Of a stretch of DNA of 64,000 nucleotides, positions 1 through 64,000 are shown piece by piece (position 1 is the stretch's first letter; every line of letters starts with the position of its first letter). Made by a program: the position numbers and the translations under genes. The notes beneath the pieces are model-generated. The model did not search any database. It saw only the letters and a list, made by a program, of their open reading frames with translations, and was not told the origin of the DNA. Source of the DNA: Odiellus spinosus (taxonomy: Eukaryota; Arthropoda; Arachnida; Opiliones; Phalangiidae); assembly GCA_963920705.1 (NCBI GenBank), contig OY987233.1, forward strand, positions 2,160,001-2,224,000, in the 5' to 3' direction.

Positions 1-102
1 ATCGACAAGCCATTCCAATTGATCGACAGCCCAGTTTTTTAGCGAGTAACTAATAAAATAGTTTCGAATAAAGTACTTACGACCCGTCACTCTTGTAATA
101 TT

Positions 103-120
103 TTAGGTTAGGTTAGGTTG
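103..120. repeat. Short TTAGG-type tract
   Basis: Three consecutive TTAGG units continue into TTGG. TTAGG is the usual arthropod telomere repeat, but short interstitial copies are common in insect DNA. Similar tracts occur at 10474-10515 (as CCTAA) and near 47345-47365, so this is not evidence of a chromosome end. Confidence 0.6.
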
Positions 121-225
121 GTTAATCTATTTATAATCGATATTACGAAGTTGACCAATTGGGAAACGATCAAATGCACCCTTTGTTGTCGGTAATTTGG
201 GATTGGGCATCAATCATTTGATCCC

Positions 226-365
226 TTTGTCGATCGTTTGGGAGTCGATCAAGTGGACCCTTTGTCGATCATTTGGGAGTCGATCAAGTGGACCTTTTGT
301 CGATCATTTGGGTGTCGATCAAGTGGACCTCTTGTCGATCATTTGGGAGTCGATCAAGTGGACCC
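226..365. repeat. 35-bp tandem repeat, four copies
   Basis: Four head-to-tail units begin at about 226, 261, 296 and 331. Each contains TCGATCATTTGGG and GTCGATCAAGTGG with a few substitutions. The array abuts, and partly replaces, the 3' end of the Penelope-like reverse transcriptase relic on the - strand. Confidence 0.85.
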
Positions 366-990
366 AAATCATCAGAAAGAGGGTCATCGGATAAAGATTC
401 TATCCGGTATTTAAGGCCTTTTATAAGTCCTATTTTGATATGGCGGGGGTGATTCGAGTTGTAATTAAGAAATGTTTGACTATGCGTCGGCTTTTGGTAT
501 AAGGTACAGGAAAACTCCAAATCAGAACGGTGTACAAAGACATCGAGAAATGGTAAGCTACCCTTTTTCTCGAGTTCAAGAGTAAACTGGATATGGTGGT
601 CGACATCGTTAAAAAGGGGAAGGAGATCCGCAATGCCATTACGGGTCCGTGACCAAATAATAAAAATATCATTCACATATCGAAGCCAAGATTTTACGTG
701 TCTAATCAGGCGAGACTGTTTGAAAATCAAGCCTTCTATATCGGAGAGAATGGGGGAAGCGGATTTCCCATTGCGAGACCATTAGTTTGAGTTGAGAGTC
801 GAATTCAAAATGTGTTAGAAACGCAAATTTCACGAAGTTTAAGGATCGAATCTACTGAAAGAGAGGTGCGCGTTTTGAGATTGGATCAACTCTAAGCTTT
901 TTACCTAGTACTTTCAAAACCCCAGAAATCGGGACATAAGTGAATAGGCTAATTACATCGAGGCTAAGAATCTGATCATAGGGTGACAAA
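284..990 (-). pseudogene. Penelope-like element reverse transcriptase, broken
   Basis: The - strand encodes a Penelope-like (PLE) RT. Near 990-940 it has the first motif (SLDVISLFTYVP). Near 775-750 it has GLAMGNPL, and after a one-base frameshift ILSDIEGL. At about 690-660 it has the catalytic region RYVNDIF, where PLE enzymes have YVDD, so one catalytic aspartate is replaced by asparagine. Downstream come FTLELEKKGSLPFLDVFV and LYQKPTHSQTFLN, the usual PLE thumb-region signatures. No GIY-YIG domain follows; the frame runs into the 35-bp array. The frameshifts and the lost catalytic residue make this a dead copy. The endonuclease relic at 2073-2395 is on the opposite strand and so probably belongs to another copy. 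Confidence 0.85.
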
Positions 991-2072
991 TTTTTATTTT
1001 AAATTTTGGAAACAAAGTCGTTCATTTATCGTTTATTCTGATAAATTAAAACTACGGACCCAGCTTTTAAAATGCAATTACCCCCGAAATGCATTGACGA
1101 TATTTTCAGGTCGCAAATTGTACGTAACGCACCCCCCCCCCCCCCCGCAGCCCGCGAACAGTTGCTGGTTCCTCCATATATATTGAACATTCGACAGAAA
1201 AACTTGCTCGGCTTCTTAAAAGCATATTTAAAATAAAACTTATTAGCTTGCAACGGATTCGATGCAATTATCCTCAAATCGTGAAACGTAAAATTATTAA
1301 ACCACGAAGAAAAACAAAAACTCATTAATTTTTCTATTAACTTTTTCAGAACAATTTAGTATAACTATTCGTGTCACTATCCCTTTAGATTAGAGGGTAA
1401 GAACACTTGGTTGTGACGGTTGCGCAGAAATATTTTTAGTTCCCATTGCGCACACGCGGCGGAGCCACGTTCCTGGTGTCATTTTTATTTCCCTCATAAA
1501 AGGACGAGTCTGAGGAGAAACGCGCGCCTGTCATCTAGTTATGTTCCCGATGAAAACATCGAAAGAAACGCTTACGGTATCCAGCGACTTTCCGCTTCCG
1601 CGAACAGTAGATTTAAAAAGTACGCGAGTATGGTTTTCAAGATAATACAATAGAGTTAGGTCAAATCGCGGAAATTTTGAAAAGAAATCTAACTACGGAC
1701 AATACTCCTCTCATCGGAAATATAGATCAATCAACTAGACCTGTCATCTGCGAGCCGTCAATTTCGTCACAAATTTCGTGGACTAATTTTGTAATAAGGA
1801 GATGGATTTATTAGTAAGATAAATAAAAATTCATTGAGCATTCTTATGTTTTGATTCCTTCGCCTACCCGTCTGAATTACCTTGCTTGGTTAATAAAACC
1901 TTTAGGAGAGAACGGCCCTATCTTTAAATTTTTATTTTTATGGAAACGGAGAATAATTAATATAACTAGAGTCATCTTTCGTAGACTTCCAATTTTATTG
2001 GTTAATTGACTTAGTGTAGAAAAAAATCGTTACAAGCTCTAATAAAAACACCTTAAAATCTGTTTTAAATTC
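991..2072. other. No gene recognised
   Basis: AT-rich sequence with a run of about 15 C at 1132-1146. Short open frames here (for example near 1420-1653) show no recognisable domain and no supporting context. Confidence 0.5.
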
Positions 2073-2395
2073 TAAAATTAAACCTATTTCCCCCTTACTG
2101 AGCGTGGAATTGTTTATCAATTTGATTGTATCTGTGGAAAGGCGTATGTGGGTGAGACTAAGCGCAAACTTAAAGTTAGAATAAAAGAACATCAGAATTG
2201 CTTTCGAGATGGAAATTTCACTAACGGTATCGCCAACCATCTCTGGAATGCTCGGACCCCACCTGTATGATTGACTGGGATGGCGCGCGAATTTTACACA
2301 AAGAAACCAGTTGGTCGCGTAGGAGATTTATTGAAGCTCTATATATTGAGAAAATTCAAAAATGCGTCATTGAACCTCGATGCTGGAAGTTTTAA
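2073..2395 (+). pseudogene. Penelope-like element GIY-YIG endonuclease, broken
   Basis: The + frame from 2106 reads GIVYQFDCICGKAYVGETKR followed by KLKVRIKEHQ. This is the GIY...YVG core with the CxC motif and the arginine/histidine helix of PLE-type GIY-YIG endonucleases. A stop in the first frame near 2268 is bypassed by a one-base shift. The family-like sequence then continues through MIDWDGARILHKE and RRFIEALYIEKI to a TAA at 2393-2395. It is followed at 2595-2672 by the conserved tail sequence. The frameshift makes it non-functional; the RT half of this copy is absent. Confidence 0.85.
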
Positions 2396-2594
2396 CGTGA
2401 AATTTTGGGGATCAATCCTAAAATGACACTTTTCATCAGTATATCCCCAAAATTTCCCAATTTCGACCGGCAGCATTGACATGAATGTAATTTGTTTTGA
2501 AATGTCTTTCCCCTTATTTTTATGTATTTTTCTTTTATATTATTGGCAACTCACTGCTAGATATAAACTTCTAAACTGTTTTTGTTACGTAATC

Positions 2595-2672
2595 GAAAGC
2601 TTTCTCGCCACAGTTAGTTTTTCTCAATAAAATCTTAACTTCTTCTACTCCATGCGTTTCTTCCTTTCATAA
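2595..2672 (+). repeat. PLE 3' terminal tail, copy 1
   Basis: About 78 bp starting GAAAGCTTTCTCGCCACAG and ending CTTCCTTTCATAA, about 200 bp after the GIY-YIG stop codon. A near-identical copy without any coding sequence lies at 19397-19470, and a diverged one at 42561-42610. The recurrence marks it as the 3' end of the element family. Confidence 0.75.
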
Positions 2673-3431
2673 ATTTTTTTAAAAGATTTCAATAATGAAA
2701 GATTGATAAGGTATATGAAGTAATAGAAAGAAACGTGGCTGAATGAGTTACGAAAAGGTTAAAACATAAACCTAGCCGAGCTTTAGTTACTGGCTCTAAA
2801 TTTATAAACAAAAATTTAATTTATTAAACAGTAGATTAGCTTTTTAATGGTATTTTTCATCGGTAACTGAAAATTACATTCACCGGTTCTTTTACTAGGA
2901 TAGCCCTCTTCAGCCACCTAATTTTGACTATTATATCAAATCATGAGTATCTCTTTAAATTCACCCTAATTCACCGTAAATAAAAATTAGGCAAGATTTT
3001 CTTATCATTTGATTTTTAACTTTAATAATATATCTCTTCTCGGTCTATAAAAGCGAGATTTATACATGCAGTACTCATAAATGCACCAATGAGTGGTTTA
3101 CGTTAGCGTTTAGAATTGTGAAGAACCCTCTCGCTTGCGCGATGGTGTCGCATTCGATGTTTCGGCAACCTATATTTCGGTGATAGTAGACCTCTTTCTT
3201 ACGCTCTTTTGGTTAGAGTACTTGAATGAACCGAGGCGTTTGAATTTAAATCGCATTACCTAAAATTTGTGGCTAATTTAATATATTATGTCTGTGTAAG
3301 AACATTATACAATGAACTGCCCATGGAATAAATATCACGAACTATTTTAAATTTTTAAAAGAGAGACACGCATGGCATACTAAAGTTTCGGGTGTAGAAG
3401 ACCCTACAAGATAATACTAACAAGACTTTTC
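2673..3431. other. No gene recognised
   Basis: AT-rich spacer. I see no coding signature, no RNA gene and no clear repeat until the palindrome at 3432. Confidence 0.5.
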
Positions 3432-3482
3432 GGCTCGTAAGCCTTCTTCAGTCTAAAGAAGACTGAAGAAGGCTTACGAGCC
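3432..3482. repeat. Perfect hairpin, 23-bp arms
   Basis: The arms 3432-3454 and 3460-3482 are exact reverse complements (GGCTCGTAAGCCTTCTTCAG...) around a 5-nt loop. No coding sequence is attached. It may be the collapsed end of an inverted-repeat element. Confidence 0.9.
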
Positions 3483-3765
3483 CATACCTCTTTTACTATT
3501 AAGGTCTGTTAATCTCTGTCTTTCGAGATTTGTACCCGGCCACTGCCTTCTCTAATACTAGGCCACGAAATGCCAGCTACAAGTTTTTTTTTTGTTTTTT
3601 TTTTGACATTTTTAATTTGCAATTTGTCGGAGAAAGATGTCACTTTGCTGAGGAATCTATCTGGGGATTACGTAATGAATAACCAATTGCGAGTCTCGCG
3701 TCGCCAAGAGTCAACATGATTATCATTCCGAGAACACGTATCACAACTTTCAATGGACATATATT

Positions 3766-3975
3766 ATCATTTGAAATGGGAGTGACATTGATGAAAACCT
3801 TTCGCGAATAACTCTGGGAAAATTTCTACTTGGTCTATTATGCTGTACAAAAGACTTCCCAATTGCTTAGTTTTGGAAATGGTGGTGCTTGATACGTTAA
3901 CACCATCTAGAACACAAATTTTCGCAGAGTTATTCGCGAACGGTTTGGATCAATGGCACTCCTATTTCAAATGAT
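3766..3975. mobile_element. 210-bp inverted-repeat (MITE-like) element
   Basis: The segment 3766-3825 is the reverse complement of 3916-3975 with a few mismatches, giving arms of about 60 bp with the core TTCGCGAATAACTCTG and a 90-bp centre. No ORF. The right arm runs straight into the microsatellite at 3976. Confidence 0.8.
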
Positions 3976-4531
3976 AACATTTATACGCATATATATATAC
4001 GCATATATATATATACGCATATATTTTTACGCATATACATATATACTCATATACATATATACGCATATATATACGCATATATATACATATACGCAACTAT
4101 ATATAAGCAAAAACATTATACGCAAATATATATACGCATATATACACACACATATATACATACGCAGATATATATACACATATATACGCATATATATACG
4201 CATATATATACACATATATACGCATATATATACACATATATACGCATATATATACACATATATACGCATATATATACACATATATACATACGCAGATATA
4301 TATATGCATATATATATATATGCATATATATATATACACATATATACATACGCATATATATATACGCATATATATACACATATATACATACGCATATATA
4401 TATACGCATATATATATACGCATATATATATATATATATATACGCATATATATATACGCATATATATATATATATATATATATATTAATCCATATATATA
4501 TATATGTCGATGTCGATGTAGATGTAGATGT
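3976..4531. repeat. (TATACGCATATA)-rich microsatellite, then TGTCGA/TGTAGA repeat
   Basis: More than 500 bp of alternating TATA with interspersed CGCATA, CACATA and TACATA, ending in a short TGTCGA/TGTAGA array (about 4505-4531). The long open frames on both strands are low-complexity Tyr/Ile/Ala/His strings and are not genes. Confidence 0.95.
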
Positions 4532-4648
4532 ATTTATAATAGAGATGGGGAGGAAAAAAGGGGTATCCATGGCCATATCTCTGGCGTGTTTTTAATTAAC
4601 GTAAACCTGTTGTTCAAAGCTAATTAATACTGCAAAATTGAAGCTGTC

Positions 4649-4866
4649 TGTTGTGTTCGCGGGTAACTTTAACGCAGTTGTACTAATGATGCAATAACTT
4701 TATTTACAGTTTAAAACTTTGTAGTAGAATTTACATTGTCGAGAGCAGGAGACTAACTTACTAAAATTAGATAATGCTTTATCTTTTTATACCTATCGTT
4801 ATCTGGATATGTTTTTTTTTTATCAGACGAGATCGAGCCGTGCATTTTTTATGTCAATACGCAACA
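4649..4866 (-). repeat. 3' LTR of gypsy element 1
   Basis: 218 bp with TGTTG...CAACA ends. It matches 9299-9540 except for loss of a 24-bp block (TATAAGATAGGG...) present in the other LTR and a few point differences. Confidence 0.93.
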
Positions 4867-4880
4867 ATACCTTCTCTTTA
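4867..4880 (-). other. Polypurine tract of gypsy element 1
   Basis: On the - strand the 14 nt immediately before the 3' LTR read TAAAGAGAAGGTAT. This purine-rich stretch is in the right place to prime plus-strand synthesis. Confidence 0.6.
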
Positions 4881-4908
4881 AAATATTTAAAATTTAGTTA
4901 CACAAATT

Positions 4909-6888
4909 TTAATTATATATTGCTGGCTTGAGAGTACGGCATTTTCTTATTGGACGTAGATTGAGTTCTGGAACTGGATCTGGCAAAGTTCTAGGAATCG
5001 GTTGTTGAGTGGAGGTCGATGACATTGAATCTGATTGCTGTTGTCCAGTAATGCTCGTTTGATCAGTGTTGCGTTTTGTGGATTGTCTGAGCTGTCTTGT
5101 CGCTGGGATTATTGGAGGCGATAACGAGTTTCTTGTTTTGACGGTGTTTGGCATCCAAGTGAAAATGTCGGTCACTGAACCGTATGGCTGAATCTGTTCC
5201 TTTCCATGTGGAGGTTGGATTCGCAGTCGTATTTGGTTCTGATGTCTTCGGGACGCACCGTACTGTGTTTCAGTTTCGTACATCATTTTTCCGAGGTACT
5301 TCTTGACGACTCCTTTTCTCCACTTGGTTCCCCTTCCAAAGTTCTTGACGTAGACTAAGTCATTAATTGAGAACTTGTTCGATATTGGATTTTGTTTGTC
5401 GTCAGAATTGGATTGGTTGACTATCGTTTTAGGTTCTTGAATTATGTTTGGTCTTTGTTTTAGGCTTGGATGACATAGATCGAGAGTCGTGATAATGTTT
5501 CGTCCTATCATTAACTCTGCGGGTGATTTTCCAGAGGCAAGAGGTGTTCTACGGTAGCTCATTAGGATTCTGGCTAGACGAGTTTCTAAACTTCCTGATT
5601 GGAATTGCTCTAGTCCATCATTTACGATATCTATTTCGTCAGTGCTACCTCCTGTCAGCTTCTTCAATCTGGACTTGATGGTTCTCACGCTCCTTTCGGC
5701 TTGGCCATTTGATTGCGGGTGGTAAGGTGCTGTTGTTAAGTGCTTGATTCCGTTGGTCGTGACAAATTTCTGGAACTCTTGACTAGTGAAACAGGTTCCG
5801 TTGTCGGTTACGAGTGTCAACATAATGCCGTATCGTGCGATATGATTTCGGAGAGAAGTTATGACTGCTTCAGATGACGTTGAGCGAGTAACATCTACTT
5901 CCATCCATTTACTGTGAGAATCGACCACTATCAAAAGGTATTTGCCCTCAATTGGTCCGGCAAAGTCGGCGTGTACTCTATGCCATGGTTGCTTCGTTTC
6001 CGGCCATGATTGAAATTTTTCCGCTGGCATGGATGAGTTTTCCTGACAGATGGGACATTGTTTAACGACTGCTTCAATCTCTTGATTAATGCTTGGCCAC
6101 CAAATTCTTGAGCGAGCCAACGATTTCATCTGGACTATGCCTTGATGGGTGTTGTGTAGTTCGCTCAGAAATTCTTCCTGGCACGCTTTTGGTATGATAA
6201 GTCTGTTTCCCATGAAAAGAAGATTGTCGAAATTGGATAGTTCTGTCTGTCTTCTTCTGTAAATCTCAAATTCTTCTTCCATCTTGGTTGTAGGGAATCC
6301 ATTACGCATGTATTGTAATATCTTCGTCAAGGTTGGATCGAGAGTTGTTAATTTCTCTAATTTTACGCTGGTGACAGGACCTTCGTCTATTTCCTTCATT
6401 AGTAAGACGTATTCGGTCGGTACTGGAGTTTTGACATCTGTGCTCGGTAAGGGTAATCTACTCAAGGCATCAGCGTTTTGGTTTGCTGATCCTTTTCGGA
6501 ACTTGATTTCGTATTGGAACGCAGATAACAATAGCGCCCAGCGCTGGATTCTCGCTGCTGCCATTGGTGGAACAGGTTTTTCTGGTGCTAGTAGTGATAC
6601 TAGAGGCTGTTGATCGGTCATCAAAATGAACTTCTTGCCATAAAGATAATCTCTGAACTTCGTGACGCAAAAGACAATTGCTAGGGCCTCTCGCTCCAAT
6701 TGCGAATAATTCTTTTCAGCGGCTGTTAAACTTCTCGATGTGAATGCAATTGGTCGTTCCACAAGTTTTCCGCTAGATTCTTTCTCCATGTGCGAAATAA
6801 CTCCTCCAATGCCGTATGGCGAGGCATCACATGAAAGGGATACGTCCTGGTTGATGTCGTAGTGTACCAGCATTTTGGAAGTTTGCAT
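4909..6888 (-). pseudogene. pol: gypsy pol: RNase H and integrase
   Basis: A 659-codon open stretch. RNase H spans residues 8-146 with D21, E66, D92 and D140 as candidate catalytic residues (CDASPYGIGG, REALAIV, MTDQQPL, NADALSRLP). Integrase follows, with an H2C2 zinc finger (H245, H248, C278, C281) and the DDE core D308 (VHADFAG), D362 (TDNGTCF) and E398 (NGQAERS). A C-terminal region resembles the GPY/chromo-less end of insect gypsy integrases (VKNFGRGTKWRKG). The stretch is the downstream part of pol; the in-frame TAG at 6916-6918 separates it from RT. On its own it lacks a natural start, so it is a piece of a polyprotein and not a gene. Confidence 0.93.
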
Positions 6889-7947
6889 TGATATCTTCGC
6901 TCGTTGGAATGCTTCCTACTGTTCTTTCTCCCATTTCCAGGGTGTGTCTTTATGTAGAAGTTTGTGTAGTGGTGCGAGATTTGTAGCATGGTTTGGTAGG
7001 AATCGTCCATAATAATTAATCATTCCAAGAAATGAGCGCAGTGTTTCGATATTTTCAGGTTCTGGTGCTAACATGATCTCTTCCATCTAGTCATTTAGAG
7101 GATGCAGACCTTCGGCATCTAGGCGATGACCAAGGAATTCTACTTGAGATACAAAGAAATGACATTTTTCTTTCCGTAATTTTAGCCCATTTTTACCCAT
7201 GATAGAGAGGAATTTGTCTATTTGGAGAAGATGTTCATCTTCCGTCTTTGCTCCGAGTAGGACATCGTCTTGAAATGGCATTACTCCGGTCATTCCCTGT
7301 AAGACCATTTCCATATGTCGTTCAAAGATCGCTGAAGAAGATGATATTCCAAATGGTAATCTCTTGTGCTGATATAGTCCCTTTGACGTATTGATTACAG
7401 TCAATTCTCTGGATTCCTTGTCAAGTTCGATTTGATTGTATGCTTCACGTAAGTCGATCTTGGTGAAGAACTTGCATCCTGCAAGTCTAGCGAATATATC
7501 TTGCGTTCTTGGAAGAGGATAGATTTCCGTGTTTAAAGCAGGATTTGCCGTTGAGCTAAAATCTCCGCATATTCTGATGTTCCCATTTGGCTTAATGACT
7601 GGGACAATGGGTGATGCGTATCTGGAAAATGGTACACTCTCGATGATATCGGCTTTCTCCATTCTTTGTAGTTCCGCTTCAACTTTCTCAGTCATGGAAT
7701 ATGGTACTGTTCTAGCTTTGCAGTATTTCGGGACTGCATCTGGTTTGATGTGTAGATGCGCTTGTACGTTCTTGAGCTTGCCAAGACCTGAAGTTAAAAG
7801 CTGTTCATGGTTCTTCAGTATATTTTCCAGTCTGGTGTTGCTTTGGTTCATATGACTGACTCTTGCTTCGTTGATAGACGGCAACATTTCGAGCGAAGAA
7901 TATAACCATTTTCTGCCACAAAGGTTTGGGCCTTGTCCTTGTACCAC
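6889..7947 (-). pseudogene. pol: gypsy pol: reverse transcriptase, two amber stops
   Basis: The 286-codon frame ending at 7087 holds the RT fingers and palm: KARTVPYSM, ASPIVPVIKPNG, IRICGDFS, the first catalytic Asp in KIDLREAYNQ (D165) and KRLPFGISSS. It has FQDD (225-228) where YxDD is usual. After an in-frame TAG (7087-7089) the same frame continues through NYYGRFLPN and HKLLHKDTPWKW to a second TAG (6916-6918), then enters RNase H. FQDD keeps both catalytic aspartates but has an unusual first two residues. Both breaks are TAG, the type a C-to-T change in CAG would give. Confidence 0.9.
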
Positions 7948-7949
7948 GA

Positions 7950-8330
7950 GTATTGGTAATTGAGCATCTTTCGTCCTGTAGTTGACTTTTACCGTTGTGC
8001 TTCCTATGAAATTGATTGAGCCTCCAGTATATGAACGTAAAGTCTAAACTTCTTTATTCTTCCGGTGTGTGGAATTCTCCGAAAATCGTCTTCGTTGATC
8101 ATCGAGTGACCTGAACCATTGTCGACTTCGAAATTCACTCTCGTCCCATTGATTTGACAAGTGATAATGTCGGGAGGTGGTATCTCGGTGTCGGTTTCTT
8201 CGGTTTCGTTAATGATGTTGCATACTGGGAAATCGTATTCTCGTGAGGACTTGGTCGCTTGATCGATGTGATTGGCTCGGTTATGATTTCTCTGGTATGT
8301 TTCATCTCGCTTCTTCGGCTTCGTTGTCGC
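7950..8330 (-). pseudogene. gypsy aspartic protease region
   Basis: In the frame 8480-8004 the sequence CQINGTRVNFEVDNGSGHS gives the retropepsin active-site loop as DNGSG instead of DTGSG. A frameshift near 8040 moves the end of the domain into another frame, which reads SYTGGSINFIG and LPILVVQGQGPNLCGRKW and joins RT. Confidence 0.8.
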
Positions 8331-9181
8331 TGTTGATTGACATGCTTTGGATATGTGTCCAATCTTTTCGCATTTGAAGCATTTTTCGTTGATGAAGGTA
8401 CATTCATGACTTTTATGTCCTTTTGATGTACATCGGTTGCAGCTAGTAGTGCTCGGAGTAAACTTGGTCTTTGGTACCAAAGGATTTGTCTTCTTAAACG
8501 GCGTTCTTTTCGGTTTGCGTTCGTTGTCTTTCTGGTAACTTGAGACGTGATTTGCGGAGAGACTAACGTTGTTGCCCCGTTTTTGATCTGGTGAGTATTT
8601 TTCGTAGCTGTCTCCATTGCTTGGGTAATGCGAGTAGCTTCGGCCAGTGTGAGAGTGTCTTCTTCCGCGAGTAATCTTTTTTGCATCGTCTCATCGTTAA
8701 TTCCACAAACGAGTCTGTCTCTAACCATTTCGTCTAGAGTTGTTCCGAAACAGCAGTGCTCTGATAATTTTCTTAACTCTGATATGTAGATTGCAATTGA
8801 CTCTCCTTGCTTCCGGTTCCTGTTGTTGAAATGGAGTCGCTCTACTATCTTCGATGGCTTTGGATTGAAGTGTTGGCTCAGTGTTGTTACCAATTCGACG
8901 TAAGTCTTGTCCGGAATGGTCTCGGGTCTAACAAGATTTCTTAGTAATGAGTATGTGCTTGGCTCCAATACGGTCTGCAGTATAGCTCTCTTCCTAGCGT
9001 TTTCAATGACATTGTTTACAGTGAAATAGGCATCCAGTCGTTCAGCATATTGTCCCCAGGATTCAATTCTGCTGTCGAACATCTCCAATCTTCCGAGTAT
9101 AGCTGCCATAATTACTGGTTGAGGAATGTCTTCAGGTAATTCTGCTTGGATTGGTCCACTGACAGAGTTTGCTAGTGACAT
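8331..9181 (-). pseudogene. gag: gypsy gag: capsid and two zinc knuckles, frameshifted
   Basis: From the ATG at 9181 the frame encodes a gypsy capsid-like protein: WGQYAERLDAYFTVNN, QHFNPKPSKIVERLHFNNR, then ESIAIYISELRKLSEHC and GTTLDEMVRDRLVCGIND. These are hallmarks of insect K02A2.6-type gag. The two CCHC knuckles (CNRCTSKGHKSHEC and CFKCEKIGHISKAC) lie in another frame from 8480 downward, so a frameshift sits at about 8515-8545. A programmed shift is possible but no slippery heptamer stands out; simple mutation is more likely given the other lesions. Confidence 0.88.
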
Positions 9182-9278
9182 ACGTTTTCCTTCGGTAATT
9201 CAGCTATATCCGCGGTGCTTGGACATGATGTATTTTTCCGACGATTGACTGAACTGCATTTCTATACGTTACGAGCTG

Positions 9279-9296
9279 ATCCCATCTCCGTCGCCA
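9279..9296 (-). other. tRNA primer-binding site of gypsy element 1
   Basis: Two bases inside the 5' LTR the - strand reads TGGCGACGGAGATGGGAT. The same TGGCGACGG, also two bases inside the LTR, occurs in gypsy element 2 at 12306, so the two elements use the same primer. I did not assign the tRNA. Confidence 0.7.
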
Positions 9297-9298
9297 TT

Positions 9299-9540
9299 TG
9301 TTGTGTTCGCGGGTAACTTTAACGTATAAGATAGGGTAATGACTAACGCAGTTGTACTAATGATGCAATAACTTTATTTACAGTTTAAAACTTTGTAGTA
9401 GAATTTACATTGTCGAGAGCAGGAGACTAACTTACTAAAACTAGATAATGCTTTATCTTTTTATACCTATCGTTATCTGGATATGGTTTTTTTTTATCAG
9501 ACGAGATCGAGCCGTGCATTTTTTATGTCAATACGCAACA
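9299..9540 (-). repeat. 5' LTR of gypsy element 1
   Basis: 242 bp, TGTTG...CAACA on the + strand, flanked outside by CTGTC at 9541-9545. It contains the 24-bp block missing from the 3' LTR. Confidence 0.93.
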
Positions 9541-9545
9541 CTGTC

Positions 9546-10219
9546 GCAATTCTTTTCGAATGCCTATATGGTTATGTTTTAGATTTTCATATTTTTAAAT
9601 AAATACCACTGATTTAAAGTGTTTTTAAAAAAATGTATTTTTCATATATGACGAGTTTTGTTCTGTAGTATCATTTAACGATACTTTAATTAAAAAGGTA
9701 GCTCTTTCTGGATGAAGAACTTTCACGAAAAAACACCGTGCAAGAACACGCGAGAGTCAATCATAGGCTCTATAATAACCACACAACCTGGTGACGACCA
9801 TATTGACGAACTAATAGTGTGGGAAACTTTGGTTTAAAAAATTCGAAGATATTAATTATAAAATATTTTTTTTTTATTGTATCAGTGGTTTTATTCCGTG
9901 ACATTTGTATATTTCGAGTCTTCTTTTTTACTGTCATAATATTTTTCACCTCATGAAAAAATATTTTTCACCTCATGAAAAATCCATGATAAACTCAATT
10001 TAGTAGATTATACAAATATATTACATTTCAGAGAAATTTTCAAAGAAGTTATCCCCAAAGAATGTTTAAAGGCGATGACGTGTCCGATATGAACCTGTAT
10101 ATGCTTCAGTATCTTTTTGTCTCACCGAATATTCAGTAAGTAAATTTTTTTATTTGTACACAAATGCATCCTTTAAAATATGAAAATATGACAAGTTTTC
10201 AAAAATTAAAATATGTCTT
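9546..10219. other. No gene recognised
   Basis: AT-rich spacer with a small tandem duplication of ATATTTTTCACCTCATGAAA around 9939-9980. No coding or RNA signature. Confidence 0.5.
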
Positions 10220-10228
10220 GCTAGGCTT

Positions 10229-11093
10229 TACGGACAGTTTATCGTGTAAACATTGGTCGTAACAAATTTATCGTGGACAATTTATCGTAGTCAATTTACC
10301 GTAGTATACAATTGACCGTAGAGCATATTATATCGTAAAAAGTTCACCGTGACTAAATTTACCGTTGATACATTCTTCCCGTTACATATTTACCGTATCC
10401 CGAGAAAAAATTGCAGTCAGTTTATCGTGTAAACATTGGTCGTAACAAACTGGGACGAGCTAGTTCGACTGATAACCTAACCTAACCTAACTTAACCTAA
10501 CCTAACCTAACCTAAGAACACACCGATAAAAAATATCTAAATTAATACTTATCAGATCAACTCTCGCGCGTACGACTTTTTTTTAAAGGATATTTAGAAT
10601 TCCCGGAGTCGCCTGTCACCAGTCTTTTTGCAAGGGCGATCAACTTTAGGATTTAAATTTTTTCGCGGTCGACATTCAACCGAACCTAACCTACTTTAAT
10701 AATTAGCAAACTCCATTTGGATAAATGTTTACGCATTTCGAATATTTAACAAACTCTTATTTTAATCAAGTTTTTTGCTTTTAAATAATTTGACACTCCC
10801 TATTAGCTTTATAATGAGGTGAACGACACATTTTCACACGTTAATAATGAAAATACGATATATGGTTAACGTTGATAACGGTAAAATATTTACGGTATCT
10901 TGTGTACGTTAAAACTTAACACGGTAAATAAATTTACGGTAAAAAAATGTTACGATTAATTATGGCGTTAATGTGGTTTACGGTGAATAGGTAAACGATA
11001 ATAATGAATGTACGATGAATTTTAAACGGTAAAGTGCCCACGGTAAAATAGTTGCGATAAATTACACACGTTAAATTGACCGTATCCCCGTGC
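10229..11093. mobile_element. Foldback-like element with ACCGTA-motif arms, 9-bp target duplication
   Basis: The element is flanked by an exact 9-bp direct repeat GCTAGGCTT (10220-10228 and 11094-11102). The left arm (about 10229-10450) repeats TTTATCGT/TTTACCGT every 12-20 bp; the right arm (about 10840-11093) carries the same motif inverted (ACGGTAAA, ACGATAAA). The arms match as motif arrays and not base by base. Inside lies a CCTAA tract (10474-10515). Long arms made of short subrepeats and a 9-bp duplication are the layout of Foldback elements of flies. No transposase is encoded. Confidence 0.75.
10474..10515. repeat. Interstitial (CCTAA)n tract
   Basis: Eight CCTAA units, one mutated to CTTAA, equivalent to TTAGG on the other strand. 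They sit inside the foldback-like element, so they were probably carried there and are not a telomere remnant. Confidence 0.8.
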
Positions 11094-11102
11094 GCTAGGC
11101 TT

Positions 11103-11559
11103 AATTGAGTTTTTTTAATGAACGCGAGTTTTTACGTAATGTTTTCAATATAAGGAAAAACCTGTTTAAAAATATAATCTATGCATTCCGTGGTGCAAAA
11201 TGCAAATGCACTAGATTAGGGGTAGTCGGAGATAGATTCCCCTTATCCAAGTTGGCGAAATTTATGAAAGTGGATTTACAATATATATATATATCAAAAT
11301 ATATTTGGATAGGAAAAGGGCGAATTAACATGTGACCCCCCTCCAAATAATTTTTATGAAATCTGTCATACAGGTTACGCCTATTTCACGCATATATTTC
11401 TCCCAATTACCATTTCGCTTAATCCAGTTTACCCAATTCCCATTTCACCATTTCCAATTCTCCGTGTTACATTTTTCCCAAAAAAAGACGAAAATATAAT
11501 ATATGAATAGACTTTAATATTCCAAATTATTTCAACTTACTAATGACAACAAGTTTGGA
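11103..11559. other. No gene; degenerate CCCATTTC motif block at about 11385-11480
   Basis: The segment 11385-11480 repeats ATTTC(A/G)C, CCCAATT and CCATTTC in varied order. This resembles the middle arms of the palindrome at 40550-40700. Nothing else is recognised. Confidence 0.4.
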
Positions 11560-11906
11560 AAATCATAGATTCTTTTGAGGATAGCTTTCTGTTGCACGAG
11601 GACCTTCACGCAAATGCCCTCTGGTGTAACCTTAACGGTCTCCCAGTCAATCCGGCCAAGTCTATGCACGTGACCTTCACCAAGCGAGTGTGTCAAGAGG
11701 TCTGTGCTTCCTATGTCATTGACTATTCGGCCATTCCTCTTGAGACCTCTCTGAAGGATTTTTGTGTTATATTTGAGAGGCACTTGGGCGGTTTCGTTAA
11801 ACATTTGCCGAAAGTTGAGATCAGTTGCTCACTTCCGATTGCTATACAGGCTCTAACTGGCTGGATTGCATGGAGGAGTTGTTACGTTAATCTAAGGAAA
11901 AACTGA
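11560..11906 (+). pseudogene. Non-LTR retrotransposon RT thumb fragment
   Basis: The 104-codon frame 11592-11906 reads DLHANALWCNLNGLPVNPAK, then HVTFTKR and KDFCVIFERHLGG. This matches the region after the RT palm in Jockey/CR1-type elements, where WC..N.L.lN..Kc..m.f and a kDLGV.fd..l.F..H motif are typical. No palm, endonuclease or 3' tail is attached and the similarity stops at the ORF end, so it is a short fragment. Assignment rests on the motif pattern only. Confidence 0.6.
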
Positions 11907-12054
11907 AAGGATCCAACGAAAATTTGTTGAATACGGCCACACATATTTTATGCGCCTAGCCCCGTATTACTATTTTACATTTCTTAAAATAATAAATTTA
12001 CCCAACTTTGGATCGAATTTGTAAACTAAATGACGTATTATTTGTATTTAAGCT

Positions 12055-12303
12055 TGTTAGGTCTATACATAATAGGCCACGTTATCTATTTCGACGTGCG
12101 AGTTTTTTATAGTTTTTAGTATACTCTCAGACGACTATATAAACATAGGATTATAACCATGTAACCTCATTCGTGTATCTACAGAGTTATGATGTACATA
12201 AGATTGTAATAAACGTTGATTTTACCACGACCACCTGACTCCCTATTCATCGAGCTTGACCACGACCACCTGACTCCCTATTCATCGAGCTTGACCCCAA
12301 ACA
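12055..12303 (+). repeat. 5' LTR of gypsy element 2
   Basis: 249 bp, TGTTAGG...AAACA. Its 3' part holds two copies of a 35-bp unit (CCACGACCACCTGACTCCC...). Confidence 0.92.
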
Positions 12304-12305
12304 AA

Positions 12306-12323
12306 TGGCGACGGTATAACGGG
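12306..12323 (+). other. tRNA primer-binding site of gypsy element 2
   Basis: TGGCGACGGTATAACGGG begins two bases after the 5' LTR. The first nine bases equal those of the site in gypsy element 1. Confidence 0.65.
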
Positions 12324-12469
12324 ATTCGAATTTCACGAAAGGCACCAGACGAGAAGTAATCAACGCAAGCGCACACAACAATCAACCCGACAACGCAGTC
12401 AACCCGACGATGCAATCAACGCAACCAAGTAACGAATCAACACCTCGCATAGAAATATCGCAAAGCAAA

Positions 12470-13340
12470 CCAATGGCGTTATGAACAATTGGACAATTCC
12501 CCGCATTCGATGCCAGCTGTGAGCAGTGGACAGTATATTCCGAACGCCTCGACCTATTTTTTTATAGCGCACGGCATAGAAGAAGTTCCCGACTCTGACG
12601 ATGCAGCAAACCAAGCCATCGCGGAACAGAAGCGAGCAATCAACATATACATTGCTGCGAACACTCATTGCACCAGCCAGACCTGAAGACAAAACATACG
12701 ACGAGATCACGGATGTCTTAACTAAACACTTTGAGCTCTGCCCAGCGAAATAGTGGATCGTTGCAAATTTTATAAACGTGACCGGACGTTGGGAGAGTCC
12801 ATAGCGTCATACGTTACCGCCTTGCGTAAAAAGGCCGAATTTTTCAATTTCGGAACGACATTAGATAGCATGCTGCGTGACAGAATCGTATGCTTTGTCA
12901 ACAACGCCAAAATACAACAACTACTGGCTGTGAGGGAATTGGATCTGCAGAAGGCCATCAGCATGGCTCAAGTACTAGAAACAGCGGAACGAGACTCCAA
13001 GGAAATTGAAGGGCAAAATCAAGAGGACACAACAGTCAACAAAATATACCAGCAAAAGCGCACGCCATATCACGGAACACACAAGGCCCGCCCATCAACA
13101 CTGCCAGAAATAACTACAACGGCAAACCAGACACAGCTCGGAAACCATGTATCCGTTGCAGATCCACGAGTCATCCAGAATGGGAATGTCCGTACGCCAC
13201 GTACAGCTGCAGACATTGTGCAGTCAAAGGACATCTCGAAAAAGCGTGCCGTAAAAAGGGAAACAGCCAACGTAGGAATCCATGGTCCACAAACGACAGC
13301 AGTCAAAGCAAGGCGGACACTAATTACGTACAGGACAGCA
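12470..13340 (+). pseudogene. gag: gypsy element 2 gag remnant
   Basis: Gag similarity is spread over several frames. QFPAFDASCEQWTVYSERLD is near 12500, PARPEDKTYDEITDVLTKHF near 12680-12735, ESIASYVTALRKKAEFFNFG with GTTLDSMLRDRIVCFVN in the frame from 12753, and a CCHC region (CRHCAVKGHLEKAC) near 13215-13255 in yet another frame. It resembles the gag of element 1 in gene order and motif. Multiple frameshifts and a TAG near 12750 make it non-coding. Confidence 0.85.
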
Positions 13341-13378
13341 GCGACACAGACGAAAGTAACCAATACCACGTAAACGCA

Positions 13379-13894
13379 GTGGCCGGTCCGAGTAGTCTTC
13401 CAGAGTACGATATTTTCGCTATCGAAGAACCACGGAAAACAAACAAACCGACGTCATCCATCAATAGCGTAGCAAACACCACGGACATTAAACCGCCGGA
13501 GCAACGGAACAGACCTCCACCTGCGATCAAGGTCAACTGCATTGTAAACTCAACACCACTAACCTTCCAAGTAGATACCGGATCTGGATATACCATCATT
13601 TCAGAAGCCCAACTAGCCGGACTGCGTCACATCGGATCAATGGAAACCGGTCCAAACTGCTTGCTGGCATATACGGGGTACCCGTTGGACATCAAAGGCG
13701 AAATCAAGATCGAAGCGACATACAAATATATTACCCTCACTTTGCCGCTAGTAATAGTCGGGGGACAAGCGGAAAAATATCATGGGACGAGATTGGATTT
13801 TCTCACAATTCAATATCTTACCTCACATTCACGACCACGTTCACAACGTAGAATCGCCAACAAGCGCACTCACCACAATGTGGAACAAGTATAA
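13379..13894 (+). pseudogene. gypsy element 2 protease
   Basis: An open frame with VNCIVNSTPLTFQVDTGSGY near residues 51-70. DTGSG is the intact retropepsin loop, unlike DNGSG in element 1. It ends GTRLDFL and overlaps the start of the RT frame. Confidence 0.85.
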
Positions 13895-14627
13895 GTCACT
13901 ATTCTCTCCAGGCATGGGTTGCCTCAAGGACGAAAAGGTCAAGCCTCATATCCGGGAAGACAAGCCTACTCCGAAATTCTTCAAGGCCAGATCCGTGCCT
14001 TACCATCTGAAGGACAAGGTCGAAACTGAAATGCACAGACTCGAAACTGAAGGCATTATTAGCCCTGTACCGCATGCAGAATCCTCAACAACAGTAGTCC
14101 CGATCATGAAGAAAGACGGTACCAACATAACTCGACTGGATCTATTTCACCATAAGATGATCCCAACCACACCCGAAGCGACACATGATACATCAGAACA
14201 AATAGGACGCACAGTACATGCCAGAAATTTCGGGAAGGGAGAGCAATGGATGTTGGGCCATATCGTAAAACGCCAAGGAAAAATGATGTACGAGATTCGG
14301 ACAAAATCGGGCCTTCTCATACGGCGTCACATAAACCAAATCCATTTCGGGGAAGATGATCACCCGTTATCAACTCCCAAATACGGCACCGCAACCAAAG
14401 AATCAAGCGAACACCATCTATCACAGCCACAGGTCATCATGCCACCACCAACGCACAAACGATCGGAACACACCACACGGCGAGCCACTACTCAACCTAA
14501 TCGATCGACTCGCGACACGGACATGAGCGAGAACCAAGCTATCGCCGACGAGTCAAATCACGCGAATCAGAATGACGGGCCATCACGTCAGCCAGAACAA
14601 CCCATGCACGGACAAAGTGCAACCTAA
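13782..14627 (+). pseudogene. pol: gypsy element 2: RT N-terminus fused to integrase C-terminus
   Basis: A 281-codon open frame. The first part is the RT entry region (KPTPKFFKARSVPYHLKDKV, GIISPVPHAESSTTVVPIMK). At about codon 120 it jumps to sequence matching the integrase tail of element 1 (ARNFGKGEQWMLGHIVKRQG, MMYEIRTKSG, RRHINQIHFG). All catalytic parts between are deleted while the frame stays open. The tail is rich in His, Gln, Thr and Pro. The junction lies near 14125-14140. The open frame may be chance or may reflect selection after the deletion; one copy cannot say. Confidence 0.85.
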
Positions 14628-14721
14628 CGCAAGCAAGGACCTCGCACCCGAACCGAGAAGATCCACGCGCTCGAAGAAACCCATAGACTGCTTAGGTTTA
14701 TAAAGTGCACGGAGGAAGTGA

Positions 14722-15039
14722 TGTTAGGTCTATACATAATAGGCAACATTATCTATTTCGACGTGCGAGTTTTTTATAGTTTTTAGTATACTCTCAGACG
14801 ACTATATAAACATAGGATTATAACCATGTAACCTCATTCGTGTATCTACCCAGTTATGATGTACATAAGATTGTAATAAACGTTGATTTTACCACGACCA
14901 CCTGACTCCCTATTCATCGAGCTTGACCACGACCACCTGACTCCCTATTCATCGAGCTTGACCACGACCACCTGACTCCCTATTCATCGAGCTTGACCAC
15001 GACCACCTGACTCCTTATTCATCGAGCTTGACCATAACA
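14722..15039 (+). repeat. 3' LTR of gypsy element 2
   Basis: 318 bp. It matches the 5' LTR but has four copies of the 35-bp unit instead of two, which explains the length difference. Preceded by GGAGGAAGTGA, the likely polypurine tract. Confidence 0.92.
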
Positions 15040-15044
15040 AAGCT

Positions 15045-15358
15045 AATTCATAATATAATATCTTTGTCTAGTTTCCTTTCAAAATTGTTTTTTTATACCA
15101 CATTCACTGAGAAAATCTAAATTATTTTGTGTCTCCTACTTCTTCAGGGTGTACCCCTTAACAGCAGTTCCCAGAAGAGCAGTTCCCAAAACAGCAGCCT
15201 TGATTTACAAAAAGCCGCGACGAAGCTCAAAACTGCTCTTTTAATAAGAGCGGCCGCTGTTTAGAGAATTGGTGGCCGCTCTTTTGGAAATAGCGGAGTT
15301 TTTCTAGGGTTGTGAGCTTTTCTCTAATATACAATGTTCGGCTCCGATACAAACTTGG
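15045..15358. repeat. Degenerate AGCAGTTCCC / inverted motif block
   Basis: Between 15163 and 15300 the motif AGCAGTTCCCA(A/G)AA recurs on the left and AACTGCTCTTTT(A/G)ATAAGAGCGG-like sequence on the right, partly inverted. It looks like a small member of the short-motif foldback class. Nothing coding. Confidence 0.45.
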
Positions 15359-15359
15359 G

Positions 15360-16003
15360 AATGGAGCTCTTACCTAGCCCAATACAAGGTTATCGTCCTT
15401 CATCCAATCATGGGATATATGTATGTCCTAACGCAACCTAACATGACCCAATACGAAGTATTCGTCCTTCATCTAACCTTGGGAATGCACGTCTAGCCTA
15501 ACTTAACCCAGCCAATCCATTACAAAGAATTCATGCTTCATCCAACCATAGGAATGGATGTTGATCCGAACCTATTCTAACACGAAGTATTTGTCCTTCA
15601 TCAAACCTTGGGACTAAATGTCCATCCTAATTTAACGTAACCCAGCCAAACCAATACGAAATATTCTTCCTTCATCCAAGCTTGGGAATGGACGTCTAAC
15701 CTAACCAAACCAAGCCGAACTATTACAAATAGTCGTCCTTCATCCCACCATGGGATTTAATGTGTATCCTAACCTTACCTAACCCAACGTAACCCAATTC
15801 GAAGTATTTGTCTTTTATCAAACCTTGGGAATAAATGTACATCCTAATCTAACGTAACCCAGCCAAACAAATACGAAATATTCTTCCTTCATCCAAGCTT
15901 GGGAATTGACGTCTTACCTAACCTTACCAAGCCGAACTATTACAAATAATCGTCCTTCATCCCACCATGGGAATTATTGTGTATCCTAACCTAACCTTAT
16001 AGC
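15360..16003. repeat. Tandem array with a 217-bp higher-order unit
   Basis: Basic units of about 59-79 bp share TCGTCCTTCATC, (C/T)CTTGGGAA and CCTAACCTAACC. From about 15592 a three-unit block (subunits of about 73, 69 and 76 bp) is repeated at 217-218 bp: matched landmarks at 15592/15810, 15665/15882 and 15734/15951. Two higher-order copies are present. Confidence 0.85.
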
Positions 16004-16554
16004 CCAGGTTTTGACCTAGAACAAATTAGAAACAAGCTAATTCCAACGGCTATGTAATGTACTTATAATGCTTATTAAAAGGAAAAAAGTTCCTAGACTT
16101 CCGGAGGGTGGAAGACCCCCAAATATGGCCGCCATTTTTAAAATTAGCGATTTTTACATTTTACGCTTAAACCGTAACCCGCAGAAGTAAACTGCCATTA
16201 TAGAAAAGAACGAGGCTTTGACATTCAGTCTAATAATAAATCGGAATGCGCAAAATAACATATTGGTTTACGTGGTTTTTTGCCTTTTTAAAACGGACTC
16301 GTTTCTTATAACGAACGACTTTCCAATTTAAGTAAAGGAAAAAGAACGTACTCATAATCTTTCAAATATTTAAAGAAATTGAGATATTCGTGTTACAAAT
16401 TTTTATAAGGTTCACTATCCCTTTAAATACTGAACCTTCATCTCTTACGTACTAATGTACATTAGTGTTACATTTCGTTCACTGTCCTGTGCCCCTTTGA
16501 ACCCATTTTCGTCGCTTTAGAACCTCGGGCCCTAACAGTTCGCTTGCTAAATGG
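16004..16554. other. No gene recognised
   Basis: Mixed AT-rich sequence. A frame on the - strand (16479-16796) is only the shadow of the relic that follows. Confidence 0.45.
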
Positions 16555-16589
16555 TTGACAGCAATACCACATTGTTCAAACGTAAGCAA

Positions 16590-17579
16590 TGCATTAGAGA
16601 ATTTTACTGGCGTCGCGGCATTCACAACCGAGCAGCATGTAGACTTAAGAGGTTCCCGTCGTATTAAGGACCAAAAGGATCCGGATATGTTTCTAGACTG
16701 GCTTGAAGACAATTCTCCATTTAGTGAAGAACTTGGACAAAATCTGGTATCGCTTTCGAGTGGACGAGTTGCTGAAACCGATATAAATTGCGACAAATCG
16801 AATAAGGTTGGCGCTGGATTGATGCAAAATTCGATAGGGAAAAATTAAAGGCTGTTAAGTTTCGTAGATTGGGTCGAGTTAAAACCCTTTACAAGATGTT
16901 CCAAAAGATCGTCATAGTGTCAACATCACTTAAATGCGAGAGAAAACTCGATAGTTGTAGATTGTAGTGGCTGATGACACGGAGGTTATTCTTGTATACC
17001 ACACATCAGAGCACATTTTTATGATGAGACCATCGAAAACGTTACACCTGACAAAGTCACGGATATTCATCAGCTACGTTGCAAGCTTGGCGGACTAGCT
17101 GAAATACTACCGTTTATTCACGCATTTTCCGGTTGCGATGCCACTTTGAGCATCTATAAAAAAGGAATATTAGCAGCTCTTAACTTCTTCAAAGGTAACG
17201 CGGATCTAGTCGAACGATGTTCAGCATTCAACGAAAAGAACGCGATAAAAGAAACACTGCAAAAAACAGGCGAGGACTTCTGACATTTTACGGTGCTAGA
17301 ACTAAAATCAAGACCTTAAATCACCACAGATGTTTGTAACACAACAAACAGGTAGTGAAAAGCAGTTTCGAATTGGCGTCACTACCACCGACGACATCAG
17401 CCGTAAGGGTATACCTGCAAATTCCAGAGTGGTTGGGAAATACTTTGAGCTCCGAAGAATGGGAACTAGATAAATATAATAAACTAGTACCAATTTTTTC
17501 AGAGAAAGCCCCCGCACCTGATAGTTTTTTGAAACTTAATTGGTTGAACGACGATCGAGTTGATGTTCTTGTTGTTTGA
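16590..17579 (+). pseudogene. Relic of a multicopy PIN/XPG-like invertebrate gene
   Basis: Pieces in several + frames line up, in order, with a family often multicopy in invertebrate genomes. They are FTTEQHVDLRGSRRIKDQKD with LVSLSSGRVAETDINCDKS (16590-16800); KFRRLGRVKTLYKMFQKIVI (about 16858-16920); VVADDTEVILVYHTSEH (16964-17014); LPFIHAFSGCDATLSIYKKG (17107-17166); and LASLPPTTSAVRVYLQIPEW with SEKAPAPDSFLKLNWLNDD (17370-17560). The DDTE and HAFSGCD stretches suggest a nuclease-like acidic core with a helix-hairpin, as in flap-endonuclease folds; that reading is inference. The cysteine-rich C-terminus of the family is missing and frame breaks plus a stop at 17281-17283 inactivate it. Confidence 0.65.
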
Positions 17580-17599
17580 ACGAAGTTCGAGTTGATATT

Positions 17600-18040
17600 T
17601 TAAAGCTACGATAATGTCATAGATATAGAAACAGTTTTTGGTACATGTCTAATAAGTATTACATAGTCTATCATGTAGGATAATATAGAAACTATTTCTG
17701 AGAGATGTTTTAAACCCTGATTATCATCAAGAACTACTTCAAGATCATAGAAATTAATGCCATAGATGTTGAAACAATTTTTGGTATAAGTCTCTTAAGT
17801 ATTACATCTGGAATGTATTTAGGATAATATAGAAACTATTTCTGAGAGATGTTATAGAGCCCGATAATAATCAAAAACTACTACAAGATCACAGAAGTTG
17901 CGATAATGTCGTAGATATAGAAACATTTTTTTGGTACATGTCTAATAAGTATTACATCTGTCATATAAAAACTCTGAGTGAGGTTTTAGAACCCGATTAT
18001 AATCAAGAACTACGTCGAGATCACAGAAGTTTGTTTTAAT
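17600..18040. repeat. Tandem repeat of about 145 bp, three copies
   Basis: Copies start near 17618, 17762 and 17911, each with TAGATATAGAAAC, TTTTTGGTACATGTC, TAAGTATTACATC, then AACTACTTCAAGATCA. Spacing is 142-149 bp. Confidence 0.8.
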
Positions 18041-18330
18041 TGATTGAACGATGTTAAATTTCATGTTGAATTGTTTGAAAAACGTTCGAATTCTGGTTTT
18101 AATGATTGAACTACGTTCGAAGTGATGTTTTAGTCAACTGAACGACGATCGAATTCGTTTTAAATGATGGAACGACGTTTGATTCATGTTTTAAGTTACT
18201 GAACAACGTTCGAGTTGATGTTCTAATCGTCTGAACGACGTTCAAGTTGATGATCTCATCGTCTAAACGACGTTTGAATTCATGTTTTAAATGATTGAAC
18301 GACGTTCGAGTTGAGGTTTTAATTGATTTA
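18040..18330. repeat. Tandem repeat of about 40 bp built on GAACGACGTTCGA
   Basis: About seven units of TGAACGACGTTCGAGTTGAT plus GTTTTAAATGAT-like spacers. Two units also precede the 145-bp array at about 17545-17600, so the 145-bp array is inserted in, or bounded by, this one. Confidence 0.8.
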
Positions 18331-18589
18331 ATCTAAAATTCCTCGTTTCTAAAATCTGGAAAATTCTTGGCAAATTCTAAATTCCAATAATTCACAATTG
18401 TTTGCTAATAAATAATGATATTTACTATTACGCTATGGAATTTTCCTTATTTCACGTGAGGGCTGCATTATTTACTCTTACAAGTTTTATCAAAAGTACA
18501 GCTTGTGACATTTGTAGTTAAGAATAGACATGTTGGAATGATATGCTTATCTTAGTTTCAGACCGGGAGAAATGCTTACCTTATTAAAA

Positions 18590-18992
18590 CATCTTCGCGC
18601 TTTAAAATTTAAACTTTCAATCACGTGATACTGATAACACATATGGACAAAGAGATAAGAACTGGGAATAAAGATAAGTATGAAAGAATGTTATTCACCC
18701 ACGTCTGAGATTGTAAAAATATCCCCGCCCTTCCTTCTATTAACCGTTAGTAGGTGGATGGTCGAGTTACCGTGGAAGAGGTGACTTTTAAAGTATAACG
18801 TTGGTTGGGGCATCATACCCTCAAGCTACAGGCTCCGGGCTCGATTCCCGATTGAAAAAAAAATTATTAGAATTTTAAAATCAAAAGTTGACTTTTTCAA
18901 ATCCGAGTGACGTAGAAATTTGGTTCCACTTAAAATCCCGCAACCACTTTGGCACCACATTGGTTTCCTGGCACCACTTTACGCAGAAATGG
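18590..18992 (+). mobile_element. Monomer of the tRNA-headed palindromic element
   Basis: About 400 bp matching one arm of the palindrome at 32111-33240: GTCACGTGATACTGATA-like start, CCTTCCTTCTATTAA, GTTAGTAGGTGGATGG, a tRNA-like core (18793-18855, B-box GGCTCGATTCC), then repeats of TGGCACCAC(A/T)TT and GCAGAAATGGTAT at the end. Only one orientation is present here. The A-box is damaged. Confidence 0.75.
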
Positions 18993-19004
18993 TATTATCT
19001 ATCT

Positions 19005-20095
19005 ACTGTCCTTAGATCTCAATGCCGGTATTCTAGACTCGTCCTTAGCAAAAATTATCCTGACTGAGAACAAAATAGTCCTTATGATAAGGTGAGGGTT
19101 AGACCTAACCATAGAGAAGTAAGGATTGAAAATCATCCTTATTTTTTAAACATTTTAAAGATGGCCGCCATCGTAGAGTTGGAAATTTTACGTTTAGCCG
19201 CTCAAGCCGACGAGAGGAATTAGACGAGATTTAAGGCGTCAAAGGGTCGTAATGGATCGATAACCATCTTTTGAATTAAATAATTATCAATTAAAGCGGT
19301 TATTTAGGGTTATAATGGGAGAGCTTAGCCGATCGCCTATCATGCTCTAGCTATTCTCGTAGACACTAACTAAACTGAAGAAGATTTTACGAAATAGAAA
19401 GCTTTCTCGCCACAGTTAGTTTTTCTCAATAAAAACTTAACTTCTACTCCATGCGTTTCTTCCTTTCATAAAAAAATGTAAAACATTAAAGTGGGTTTAT
19501 TAATATATTTGTACTAATTTTGCGTGGTAATTTAGTTTTTGATAGCCCTAAGAATTAGGTTTTGTTTCTTTCGCTTTTCCAGCTAGTTCAATACTAAGAA
19601 CACTTACGCTCCGTAGTATATCATGAACTTGTTTGGTAAAATTACCCGCATAAAGAGTCCACTTACCAAATGCGGATCATTTCTAAAAATCTAGTATTTT
19701 TTTCCATTTTTCTGTTGGAAACGTTTCCTAATCTTTGGCCATAATTACAGTTAAAATCTCTATAAACTGAAATTTCAAAAACAGATAAAAACCGGTGTCA
19801 GTAACCCCCAACGGCTAACCCTGAGCCTCGGTACTCCTCGCTCTAGAGGCGAATTTTATCCACAAAGTTCCATTGGGTAAGATGCCCGGAAATACGTCAC
19901 TAGCGAGAATTTGAAATTTTGTTCCTATACTTGAATGTAAGGATTTTTTGTACGGATAGGTGGTGTAGAATACCGATATTATTGAAAAAAATCAATCTGT
20001 CTTTAGACAATCCTTAGTTGGGAAATACGGATTTATCCTTATTGTTGAAATCCTTATATTTAAGGACAGTTGTAGAATCGGACCCCTGGTGTATC
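19005..20095. mobile_element. Possible degenerate AAGGAT-motif foldback element
   Basis: The left block (19005-19170) repeats GTCCTTAG, ATCCTTA and CCTTATG; the right block (19915-20095) carries the inverse, ending AAGGACAGTTGTAGAATCGG. The similarity is weak and motif-based. The PLE tail copy at 19397-19470 sits inside. Nothing coding is seen here. Confidence 0.35.
19397..19470 (+). repeat. PLE 3' terminal tail, copy 2
   Basis: Nearly identical to 2595-2672 (GAAAGCTTTCTCGCCACAG to CCTTTCATA) with a 3-4 bp deletion and no coding part attached. It was probably left by a severely 5'-truncated insertion. Confidence 0.7.
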
Positions 20096-20099
20096 TTCG

Positions 20100-20470
20100 G
20101 ACTGCCATCATTGCGATACCGTATGGTTTCATTTACCACGTCTCGTCTATAAAAGTAACATTGGCTTTCATAACAATATTTCTTACAGTTTTAAGAAATT
20201 GCCGACAGCAAGCCACGATGTTGGTTCTTTCCATAAGACGCGTGCGATTATATTCGTAACCAAGTTGAAGTCGTAGAGATTCCAGTAACTTATCTCTTTG
20301 TCTATGTAGAATTGTTGTATTCTACGTTTGATGACTTCAAGCTGAAAGCTATCTAGCTCAGTAACTGGTGATGGTCGGCTACTAGCCTTTCCGGGACTCT
20401 GAGCCACCTCAGCATACGATTTTCCTATATCCTCAGCTTCTTTCTCTTCTTACTGAATCCTTTTACTCGT
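20100..20470 (-). pseudogene. DDE transposase relic (DETW type)
   Basis: The - strand frame 20407-20183 encodes LDSFQLEVIKRRIQQFYIDK. This resembles the N-terminal helix-turn-helix region of arthropod DDE_3/Tc1-like transposases, which typically read LD.FD...IRR.I..FY..K. About 60 bp further on, VMKANVTFIDETW (DETW codons at 20137-20148) matches the YLDETW catalytic block of the same group. The segment between them is missing and a stop follows DETW, so this is a fragment. Lineage assignment is by motif only. Confidence 0.55.
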
Positions 20471-21530
20471 TTTCAAACTTACACCAGTTGCTTCTGCTCA
20501 ACACGTATCTCGTTGCGCTCTCTTTTAAAGTAACTGGCCACATTAGAAATATTTATTCAACCCTGGTGACAATAGATGAGCCTCTATTAAATTTCGCCTT
20601 GTTTAAGTTACACTGTGCAATTGCTTCCGCTGAACTAGAAAATGAAACAAAAACCACGGGTAATTGAATATTTTATCTAAAACCAATATTTAACTACAAC
20701 GAGAATCGTATGTTATATCCTTTTGAGCAGAAACAACAGGTATAAGTTTAACCTCGGTAAGAAGCATAAAAACGGAAGTGAGATAAGTTGGAAATATAGG
20801 ACAATAATACGCCGAGGTTTCCAAGAGTCCCGGAAAGTCTAGAGCCTAAGATTAGAATAATAAATTAATTCAACAAAAGTTTATTACCTCTACATCTTGA
20901 TTACGCTTTTTTTTTTCAACTATACAGTTGGTATTTAAAAATATTAAACAAAATCTAAATTACATAAATATAATAACTTTATCCAATGATTTCAGTTAAT
21001 TTTTTAATTTAAATTTAACCAAGCCAAAAATTTAACCAAGCCAAAAATAATTTAATAATTATTATATTCTTAAATTTCAGCATCATGTTAAGCCTAATTT
21101 TGAGACCTGTTACAATTTACCCTAATTGTCTCTTTTTTATTTAGGGTGGAGATCGTTGGCGACAAGAATTTAAGACACGAACTCTACCTCTTGAGAGATG
21201 GGGTAGGTTGCCCTCAAAACAAATGGCACGTCAAGGAAGCATAGACATAATAACTTTGTTTTTGTCTAAATTGATTCGTATAAAAGCTTTATGTTCCTAG
21301 CATATAGATATTAAGTCCACCGTTGCGGCAATGAATGAGCCGTCATTTCCAATTTCGTCACCAGCATTTTCGAGTCCGTATACAATATTATCCTGCATTC
21401 TGGGCAACGAGGTCAAAAACAACGTCCAATTTACCATAAACGGATTTTCAGATAACGTATGTATACCGCGTCTATCTCTTCAAAAAAAAATGGAACGGCT
21501 TTAACATTTGGTTAAGAGCAATTATACAAA
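20471..21530. other. No gene recognised
   Basis: AT-rich sequence, low complexity in places (poly-T near 20910). I see no motif or repeat worth naming. Confidence 0.45.
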
Positions 21531-21534
21531 AAAT

Positions 21535-21665
21535 TGATTCCGAATCAATTCACGATTTACAATTGAGTCGCGTGATTCCGAATCAATTGTTATGATTCTC
21601 GTGATTCCGAATCTATTCGCGTGATTCCGAATCTATTCGCGTGATTCCGAATTGATTCCATTTAG
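21535..21665. repeat. GATTCCGAATC tandem motif
   Basis: Seven occurrences of GATTCCGAATC or close variants, the last several in a 19-20 bp unit (CGTGATTCCGAATCTATT). The core GATTC-C-GAATC is itself palindromic. Confidence 0.8.
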
Positions 21666-21831
21666 TTTGTACACCTGATTCCAAGAGTGGTTTGCCCCTC
21701 GGTTTTTCTTTTACTGCTGTTTGAAATTGTAGTATTTGCTAAAACATTTAGGAAACAGAAACAGCAAATTCAATGATTTTATTGCCTTTGTTAATTAATT
21801 TTTCACAGCTTGGTCATTCCATATGGTTTCA

Positions 21832-22632
21832 CCTAGGAAGATGAATGAGAGGAACGGCCACCTCATGTTATAACTTGCGTCGTTTCAAAGTCAGCTTCTG
21901 CTTTCAATTCCCCCCTTTGTTTCCCCCCTTTGCTGATACGTATTTTCTAATGCCCATCCTTTTACGCGCACGCTACGTGTAACACTCGTGACTCCTTGCT
22001 AGAGAAGGAGCGAGCTATGGATTTTCTCAGCAGGGGTGCCAATTTACAATAAGGTTTCGATTCCACCACAGTTTGCACCGCGTAAATATTTACCTTATCC
22101 GTTATCCTTACGAATAGTTTATTTATTGGGATATTGAGCGCCTCGCTTTACGCGCGCTGATCATCACGTTTGGTGACCATTCGCCTGCAGCTGGTTCACT
22201 ATCTGTGGTTCACCTTAATTTGGCAGCGCGTATAAACCTACTCTTTCCTTTATTTCTAAGAATTGTTTACTTAGAAATGTAAGGAGGGTTATTGAAAGAG
22301 GGTCCCCAACTTCATGTTGTACGAAATTTGACACCCGCGAATAAAAGGATGACCTTGTACCCTTACAATCCGTGAGAGAGCGGACTAAAACACTCCCCAA
22401 GCCCACTCTTCCAGGGAAATCCGAAATTATTCAGGTGCAGCTAAGGCGCCTAGGATATAGCCTGCTGTAATTTGATGCTAGATGATGTAGGTATGTCACG
22501 TGAGTGCGCACCAAAAAAGCGCAGTTAGCTTCTTTCAACACAGAAGCGAGAGAGGAAAACTACGTCATCTTCAGACTTTCACGGACGGGTTGTGCTATAC
22601 TAGTGGCCGTTCCTCTCATTCATCTTCCTAGG
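21832..22632. mobile_element. Nested 0.8-kb inverted-repeat element
   Basis: The ends CCTAGGAAGATGAATGAGAG and their inverse give TIRs of about 30 bp (to GGAACGGCCAC). It interrupts the left arm of the larger palindrome. TTTCA (21827-21831 and 22633-22637) is duplicated; because CCTAGG also follows on the right, an 11-bp duplication TTTCACCTAGG fits equally well. No coding capacity is evident. Confidence 0.75.
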
Positions 22633-22963
22633 TTTCACCTAGGCATGCAACCATGGGTCGGCAGATCTTAATGAAATTTGGTACACTTGTTTCTATACTT
22701 AAAAAACTAGGATTCTCAGATTTTAAGATGAAAATAAAAATAATTGAATTTTTGGCGAAATTTAGAGTAAACCCCCAAGATTTTTAGAACGTCAGCGAAA
22801 AAAAATTATGCTCTTGCGAAAATACCAATATCTTTCTGGCGCCTCGGTTGATTCTTTGGAATTTACTCGTGTTTATAGAGTAAAATTAAGGCAAGGAATC
22901 CGATGGTCATCTCCAAAATGGTCTACCTCTTTTAGTTTTTTTGTTTTTAATTTTTTTAAATTT

Positions 22964-23597
22964 CCGAAGCGACGGAGTTGTTGTATTTAATCATAAAGAT
23001 ATTGTGTCAAGTTGCCAAGAATTAAATATCGGAGGCGCAAATAGTTTATGCTTGAACCTAAAACTGAAAAAAAAAACTTTAGAAGTTAATCTGTATCTAT
23101 AGATCCCCAAATTGAGATTTTGATATCTTTGTGAACGGTTTGAACCAGCTATTAACTGACTTTGAGAAACAAAATATTCACAATTGTATATTAATTGGAG
23201 ATATTCATATTGATATTCTGTCGGATTCGTCACTAAATGTTTCACCTGAATATCTAGACATCCTCTCTTTCTACATGGCTACTCTAAGTTTATTAATAAC
23301 TTTACTAGAATTAAACCCAACTCCAAGTCGTGCATTGACCATTGCTTTGCTAAGATTGACTTCCGCCCTGACCAAATTCAATCCACTATATTACAAACCA
23401 CAATCACGGATCACTATTTGATAATTTTAGAAATCGATACGCAATCAAACAAAGAAAAACAACTCGTATACTAAACGAGATCCGAATATTGACTATGAAA
23501 AACAAAATTTTTTGTTAAGCTCTGAGAATTGGTCTGCACTATATAAAGGTAAATATGTGAATATGTGGCTAAATATTTTCCTTGATCTGCTTATGTA
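22964..23597 (+). pseudogene. Non-LTR retrotransposon endonuclease fragment, copy 1
   Basis: The + strand encodes the apurinic-like endonuclease domain of a Jockey/CR1-like element: GVVVFNHKDIV, FVNGLNQLLTDFEKQ, ILIGDIHIDIL (the GDxN-type strand), EYLDILS. After a one-base shift it reads NNFTRIKPNSKSCIDHCFAK and TTITDHYLI (SxxDH and TDHY motifs). It is cut at 23597 by a MITE. Copy 2 at 27688 starts at exactly the same element base (CCGAAGCGACGGAG) and shares the same frameshift. Confidence 0.8.
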
Positions 23598-23940
23598 CAG
23601 GGTGTTTCGAAAATGGTGATAGGATCGAGCTCCATAGGGTTCTATGGGCCTTTTTAAGACGAAAATGTTCTGTGCCGTTTAAGAGTTACGTAATGATTCA
23701 TGTGCGGATGACCCATATACTCAATGCTAAAATCAATTTTTATCAAGCGCGTGCTTTAAAACGTATTTTATCATTGAGTATACGTTTATTAATGTACGTT
23801 AAGAGGACATCCGCACATGAATCATTTCGTAACTCTTAAACGGCGCCCCGTACGACAAAACGTCATAGAACATTTTCGTCTTAAAATGGCCCATAGAACC
23901 CAATGGAGCTCGATCCTATCACCATTTTCGAAACACCCTG
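23598..23940. mobile_element. MITE, 343 bp, CAGGGTGTTTCGAAAATGG ends
   Basis: Near-perfect terminal inverted repeats of roughly 110-120 bp (CAGGGTGTTTCGAAAATGGT and inverse at 23940), with a central spacer of about 80 bp. The flanks read ATGTA and TACAT, so the duplication may be TA. No ORF; the transposase family is not assigned. Confidence 0.85.
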
Positions 23941-24453
23941 TACATAATATAAATATAAAAATCCCAAAAATTTGAAACTTTTGTTTTTAATTACCAATTA
24001 GATACGAAACAAATACCATGAACCAAACATATACTAGGTGAAAGATGCGACCTCGGGGTCTTAAAAAAAGTGAAAATAAAATTTTTAAAAGTTGGCCCTC
24101 ATGACGTCACCGTGTAGGACCCCCTGCGAAATTTAAAAAAATTAAAAACAAAGAAACTAAAAGAGGTACACCATGTTGGAGATGACCATCGGATTCCTTG
24201 CCTTTTACTCTATAAACACGATTAAATTCCAAAGAATCAACCGAGGCGCCAGAAAGATATTGGTATTTTCGCAAGAGCATAATTTTTTTTCGCTGACGTT
24301 CTAAAAATCTTGGGGGTTTACTCTAAATTTCGCCTAAAATCCAATTATTCTTATTTTCATCTTAAAATCTGGGAATCCTAGTTTTTTAAGCATAGAAACA
24401 AGTGAACCAAATTTCATGGTTGCATGCCTAGGTGAAACCATATGGAATGACCC

Positions 24454-25489
24454 AGCTTCGTTTATAAAATGAAATAACTATTAATTCGTTTTCGACTCCT
24501 TTAAAAGAGCTTGAACTACAAGCCCTTTCCCAGCACTTCTCAGTATTAAAAATGATAATTTTTTATTAAATACAATTTAAGTTATATTAGTCTGATTAAA
24601 ACAGATAAGATCTGCCCGCCCTTTTCCGCGGTTTTTTGGATAGTTCGTCAATACCCCCTTCTATATTTGTCTTTAACATCATTAAAAAGTGGTTTTTCAA
24701 AACTTCAGTTTGGGTTACCGATCTGTATTCTTAAATTGCACTATCAGTAATTATTTTTAATTACGCATCACAAAACCGTGGCCTATCCATTTATAAAATG
24801 GATTAAATAGTATGCCAATTACAGCGTATTTATTATTTTTAAAACTCAATTTCAATCTAGCCCGGTTTTGCTTCCACACGTAGGCCAAGCCGAGACGCGG
24901 CGAAACCGCTCTAATTTCTTTCCACACGTAAATTGAAAGAGAGGCCGCCGAAACCGGGTTGAGACTACCTCTTTTCGATGGTCTCGGTCCGGTATCGGCC
25001 CGCGCTACTTTTTAACGTGTGAACACTATTATCCCGGGTCCGACCCGCTCCGACCACGCGCTAAGGCACCGTGTAGAACAGACTTAATACTAAAATATTC
25101 GTCTTCCGACCGCGAGTCTGTTTCACTGAGAGTTTGCAATGGGCTTTACTAAATAGGGTACGCTATGTCTCTCTCTAAGAAACGCATAGATAAGAGATAG
25201 AGGTTTTTTAGCTTTTTACGCACTACAATTATAAGTTTGAACAATGGTGTAGAATATGTCTTAACAAGAAAGAGGCAAAAATATTACATTTAGGAAGCCT
25301 GCAGTGGTATGAATTAAGTTGAACAAAAATCTACACTGTTTAATTACATAGAATTAATAGAGCAAAGGCATGGCATAAAACGATATTTAAAATATATAAA
25401 ACGGTGCCTAGCATTCTACGAATAGTTATTAATGCAAGACTAAATTTTTACGTTTATACTTGAATTGGATAATATTTTATTATTCAAAA
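24454..25489. other. No gene; GC-rich inverted block at 24855-25075
   Basis: Otherwise AT-rich. The segment 24855-24960 has CTAGCCCGGTTTTGC on the left and CGAAACCGGGTTGAG on the right with CTTTCCACACGT twice between, a small hairpin of the short-motif type. No coding frame. Confidence 0.5.
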
Positions 25490-26254
25490 ACTCTTTGCTT
25501 CGCACTTCAAAAAAGGTGAATATATAGGCAAGAAATTCAAACCCGTGATGGGACAGACAATTACTATTGACAGAAATAGGAAAGTCTCAGGTAAATAGGG
25601 GGTTCACCGTAACCGGTGCCCTTTTACTGCAACCTATTGGATGTTTATTTCACTCTATCCTATTCTTTGCGTAGGTTTTTGCGCCTCACACGCTATTTTC
25701 AATAATTCAGCCAAAGGCAGGGGTTATTATACAGGGTTTTTTGTAGGTTTAAGACTCTTGAACACCACTTTTCATAGTACAGCCAAAGTCAGGGATTTTT
25801 ATATAGGGCTGTTGTGTAGGTATAGAAGCCTCATATGTAATTTTTAATAGTTCATACAGATGCAGGGAGCAGAGATACGTGGGTCAATGACAGCGTAGGT
25901 TCAGGTCCCCCAACGCCATTTTAATAATACAGCCAAAGGCAGAGGTTTTTGTGTAGGTTTAAGACTCTAATACCGAATTTTTCATATTACAGCTAAAAAC
26001 GGATTTTTATATAGGTATAGGACTCTCATACGCCAATTTTAATAGTACAGTCAAAGGCCGGAGTTTTTATATAGAGTTCCTCTGTGCAGGTGTAGGACCC
26101 TCATATGCCATTTTAAGTTTGTACATTAAGTTACTTTCCTACCCGTCTATTTCATCTTCATGCATTTTTTATATGCTTATTAAGAGACATTATTTTGAAA
26201 ATTTCACCATTTTATTTAACATTTTTATCAATTTTACAATGAGAATAATTAAAT

Positions 26255-26760
26255 TAATCAACTTCTATGGCGTTTTCCTTGATCTTGCAATTTTCATGAG
26301 CTAATTCCATCCGGTACTATATACTACTTATCATCAGCAGCCGTCATTCCACACTTCTTTTATCGGATGGTATATAAATCATGTTGATAAATCTGAATCT
26401 TAATCATTTCTACTATCTTGACCTCCTTCTTGAAAAGGCAGTTGCAATAGGTTTCTTTACCAGACTTTTACTAACTCCTTTGGCTCCGCTTTGTATCCTC
26501 TTCATTCAGTTTGATGTATACAATTTAGGTAACGAGCTCGGAAATACGCTCACCTAAAGCCTCATACTTCATCTTTCGAAACTTCTTATTAGACTTACTA
26601 TGGAGGAAGTGAGTCTCGGGCATATCGAAAGTTGCATATATTTTTATAAACATCATTTGTCTCAATTCGATAGGTCAGTGTCCGTCAGTAATAGAGTAGC
26701 TTGATCGCCATATTGCATTATGATGTGGTTGTAGTGAAAATCTTAACGAACTTGCTCAAC
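26255..26760 (-). pseudogene. pPolB C-terminal fragment, left arm
   Basis: On the - strand, DFHYNHIIMQYGDQATLLLT with LTDTD at 26688-26674 matches the polymerase motif C of the right-hand pPolB (YGDKAKLLFTDTD). Further on, degraded sequence corresponds to the C-terminus (DGISS near 26320). Stops and indels throughout. Confidence 0.65.
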
Positions 26761-26879
26761 TCAAGAATGCAGAACCCGAAAATTCTTGAAAGAAAATTAT
26801 AATAGGATTATAATAGGGATGGCGGCCACTTCCTTATATAATTTTTTTTTTTTTTGAGTTTAAATTAAGCTACGCTTCT

Positions 26880-27600
26880 GATGTGTCTGTACCGAATGCG
26901 CCTTTTACGTCAACAAATTTATTCCAAAAGCTCCTTTGTTTGTAATAGTATAATCCATATCAACGAAAACCACATTTCACCAATTGTCAGTTTTGAAAGT
27001 TCTTGTTTTTATCTTCTTATAAAGCCACTTTCAGCTTTCTGAACTCAACGTTTACCAAGTTGAAATCTACCATTTCATTGTATTTCTTTGAAAGTTCTTC
27101 AAATGGATTTTCATTTACGCTTGGTTTACCAAAATGTGCCACAGTTGGGTCTAAAATGTCAGTTCACTAAGAAAACCATTCTGAAGTGGTAATCGATTTT
27201 GTCTTTCTATGGCACCTTGGACATAAAGCTTTAGGCATGCGTTAATCTCATCTGCTGCTTCCTTAGGCATAGTTTTAACCTAATTCTCACATTCTGGTCC
27301 AAGATAGATTTCCTTGAGATAATTGAAAGGATGTCTTACGTTCATTACATCTATATTTTTTTGGGGACTCCTCATTTATGAAATTTTGGTAAACTTCTTT
27401 ATAAAGCTTTTTGGAGATTTCAACCAACTTATGAATAAGAATTTTTCTTGACAGAAACAGTGCACTGAATGAGCTGAAAACATTAAGGACATATTTAAGA
27501 AATAGTAAGTAGCACTTGTTAAATATATTCCTTAGTTCTGACAGTATATTCTCAGCAGATTTGAACTTACTATCAACGACTGCTATTTAGGCTTAAAACA
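26880..27600 (-). pseudogene. hAT-type transposase relic
   Basis: The - strand frames contain KILIHKLVEISKKLYKEVYQ, KTMPKEAADEINACLKLYVQ, GAIERQNRLPLQNGFLSELT and LDPTVAHFG in the order seen in ZNF862/hAT-like proteins (helical region before the dimerisation domain). Several stops and frame changes. Identification is by pattern recall only. Confidence 0.45.
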
Positions 27601-27687
27601 TAGTCCTAGCATCAGAAAGCTATTATCCAATTTATATTACTTTAAAATAAATGGGTATATGAACTATTATACCTCAAAATACTCGAA

Positions 27688-28620
27688 CCGAAGCGACGGA
27701 GTGGTTGTATTTAATCATAAAGATATTGTGTCAAGTTGCCAAGAATTAAATATCGGAGGCGCAAATAGTTTATGCTTGAACCTAAAACTGAATAAAAAAC
27801 TTTAGAAGTTAATCTGTATCTATAGATCCCCAAATTGCGATTTTGATATCTTTGTGAACGGTTTGAACCAGCTATTAACTGACTTTGAGAAACAAAATAT
27901 TCACAATTGTATATTAATTGGAGATATTCATATTGATATTCTGTCGGATTCGTCACTAAATGGTTCACCTGAATATCTAGACATCCTCTCTTTCTACATG
28001 GCTACTCTAAGTTTATTAATAACTTTACTAGAATTAAACCCAACTCCAAGTCGTGCATTGACCATTGCTTTGCTAAGATTGACTTCCGCCCTGACCAAAT
28101 TCAATCCACTATATTACAAACCACAATCACGGATCACTATTTGATAATTTTAGAAATCGATACGCAATCAAACAAAGAAAAAACAAATCATATACTAAAC
28201 GAGATCCGAATATTGACTGTGAAAAACAAAATTTTTTGTTAAGCTCTGAGAATTGGTCTGCACTATATAAAGGTAAATATGTGGCTAAATATTTTCCTTG
28301 ATCTGCTAAATAAATATATTAATTTAAGTATTATTAAAACAAATACCAAAATTCCATAAGAAAGGCCCCAAAAAAATTTAAACCATGGATGACAAAAGGA
28401 CTAAGTATATCTATTAACAAACGTGACAAACTACACCAGAAATTGTTAAAAGAACCATTTAACGATAGACTTATACATTTATATAAAAGATATAGAAACA
28501 AATTGAATGCTTTAAATAAAACTATTAAATGTAACTATTATCAAGATCAAATTACCACAGTAAAAAACGACCCTAAAAAATATAGAGTATAATCAATCGT
28601 GCAATATCAATATCTAAACA
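27688..28620 (+). pseudogene. Non-LTR retrotransposon endonuclease-linker fragment, copy 2
   Basis: Same start, sequence and frameshift as copy 1 but not interrupted by the MITE. It continues further, into the region between endonuclease and RT (KPWMTKGLSISINKRDKLHQ, LYKRYRNKLNALNKTIK). It stops before RT. No poly-A or 3' end is present. Confidence 0.8.
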
Positions 28621-28654
28621 AAGCCAATCCATAACGAAAATTATTAATAATAAT

Positions 28655-29043
28655 GAAGATTGAGACGAATGATGTTTATAAAGATATGCAACTTCACTCT
28701 CATCTCTTTGACGCCTCCGATATGCCCGAATAGGTGAGCCTAAGACATAAACTCTATTCATTCAAATTGAATGGAAAGGTTACGAAGCGAGCCAAAGGAG
28801 ATAGTAAAAGTGTGGTAAACGCATTTTTAACTATGAAACCTATCGCATCTGCCTTTTGAAGAAGGAGGTCAAGAGAGTAAAAATGATTAAGATTCAGATT
28901 TATCAACATGATTTATACACCATCCGACAGAATAAGCATGGGATGACGGCTGCTGATAATAAGTAGAATATACTACTGGATGGAGTGACGACGTTAGCTC
29001 ATGGACATTACAAGATCAAGGAAAACGCCATGGAAGTTGATTA
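28655..29043 (+). pseudogene. pPolB C-terminal fragment, right arm
   Basis: + strand pieces DMQLHSHLFDASDMPE, YSFKLNGKVTKRAKG, CLLKKEVKRVKMIKIQ and LLDGVTTLAHGHYKIKENAM. They match the end of the intact right-hand gene (compare MYSILSTAGSKKTAKG, RRVTVASMKRIVSKK, LDDGISTLAHGHYKIK). At least two frameshifts and a stop. Confidence 0.75.
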
Positions 29044-29633
29044 ATTTAATGATTATCATTGTAAAATTGATAAAAATGGTGAAATTATCAAAATAAAATC
29101 TCCTATTTAATAAGCATATAAACAATGCATGAAGATGAGTTAGTTTGTACTAAATGTACAAACTTAAAATAGAGTATAGTTCTACACCTACACAAGAACT
29201 TTATATAAAAACTCCGGCCTTCGACTGTACTATTAAAAATGGCGTATGAGAGTCCTATACCTAAGTGAAAATCCCCGCCTTTAGCTGTAGTATGAAAATC
29301 TGCGTATTAGAGTCCTAAACCTACACAAATACCCTGTATAATAACCCCTGCCTTAGGCTGTATAATTAAAAATGGCGTATGGGGGACCTAAACCTAGGTA
29401 ACAAAAAAGGATGGAGTGAAATATCCATCCAATATGTGGCCACAATTGACCCTGGTATCTCTGCTCCCTGCCTATGTAAGTATAAAAGGGCACCGGTGAC
29501 GGTGAACCCCCTATTACCTACTACTTTTCTGCAACTAGAACTTTCTAATTTCTTAGTCTGTCAACAGTAATTTTAATTTCTGTACCATCACGGATTTGAA
29601 TTTCTTGCCTATATATGCACTTTTTTGAAGTGC

Positions 29634-31035
29634 CATAATTGTATCATTCAATGTACAGATATAACTTAAATCAGCTCCATTTAACAAAATTTTCCCTAAT
29701 ACTTCTTATTTTTCCCTATTACAAAATATTTTTTGCGAAGCCTTCGAGTGCTTACGCACTTCTCAAACCCAGATAAATTATCCGAATTAAAAAGTGATCT
29801 ATTTCTAGGGAGAAAGAAGAATTATATTTTAGCCCGAGATATTGGGGGAAAATTTGGTAAAATGGCACTGATTTCAAAGTATAATATATGTCCATAATAA
29901 GGTTATATTTCAAAGAAATCGCAATCAGATGCTTCTAACGCATATTTATTTTCGTATCGTCAATTCACGTTAATGGCGGTCGTTTCGTCACAGCGTTTCC
30001 TTTAATTGCGCTTGTGCGAATTCCACTGTTTCCACATCTTGAGTTCACTGCCTTTAAGCGTGGAGAGGGGGTTTCTATATTAAACAGAATATTAATGGAG
30101 AAATAAGCTAGCCTTTCCAATGAGAAGTGAATTCTCCGATTGAATATCAGAATGCACTGATCGTAGTGCATTGGTTAAATCTAACTCTGTTAAAGCGCTG
30201 TTTATTGGGGAATCTCCAGACCGGGCCGGTTTTATTTTAACCCACGCAAAGTATTTTTCAATGCCTGTGAATGCCTACAGCCTAGGCTCTCGCTTACATC
30301 GCTAACTTAGCTTTTTCGTGGTTGCGAATGTTGCGCCTGGTTTAGTTCGAGTCACGTGATTGAAGAGTTAAAATTTATCTTAAAATTTAACTTAAATAAT
30401 TAAGTATTTTTTTTTAAAGTCTGACGAGAAACCTTAAAATGTTGGTAGGATGCTAGTGGCGGAGCTATAATTCTATCTCCTCTAAAATCTAAAAAAATCG
30501 TTTCCTTTCACGAATATATAACGAGATGGGTTGATAAAGAAAAATGACGTATAAATTCGGCATATCGAAACTTTAAATTATGTAAAAGTGACTCAATAGT
30601 AGAAAAGGCCCCAGGCTTGGGTGAAAAATACAATAATGCTAGTTATACTAGCAGGTGTTAACTAATTATCGACACTGCTGCTTCATGGTTGAGAAAACCT
30701 TTTATTAAATAAACTTGCCCTAGAGAATATCGGAACAAAAGATATTTTACTTTCTCACCGCCCACAGAGTTCTTATCGTTTTAACTCACCCAGGTGGGAT
30801 TTCACTTCTCTTCCCTCAGCACACCTTCCGAGAACGTTCTAATAACGCAGTTGTTTCGCACGTGAAAACCAACCTTGTCTCACTGAATTGAATGTTCAAA
30901 CTTAGTGTAGTTTATATTTGAATGCAATTGGAACGCGAAATTCCCTTTCGACGGGGAAAATATCTAACGGCTTTTGAGGTAATGAAAAACGATAGTATTA
31001 CAGTATTTTTTTCTTAAATATCTTTAAATATCTAG
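29634..31035. other. No gene recognised; single MITE arm at about 30541-30590
   Basis: 30541-30590 (AATGACGTATAAATTCGGCA, TATCGAAACTTT) matches one arm of the MITE at 56449-56986. The rest shows no domain. Upstream exons of the IR gene could lie here or beyond but I could not identify any. Confidence 0.45.
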
Positions 31036-31099
31036 TTGTGGATCGCTGTCTTGGTCTCGTTCCTCTTGGTGTCACTAGTCATTTGTATCGGTGAAAAAA
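31036..31099 (+). CDS. Ionotropic receptor (iGluR-like) exon, transmembrane segment M1
   Basis: After a pyrimidine-rich stretch ending TATCTAG, the exon encodes LWIAVLVSFLLVSLVICIGE, a single hydrophobic helix, and ends at a donor GTAAAT (31100) leaving one base of the next codon. The following exon at 35840 needs exactly two bases, which restores frame into the pore region. In arthropod IRs this helix is M1, after the first ligand-binding lobe. The gene would make an ion channel subunit in sensory-neuron membranes. Ligand is unknowable here, and the first ligand-binding lobe has not been found. Confidence 0.6.
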
Positions 31100-32110
31100 G
31101 TAAATTCAAACAACAGGCAATGTCATACAGTTACGGGCGAAATTCATTTATCCAAACTTATTTGCAAATATTGTGGAATTTGTTTTGCGATGTTATTAAA
31201 CAACGTAAGTTCAGTATTGAAAAATATTGGTGTTATGGTATCATAAGGCATTTTGACTATTCCACATACAATGTTCAAAAATTAGTGTTTTGTATTTCCC
31301 GCATGTGGTATCGCTAGAACAGGCCAAAAATGAAATGAAATTGTGTTTATATTTATAACCAATTTAATTAAAAAATATAACCTAGGCTTTGGACTCCGCG
31401 AATTAGGATTTCTTTAAAAGAATCAGCTACTATTGAAGGATAATGAGTAAAATTAAGATATTTTTTAATTACAACTTCTAAAAATAAGAGATGTTCGGGG
31501 AATAAAACATCCAGATAGTGTCTTTCTATTGCAGAAAAATATCGGAAACATTACGATTTTAAATTTGAATTAAAAAGACCTCCGACTAATCAAAAGACGC
31601 CCAGCCTTTGGCTTAATAAAATCCCCATGGCAGGTGAGAGGAGTAGTCGAAGAATAGACCAGATGGGTGAAAGTGCCGTCGATTCACGGACGAAGGAGGA
31701 AACTAGAAGGAGGAAAGAGAAAGGGACTGGGTTGGAGTGTAGCCACTCAGTCGATGAAGGGTGGAAGGCGGGAACGATAAAGGGCCTGGGCTGGGGTGCA
31801 ACCAGTTCACCGATTTAAGGGAAGGGGACCTGCAGCCAGTTGGTCGATTCTCCGAATCGACCTACTGGCTGCTACAATATCATGAGCATGAACTTGAATA
31901 TCAATTTGAGTAAAGGAAGCATTGCATTTGTATCTACTTTGACAGAAAGATTTTTATAAAATGTTGACAATCATATAGCCTAACATCGGTTACAACCATC
32001 TTCAGGAAAATCACATATTGTTCGAAAGCTCTATGATTTGTAATGCTTTTATTGATCTATTACGTGACCAGCTCAACGTCTCATTTATTTTTGGCGTTTA
32101 AATTAATTTC
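31100..32110. other. IR intron sequence, nothing recognised
   Basis: Intron between the M1 and pore exons. A purine-rich stretch (31627-31820) is open in one frame but has no domain. Confidence 0.45.
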
Positions 32111-32280
32111 AAAAGCAGTTACATTATACCATTTCTGCGCCAAGTGGTGCCAAAGTAGTGCCAGTATTTTGTAGTGCCAGTATTTTGTGGTGCCAAAGTG
32201 GTTCCGGGATTTTAATTGGAACCACATTTCTACGTCACTCGAAAAAGTCCACTTTTTGATATTAAAATGTCTAATAATTT

Positions 32281-32365
32281 ATTTTTTTCAACCGAGAATC
32301 GAACCCGGAGCCTGTAGCTTGAGGGTATGAGGCCCCAACCAACTTAGCTATTTTAGTTACCAACT
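32281..32365 (-). other. tRNA-like pol III promoter head, left arm
   Basis: On the - strand TAGCTAAGTTGG fits the A-box and GGTTCGATTCT the B-box, in tRNA order and spacing. The cloverleaf is imperfect, so it is read as a SINE-like head and not a tRNA gene. Confidence 0.6.
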
Positions 32366-32979
32366 TTTTTCTTTAAAAGTCACCTCTTGCACGGTAACTC
32401 GTCCATCCACCTACTAACGATTAATAGAAGGAAGGGTGGGGATACCCTATTTTTATAATCCCAGACTTGGGTGGACAATATTCTTTCATCCTTATCATTA
32501 TTCTCGGTTCTTATCTCTTTGGCCATTTATTTTATCAGTATCACGTGACTGAAAGATTAAATTTTGAAGCGCGAATATATTTTAATCATGAGAGGTTCAA
32601 AAACTTTGCCTTATATCTACGTTATAGTTTTTGTACCGTCGAACTATCACAGAAAACTCGATGAGTCACAATAGATAACGGATTCTTTGATTTTTCACGG
32701 ATAACAAGACGGTACGAAAACTATAACGTAGAGATAAGGCAAAGTTTTTCAACCTCTCATGATTAAAATATATTCGCGCTTCAAAATTTAAACTTTCAGT
32801 CACGTGATACTGATAAAATAAATGGCCAAAGAGATAAGAACCGAGAATAATGATAAGGATGAAAGAATATGGTCCACCCAAGTCTGGGATTATAAAAATA
32901 GGGTATCCCCACCCTTCCTTCTATTAATCGTTAGTAGGTGGATGGACGAGTTACCGTGCAAGAGGTGACTTTTAAAGAA

Positions 32980-33062
32980 AAAATTTGGTAACTAAAATAG
33001 TTAAGTTGGTTGGGGCGTCATACCCTCAAGCTACAGGCTCCGGGTTCGATTCTCGGTTGAAA
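32980..33062 (+). other. tRNA-like pol III promoter head, right arm
   Basis: TAGTTAAGTTGG (A-box) and GGTTCGATTCT (B-box) with GGGGCGTCATACCCTCAAGC between them, then an A-run. Mirror copy of 32281-32365. Confidence 0.6.
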
Positions 33063-33240
33063 AAAAAAATTATAAGAAATTTTAATATCAAAAAGTGGAC
33101 TTTTTCGAGTGACGTAGAAATGTGGTTCCAATTAAAATCCCGGAACCACTTTGGCACCACAAAATTCTGGCACCACTTTGGCACCATATTAGGATCCTGG
33201 CACCACTTGGCGCAGAAATGGTATAATATAACTACTTTCA

Positions 33241-34628
33241 AAATTTGGTAAAATGTCAATGTAAGTAAATATAAATTAAGGTCAATCACATTCCAAGAGC
33301 CTGCAACAATGCTCTTAATGTCTTAACATTAAAGTAATAAGTCGGCGTAGGATACCCATGGTCTTAGGCCTAAAACACCTGGCTATTATTTTAATGTGAT
33401 AATAATCTCTAATACGTGTTTTGACATGGTGATTCCGTTTAGAGCTCGCAATGTTTAAGGTTTACCCGAAGATAAGCGTTTGGTACTTTTATCTACGAAC
33501 AAATATCTCGTTTTCAAACGTATAACGATGGATAAGAAAACTCACATTTCCAGAATCAGTCTAAAATATAAGAAATATATTTCAAATTGACTTTAATTTC
33601 AGGAATATAAATAAAAAACTAAACTAAGATTTTAAATCACCTTTTTATTCATTATTTTTCAAGAAAATATAGGTATATAATTTATTTATACGAACGTATA
33701 ACGCGGATAATATTCTAATATAAGGCCCTTTTTGTATAAAAACGGATATGGATTATGTTCCTTACTTTATCTTCGAATAACTTAGCATGAATGAAAAATA
33801 GTCTATTTTGAATCAAACAGATAATATACATCAGAATTTAGTAGATTTTTGTCCAATTAATAAAAATAAAAGGAATTCCGAGCTCTAATTACGTTATATT
33901 TTTAGATGCAAGTTTATCTTTAAATAATTAGCATTAAAATTTCAAATGCTTTAAATTCAATTCTTTGATCAACGCGTGTATCATCTTCATTGACTTCAGT
34001 ATAAATGTATTGTAGGAAACCAATAGTTTGGAAAAATGGCAGTGAGTCTTAATTTGTCTCAAAATATATCATATACCGAAAACGGGCGTTCGGGTTCGAC
34101 AATCGTTTTCAAATATTTTTTTTTTTTCGAGAGAGAGAGAGAGTCAGTTTCAAATGTGTGCATACAACGCTGAATTACATAAACACCGATGCGTTAAATC
34201 CAATCATTGTTAAAAATAACTGGTAACATAAGCCGACGAAAAACATTCCACACGGTTTTCTATGGGCACAGGGAATGGGGCAAGGAAGTTAAAATGGGCT
34301 CTAGGATCCAAGCTATTTCGAAGTTAAAGATCCAACGAAGGCCTCCTCCTTCTTTGCTTCACCCGCGATAAGAATGTATCACTTGAAAAGTTCCTCGCCC
34401 ATTTCGTGTACGCTTAATGGATCCGTGAAGAGATTGAACATTCAAAAAAAAAAGATATAAGGGAGTTCAGAAATAGACTGATAAAAGGTACTAAATGTAC
34501 TCATATGCAACTATTTTTCATCGAGCAAGAAAGAAAGATTTCTCTGAACTAAGGTTCAATCAGTTTTTACTCCCACAACTATGCGACGGTCTTATTATAG
34601 TAGATTTCTAACCATTTTTAGTCTTGTG
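33241..34628. other. IR intron sequence, nothing recognised
   Basis: AT-rich; a short (GA)n run at about 34131-34143. No domain or repeat recognised. Confidence 0.45.
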
Positions 34629-35296
34629 CAAGGGCGCTAGCAGAAAGTTTTGCAAGGGGGGGGGGGCAATTGATAATTTGATGAAGGGATAATGGGATTC
34701 TGGGGGCTTCGCCCCCATCCGTTCTGAAAGTTTTTGTTTGGAAAACAATTTATTGTTTAACGTTTCCTTTAACTGAGCCTTATTAATGTACTGAAATGAT
34801 CATAAACATTAGATTGTTTAAACCAGCAGTGAAGCATATCGTTGAACAAGGTTCAATACACCAATTTTATTTAAATATTGAATTCACAAATACCTTAAAG
34901 TTGTATTTTAATTTTTTTTTTTTTTTTTTTTTTTTGGCTGTCGTGCAAAAATAACATTGAAAATTTAAATCGAATCAAAACCTAGCCTTCCCAGGCTTGG
35001 ACCAACTTCTTTAGCTCTGCATTTTACTGTTGTAGAGACTGCCTCTAATACTATTGTAATATGTTTTAACTAAACCAAATTAGAAACTTCATCGTTTAAA
35101 CAAAAACCCTGTTAAAATAATAAAGTTTAAAATATTTGGGATATATCTTTAACAAAAAAACGTATTACTTTAATACTTCGTAGGCTTTATTTTAAAAATA
35201 TAAATCTAAACGGGGCTATCCAAAGGGGGGCATGGTCAGTCCAAGGGGAGGGAGTAATTGCCCCGTTTGCCCCCCCCCCCTTTGCGGCCGCCCATG
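34629..35296. mobile_element. hAT-like non-autonomous element, 668 bp
   Basis: Ends CAAGGGCGCTAGCAGAAAG and, inverted, CATGGGCGGCCGCAAAG, followed by G-rich runs on both sides. The flanks GTCTTGTG (34621-34628) and GTCTTAAG (35297-35304) are 8 bp with six matches, the hAT duplication length. Contains a T-run at about 34911-34935. No transposase. Confidence 0.6.
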
Positions 35297-35304
35297 GTCT
35301 TAAG

Positions 35305-35839
35305 TATAATCCCTTACTAGACCCCGAGATGTATTTTGGGGGTTAGATTGACCCTGAGCCCGGGATGGTTTAGCCTCGTACGTTGTTTTACTAATACTAC
35401 ATTTTGTTAGATATTACCAAAGATTGCAGCCATTTTTTTATGCGGGCTAGGGGGTTTAGTGAAATATTTTGATTTTGCTCTGTTCCCCTTTAGCAAATCA
35501 AATGACTTTATTCAGCTCAAAGTATATATACTTTTCACAATAAATTGACTTTAATATAACCATTTTTAAAGGAAATATTCGCTTACCACCAAAGAACTTT
35601 AAATTCGGGGGAATATGGCTCGATACTTCCAGTTTTTGGATTGTTGACAGTCGATCTTGTTATGCGCTAGCCCCAATATACCCTAGTAGATGAACGAGAA
35701 AGGACGAGCTCCTGTGGGTATATGAAAAACAATTTTTTAAGGGCGATCAGGGAATCAGAGCCCTCATCAGGAGCTCGTGAAAATTACTACGTAGAAAACC
35801 TCGAGAAACAATTTACTTAAAAATTTTTTTGTTGCGTAG
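35305..35839. other. IR intron sequence, nothing recognised
   Basis: Intronic, ending in the acceptor TTGTTGCGTAG at 35839. Confidence 0.45.
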
Positions 35840-36051
35840 CTGTCTTCGGCTCTTCTTCTTCGGCATATTCCATTATTTTATGGATAATTTGGAGTATAAT
35901 GGTATCGTCCATTTTGACCAACGCTTACTCAGGAAACCTCAAAAGCACTTTATGGAGTCACGAGGAAGACTACATTGACAGTTTAGAAGATTTCGAAAAA
36001 TCATCCAAGGTTTTACCATTTACGAGAGCAATTGGACCAGTGAGAGACAAG
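35840..36051 (+). CDS. Ionotropic receptor exon: pore loop, M2 and M3
   Basis: Following acceptor GCGTAG, the exon reads FGSSSSAYSIILWIIWSIMV and then SSILTNAYSGNLKSTL. The first is the pore/M2 region; the second is the M3 helix, whose NAYSGNLKS corresponds to SYTANLAAF of iGluRs and is the usual arthropod IR variant. The second ligand lobe begins with YIDSLEDFEKSS, matching PIDTLEDL of relatives. The exon ends with an intact codon before the donor GTATTT (36052). The M1 exon phase fits exactly. Its open frame and conserved motifs argue for a working gene. Confidence 0.8.
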
Positions 36052-37164
36052 GTATTTACAGGGCTCATTTTCTCCGATTGACTCGCGAGGACTTCTATGT
36101 GGGAAAAAGAAGCTATGTTCCCTACTCAGTAAACTAATGATGCATATTTCCTGCGTACTTTAGTTACACAGAAAATGCAATCATTTTTTTCCTGGTAATA
36201 TTGCAGGGTTTAAAGTCATTTCTCCCCACTCCGAATTCGACCAACAGGTCAATGAACAGTCTGTTAAGTAAACCTTACTAGAGAACCAAGCAATGTTATT
36301 TCCGCCTGCTATTCATATTTCGCATTTCAATAGCTGTTAAATTTAAAAATATTAGCAGAAACGACAACTTACAAAATGTAAAACTATATAATGGTTTTTT
36401 CTCCAGAAAATATGATTTTCGAATTTATGTTTTAAGTGTTTTTAAAATTCAAATTGAAAGAAACGGTAAAGATAAAATTATATTTAATGCCGATAAAAAT
36501 CTTAACTGATTGACAAGAGAATTAGATCGAAAGGCAACTTACTGATCAATGGTGCATTATATCGAAATTTAATTGACCGACCAACGATTACACGCGATCG
36601 AAACCTAAATTATGCTTAAATTTGAACGAATCTCAAAACTAGTATTTCCCCCAGGTTTCTATTCCTTATTTTCTTGCGAAAATGGTAATTTATAATTGAA
36701 AAACATTTCAATAAAAGTGATAACATTGATAAATGAGATCAGAGTGTAACGTTTAGAATGTACCAAGAAAAACTAATTATCTGCTATTCCCTTTTTCCCA
36801 TTGAAATAACTTATTTTAATACCAACCTTGTGGCACGCCAAACTAAAAGTAATTATTTCTTAACTTGAAACCAAAGTTCGAATTTGGGTTATCCAAGTTT
36901 CATTAAAAAAAATGAAGTCTATTTTAAAAATAATTTTGAAACTGGCACATAAATTGGATCTTGAATAGACCTTGCGATAGAGATAACGTTTAGAAGTTCG
37001 TTTCTAGCGAAATATCGGTTTTTAATCCTAAATTCTTAAATAAGATAAGCACCATTGAGTTGGAAATATATATTTATATATTTCTACTACAATTTTTGTT
37101 ATATATATTGATTCAACTTAAAAATAGAAAGCAAAACGGGCAATTGTGTAAATTCACGTAGAAA
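36052..37164. other. IR intron sequence, nothing recognised
   Basis: AT-rich intron sequence; no domain, RNA or strong repeat seen. Confidence 0.45.
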
Positions 37165-37794
37165 CAACAAGTTGGGAAACCAAAATAATACCTCACCGAC
37201 CACGACGTAGCCTAACCCGACCTTACCTAAAACATTTAAATTGATAATTGTTCATTGAGGTGAAGTCGAAAATTTGAACCATGCAGACCAGTTTGGCGTA
37301 ACATTATTGTTTAAGAAAAACAAAAATTAACTTGGGGTCAATCCATGTGAATTCGACTAGATGAAAAAAGGCCTAATTTTAAATTTCAACCATTATTTTT
37401 CTCAGGATATATAAGCGTAAGAAACTCATATTTACCCAGTTTCAGACTCCAAAAAAAGTTATTTCTCAAGTTATAATTTTTTAAAGTTTTTTGCAAATTT
37501 GAATTTTAAATTTTCAAATTGGGTTTTCTCTAATATCTTTAGAATGAATAGCCTTAAATTAATAAAAATTCATTTTATAGATGAAAAAATGGTGCTGAAT
37601 ATGAATTTGATGACGAAAACACCGGGAAAAAAGTACAGAACGAGATAATTTCAATTTTTGGGGATCTCATATGGGCCAAATTTGAGACTTGAGCGTCACC
37701 TTCAAAAATTCTGAAAATTTAATATTTTTGGCCCAACAGGCTATCTACTTCGAATTATAAACGTTATCAATGAGAAAAAGTTTTAATTAATTTT

Positions 37795-38165
37795 TTCATC
37801 ATTTTTAATGTTAATACCTCCGTCAGCCGCAATCGAGACATTGAAATCTTTAATTTTCCCCATTGCCCTTTAAACAAAATTAAAATTTATTTTTTCATCA
37901 TTTTTGATGTTAATACCTTCGGCAGCCGCAATCGAGACAGTGAAATCTTTTTTTCCCATTGCCTTTTATCATTTTTGATGTTAATACCTCCGACAGCCGC
38001 AGCGAATCTTTATATTTTCCCCATTGCCCTTTAAACCAAATTTAAATTAATTTTTTCATAATTTTTTATGTTAATACCTCCGGCTGCGGCAGTCGAGGCA
38101 CTGAAATCTTTAAATTTTTCCCATTGCCCTTTAAACCCAATTAAAATTAATTTTTTCATACCCCA
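37795..38165. repeat. Satellite units, copy A
   Basis: Four units with TTTTTGATGTTAATACCTCC, CAGCCGCAATCGAGAC and CCCATTGCCCTTTAAAC. Spacings are 99, 71 and 90 bp, the 71 being a deletion. Same family as 53155-55110. Confidence 0.85.
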
Positions 38166-38943
38166 TTTTGAGGAAAATTTCTAAGGTACATAATTGTATG
38201 TTTTTCTCTAATTTTAAATTAATATAGCCTTAACTGACCTGAATTTTTCTCGGTAAATACATAAATGTATTTAAACAGATTTATTTTTTAACGCTTCCAG
38301 ATATTTTTCAGGCTTGTATTTTCATTGAAGTATGAAGTAAGTTTCAAGCTTGATTGCTAGCCTCCAAATAACGCTCTCTTTCACGTGGTTTTTAAAAGCT
38401 ATGGAAAACCTAAGCCTAATTTTTCAAATTAGACTTAGGTTTTTGCCGACTCAATTTCTCCGCCTTAATTTTTCTTTCTGTCTTCATAAATAGAGTGTTG
38501 CCCAATTAAATGGTGAAAAATTATGATATTAGTCTTAAAATAAAGCTTGAAACTCAATTCATACCACACGGACAATCCAAGTTTTAAAAGCATCTAGAAA
38601 TATTAGAAAATAAATCTGAAAGACAAGCCACTTTCAAAATACCAAATCCTATAGAATAACATTACGAATTGGCCATGACCAAAACTTGCTAAGAAGCAAA
38701 TTATGGGTCAACTTCAAAATTTTTTTTAATGAAACTTGAAAAGTTCAATATTCGAGCCTTGGTCCACCATTTAAAATTGCTTTTAACTGTAACAAATAAT
38801 TCTTCTTTCAGTTCTGCGATGCAATGAACATGTCCTCGAAAGAATCGATTTTAATGTTATTTCAATGGGAAAATGGAGCGTTTTGATTGGCTAAAGGTCG
38901 AATTTTTGAAATTGCATTACAAACGATGATGGGCCCATAACAT

Positions 38944-38961
38944 TGAACGCTATCGCGTTCA
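38944..38961. other. Terminal hairpin of element copy A
   Basis: TGAACGC-TATC-GCGTTCA, a 7-bp stem with a 4-nt loop, followed by CTGA. See the matching hairpin at 55973-55990, which differs by compensatory pairs. Confidence 0.7.
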
Positions 38962-38970
38962 CTGAATTTT

Positions 38971-39807
38971 TTCCTTTATTGGTGAGATAAATCTACCGAC
39001 TCTTTAAGTCTTTGCAAAATTGAAGAGTCGCTGAAGATCGTACAATACGAATCTTTTTTAGTTTTAGACGTCTCTTGGGAGCTAAAGCGTAATAACTATC
39101 CTGTAGAGATTCATGAATTGTGATTCATGTTTTTTATGTTTTCAAAATAGATTATTCTCAACTCGAGACGAGAGTAGCTATAAGGAAACCACCGTTACAT
39201 TTTCTATAAAATTTCAAAAAAAGTAGATCAGCCTGGGAAGTGGCTGAGACCCTCATTAATACGCAAAATGATAATATTGGCTGGCATGAAAAACGTAAAG
39301 ACCACACATGACCCCGAAGTAGCCATAAAAATCAACACAAAGAATAATTATTTTTGTCTTGGTTTCCGTACGATTTGACGGTCCATATTCTATGGTCGAC
39401 CTTGCGACAAGGTTTCATTAAGAAAAATAAATGTAAAACAATAGAAATGTCATACTTATAGAATATAATTTATACACTTATGTTTATACTAGGTTTGGTT
39501 TGGTTTAGTTGGGTTATATTGTGTTAGGTTAGGGTAAGGTAGGTTCGACAAATGGTTCGGCCTAGTTTGGGCTGGCTTAAGATTGGATAGGTTAGGATAG
39601 TTTAGGTTGTACCCTCTTTAGACACGAGGCGTTATACTAAATAAAATAAAATCATTGTGCCACCAACGCTCTTTCTATTTTAAGGTGTCTTGAGCTTGAA
39701 TTAAGCGTATTTCGAACAATTGGGATTCTGTTAATTCGGACTTTTTCTCTAGAATGGAGCCTTTTTGTTGTATGGGAACACTTCCAGCGAATTAAATTGC
39801 TTCTGTA
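38971..39807. other. IR intron sequence, TTAGG-like tract
   Basis: 39490-39612 is rich in GGTTAGG/GGTTTGG-type words. No gene. Confidence 0.45.
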
Positions 39808-41790
39808 CCATAGGGTAGAATCCCATTGGGTCGATTCTCATTCGACCGAATCCCATTGGACCGATAGTCCCAATGGTCCGACTGTCCCATTGGACCGCCT
39901 TTCCCATTCGACCGCAAAATCCGCACTTCTCCGGGTTAATGATTCGGTCCAATGGGACAAGAATCTTTGCTTAAATATACCCGATGGGATTTACATAATT
40001 AAATTCCCGGGAGCGCAAAGATTAAATCTTTGCAAGCCAACGATTTAATGGTCAAGTAACTTGATCACTAGACCCAAACATTTCGTAAAATATTAATGAA
40101 ATGTTATTGTTTAGAAAAACAAAATATTTTTAAATCAACGAATTTCAACTTTATAAAGGGAACTGTTGAATTTAATTAATATTTTTAAGTCATATTCATG
40201 AGATAACATTGGGTTAGGTTGGGCTGGGCTAGGAGCTCCATAGAAATTTAAGAATTTCTATAAATCTCCTAGCCCAGCCCAACCTTACCCAAATTGACCT
40301 AACCTAACCCAGCCCAACCTATGGGATTTTAACACGGTTATGGACTAAATATAATTAGGAGAGATCAGAAAAATACTTATAAAAATCTACGACCAACAGA
40401 AGTTTGGTAAAACATATTTGAAATTTTCAAATCTCCATATTAAAATACAAGAGTTCCTAACCCAACCTCTTTTCATATTACTTCATGTCACAGAGGATAG
40501 GTGACGACTAATTATCATGTAAACCACGATTTGATAGGTGTAGCGGTTTTCTCTAATCAACGTCATTTTTCGCCTTTTCTGAATGAGGAATTTTCCTTCC
40601 GCCTTAATTTCCATTTCGCTGAAGTCCCATTTGGCCCAATCCCATTTCGCCTACTATCCATTTCCTCTAATTTCCATCTCGCCCAATAACATTTCGATTA
40701 TTTTTCCAAATTCTTATTCCGCCCAATCCACTCCCAAGCTAAATGCCTTCGCGACCAATATCCTCTTGATCGTTTCCTTAGGCCCGTTTAATCATTTCTG
40801 CACGCACTTCTTGATGTATCTAAAGAACAATTTAATTTATTAGTTTTGGTAACCTAACCCAACCCAACCTACCTTAACTCAACCCAACCCAACCTAACGC
40901 AGCCTACCCCAACACAACCCAACCTAACCCAGCCTACCCCAACCCAATCTAAAGAACAATTTAGTTTATTAGTATTGATAACCTAACCAAACCCAACCCA
41001 ACCTACCCTAAACCAACCCTACCCAACCAATTTACTTTATTAGATTTGATAAGCTAATGCAACCTAACATAACCAAAGCAACCCAACCAACAAAACCAAT
41101 TTCCTTTATTAGTTTTAATAACCTAACCCAACCCAACCCAACAAATTTCTTTATTAGTATTGATAACCTAACCCAACCTAACCTAATAAAATTAAGCAAA
41201 ACGGGAAGAGGAATTTTTAGGTTGGGAATATATAATTGAGCTAACTGATAAATCGATTGGGTGAAGTGGGACTGGGCGAATTGAGACAAGGACTTTTTAG
41301 TTTGGGCGAATTTGTTATCGATAATTTTGGGCAAAATTATAATACGTTTGGGTGAAGTAGGATGGCGCGAAATGCAAAAAAAAAATTTTGGGCAAAAATT
41401 CTTTGGGCGAAATATTTGGGAGAAAGGGATACATACCCTAATGGTCCCATAGCCAGTAATATTTAAGGGGTCAGAATATTGTAATTTCCCCCTAACTGCT
41501 GTTACTAAGATGAAATAAACAAATTTAAATTTTACATTGTATTCTTTATCTCCCATTGTATAATCATCGATAAAAAATTGTCGGATGAATGGAATTCTTT
41601 CCAATGGGACTGGAAAATTATAGTTCGATCAATTGGGAAAATATATTTTTTAATTCGAACCATTGGGAATTCGACCCAATGGGATTCTATCCAATGGGCA
41701 TATACAATTAAGCTTCATTTTTAATTATTGCGAAACTGTTTTTTATTAATTCGGTCGAATTGGATTTCTGTCGAATGGGTTTCGGTTCAA
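39808..41790. mobile_element. Concentric palindromes of short degenerate motifs
   Basis: Outer arms: CCCATTGGACCGA words on the left (39820-39955) and TCGAACCATTGGG/CCAATGGGAT on the right (41600-41790); TAGAATCCCATTGGGTCGA occurs near both ends in opposite orientation. Middle arms: CCCATTTCGCC words (40550-40700) against GGGCGAAAT/GGGTGAAGT words (41235-41420). Centre: CCTAACCCAACCC blocks alternating with TTTATTAGTTTTGATAA (40845-41190). A separate hairpin is at 40211-40290. No coding sequence; the open frames are products of the repeats. Confidence 0.65.
40211..40290. repeat. Hairpin, about 38-bp arms
   Basis: GGGTTAGGTTGGGCTGGGCT on the left is inverted as AGCCCAGCCCAACCTTACCC on the right, with TATAGAAATT near the centre. 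Confidence 0.85.
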
Positions 41791-42357
41791 TTAGAGGTGA
41801 GCGTATATATATTTATCAACGATTGTAGTATAGCACATGTTTAAAATGAATTCAAAAAGTTGTTATTTTTTAAATTATGTTTTTAATAGTTATTATCCAA
41901 CCATTAACCATTTCGGTACCAAACCTATAATAGTCTTGGACTAAGCTTGCGCTTGTGATTAGTTTTTACAATATATGATTAAACGAGACAAGTCGCGCCT
42001 TTTAAAGTAACGACATTGGCTATATAGTGCGTATAAATAGCGTGGTCGTGTTTGAATTTGGCGGATTGATTTGTGAATACTTAAAGTTAAAGACCGAGGC
42101 GAGAGAAAATTAATCTCATGCGCGAATTTCCGCCCCCCTTCTCAACATCTAAGCCGATTGACCACCCCTGGAGCGCGTGCACGGTCGCTCTTTTGTAAGG
42201 TTCGATGGAGGCTCCCTTATCATCGTAGTTGGTGACCACTTTCACTGATTTTCTTACATATTTATGCCTTTGTGGTCAGCGAACACCTGGGTCGGATTTT
42301 CCGAACTCTTTGTTTTTTTGTATTAGACTTTGGGTTATTTTTAAAGTCAGAATGCAC

Positions 42358-42398
<41 letters not shown>

Positions 42399-42895
42399 TC
42401 GGACTGGATTAGGCTTAGGGTTATACTTAATGGTATAATGCAGTCTGACAAATTAATGGTTTTATGAGCGAATTATTTGGATTATTTTTTTGCGCTTGTG
42501 ATTTAGCGGCTGATAACACTTAGCATCGGGGTGTGGCATACTAATGGACTTGGCCATCTTGTTATCAATAAAACGTAACTCTTTCAACTCCACGCGATTC
42601 TTTCTTTTATAATTTTTTTATTTAAAATTATTTTATTTTGTTTAGGGTTAAACGAGTTTCGATGTCCTTGTTCTTGATGTAACATTACTTTCAAAAGGGA
42701 TATTAGGTTCTCTGCCCCTGCCACGTTACTTAAGTAGTTTTTCTACTCATTTAATTATAAAAAGTTCGTTATTAAACATTCTAGACTCAATTATTTTTAC
42801 AGATTAAATGAAAATGGAATACAATTTTCTCTTTGTACTATCTATAATGTGTGCCATTAATTATTTTATATTTATGCCTTATTTATTTGATATAG
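41791..42895. other. IR intron: half-element at 42089-42290, T-run, PLE tail copy
   Basis: 42089-42290 (TAAAGACCGAGGCGAGAGAA, CGATTGACCACCCC, CACGGTCGCTC) is a direct copy of 43437-43650. A run of about 38 T lies at 42360-42397. 42561-42610 is a diverged PLE tail (TCAATAAAACGTAACTC...). The 42229-42438 open frame is a poly-Phe artefact of the T-run. Confidence 0.6.
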
Positions 42896-43182
42896 CTTTT
42901 TTCATTGTATAAAAACGACCCGAAACATTTGGCTGCTTTTGAGGACTTGGTAGTTGAAGATTTCTTCACCGACGAAGACGTCATGGAATATTTCTTTAAA
43001 CGAATCGCAGTGTTTTTCGACGATGAATGGTCATTCTACTACTATCTTGAGAGAGCTCTGACACGGGATAAGTTCAAGCCGAAGTCTTTGTATTTTGCGA
43101 GAGAGCAATACGGGTACTTGTACGCTGGTTTCCAATTCAGCTACAATATCCCATCGTGGAAAAGGAAGTTTTTCAATCTAAG
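42896..43182 (+). CDS. Ionotropic receptor exon: second ligand-binding lobe
   Basis: After acceptor GATATAG the exon enters in phase 0, as required by the preceding exon, with LFSLYKNDPKHLAAFEDL. It continues through WSFYYYLERALTRDKF to SLYFAREQYGYLYAGFQFSY and WKRKFFNL. The last part matches the end of the S2 lobe in arthropod IRs, where a tyrosine-rich strand and a K..F/FN helix precede M4. It ends at donor AAG|GTAGAC leaving two bases. The next exon, which should carry M4, was not found in the window. No stop or frameshift. Confidence 0.72.
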
Positions 43183-43436
43183 GTAGACCTGATCACGTTT
43201 TTCTCATCAATGATATCGCTAGGATTTTCAATTTGGATCCGATAAATTTACAAAATATCCGATAAATTAAATTTCCCATAACATTTTGAAAGTCCTTAAT
43301 TGAACTGGATTCAGACAATGTCAACAGTAAAGGAGTGTTAAATAACTGATTATGTGGAGGGTCACTTGTAATTGTGTACTAGATTGGGACGATTGGCCGT
43401 GGCGAAATAGAAACGTGCACTATCGTTGTGCCCTGA

Positions 43437-43767
43437 TTAAAGACCGAGACCATCTGACCAGAGAAAAATTTTCTCGTGCGCGAATTTCAGCCCCCTTCTA
43501 AACCTCGAAGCCGATTGACCACCCCCTGGAGCGCTTGAACGGTCGCTCTTTTGTTAGGCTGGAAGAAGCTTGTCCTATCATAGTAGTGGTGGCCACTTTT
43601 ACTATTTTCTTATATTTTTATGCTTTTGTAGTCAGCTAACACCTGCAGCAGTACGGCTGCCGGATCAAAAAACCTAACAAAAGAGTGACCGTGCAGGCGC
43701 CCCAGGGTGTGCTCAATCATCTTAGAGAAGGGGGGCTGAAATCTTCTCTGGTCTCAGTCTTTAAGAA
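43437..43767. mobile_element. Small inverted-repeat element
   Basis: 43437-43560 and 43665-43767 are inverted copies (TTAAAGACCGAGACCA, CAGCCCCCTTCT, ACGGTCGCTCTTTTGTTAGG). A single-arm relative is at 42089-42290, so the two flank the last visible IR exon. Nothing coding. Confidence 0.7.
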
Positions 43768-44462
43768 TGCACTCGGCCCCCTAAACCCATCCTTAGGTAG
43801 CATAGAAACTGTATCTCCGACACCATTTATCTATAAAAAGTATGTTATTTCTATAACAATACTACCATAAATTAGTGAGACGTTGTCGCGAGATCGAATA
43901 TGGACCGTCTGCGTAACGCTAAACCAAGTCTAATACATATTTTCTGTTTAAAATTCTTATAGACCAAATCAGTGTCCAGTGTAGTTTTTAAAACCTCTAA
44001 ATTTGAAATTCAGAAAATTTGGGAACCTGCTAATGCGGCCTCCTGACAGTGGAATAGACTCTGAGACTCTGTTTTATATCAGTAGAAACAAGTTTAGAAA
44101 ACAAAATATTATCTCTCCTCGTATCAACTCTACAGATAAACCAGACGAAAACTATTAACTATGTTAAGGTTTGATTTTTTATTTTTTTGGTTAAAATAAG
44201 GAAAAAAGAAATAGGCACACTACTTACTATATGGTTACTTTTGGGGCTACACTATTATACCATAAAAGGCGAGTTAAAAGTTTGCGGCTACGAAACTAGT
44301 GTCACGTACTGGTAGAAAGTTAAAGAGGCATAATAATAATAATATTACATTAAAATAACTTGTGGAGTTCCAACGGCACTTGAAAGCGCCACGCCAGTGA
44401 CGTATCTCGGCAACGCGCGCCAACGCGTCACCTCGATACGCGCGGTCGGTCTGGGAACTCTG
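43768..44462. other. No gene recognised
   Basis: Mixed sequence, CGCG-rich words near 44395-44455. No M4-like exon could be identified. Confidence 0.45.
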
Positions 44463-44470
44463 CCTTTGCC

Positions 44471-44957
44471 CAGGGGCGTCGCTAGGCCTTCAAAAACTAG
44501 CCCCCCAAAAACTTACCGAAGGCCTCCATAAATTAACCGATAGCCCCCAAAACTAACTGAAGCCCCCCCCCCCCCCCCAAAAATTAACCGAAAGCTCCTT
44601 GAGAACTTATTAAAATTTGCATGAAACGAGGTAACAAGAAATACATGAGCTCCAGACGCTGCTTACGGTAGTTCGGCGCTATGATATGACCCAGGCGTAT
44701 TCCTCTTCGTGAGAAAATATTTAGCTCGGGATGTTGGCTGGCCGGAGGGGCGCAGATGTTTTACCCGTAGTCTGACACCCTTATATTTCTATCATTTAGA
44801 GATAACATTAATGGTTTATCCGTAGTAAACCGTTAATTTAATAGCGTTATTTTAAGATTAAAATATTTTAATAAAATATATATTCACAAAACCGTAAAAC
44901 AGTTCGCCCCGATTAGCCTCCCCCCCCCCCAATTTGAAAATCCTAGCGACGCCCCTG
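44471..44957. mobile_element. hAT-type non-autonomous element, 487 bp
   Basis: Terminal inverted repeats CAGGGGCGTCGCTAGG and CCTAGCGACGCCCCTG. 8-bp flanks CCTTTGCC (44463-44470) and CCTTTGGC (44958-44965), seven of eight matching. CAGGGGCG ends and an 8-bp duplication are standard for hAT. Contains two C-runs and no transposase. Confidence 0.8.
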
Positions 44958-45214
44958 CCTTTGGCCTCTACAACGCGTGCCAAAGCGTCGACAAAAAATG
45001 CGTTGCCAATACGTGCAGTCGGTCTGCGAACTACAACGCGAGAAATAGACAGTAGCCTAGCTACAACGCGCGAGATATAAACGGTGAATAATAAACCTTA
45101 TTACGCCGAGCTCTGACGGCCGCCAAAGGGCTTGTTTGAGAGAAGTGCTAATGGAATGTGATTTTATACCAGAGGATTTGTAATGAAATATTCGCGGTTA
45201 TTTATTCGCGATAG

Positions 45215-45575
45215 ACAATTTATAAGTGGAGGAGTAATTATACTCTTTCAGTTGATTATTTAGTTTTACATATAGGTAATGGTTTAGATTGATGTAATGG
45301 TTTATTTTTAGCTGATGTTTTCTTTTAGAATATTGTTTAGATAGGCAATGGTTTATTTTTAGCTGATGTTTTCTTTTAGAATATTGTTTAGATATAGTTA
45401 ATGGTTTATTTTGGATCATGTTTAGTTTTAGTTGATTTAGGTGATCGTTTAGTGTTAGGTGATCGTTTAGTGTTAGGTTTTCGTTAAGTTTTAAGTGATC
45501 GTTTCGTGTTAGGTGATCATTTCGTGTTAGGGGATCGTTTAGTTTTAGGTGATTGCTTAGTTTTAGTTATTGTTT
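45215..45575. repeat. Two adjacent tandem arrays
   Basis: A unit of about 55-60 bp (GGTTTATTTTTAGCTGATGT, TTTCTTTTAGAATATTGTT) in two to three copies is followed by about seven copies of a 19-21 bp unit (TTAGGTGATCGTTTAGTGT) at 45420-45570. Confidence 0.8.
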
Positions 45576-46238
45576 ATTTTTAAAGTTATAAGGTTAGGTT
45601 AGGCTGAAAAAATTAGTAACATATTAGGTGCGTGAAATTAGTATTACGGCCCCTGTGGACCGTCTTGTTGCTCAATACTTTGATTACGTTCTGGAAATTC
45701 AAACTCTTACCGGCAATACTAATTATGTGTAAATCTTGTGCAGTCTCTTAGTGTAAAAGCCGCTCAACTACACACAAAACACCATTTCACAGCTACTTTC
45801 ATAAAGCTTTACATTTTTATTAAGGGTTTAACATTTACATATGAAAAGATTTCCGATATCCAAACCATCTTCGTCTTCAAAATGGATCAACGCCAGAAAC
45901 CGATCGGACTTAAATAATGTGCATGGGCCCGGTAAAGTTTGAAAAAAGACGCGATTCCTTCGGTATTCGACCACACCAGCGATTCCGATTTGCTTTTGAA
46001 CAAAATGGGAACCACGGTATATACTATTGGTTTTTAACATAGTAAAAAATACTCGCGAGTTTATAGAAAACATATAGTGCACAAGACGTGGAACATCAAT
46101 CGGAGATAGTGAAAGAAGATGCACATATCACATTTTCTTACGAAGTGGAAGTAGAAACAGAAGGGCACGGGAATAATAGTGAGACAGGAAATGTACACCT
46201 GTTATGTTAAGCGGCGCAGAATTGGGAAAGTCTATTAA
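45576..46238. other. Unassigned; one anonymous - strand frame
   Basis: A 98-codon frame at 45828-46124 (-) has no recognisable motif, no neighbour in common and no signal peptide. I do not call it a gene. Confidence 0.4.
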
Positions 46239-46260
46239 GTACCACGCGATCGCGTGGTAC
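46239..46260. repeat. Perfect 22-bp palindrome
   Basis: GTACCACGCGATCGCGTGGTAC has no spacer and contains CGCGATCGCG. It lies in non-coding sequence. Confidence 0.9.
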
Positions 46261-47218
46261 GTTATCAGTGACTCTGCCGATAAGCTGGGATTTTCTCTCT
46301 AAGTTGTGTCGAGGGGAGAACAACGAGGATGATGATGATGATCGTTCGCTGTCAGTCAATTTAACATTGGTAACGCCCATCGAGCATAGCTCAAGGTAAA
46401 GCTAATTTTAATAACTGGAAGCATGAAATGCGCCGACTCTCAAGGAACCTCCTACTACTCTCAAGGAACCTCCTACTCCTTGAATAAGACATCCTTGGTA
46501 TGATATAAACGGGACCCTACTCCTGGTTGTAGAAACTCCGCGGGTTTGAAACCAATTCAGACGAGACCCTAGGTTTGTACGCGTTGAAATTCCGTCTGGC
46601 TCTACCTCCAGCCAATGAACATCCTGGCTATACATCCAGGTTGAAAATGCACTTCACGCTGAAAGGCGACCTACGCATCCGCTCTCTACATTCATTCTGA
46701 GATTGAGAAAAAACGCTCCCTTTATACTCGCTGAATTCACGAGGTGAACTTAGCTACTAAAAAGTGTCGCTTAAAACAGTATTTCACGATTTTTTAAACC
46801 GTATACTACCTTATTTCCCTTCTTATTGTTTTATTTTCCCTACTTTAGTGTTGGATTTTAATTGATGGCAGGTTTTGGTTGACCATTTCGACTTAAATAT
46901 ATATGAAACGGAGTTTTAAGGCGCAAAGGCTTACGGTCTTCGTTTTAAATGCGCTATTCTAAACGGGCCATTGCCAGCCTCAGGCTCCCGAGTCCCGTCG
47001 CCCGTCTGAGAGAGAGATTATTTTGCCGCTCGCTCCCAGGGTAAATATTCTATTTTAAATTATTACTCAATAGTGGAGTCTATTACTGAAGATATAAAAT
47101 GTTTTTTACATCGAACTCAAATATAGAACGCCAACCATGTCGTACAAACAACTAAATTTCAAGTATATCTTAACCTTGGTAAATAATATTATAATATAAT
47201 GAAGGGGCCTTAATAGAA
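46261..47218. other. No gene recognised
   Basis: A short GGAACCTCCTACT duplication near 46440-46475, otherwise nothing supported. Confidence 0.45.
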
Positions 47219-47575
47219 GTGTCTATTTTGGCCGGTTTTTCGGGCGTCGGCCATAACCCGCCAAAATAGCGCCCTCTTGGCTGTTAACTATTTTGGCCGG
47301 GTTTTCGGGCCTCTTAAATTCGCCGACTGAAATTTCAATATTAAGTTAGGTAAGGTTAGGTTAGTAAGAGGCCCGAAAAACCGGCCAAAATAATCAACAG
47401 CCAAGAGGGCGCTATTTTGGCGTGTTATGGCCGACGCCTGTAAAAACGGCCAAAATAGCCGAGTCTCGGCTCGGGGCTATTTTGGCCGGTTTTTCGGGGC
47501 AAAATAGAGCCCGCTCAGCAAAGAGCTATTTTGGCCCGAAAAACCGGCCAAAATAGACGCGGCCAAAAAATTATA
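47219..47575. mobile_element. Hairpin of TATTTTGGCCGG motifs
   Basis: 47221-47319 is inverted at about 47362-47460 almost base for base: TATTTTGGCCGGTTTTTCGG, GTCGGCCATAAC, GCGCCCTCTTGGCTGTT. The centre holds TTAGG-like words. To the right (47460-47575) the same motif continues in both orientations. No coding. Confidence 0.85.
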
Positions 47576-48738
47576 CATAGTATTCACGCCTGGGCGGATC
47601 TTAGGTTTTCCCCTCTTACTAACAGGGGGGTTGGAATTTCAAACTGTTTGGCGGTAAATCATGAACTCTCTCGGCATTTGGGTGGTCAAGTATTGTGTGG
47701 TTTTTAAGGCGCTTTTGCGTATATGATAATTTACATATTATTTAAAGTAAGTTTGACCTTAATATTGCGTGTTAAACCAACGTTGAATAAGGTTCGCGGA
47801 AATATATTCTTCGGCGAGGCAGTGATCGAAATCATCGCCCGTTTTAAGACGCCTTAGTAAGCCTAGGCTCCTTGTTCTCGCCGCGAGACTCTCTCGCGCT
47901 TATTCCGTTCCCACCCAAGGCTGTCTCGGCGAGTCGGCGTCGCCCGCCTTGACGAAAAACGAAGAGAGGAGAGAGGGTCGCCGCTCTCCGTAGTCGTTGA
48001 GCGACGGGCGATAGGCTTACGCGTAACGGAAAAAGCACGAGTGCCGGGAGCTCGAGACCAGGGAGCCTAGGCCTACAAACGCGGAAGGCCCCGAGCGAAG
48101 TGAAATTTGGTGATACCACGGGTGGAAAATTCGACGAAAAAGTATTAAGAAAGCCGCGGAAGGCAACAGAAAAACCAAGCGTAGCAGCCTAATAGCAGAC
48201 GAAAAAATAGATCCCAACGACGTTTTATAACAGACCGCGCCATCTATACCAAATTTTATATCACTTTTTAATTTTAACTTTGATTAATTTATATATATAT
48301 ATATATATTTAATCGTTTCGGGGCCCAATAATTGTTTATATAATTAAATATAATTTAATTCCTTATTATTATTAGTCGGTAACGCCATCTGTTGAGATGA
48401 TTCATCATAAAATTTGTAATTCAATGGCGTAAGCCCCTGCAAGTTGGTTTATGAGTATGAACATTCCGAATTCGTCAATACGGTATAGCAGTAGTAGCAT
48501 ACCGAAAAATGACCACCCAAATGGTTTCCGAGTTTAACCATTAAAATCTTTTCAAAGTAGAGAAGAGACTTTGTTCTGTGTTTCAAAGTTTAAAACCCAG
48601 TTCGTGATATATGTTAAAAATTCTTCTTATTAAACAAGATGGTGTTTAATAAATCTTCTAGATTACATCTTTTTTACTCGTTTTTAGTCACACCAATTTC
48701 AATTGGTGTAGGCTCTAACTATATACCGTACTGTCTGA
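47576..48738. other. No gene; GC-rich block 47840-48230
   Basis: The GC-rich block has AGCCTAGGCTCC at 47860 and its inverse GGAGCCTAGGC at 48060. Open frames there look like composition artefacts. (TA)n at about 48290-48308. Confidence 0.45.
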
Positions 48739-48962
48739 AGTGAAATTTTAAAACTTTTACATGAAAAATTTTAAACTTTTACATGAAAAATTTTAAACTT
48801 TTACATGAAAAATTTTAAACTTTTACATGAAATATTTTAAATTTTTACATGAAATATTTTAAACTTTTACATCAAATATTTTAAACTTTTACATGAAATA
48901 TTTTAAACTTTTACATGAAATATTTTAAACTTTTACATGAAATATTTTAAACTTTTACATGA
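48739..48962. repeat. 22-bp tandem repeat, ten copies
   Basis: TTTTAAACTTTTACATGAAAAA and the variant with GAAATA. The first four copies have AAAAA, the rest AATAT, indicating expansion of two variants. Confidence 0.93.
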
Positions 48963-49180
48963 CAAATGCCTCTATCCAGCATTATCTTAATTGGTGTGCC
49001 TTATTATGGGGTTGACCATGTTGTTTATATTAAAATAAGTCGCTCCCTTTTCATTTTCAAACAGACATCTGAGCTTTTTAGTGAGATATTGAGGCGGGTA
49101 TTCGTTTTGGTGTACGAACAAAGACCATTTAATCATTTTTGTGTGATTTTTATCACAATAGTTACCTCAAAGGGGCAGAT

Positions 49181-50170
49181 ATTATAAAAAAAAACAGTTG
49201 GGCGGATGCCCATCTAGAATGGAAGGCTATCAGTGACAGATATTACAATTCAGAATGGACAGATATAATTTTTTATTACTTCCCAGAATGGACAGATATA
49301 ATTTTTTATTGCAACTCAGAATGGGCAAATATAATTTATTACAACTCGGAATGGACAGATATTATTTATTATAACTCGGAATGGGCAGATATAATTTATT
49401 ACAACTGAAATGGACAAATTTCCCTTTTAAATAACTGCAATTAAGCCAAACCTCTCGCGGATAACTCTGCCCTTTATACGAAACATTTTCATTGAAAAAT
49501 CAAACATTTGACGTTAAAAATGTGTAGTAAAATAATTTCTATTTATTTCATAAATGTTAATTTTATATTAATAATTAAGAAAATAACGTACACTAAATAT
49601 AAATGCTATAGGCGCAATAAATAGGTTACAAATGTTATATAATATTTCATAGTTCCTTTCGAATTGCAGTGTTTCTCATTGAAAAATAAATCATTTGACG
49701 CAATAATGTGTAGTTAAAATAATTTAAATATTTATATCACCATTGTTAATTTATTATTTATAATTAAGAAAATAACGTATACTAAATATAAATACTACAG
49801 GCACAATAAATAAGTTACACTGTTTATATTCCAACAAATATTGCATACCTCCCTTCCAATTCCACAGTTTCGTATAAAGGGCAGAGTTATCCGCGAGAGG
49901 TTTGGCTTAATTGCAGTTATTTAAAAGGGAAATTTGTCCATTTCAGTTGTAATAAATTATATCTGCCCATTCCGAGTTATAATAAATAATATCTGTCCAT
50001 TCCGAGTTGTAATAAATTATATTTGCCCATTCTGAGTTGCAATAAAAAATTATATCTGTCCATTCTGGGAAGTAATAAAAAATTATATCTGTCCATTCTG
50101 AATTGTAATATCTGTCACTGATAGCCTTCCATTCTAGATGGGCATCCGCCCAACTGGTTTTTTTTATAAT
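49181..50170. mobile_element. Foldback element, 304-bp arms with 30-bp subrepeats
   Basis: 49181-49484 is the inverse of 49867-50170 with very few differences. Each arm has AACAGTTGGGCGGATGCCC, five units of about 30-33 bp (GAATGGACAGATATAATTTT), then CCAAACCTCTCGCGGATAAC. The 382-bp centre is itself two imperfect direct copies of about 190 bp (ATTTGACG, AATAACGTA(C/T)ACTAAATAT). No ORF beyond those made by the subrepeats. No clear target duplication found. Confidence 0.9.
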
Positions 50171-50639
50171 TACCGATGCTCCGTGTCGAAAGGAAACAAA
50201 CTGATTGTGAATCTAAACTATTGCAGAGGGATCTAGGAAAGTTCGGTGCTGGATAATTGGCTGCCGGAAAATTGACTGCCGGGCTATTGGGTGCACGGAA
50301 AACTCGGTGTTTTAAAAAAAAATATTTTCAGAGTTAATTTTACAATTTCAACAAGTTGGGAAACCAAAATAATACCTCCCCGACAACCACGTGATGTTAA
50401 CTAACCTAACCTTACCTAAAATATTAAAATTTATGGCATTTGTGGAAGACGAAGATTGAAAGCAAAAAGAAATAATATCTCAATTAAACACTAAATATAT
50501 TAAACCAATAATTCAGATCAAAAATATACTTCTTATCAAGATAAATTTGAATGCAAAAGAATCAAACTTAATTGAAAATAAAATTTTGAGAACCAGAGTC
50601 GGAAAAAAATTTGCTGAATAATGAATTAATTTTAATATA

Positions 50640-51435
50640 AATGCGTATCGAGTAAAATAAGCAAGGTCAAGGTTCTTCTTTTAAAACCATATAATAATTT
50701 TGAAGGCTCTAGAGTATTTGCAGACCAAGTAACGCCAATAGGCAAAATATTACATCACATTGAACCTATATGCATTTCTTCAGTATACCAACACAACCCT
50801 AAATAATTCTCTACTTAAAACCAAACCTAACTAGAGAAAAAAAGGAAAATAAATAAGATATAACCACATAGATTTCAAGATAAATAATCCAGTCCATAAT
50901 TCAGTATTAAAACAAAAAAATCAGAATTAAGACAACTGAAATTAGCAATCTTTGGTAATATGTAAAATAGCCCTTACACGAACAATTTAAGTAAAGCAAA
51001 TTATCAAATAAACGCCAAATAAGTCAATTAATTAAAATGAAAAATATTAATCTTACCACTACCAAATAGCGGGCAGAAAACACAGACATCAAGATAACAT
51101 TAGCAAAATAAATTTTAAACACCGATAATCCTGAGAACTAGATTCTACAAAATCTTCCTAAATAATAAATTTATTTTAATCTAAAAAATATAAAATCTTA
51201 AAAAATATATATATATATACAAATAACATATTGATAAACCAATTAAATTTAGATGCGAAAAACATTTAATCTCGATATGAGATTAAATACACAAGGTCAA
51301 GGTTCTTCTTTTAAAACCATATCAGAATTTTGACGGTTGTAGAGTATTTGTAGACCAAGTAACGTGAAAAGGCAAAATGTTATATCACATTGAACCTATA
51401 CATGGCTTCAGTATACAACACAACCCTAATAAACC
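50640..51435. repeat. Diverged direct repeat, spacing about 610 bp
   Basis: Both copies contain CAAGGTCAAGGTTCTTCTTT, AGACCAAGTAACG, ATATCACATTGAACC-like and CTTCAGTATAC words in the same order (50670-50800 and 51290-51425). Confidence 0.75.
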
Positions 51436-51653
51436 TATCAATAAACAACTAACGCATTGGCTTTCCGTATATCAGGTTAAACTAAAAATTACGATGTAAA
51501 ATTTCGCTAATTTGCGCTATTCGGTCTACATATACTCTACTTGTCTGTACAGAATGTTTTAAGTAACCTTTTTTTAAGTTAACCTTCTTTGTGGATTAAG
51601 GCTGTGAGTGAAGAATAAAATAATTCTTTTAAGGCAGGACAGACCAGAGTAAA

Positions 51654-53090
51654 ATTATATCAAAAATGTCTTTGCGAACAAAGACCCAGAAGGACATGTT
51701 ATGGCCTTGAATGTCTGAAGTGACAGATATTTAATTTTCTTTTAAAACATTAAATTTAAATACAATTAAATTTTCTTTTAAAACATGAAATTTAAATACA
51801 ATTAGATTTTCTTTTAAAACAAAATTTAAATATAATCACAATCTGGCACGATTTAGAGTTTCAAATTTCAATACAACTGATTTTATTCACTCGGAAATAT
51901 TTAAGAAAAACATAACAGACGATTTTCTCCCATTGACGCTTAACATTAAATTTCGCTTAATTATTTTTCAGGGAAAACGTGTATTGAACTGTTATTTTTC
52001 AGTATAACGCGAGTCCACTTTATGTTTTCTTAGTTTAACCCGAATTTCCACGACTCGCGATTGAACGGATCGTTAAAAATACTCGCCGGTTTATTGGAAT
52101 GGGTATATGATAAAGGGAAATGTGTTTTTTAAAGCCCGTTTAAAGTCACCTTCTTTTCTAGCTTAGCAGACGACGCAAACCATAACAATTTGTACTTTCA
52201 AAGCTATATTGCGCGCGCAAGCGGAGAGAATTTCAAAGCGACGAATTTTAGAGCGGATAAGCTTTTTAAATAAATTGTAATACTTTCATTTTTCTTTTCA
52301 TTAAAACCGTACAATTAAAATGATGATTTCCATAAGGGACCACTATTTAGTTATTAGGAGTTATAAAAAAAACATCCATGAATTAGGTTTGTTCGTTTGC
52401 AACCCAAGTTAAAAATTAAAATATGGTGAATTTTTATTCCCTTTAAATTCCTTGTATAAGCATCCGTAAGCTAACATGAACGAATTGCCTCGACTAAAGT
52501 CGAGGAGTTGTAATAAAACATTATCCATGGATTAGGTATGTTCGTTTGCAACCTAGATTAAAAATTAAAATAAGGGGAATTTTTTTCCCTTTAAATTCCT
52601 TGATAAGCATTCATAAGCTAACATGAACGAGAACGAATTGCCTCGACTAAAGTCGAAGAGTTATAATAAAGCATTATCCATAGAAAACATTATCCATAGA
52701 AAACATTATCCAATTAAGGTATGAGATCAGATCATAGAACTTTGAGTCTATGCCTAAAGCCAAAGCTAAATTAAGTATATTTTTCTATCGAAATTTAATG
52801 TTAAGCGTCAATGGGAGAAAATCGTCTGTTATGTTTTTCTTAAATATTTCCGAGTGAATAAAATCAGTTGTATTGAAATTTGAAACTCTAAATCGTGCCA
52901 GATTGTGATTATATTTAAATTTCGTTTTAAAAGAAAATCTAATTGTATTTAAATTTCATGTTTTAAAAGAAAATTTAATTGTATTTAAATTTAATGTTTT
53001 AAAAGAAAATTAAATATCTGTCACTTCAGACATTCAAGGCCATAACATGTCCTTCTGGGTCTTTGTTCGCAAAGACATTTTTGATATAAT
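51654..53090. mobile_element. Foldback element, 302-bp arms
   Basis: 51654-51955 is the inverse of 52789-53090. Arms hold ATTATATCAAAAATGTCTTT, TCTGAAGTGACAGATATT, three units of TTTTCTTTTAAAACAT..AAATTTAAATACAATT, and GAGAAAATCGTCTG. The centre (51956-52788) has a 150-bp direct duplication (52381-52680) with CCTCGACTAAAGTCGAGG. No ORF. It lies inside satellite element copy B. Confidence 0.88.
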
Positions 53091-53154
53091 ATCTGTCACT
53101 TCAGTCTAACACGAAAGTGTTAACTTCTATATTAAAAGACTAGCCCTTTAAAAA

Positions 53155-55110
53155 GTGATTCAGTCAAATCTCTACATTTTTACCATTGCCCTTTAAACCC
53201 AATTAAAATTAATTTTTTCATAATTTTTGATGTTAATAGCTGCGGCAGCCGCACTTGATTCAGTCAAATCTCTACATTTTTACCATTGCCCTTTAATCCC
53301 AATTAAAAAAAAATTTTACATTATTTTTGATGTTAATAGCTGGGGCAGCCTCACTTGATTCAGTCAGATCTCTACATTTTTACCATTGCCCTTTAATCCC
53401 AATTAAAATTAATTTTTACATTATTTTTGATGTTAATAGCTGGGGGAGCCGCACTTGATTCAGTCAAATCTCTACATTTTTACCATTGCCCTTTAATTCC
53501 AATTAAAAAAAATTTTTACATTATTTTTGATGTTAATAGCTGGGGGAGCCGCACTTGATTCAGTCAAATCTCTACATTTTTACCATTGCCCTTTAATCCC
53601 AATTAAAATTAATTTTTACATTATTTTTGATGTTAATAGCTGGGGCAGACGCACTTGATTCAGTCAAATCTCTACATTTTTACCAGTGCCTCTTAATCCC
53701 AATTAAAATTAATTTTTTCATTATTTTTGATGTTAACAGCTGGGGCAGCCGCACTTGATTCAGTCAGATCTCTACATTTTTACCATTGCCCTTTAAACCC
53801 AATTAAAATTAATTATTTCACAATTTTTTATGTTAATAGCTGGGGCAGCCTCACTTGATTCAGTCAAATTTCTACATTTTTACCAGTGCCCTTTAATCCC
53901 AATTAAAATTTATTTTTTCATTATTTTTGATGTTAATAGCTGGGGCAGCCGCACTTGATTCAGTCAGATCTCTACATTTTTACCATTGCCCTTTAAACCC
54001 AATTAAAATTAATTATTTCACAATTTTTGATGTTAATAGCTGGGGCAGCCTCACTTGATTCAGTCAAATTTCTACATTTTTACCAGTGCCCTTTAATCCC
54101 AATTAAAATTTATTTTTTCATTATTTTTGATGTTAATAGCTGGGGCAGCCTCACTTGATTCAGTCAAACCTCTACATTTTTACCAGTGCCCTTTAATCCC
54201 AATTAAAATTAATTTTTACATTATTTTTGATGTTAATAGCTGGGGCAGCCGCACTTGATTCAGTCAGATCTCTACATTTGTACCATTGCCCTTTAAACCC
54301 AATTAAAATTAATTTTTTCATAATTTTTGATGTTAATAGCTGGGGCAGCCGCACTTGATTTAGTCAAATTTCTACATTTTTACCATTGCCCTTTAAACCT
54401 AATTAAACTAAATTTTTTCATAATTTTTGATGTTAATAGCTGCGGCAGCCGCACTTGATTTAGTCAAATTTCTACATTTTTACCATTGCCCTTTAAACCC
54501 AATTAAAATTAATTTTTTCATAATTTTTGATGTTAATGGCTGGGGCAGCCGCACTTGATTTAGTCAAATTTCTACATTTTTACCATTGCCCTTTAAACCC
54601 AATTAAAATTAATTTTTTCATAATTTTTGATGTTAATAGCTGGGGCAGCCTCACTTGATTCAGTCAGATCTCTACATTTTCCCCATTGCCCTTTAAACCC
54701 AATTAAAATTAATTTTTTCATCAATTTTGATGTTAATACCTCCGACAGCCGCACCGAAATCATTATATTTTCCCCATTGCCCTTTATACCAAATTTAAAT
54801 TAAATTTTTCATCAATTTTGATGTTAATACCTCCGACAGCTGCAGTGAAATCTTTATATTTTCCCCATTGCCCTTTAAACCAAATTTAAATTAATTATTT
54901 CAGCAATTTTGATGTTAATACCTCCGACAGCCGCAATGAAATCTTTATATTTTCCCCATTGCCCTTTAAACCAAATTTAAATTAATTATTTCAGCAATTT
55001 TGATGTTAATACCTCCGACAGCCGCAGCGAAATCTTTATATTTTCCCCATTGACCTTTAAACCAAATTCCAATTAATTTTTTCATTATTTTTGATGTTAA
55101 TACCTTCCTT
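53155..55110. repeat. Satellite array: 100-bp units then 91-bp units
   Basis: About 16 units at exactly 100-bp spacing (CAGTCAAATC at 53161, 53261, and so on, to about 54720) containing CTTGATTCAGTCAAATC, CCATTGCCCTTTAA and TTGATGTTAATAGCTGGGG. Then four units at exactly 91-bp spacing (CCTCCGACAG at 54739, 54830, 54921, 55012) that match copy A near 37.8 kb better than the 100-bp units. Confidence 0.95.
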
Positions 55111-55972
55111 ATTGCCGTTCGGAATGGCAAGTCGTTCGGAATTTCACTCATTTTTAAAAAGGAGAGTACTTTTAAGGCGGAGAAATTGAAAATTAATGTT
55201 ATTATATGGGATTTAGATTTTTTGCAAGAGACTTACCTTTCAGATTTATTTTCTAATGCTTCCAAATATTTTACAGGCTTTATTTTAAGACTAATAAACG
55301 GCAAAAATATGAAGAAGGAGAAATTAAGTCATTAGAGTTCAATACCCATAGCCTCCAAATCAAGCGCGCGCGCTCGTGCTCGTGATTTTAAAAAGCCATA
55401 TAAAACCTAAGCCTAATTTGTCAAATTAGGCTTAGGTTTTTGGCGAATCTATTTCTCCGCCTTGTTGTTCCCTCCGTTTTCATAAATAGATTGTGGGCCA
55501 TCTAATTGGTGTAAAATTATGAAATTAGTCTTAAAATAAAGCTCGAATCTTAATTCATACCACACGGAAAATCCAAGTCTGAAAAATATCCGGAAGTATT
55601 AGAAAATAAATCTGAAAGGTAAGCCACTTTCAAAAAACCAAATCCCATAGAATAACATTACGATTTGGCCATGCGCGAAACCAGCTAAGTACCAAAAAAA
55701 GGGTCAACTTTAGAATTAATTTTAAAATACTTAGACTTAATATTTTTAAATGAAACTTGAAAAGTTCAACATTCGAACCTTGCTCTACCATTTAAAAGTG
55801 ATTATATCCGTAACAAATAATTCCTCTTTTAGTTCTGTCAATCACTGGACTTGTCCTCGAAAGAGTCGATTTTAATGTTATTCTATGGGAGAATGGAGCG
55901 TTTTGATTGGCTAGAGACTGAATTTTTTAGGAAATCAAAATAGCATTACAGATGATGATGGGCCCAATACAT

Positions 55973-55990
55973 AGAACCCTACCGGGTTCT
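55973..55990. other. Terminal hairpin of element copy B
   Basis: AGAACCC-TACC-GGGTTCT, a 7-bp stem with a 4-nt loop. Against 38944-38961 two stem pairs have changed on both sides (T-A to A-T, G-C to C-G), so pairing is kept. Confidence 0.7.
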
Positions 55991-56448
55991 AAGAATTACA
56001 CCAAGTTGGGAAACAACGTCATATGACGACAAACTAACTAAAATATTTTTCAAAATATTTAAGGCCTGGTTCATCGCGCGAAGTTTGTACAACTTAAAGC
56101 AAGTTCGCAAATCGAACAAGTACTCTAGTGAACTAATTGCAGACCGGAAGTGTGTGGCGGCTTATTGAACTTGCCTACCTTAATTACCGTATAGCCTATC
56201 CTAGTAGTAGGAATGGGGCTGCTATTGAGTAGTTGTCCATTTATTAAAGTCTGGGTCTATACTCTATAGCACATCCTAGTCGCGGGACTCAAATACATTT
56301 ATAAATTATACAAAAATGTTGTTTTGCTTCGCACTTCAAAAAAGTGCATTTATAGGTAAGAATTTCAAACCCGTGAAGGGACAGAAATTATAAATTCACA
56401 GTGAAAGAAATATGAAAGTCACAGTCTAAGAAATCATAAAGCTATAAT

Positions 56449-56986
56449 TATAATAATTAATATGAATAAAAAATTTACAAAAAAATGACGTATAAATTCG
56501 GCCTATCGAAACTTTTACTTATGTAGATTTAATGATTAGAAACTTTATAAAGAGGCGAATGTTTCCTTTTACTAACTGAAAACTGCAACCATCGCCATTC
56601 GATATCACCACTCTAGAGTCTAGGAGAAGGGAAAAGTAAGAGTCAACTAAACTTTAGTAGCTGTCAGATGACGATAACACGCGAGTAAAGGTTTGTTAGT
56701 GTATTCCCCGTGGTGTTTAAAAATCAAAAGTCTCATCTAAACAGCAACCCCTCTTAAGATAATATAATTCTCCACCCTAACAACTAAACATTTTAAAAAC
56801 GCGGGCAGGAACTATTTGGTATTATGCTATTCTACCTTTCCACGCATAGATGGCTTTTAGTTACCCTTACCAAGAGTGAATTCTACAACAGAATGATTTC
56901 TGCATAATTAAAAGTTTCGATAGGCCGAATTTATACGTCATTTTTTTGTAAATTGTTTATTCATATTAATTATTATAAGTAGGGTA
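56449..56986. mobile_element. MITE inserted in the left outer arm
   Basis: Arms of about 69 bp (AATTAATATGAATAAA, ATGACGTATAAATTCGGCCT, ATCGAAACTTTTA) at 56449-56517 and inverted at 56918-56986. The uninterrupted arm at 63455-63485 shows the insertion point. A single arm also occurs at 30541-30590. Confidence 0.8.
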
Positions 56987-56999
56987 TAAAGGGGGAAAC

Positions 57000-57420
57000 C
57001 AGGACAGCCTGCCGCTATTCATTTAACATAGCGGCAGCCTGCCGCTATTCATTTAACATAGCGGCAGCCTGCCGCTATTCTTTAACATAGCGGCACCCTG
57101 CCGCTATACTTTAACATAGCGGCACCCTGCCGCTATACTTTAACATAGCGGCACCAGCCGTCTCTATATCCAGGACAGCCCGCTGCCATTCATTTAACAT
57201 GGCGGCACCAGCCGTCTCTATATCCAGGACAGCCCGCTGCCATTCATTTAACATGGCGGCAACCTGCTGCTATACTTTTACATAGCGGAAGCCTGCCGCA
57301 GCAGCGGCAGGCTCTATATCCAGGACAGCCCGCTGCCATTCATTTAACATGACGGAAACCTGTTGCTATACTTTTACATAGCGGCAGCCTACCGCAGCAG
57401 CTTCCTATCTTCTGTGTGTA
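57000..57420. repeat. Inner arm subrepeats, left
   Basis: About a dozen AGCGGCA.CCTGCCGCTAT.C.TTTAACAT units of 28-30 bp, later joined into a unit of about 85-110 bp with TCTATATCCAGGACAGCCCG. Inverse of 63338-63455 but expanded. Confidence 0.9.
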
Positions 57421-57536
57421 TTGAACATCTAGTTTCTTAAGATTATTACGTAATCATCACGTGACTTTTGGTAGTTTTACTTTATACGTCATATCCTTCA
57501 AGGAAATCGGAAACTACTTTTTCATTCTCTATGATT

Positions 57537-57712
57537 TTTTTTTTTTTTTTTTTTTTACATAGGATTCTTCAAAATATGGTGCTCCAAAAGACACGTAACA
57601 CTTCAGCTTATTATATAAATTTACGAATCAGCGGGCTTTAGGAATCGAACCCGAACCCTCATACATGCGAGCATTGTACGCTAACCAATTAGCCATGTTT
57701 TCCTATACTGAT
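57537..57712 (-). mobile_element. tRNA-derived SINE with poly-A tail
   Basis: On the - strand the tRNA-like head has A-box TGGCTAATTGG and B-box GGTTCGATTCC (about 57700-57640) and a body of about 80 nt. A run of about 20 A (T on +, 57537-57556) forms the tail. The head differs from the one at 32-33 kb. Imperfect cloverleaf, so not a tRNA gene. It sits between the inner arm and the polymerase gene. Confidence 0.65.
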
Positions 57713-58258
57713 TTCGCTTAAAATGCTGCCTCTATTCCCTTATCACATTAGTAAGACCCATCTCACTCTCACACTTTACGGTTAATACAAAGAAAGGTTG
57801 GGATAGCCTCTTATCTCTTTGCTTATGCTCACAGACAAGGGTGAATATGTGTCTTTCACTCTTATCTATACTTAAGCTTGACGCCACTGAAATAGCCCAG
57901 AATACCCCTTTATCTCCTTGCTCTTACTATCGAGTGTCGAATGTAAATATACACTATCATTCGAATGAAAAAAAAAAAATTTTAATTTTTAAGCGCCAAA
58001 TCAGTTCAAGTTTATAATTTTTAATATTTCCCAACATTGCCTTATCAGTGAAGAATAAGTGTACCCTGCATTTGATGCTAAAGAAGCGTTTTATCAATAA
58101 TTCGATAAAAGTCAACATGTCAATTATCAATCAATTTTTAAAGAGAATTTCAATAATATTTGGTTTTATATAGTTTATCTCATATTTATTATCTTAGAAG
58201 CATCATATTCGTACACAATTTCAGTTGGAATGTTAATTATTTATAACAGTTGTATAAT
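57713..58258. other. Spacer downstream of the polymerase gene
   Basis: AT-rich, A-run at 57968-57979. No gene. The gene's polyadenylation signal should lie here; none stands out strongly. Confidence 0.45.
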
Positions 58259-61200
58259 TTATTTAATTTTATAATGTCCGTGAGCGAGAGTGGATATACC
58301 ATCATCCAGTACGTATCGTTTATCGTCGCACGGGTTTAAACATAATTTACTTTGTTGTACTGTTGTCAGCTCGTGCTTTTTGCTCACAATTCGCTTCATC
58401 GATGCCACTGTAACCCGTCTGTTGAGCAGACAGTCCCGATAATGTTCGTGGAGTATGGTTTTCTTCACCACTCGCTTACAAACACCCTTCGCGGTCTTTT
58501 TTGAACCCGCAGTCGAGAGGATCGAGTACATCTTAGGACGTAACCCACAGAACTCCTTAATAGGAATACCGTTTAGTTCGTCCTTGAATTTTCCGAGAAC
58601 TTTTTTGTTCTCGTCGCTGAAGAGCGGATGTTCAATAGGGTAGCCAGAGAAGTCGTAATGCTCGGCTTGTTTTGCAAAGTCGGCGTAGAGGTCATCTGTT
58701 TCAATGGAGTATGTAAGGCTGTCTGTAAAGAAAAATGAAAATACATAAAATATATATATATGTTATATCGAGTAAATAATATAATTACCAGTATCCGTAA
58801 AGAGAAGTTTGGCCTTATCTCCATATTGGGCTCTTATAACACCATAATGAAAGTTGTACATCAATAACTTCGATAAATCAAGTATGGTAAAACCCGTAAA
58901 TATTGGACGGTTGAGGATGATTTTCTTTTTCTTCATGTGAATCCCTAATAGATCGTTTTGAAAAATTGTCAATTTTTCGAACGCCGGTGAATTCACCTTC
59001 TTTATCACTTTCCTAGGTGTTTGTGCTAAATGGAATTCAATCCGATTCCGTAGATTTTCCATTGTTTTACCTACGTGGAAAAATAATAAGATAAACATTC
59101 AAATTGCCGCGTGTGTATACTGCGCACTCACCGAAAACTGCATTATTCATTAGTTTAAAAAAATCTTTCTCGAAATCATTCGTGGCTAATTTGCGCTTTT
59201 CTGTATTGAAGTTTATGTAGTCGGCGAGCCAAGCTCCCTGCTCGAAGGACACAACACGATGAAGCTTCCCTACCACAAGACCTTCTTCCACATAATATTT
59301 TAAGTTCCGATAATGAACTACGTATTTTGTTTTTGGGTTAAGATCCGGTACAAGCTTGGGTAGAGAGTCTTTTAACGGGATTTTCAGATGTTTTAACTGC
59401 TCCTTGGAGAATTCCGAAAATTCGTCGCTGTTGATGATGCGTTTTTCAGGTGCTAGTGGTAGATCATTATGCTTAGCGTGGAGTTCTGCGGGATAGATAA
59501 GGTCCACTTCGACGATAAAGCCAACTTTATCATCATCCGGATGATGGAGAATATCCTCGATAGAGATAGCATCATCCCATTTGAAGTTTTTCATCGGCAT
59601 GAGATCTCTCATGACTGTTCCGTATAGGTTGTTACAATCTACGAGATGGGAAATCGACCTTTAAACTCTGAATATACGAATACGAAGCTCTTAAAATAGG
59701 AGAAATCTACCTAAATATGTGATGAAACTATTAGATTTCGCCACGTCGTATGTTTCGGGAATAAGATTATTATTGGCGGTCGCGAGACGGTGGCTAATCA
59801 TAGATACACCACCACGAATACCTCGTTCTATCATCAGGTGCATATCAGGATCCAAAAGTAGGTCCAATTCCGCCTTTGTCATATGTAGGGCACTTTCCCA
59901 AGCGAAACCAGGCCCCGTATAAGCGTGAGCGCTGTCCAACTTATAATAACTCATACAAATTGTCCGGAATGACTCGAAAACATCGGCAAGTTGAAGGGTG
60001 TATACGTATAGATCATGATAATCGCTTATAAGAAAAGAGATTAGTATATAAAAGATTTTAACAAGAAAAATAATCTTACCCATATTTCGGATATTAAAGG
60101 TGTTCCAGACATTCTGAGCGTGTTCATAGTCAGAATCACTGATGTGCGAGTCTGTAAGAATATTGAAGAACGCCTCCTTAGGAGGTAGTTTCTTCTCCTC
60201 AAATTTTTCTTCATTGTCCATATAATCGTACGGATATAGCCCTTTGCGTAAGAGTACCGCGACTTCGTTAGGGGAGTAGATAGATTTTAAAATCGGAAAT
60301 TTATCCGATCCTTCTTTGGCTAAGTTTCCAACGAGGGTTTCGAGTGAGGCGGGTAAAAATCTAAGTGAATCTACGAATCTTAGCCGACCTAACGAAAACG
60401 ATACGAATTTTTCACTATTTGAAGGAATACATCCTATATCTTTATCCTTGATTAATCCGATTCGCTGCATAATTAGATGCGAGTCATATCCAGACAAATT
60501 GTGAAAAAATACAGGAACATGCTTTGGTGCGTGTAATTGGAGATTGCAGGTGTTGTGTGCAGCTCCCCGATACACACCCGAGTAATGATCATGATCCCGC
60601 ACTTTATAATCCCTCAAGGTGAAAGCACTACCACAGAGATAGCAAATGTCAGCCTGTAACCACGAGCTCGTCTCTAACTCCGTTAGTTCCATCGGTATAT
60701 TTTCTTTGATTTTCTTCAAGATGTCATCCGACTCATATAATAAGCTTTTGAGAAATACTGAAGTCGCATCCTCACCTCTGTATGTGACCGGTTTCGCGTT
60801 TGTACCTATAAAATTAAATCTTAACTAAAGACCGAGGGGGCGAATGAGAAATATTTAGCTTACCGTCAGGACCTACAACGACGTAGGAAAACCCACATGA
60901 TTTGTGTAAAGCCAAAGTTGTTGTTGAAGATAATGAAGAATCGAGCATACATGTTTTAACCTTTGGCATTATAGCCTCAAAGTCCGCATATATTACGTAT
61001 GGTACTCTCTGGCGCCAGGCGAACTTTTTGAACTTACAAATTGGATCATCGATTGGCATCGAAGTAAGCTGAGGTCCATGAACACTGCACTCTTTAACAT
61101 GCTGTATATGATTACGTTTCGCGTTTTCGCCGGAAAATCTATGTAGACAGTAGCGACAATACCACATTGCGCATTTATGATTAGAAAAATCACCACTCAA

Positions 61201-62349
61201 AAGTCGACTCAGATTCTTGATTAGACAAAAATGTTTCTTTTCTCCTCGACTTATTAGGAGAAGATCTATTTGGCGTTCTTCATCAACTCGGTTTTGGCTC
61301 ACGTAAATAGGAAAAATGACCTCATCATACGCGAAAATGTTCACGGAAATGTCATTTATCTCTTCAAATTTAGAAAGTTTTTTCGAATCATGCTGGTATG
61401 GAAATGTTATTCCACAAGGGTTAAGTTCGTCCACAAATGCGAGGTAACTAGTGACGCGTTCGGGGTGATGTAAGGGCGGGTGTAATTTGGCTAAAATAGC
61501 GTACATGAAGCAGCGATCGTCAGAGTTTTTAATATTAATTATGGCCCCTTTGTTTGCTAATTTCCCTGGAAGTTCAATATATGAACCTCCAAGGAGCGGG
61601 TTGTACGTTATAATGTCTAGTTGTACGAATAAAATTCGATCTAACACCCATCCACTTCCTGTAGCTTCAAACTCAGACATTGATTGTTCGATTTTGCCGA
61701 TGTTAGAGTCAATCTGATCGTGGATAACGTCCGGAGTTAACGTAGCGCTAGTAAAACCACGAAAATATGGGAGAGCTTCGCAAATCGATCCTTCATTGGC
61801 TAGGGGGCGGGTGTAACGTGCGCGAATGATAATATACCACTTAATACCTTTCTTTGATTGGAGGCGATTTTTAATATATTCACAAATAACCTGTCTATGT
61901 CTACCGATAAATTCCAAGGGGTCAGTTTCTATTGGTGTAGGGGTTAACCTAGCAGCGAACACAACATCACCAATCGCTTCGACTTCCGCCCACTCATCGG
62001 GGGGACTAGCTATATTTTCAGCTTCAGTTGAAGTTTGGGGTATAAGAGCACGTTTCAGAGGCTGCGATTCATTGTACGAAGACGAACTCTGCCGTTTTCT
62101 CGGGTTAGGTGGCGAGTTATCTATGTTAGATGGGGGTGTTCCCGTTGTTGCGGGTACGTTAAGGGTGTGATCGCGGCTGTTATCATTGTCGTGTTGTTTA
62201 GTCAGATGCTTATTTAAATTTGTTTTCCGAGTAAATGATGCTCCGCAGACTGAACAGCTAAACTTTACTCTATCATGAAACGAGCGGCTATGTTGTACCA
62301 AATCTCTCCGTGTGGTGTACGTAGCGGCGCATTTATCACATTGAAACAT
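58259..62349 (-). CDS. Protein-primed DNA polymerase B with N-terminal C2H2 fingers, six exons
   Basis: Exons: 62349-60864, 60805-60080, 60024-59711, 59638-59132, 59070-58789, 58722-58259, about 1,260 codons. The ATG at 62349 starts two C2H2 fingers (residues 4-25 and 32-53). Then GSGWVLDRILF and IINIKNSDDRCFMYAI (a region typical of Polinton pPolB), a Cys/His cluster (398-421), Exo I YADFEAI (D456, E458), a CYLCG...HDHYSG.YRGAAHNTCNL cluster like endonuclease VII/HNH, and Exo II FHNLSGYD. Polymerase motif A is YLD|CNNLYG, B is KLMNNAVFG|KTMEN, C is LLFTDT|DS, each restored across an intron. GT-AG introns are 58, 55, 72, 61 and 66 nt. Only the 55-nt intron, before DYHDLYVYT, fails phase by one base; if retained, the whole frame is open (1,277 codons). 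Role: replication of the element from terminal-protein-primed ends, by family knowledge. Confidence 0.88.
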
Positions 62350-62714
62350 AACGAATTAAAAGGGTGGAGAAGCTGGAACACACAAAAATTTACCATCAAA
62401 CCCCATACCGGAGAAAATAAAAATTATCAGATGTGAAGAAATTACTTACCGAGCGATGGTGAATTGGAAGGATATGACACATAAAATATCCACGATCGGG
62501 AGAATAAAATCGAGATGACTTCACTCTTCAAAGATCAGACATACAATAAATTTAAATGTGGACCGTCGCTAGACATACATCGAGATAACCAGGACTATAT
62601 GCTAAAATGAATTTACGAGCCAATACTTAAAGCAATCCGAATTTAAATACTAGATCGTTTATTGAAAAACATCAGTCTTATCTTATCGATGTTGATAATT
62701 TCAAATACTACAAT
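62350..62714. other. Upstream region of the polymerase gene
   Basis: 365 bp of AT-rich sequence between the start codon and the 217-bp repeats. Presumably the 5' UTR/promoter; no TATA box position can be fixed with confidence. Confidence 0.4.
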
Positions 62715-63330
62715 AACGGGGAAAACCCTATTTCGTCATTGTAAGTATGGAAAAACCCAATTCATGGTGTCTATATAACTAAACTTAAACCAAAGAGATG
62801 GTTTTTCCGAGTAAATATTACGAAAACGGTATGATTGAACTTGTGATAAAACCCGAGTCGACATTGCACAATGGAACTAGAACCTAAGGGTCGCTATATT
62901 AGGATAAACACATTAAAAAAAACCTACGACAAGAGATATCTCTTATCTATAAACAAGATAAAAAGGGAAACCCCGCAAATAAAGGGGAAAACCCCAATTC
63001 ACTAAACTGAAACCAAAGAGGTGGTTTTCCCAAGTAAGTATCAAATATTAGGATAAAAAGAGAGGAGAAATTCACAGATAAGTTCATTTCTCGACGCTTT
63101 GCAGCCATTATCTTAATCGTAGATAAACACTTGAATAAACCTCCGATAAGAGATATCTCTTATCTATAAACAAGATAAAAAGGGGAATCCCGCAAATAAA
63201 GGGGAAAACCCCAATTCACTAAACTTAAACCAAAGAGGTGGTTTTTCCAAGTAAGTATAAATTATTAGAATAAAAAGAGAGGAGAAATTTACAGATAAGT
63301 TCATTTCTCGACGCTTTGCAGACTGTCTTA
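62715..63330. repeat. 217-220 bp tandem repeat upstream of the polymerase gene
   Basis: Three units. Landmarks CTAAACTTAAACCAAAGAG at 62779, about 62999 and 63216, and AAGAGATATCTCTT at 62931 and 63148 (217 bp). Each contains GGGGAAAACCC and the palindrome AAGAGATATCTCTT. Placed between the inner arm and the gene start, so it may be a promoter or replication control region; that is inference. Confidence 0.85.
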
Positions 63331-63337
63331 TCCTGGA

Positions 63338-63762
63338 TATAGAGACGGCTGGTGCCGCTATGTTAAAGTATAGCGGCAGGGTGCCGCTATGTTAAAGTAT
63401 AGCGGCAGGCTGCCGCTATGTTAAATGAATAGCGGCAGGCTGTCCTGGTTTCCCCCTTTATACCCTACTATTATAATTATAGCTTTATGATTTCTTAGAC
63501 TGACTTTCATATTTCTTTCACTGTGAATTTATAATTTCTGCCCCTTCACGGGTTTGAAATTCTTACCTTTAAATGCACTTTTTTGAAGTGCGAAGCAAAA
63601 CAACGTTTTTGTATAATAATTATAGATTTATGATTTCTTAGACTGTGACTTTCATATTTCTTTCACTGTGAATTTATAATTTCTGTCCCTTCACGGGTTT
63701 GAAATTCTTACCTATAAATGCACTTTTTTGAAGCGCGAAGCAAAACAACGTTTTTGTATAAT
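63338..63762. repeat. Right inner and duplicated outer arms
   Basis: 63338-63455 has four inverted AGCGGCA units (GGTGCCGCTATGTTAAAGTA...). 63470-63618 and 63619-63762 are two tandem outer-arm copies that differ at a few bases (GAAGTGCGAAGC versus GAAGCGCGAAGC). Confidence 0.88.
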
Positions 63763-64000
63763 TTGTGTTTGCTTTTGGAAAAATTAAACACTTGTAAATC
63801 AATTAACCCATTTTTTTTTATTTAGTGGTAGGAATTAAAATTGCAAATTTACAAGTTTAAATTGAAATGATTTAATATATATGATTATTTTATATTGTAC
63901 AAACTTTATAATCGGTTATTGTTGTTCTAAATTATGGGGCCCTATAACTGTGGTTTAAGATTAAATATCCTATGGTGCACGCGACATCTTTTTTAATCTC
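63763..64000. other. No gene recognised
   Basis: AT-rich flank outside the foldback element. Confidence 0.45.

Follow-up and report, generated by a model that had tools for sequence, protein, structure and literature searches.

The linear, protein-primed replication of animal Mavericks (Polintons) is inferred from their gene content. Because palindromes around the polymerase-bearing end are expected from fold-back copying, this mode of replication is directly testable. Adintoviruses are recognized by a hexon and an rve integrase together with an OTU-PolB, and adenoviruses give rise to snapback defective genomes of the same kind as those of AAV. In the AAV genomes outlined in PMC8235507, one end and the adjacent stretch are copied as an inverted duplicate. 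Vertebrate Mavericks most often end in (AGT)2, and intact ones carry 6-bp duplications (PMC8097293). Inserts of the plasmids pAL2-1 and kalilo may have long inverted host repeats flanking them, perhaps derived from panhandle intermediates (PMC1864894). Palindromic Mavericks with a protein-primed PolB (pPolB) as their only gene were not described in the titles and opening lines of abstracts that we searched, a survey outside Repbase and subscription papers. Here we analyze a pPolB locus in a 64,000-nucleotide window of the Odiellus spinosus genome and compare it with its relatives in the same genome.

A pPolB element within a separate foldback repeat

The preliminary description of this locus placed a pPolB gene inside nested inverted arms. 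The gene exists, as do both pairs of arms, but two elements, M and E1, account for them (Table 1). A search of the genome with the outer arms (56303-56455 and 63612-63764), proposed as a way to collect full copies, returned a common, separate foldback repeat, M, of which these arms are portions. The outer arms thus come from an element that is unrelated to the gene and only lies on either side of it, a result that the preliminary description had listed as refuting. It refutes the nested foldback layout but not the idea of a Polinton derivative. A reading that joined the outer arms, E1, E2, F1 and F2 into a single superfamily, ending in ATTATA and lacking a target duplication, was rejected for the same reason, since the own-genome search gave the outer arms as a separate repeat. 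The end features of F1 and F2 are common with M and not with the pPolB element.

The borders of E1 were defined from its mirrored ends and by comparing its flanks with an uninterrupted M copy (L020), which gave both the ends and the target duplication that the preliminary description had proposed to define. ATTATA occurs twice in tandem at the insertion site in the uninterrupted copy and three times in total in the interrupted one. Judged from this comparison, E1 is an insertion into M that left a 6-bp target copy, ATTATA. Positions 56594-56770 of M are absent from L020, and the right arm of M is doubled in the window. The best inverted match of the left end of E1 to its right end extends to 57175, with folding z of -9.7 at 57000-57140 and -7.5 at 63350-63450. 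The termini, AGTAGGG, are one base off a perfect (AGT)2. The window also holds a decayed relative, E2, whose right inner end is AGTAGTAGGTAATAGGGGG and whose left end is decayed; its pPolB remnants are inverted, at 26297-26742 (-) and 28659-29020 (+).

Table 1. Features of the window (positions are those of the whole stretch).
Feature	Position	Strand	Remarks
E2, decayed two-gene relative	25589..29525	.	inside M-like repeat 25479-29633
M, left part, unrelated recipient of insertion	56303..56977	.	99.7% and 98% to L020
Target site duplication ATTATA (6 bp), left copy	56972..56977	.	flank comparison with L020
E1 proper, pPolB element	56978..63469	.	6,492 bp, ends AGTAGGGTATAAAGGGGG
E1 left end, GC-rich hairpin-forming subrepeats	56978..57401	.	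units of about 29-30, 54 and 96 bp
pPolB exon 5 ORF	58259..58762	-	end of motif C, C-terminus; relatives match
pPolB exon 4 ORF	58763..59098	-	end of motif B, start of motif C; relatives match
pPolB exon 3 ORF	59067..59660	-	motif A and start of motif B
pPolB exon 2 ORF	59691..60824	-	EndoVII-like insert, Exo II, Exo III lacking its aspartate
pPolB exon 1	60814..62346	-	two C2H2 fingers, OTU-like domain, Exo I; Pfam
E1 right terminal inverted repeat, subrepeats	63331..63469	.	shorter than left end
Target site duplication ATTATA, right copy	63470..63475	.	flank comparison
M, right part and start of its one-sided tail	63470..64000	.	continues past window

E1 encodes the protein-primed PolB by which Mavericks/Polintons are recognized. 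The OTU-like domain of exon 1 was assigned from OTU folds, beside the Pfam evidence for the exon, and the exon 2 ORF contains an in-frame intron, read by eye. The exon 3 ORF matches DNA_pol_B_2 at E 2.7e-4, below the Pfam cut-off, and relatives match it. No other ORF inside E1 reaches the size class of pPolB, and E1, with its one gene, is probably a deleted copy.

The best-preserved relatives are giant palindromes

In this genome the best-preserved relatives of E1 take the form of giant palindromes, each arm of which holds one pPolB gene. A pPolB search gave 153 matches (109 of 402 candidates scored), and 38 of the best 69 make up 19 inverted pairs, 17 divergent and two convergent; among these 69 there was one same-strand pair, and 31 were unpaired. 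Five divergent pairs were compared over more than 4 kb each, with arm identities of 99.6-100%; over 4.1 kb, the gene halves agree at 100% in C14, 99.8% in C169, 99.7% in C13 and 99.6% in C8. The C5 palindrome is mirrored at 2,505 of 2,505 bp at its ends and at 99.6% in its 4.9-kb centre, and the ends of C7 match at 98.1% over 162 bp. In C14 the upstream region extends as far as the centre of the palindrome; at the corresponding place E1 jumps to its right end. The polymerases form families about 45-48%, 61-63% and more than 89% identical to that of E1.

Exact 6-bp duplications were found at 10 of the 12 loci with both ends examined: all seven palindromes of one set, as well as C8, C13 and E1. 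Neither C14 nor C169 has a direct 6-bp duplication. The ends are AGTAGTAGG in 7/7 palindromes and AGTAGGG in E1, C8, C13 and C14. Mavericks/Polintons are marked by AGT-type ends and by duplications of 6 bp, and the loci examined here carry the AGT- or AG-type end motif and, at 10 of 12, the 6-bp target site duplication by which such elements are assigned.

The Maverick origin that these hallmarks fit would also hold if E1 were an ordinary Maverick stripped of its other genes by internal deletion, with the pairs being coincidental duplications or nested insertions. That reading also draws on related pPolB genes of six other contigs, of which four adjoin an rve-type ORF (two of these ORFs score above the Pfam cut-off and two below). 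We consider it unlikely given the C5 family, whose end sequence gave 14 full-length matches, all within seven inverted pairs (27 of 27 candidates scored). The same mirrored end is found at all seven loci, six of which are nearly equal in total length at about 11.7 kb, and each of the five with examined flanks has its own 6-bp duplication. Additionally, divergent pairing recurs in pPolB families only 45-48% identical to E1.

Could the palindromes be sequencing or assembly artefacts, produced by hairpin reads or false joins? C14 would suit a false join, being mirrored perfectly for 968 bp beyond the element with no duplication, and the flanks common to C8 and C169, because of which these two loci are not independent, point the same way. 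We nevertheless regard an artefact as very improbable, since nine palindromes have non-mirrored, differing flanks with exact 6-bp duplications. The arms of C8 also differ by 16 mismatches, and in C17 just one of the polymerase frames is shortened (797 vs 1,212 residues), with a foreign 1,009-residue frame beside it.

Gene content and the source of integrase

In the sampled parts of C5 (C5:9443277-9455004, 11.7 kb, the best-sampled palindrome), pPolB is the sole gene found. The other ORFs of at least 100 aa are an antisense frame of 100 aa, present in both arms, and two frames of the flanks whose tips extend slightly into the ends. At this ORF length the sampled C5 has no further frame for an ATPase, a protease or a capsid protein. 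The preliminary description asked whether any copy carries an integrase; queries with an integrase, a protease-like ORF and a neighbouring ORF gave no match in 17 palindrome pieces. For the integrase query, from L008, 134 of 606 candidates were scored and are listed as matches; many of them fall in open frames of 319 aa, and the one tested was rve (6.2e-11). By eye, all 134 listed are more than 20 kb away from any of the 19 pairs. Against supply in trans, the 1.5-kb flanks of six integrase loci contained neither an AGTAGTA motif nor any sequence similar to the palindrome ends. The retroviral-like integrase gene by which Mavericks/Polintons are also recognized was not found in the pieces or, among the listed matches, near the pairs. 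The suggestion of a minimal Polinton derivative with its own polymerase and a borrowed integrase gains from four observations: the ends are of AGT type, the target duplications are 6 bp long, no gene besides pPolB was found, and no listed integrase match is near the pairs. A supplier was not found.

The EndoVII-like insert in exon 2 raises the alternative of a distinct lineage in which this nuclease cuts both target and hairpin DNA and a DDE integrase is unneeded. Exact 6-bp duplications are the signature that a DDE integrase leaves. Moreover, the motif is also present in pPolB of L004, L005, L008 and L010, each beside an rve-type ORF, and a weak EndoVII match (E 0.02 and 0.32) is noted for insect Maverick POLB in PMC5803895. 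Because of these occurrences the motif is not specific to integrase-less elements, and we find self-insertion by EndoVII improbable.

Proposed origin of the palindromes

We favor, with a probability of roughly 0.7, that the palindromes are snapback derivatives of Mavericks that keep only a terminal origin and the adjacent pPolB, with integrase supplied in trans. The parent element would replicate in linear form by protein priming. One of its strands, either displaced or nascent, could fold back on itself and be copied, and the resulting snapback molecule would carry the pPolB-bearing end at both termini. Such a molecule might keep replicating because it would have two origins and encode its own polymerase. 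A Maverick-type integrase, presumably made elsewhere in the genome, would then recognize the AGT ends and insert the molecule, leaving 6-bp duplications. E1 would be a palindrome that is missing most of its second arm and that landed in the M repeat either before or after that loss. Against this reading, 31 of the best 69 matches are unpaired, and a single snapback of one end leaves the two convergent pairs unexplained. The Exo III aspartate missing from E1, its imperfect (AGT)2 ends, the 98.1% match between the C7 ends, the inverted flank of C14 in place of a direct duplication and the shared flanks of C8 and C169 also count against it.

It is possible, though doubtful, that there is a lasting lineage of palindromic Maverick satellites with a polymerase as their only gene. 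They would replicate in linear snapback form and hijack a helper's integrase, perhaps also its capsids. If so, several polymerase families would persist as mirror-image pairs owing to a replication advantage conferred by the doubled origin and polymerase gene. The palindromes show how a virus-like transposon could lose every gene except its polymerase and still move, and such gene shedding is a possible route to polymerase-only satellites and foldback elements.

Comparison with known systems

Similar to Mavericks/Polintons, these elements have pPolB, AGT-type ends and 6-bp target duplications (PMC8097293), and an EndoVII-like region that recalls the weak match in insect POLB (PMC5803895). They differ in that no integrase or protease match and no other gene was found; here the inverted repeat makes up the entire element, both of its arms contain pPolB, and the pPolB of E1 has introns. 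Adintoviruses share with E1 the OTU-like fold in pPolB exon 1. Of the combination of hexon, rve integrase and OTU-PolB, the OTU-like region alone is present, with no integrase match and no further ORF as a possible hexon in the sampled C5.

Foldback, Tetris and Galileo elements likewise have internal tandem repeats in long arms. Unlike E1, Tetris is described with 8-10-bp duplications and no conserved ORF, and Galileo with a P-type transposase and 7-bp duplications (PMC4079207, PMC3573991). MULE-type Foldback elements are assigned on an 8-10-bp duplication and a MULE transposase, whereas here the duplications are 6 bp and no ORF besides pPolB is of comparable size.

Fungal invertron plasmids such as pAL2-1 and kalilo are also minimal protein-primed replicons, and their inverted flanks may be compared with those of C14; as described in PMC1864894, however, they are mitochondrial, also encode an RNA polymerase and have variable, often truncated junctions with no fixed-length duplication. 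The snapback genomes of AAV and adenovirus likewise consist of an inverted duplicate of one end and its neighbouring stretch. Unlike them, the palindromes described here, seen in genomic DNA, are fixed in the host genome; they occupy many loci, and both of their arms keep an intact polymerase gene.

Results

Exon 2 of E1, the protein-primed DNA polymerase (pPolB) element in the window, matched the host genome at least 153 times when 109 of 402 candidates were scored. Among the best 69 matches, 38 could be assigned to 19 inverted pairs lying within 12 kb, of which 17 are divergent and two convergent, and 31 are unpaired; a single same-strand pair was found. The paired share of these 69 was 26 of 29 in the group 45–48% identical to E1, 8 of 14 among E1-like matches and 4 of 26 in the 56–74% group. 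The two gene halves are 100% identical at the locus C14, 99.6% at C8, 99.8% at C169 and 99.7% at C13, and the convergent pairs reach 100% (C12) and a lower 95% (C192). The palindrome is the best-preserved form of the pPolB element in this genome.

The C5 palindrome is identical between its arms over the outer 2,505 bp, has a 4.9-kb centre that is 99.6% self-complementary, and carries pPolB frames of 1,212 residues. Other ORFs of at least 100 aa in the sampled parts of C5 were a 100-aa antisense frame per arm and two flank frames overlapping the ends; none of this length was found in the C14 centre. pPolB is the sole gene found. When the 121-bp end of the C5 family was the query, its 14 full-length matches made up seven inverted pairs (27 of 27 candidates scored), six spaced ∼11.7 kb apart and the seventh, C17, 16.3 kb. 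At C17 one polymerase frame is shortened to 797 residues beside a foreign 1,009-residue frame that by eye looks like a retrotransposon, and another of the seven loci, C274, has a single exon-2 match among those listed. The remaining 13 matches cover 48 bp at 85% and belong to a second family; they lie on both sides of five loci (C11, C4, C1, C72, C137), and three more are single.

The preliminary description had proposed defining the ends and target duplications of full copies. Palindromes with near-identical arms occur at many loci, and AGT-type ends and 6-bp duplications were observed. All seven palindromes examined in the 46–48% families end in AGTAGTAGG and have perfect duplications, each different (GATACT, AACTGT, TTCCTT, AGGTTA, ATGGGT, CAGGAG, TTTGGC). 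Ends in the E1 family are AGTAGGG, with duplications CAGATT (C8), AGGGTT (C13) and ATTATA (E1); C169 has the same flanks as C8, with the left copy lost. At C14 there is no direct duplication at the element ends. Vertebrate Mavericks are described as ending mostly in (AGT)2 or (AG)3, with 6-bp duplications in intact copies (PMC8097293).

Positions of features (window coordinates unless a contig is named)
Feature	Position	Observation
Repeat M around E1	56303-56977, 63470-64000	
Matched by uninterrupted M copy L020	56303-56593, 56771-56981, 63612-64000	638-bp copy
E1	56978-63469	AGTAGGGTATAAAGGGGG at left end, its mirror image at right end
E1 exon 2 ORF	59691-60824	EndoVII-like nuclease between Exo I and Exo II
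Segment within E1	57431-57870	Not in C14 copy; looks like a separate insertion
Left flank of C14 copy	L072:1-432	97% to 57459-57882
Mirrored C14 flanks, outside element ends	L072:431-1398 and L074	968-bp perfect inverted repeat
E2, pPolB element	25589-29525	Decayed; inverted pPolB remnants
629-bp fragment, LINE-like by eye	22964-23591, 27688-28307	97% alike; one in E2, one in the element below
Unrelated inverted-repeat element	22631-24439	
Young non-coding foldbacks	49181-50170, 51654-53090	Arms 99.7%; 30- and 36-bp subrepeats
Convergent pPolB pairs	G000 C12:8009210/8014271, C192:9022/12191	Mirror point on gene's other side

The outer and inner arms had been taken for one foldback transposon; they belong instead to two elements, with E1 inside the repeat M. 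Since L020 is continuous across the window's interruption, the outer arms and the adjoining supposed MITE form this single repeat. Uninterrupted M has two tandem copies of ATTATA, and the window has one to the left and two to the right of E1, which amounts to a 6-bp target duplication. The left outer arm gave at least 45 matches in the host (40 of 1,137 candidates scored). Thirty M loci comprised 18 distinct two-armed copies with units of 634–928 bp, eight repeating listed flanks and four, the window among them, with a single usable arm. In all 18, the same tail of 34 bp to >1.4 kb adjoins M on one side only, and the opposite side differs; M is thus itself one end of some larger element. M arms were not found in the fetched flanks of the E1-family copies C8, C169, C13, C149 and C14. 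Some M copies have doubled arms. The two young foldbacks begin with ATTATA and have GTGACAGATATT near their ends, as in M, and show no symmetric target duplication ≥3 bp except the TATA built into the ends.

Starting on the 5′ side of its gene, E1 tracks the half palindrome of C14 up to ∼63332 and then switches to a short right end, as expected if the second arm were mostly deleted. E2 likewise lies inside an M-like repeat.

The exon-2 family has 1,254 matches at E 1e-3 or better; named members among the 120 listed include molluscs, spiders and one coral. Of 32 members that were aligned, 30 have an EndoVII match with an E-value no higher than 0.01. A motif pattern found seven contigs in prokaryote bins, six encoding the polymerase. 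An rve-type ORF adjoins it on four of these six, two above Pfam's cut-off (L008, L010) and two below (L004, E 1.9e-5; L005, E 0.0023); of the other two, one has a BRO-N gene and one has neither. A tree of these polymerases gives E1 no resolved position among them. This polymerase type thus occurs in integrase-bearing elements too, which fits a Maverick or adintovirus origin.

The L008 integrase gave at least 134 host matches (134 of 606 candidates scored), many of them 319-residue open frames; the one tested matched rve (6.2e-11). An adjoining 170-residue ORF weakly matched a Ulp1-type protease (E 0.032), and Maverick proteases are broadly Ulp1-type. None of the 134 listed matches lies within 20 kb of the 19 pPolB pairs (lists compared by eye). 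As to whether any copy carries an integrase, queries with the integrase, the protease-like ORF and a neighbouring ORF found no match in 17 fetched palindrome pieces. Six integrase loci with 1.5-kb flanks had no AGTAGTA motif and no similarity to palindrome ends, which counts against an integrase acting in trans.

Discussion

We propose that the element would replicate as a linear, protein-primed molecule, that fold-back copying may duplicate the polymerase-bearing end, and that the integrase of another Maverick could insert the resulting palindrome. We found no description of palindromic, pPolB-only Mavericks in the literature searched; that POLB of Mavericks weakly matches EndoVII had already been published (PMC5803895). 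Snapback genomes of AAV, as described in PMC8235507, retain one end and adjacent sequence. The mirrored C14 flank is either the scar of a panhandle-type insertion or an artefact of assembly. It resembles the long inverted host repeats that can surround fungal invertron inserts, which are described as possibly arising via panhandle intermediates (PMC1864894).
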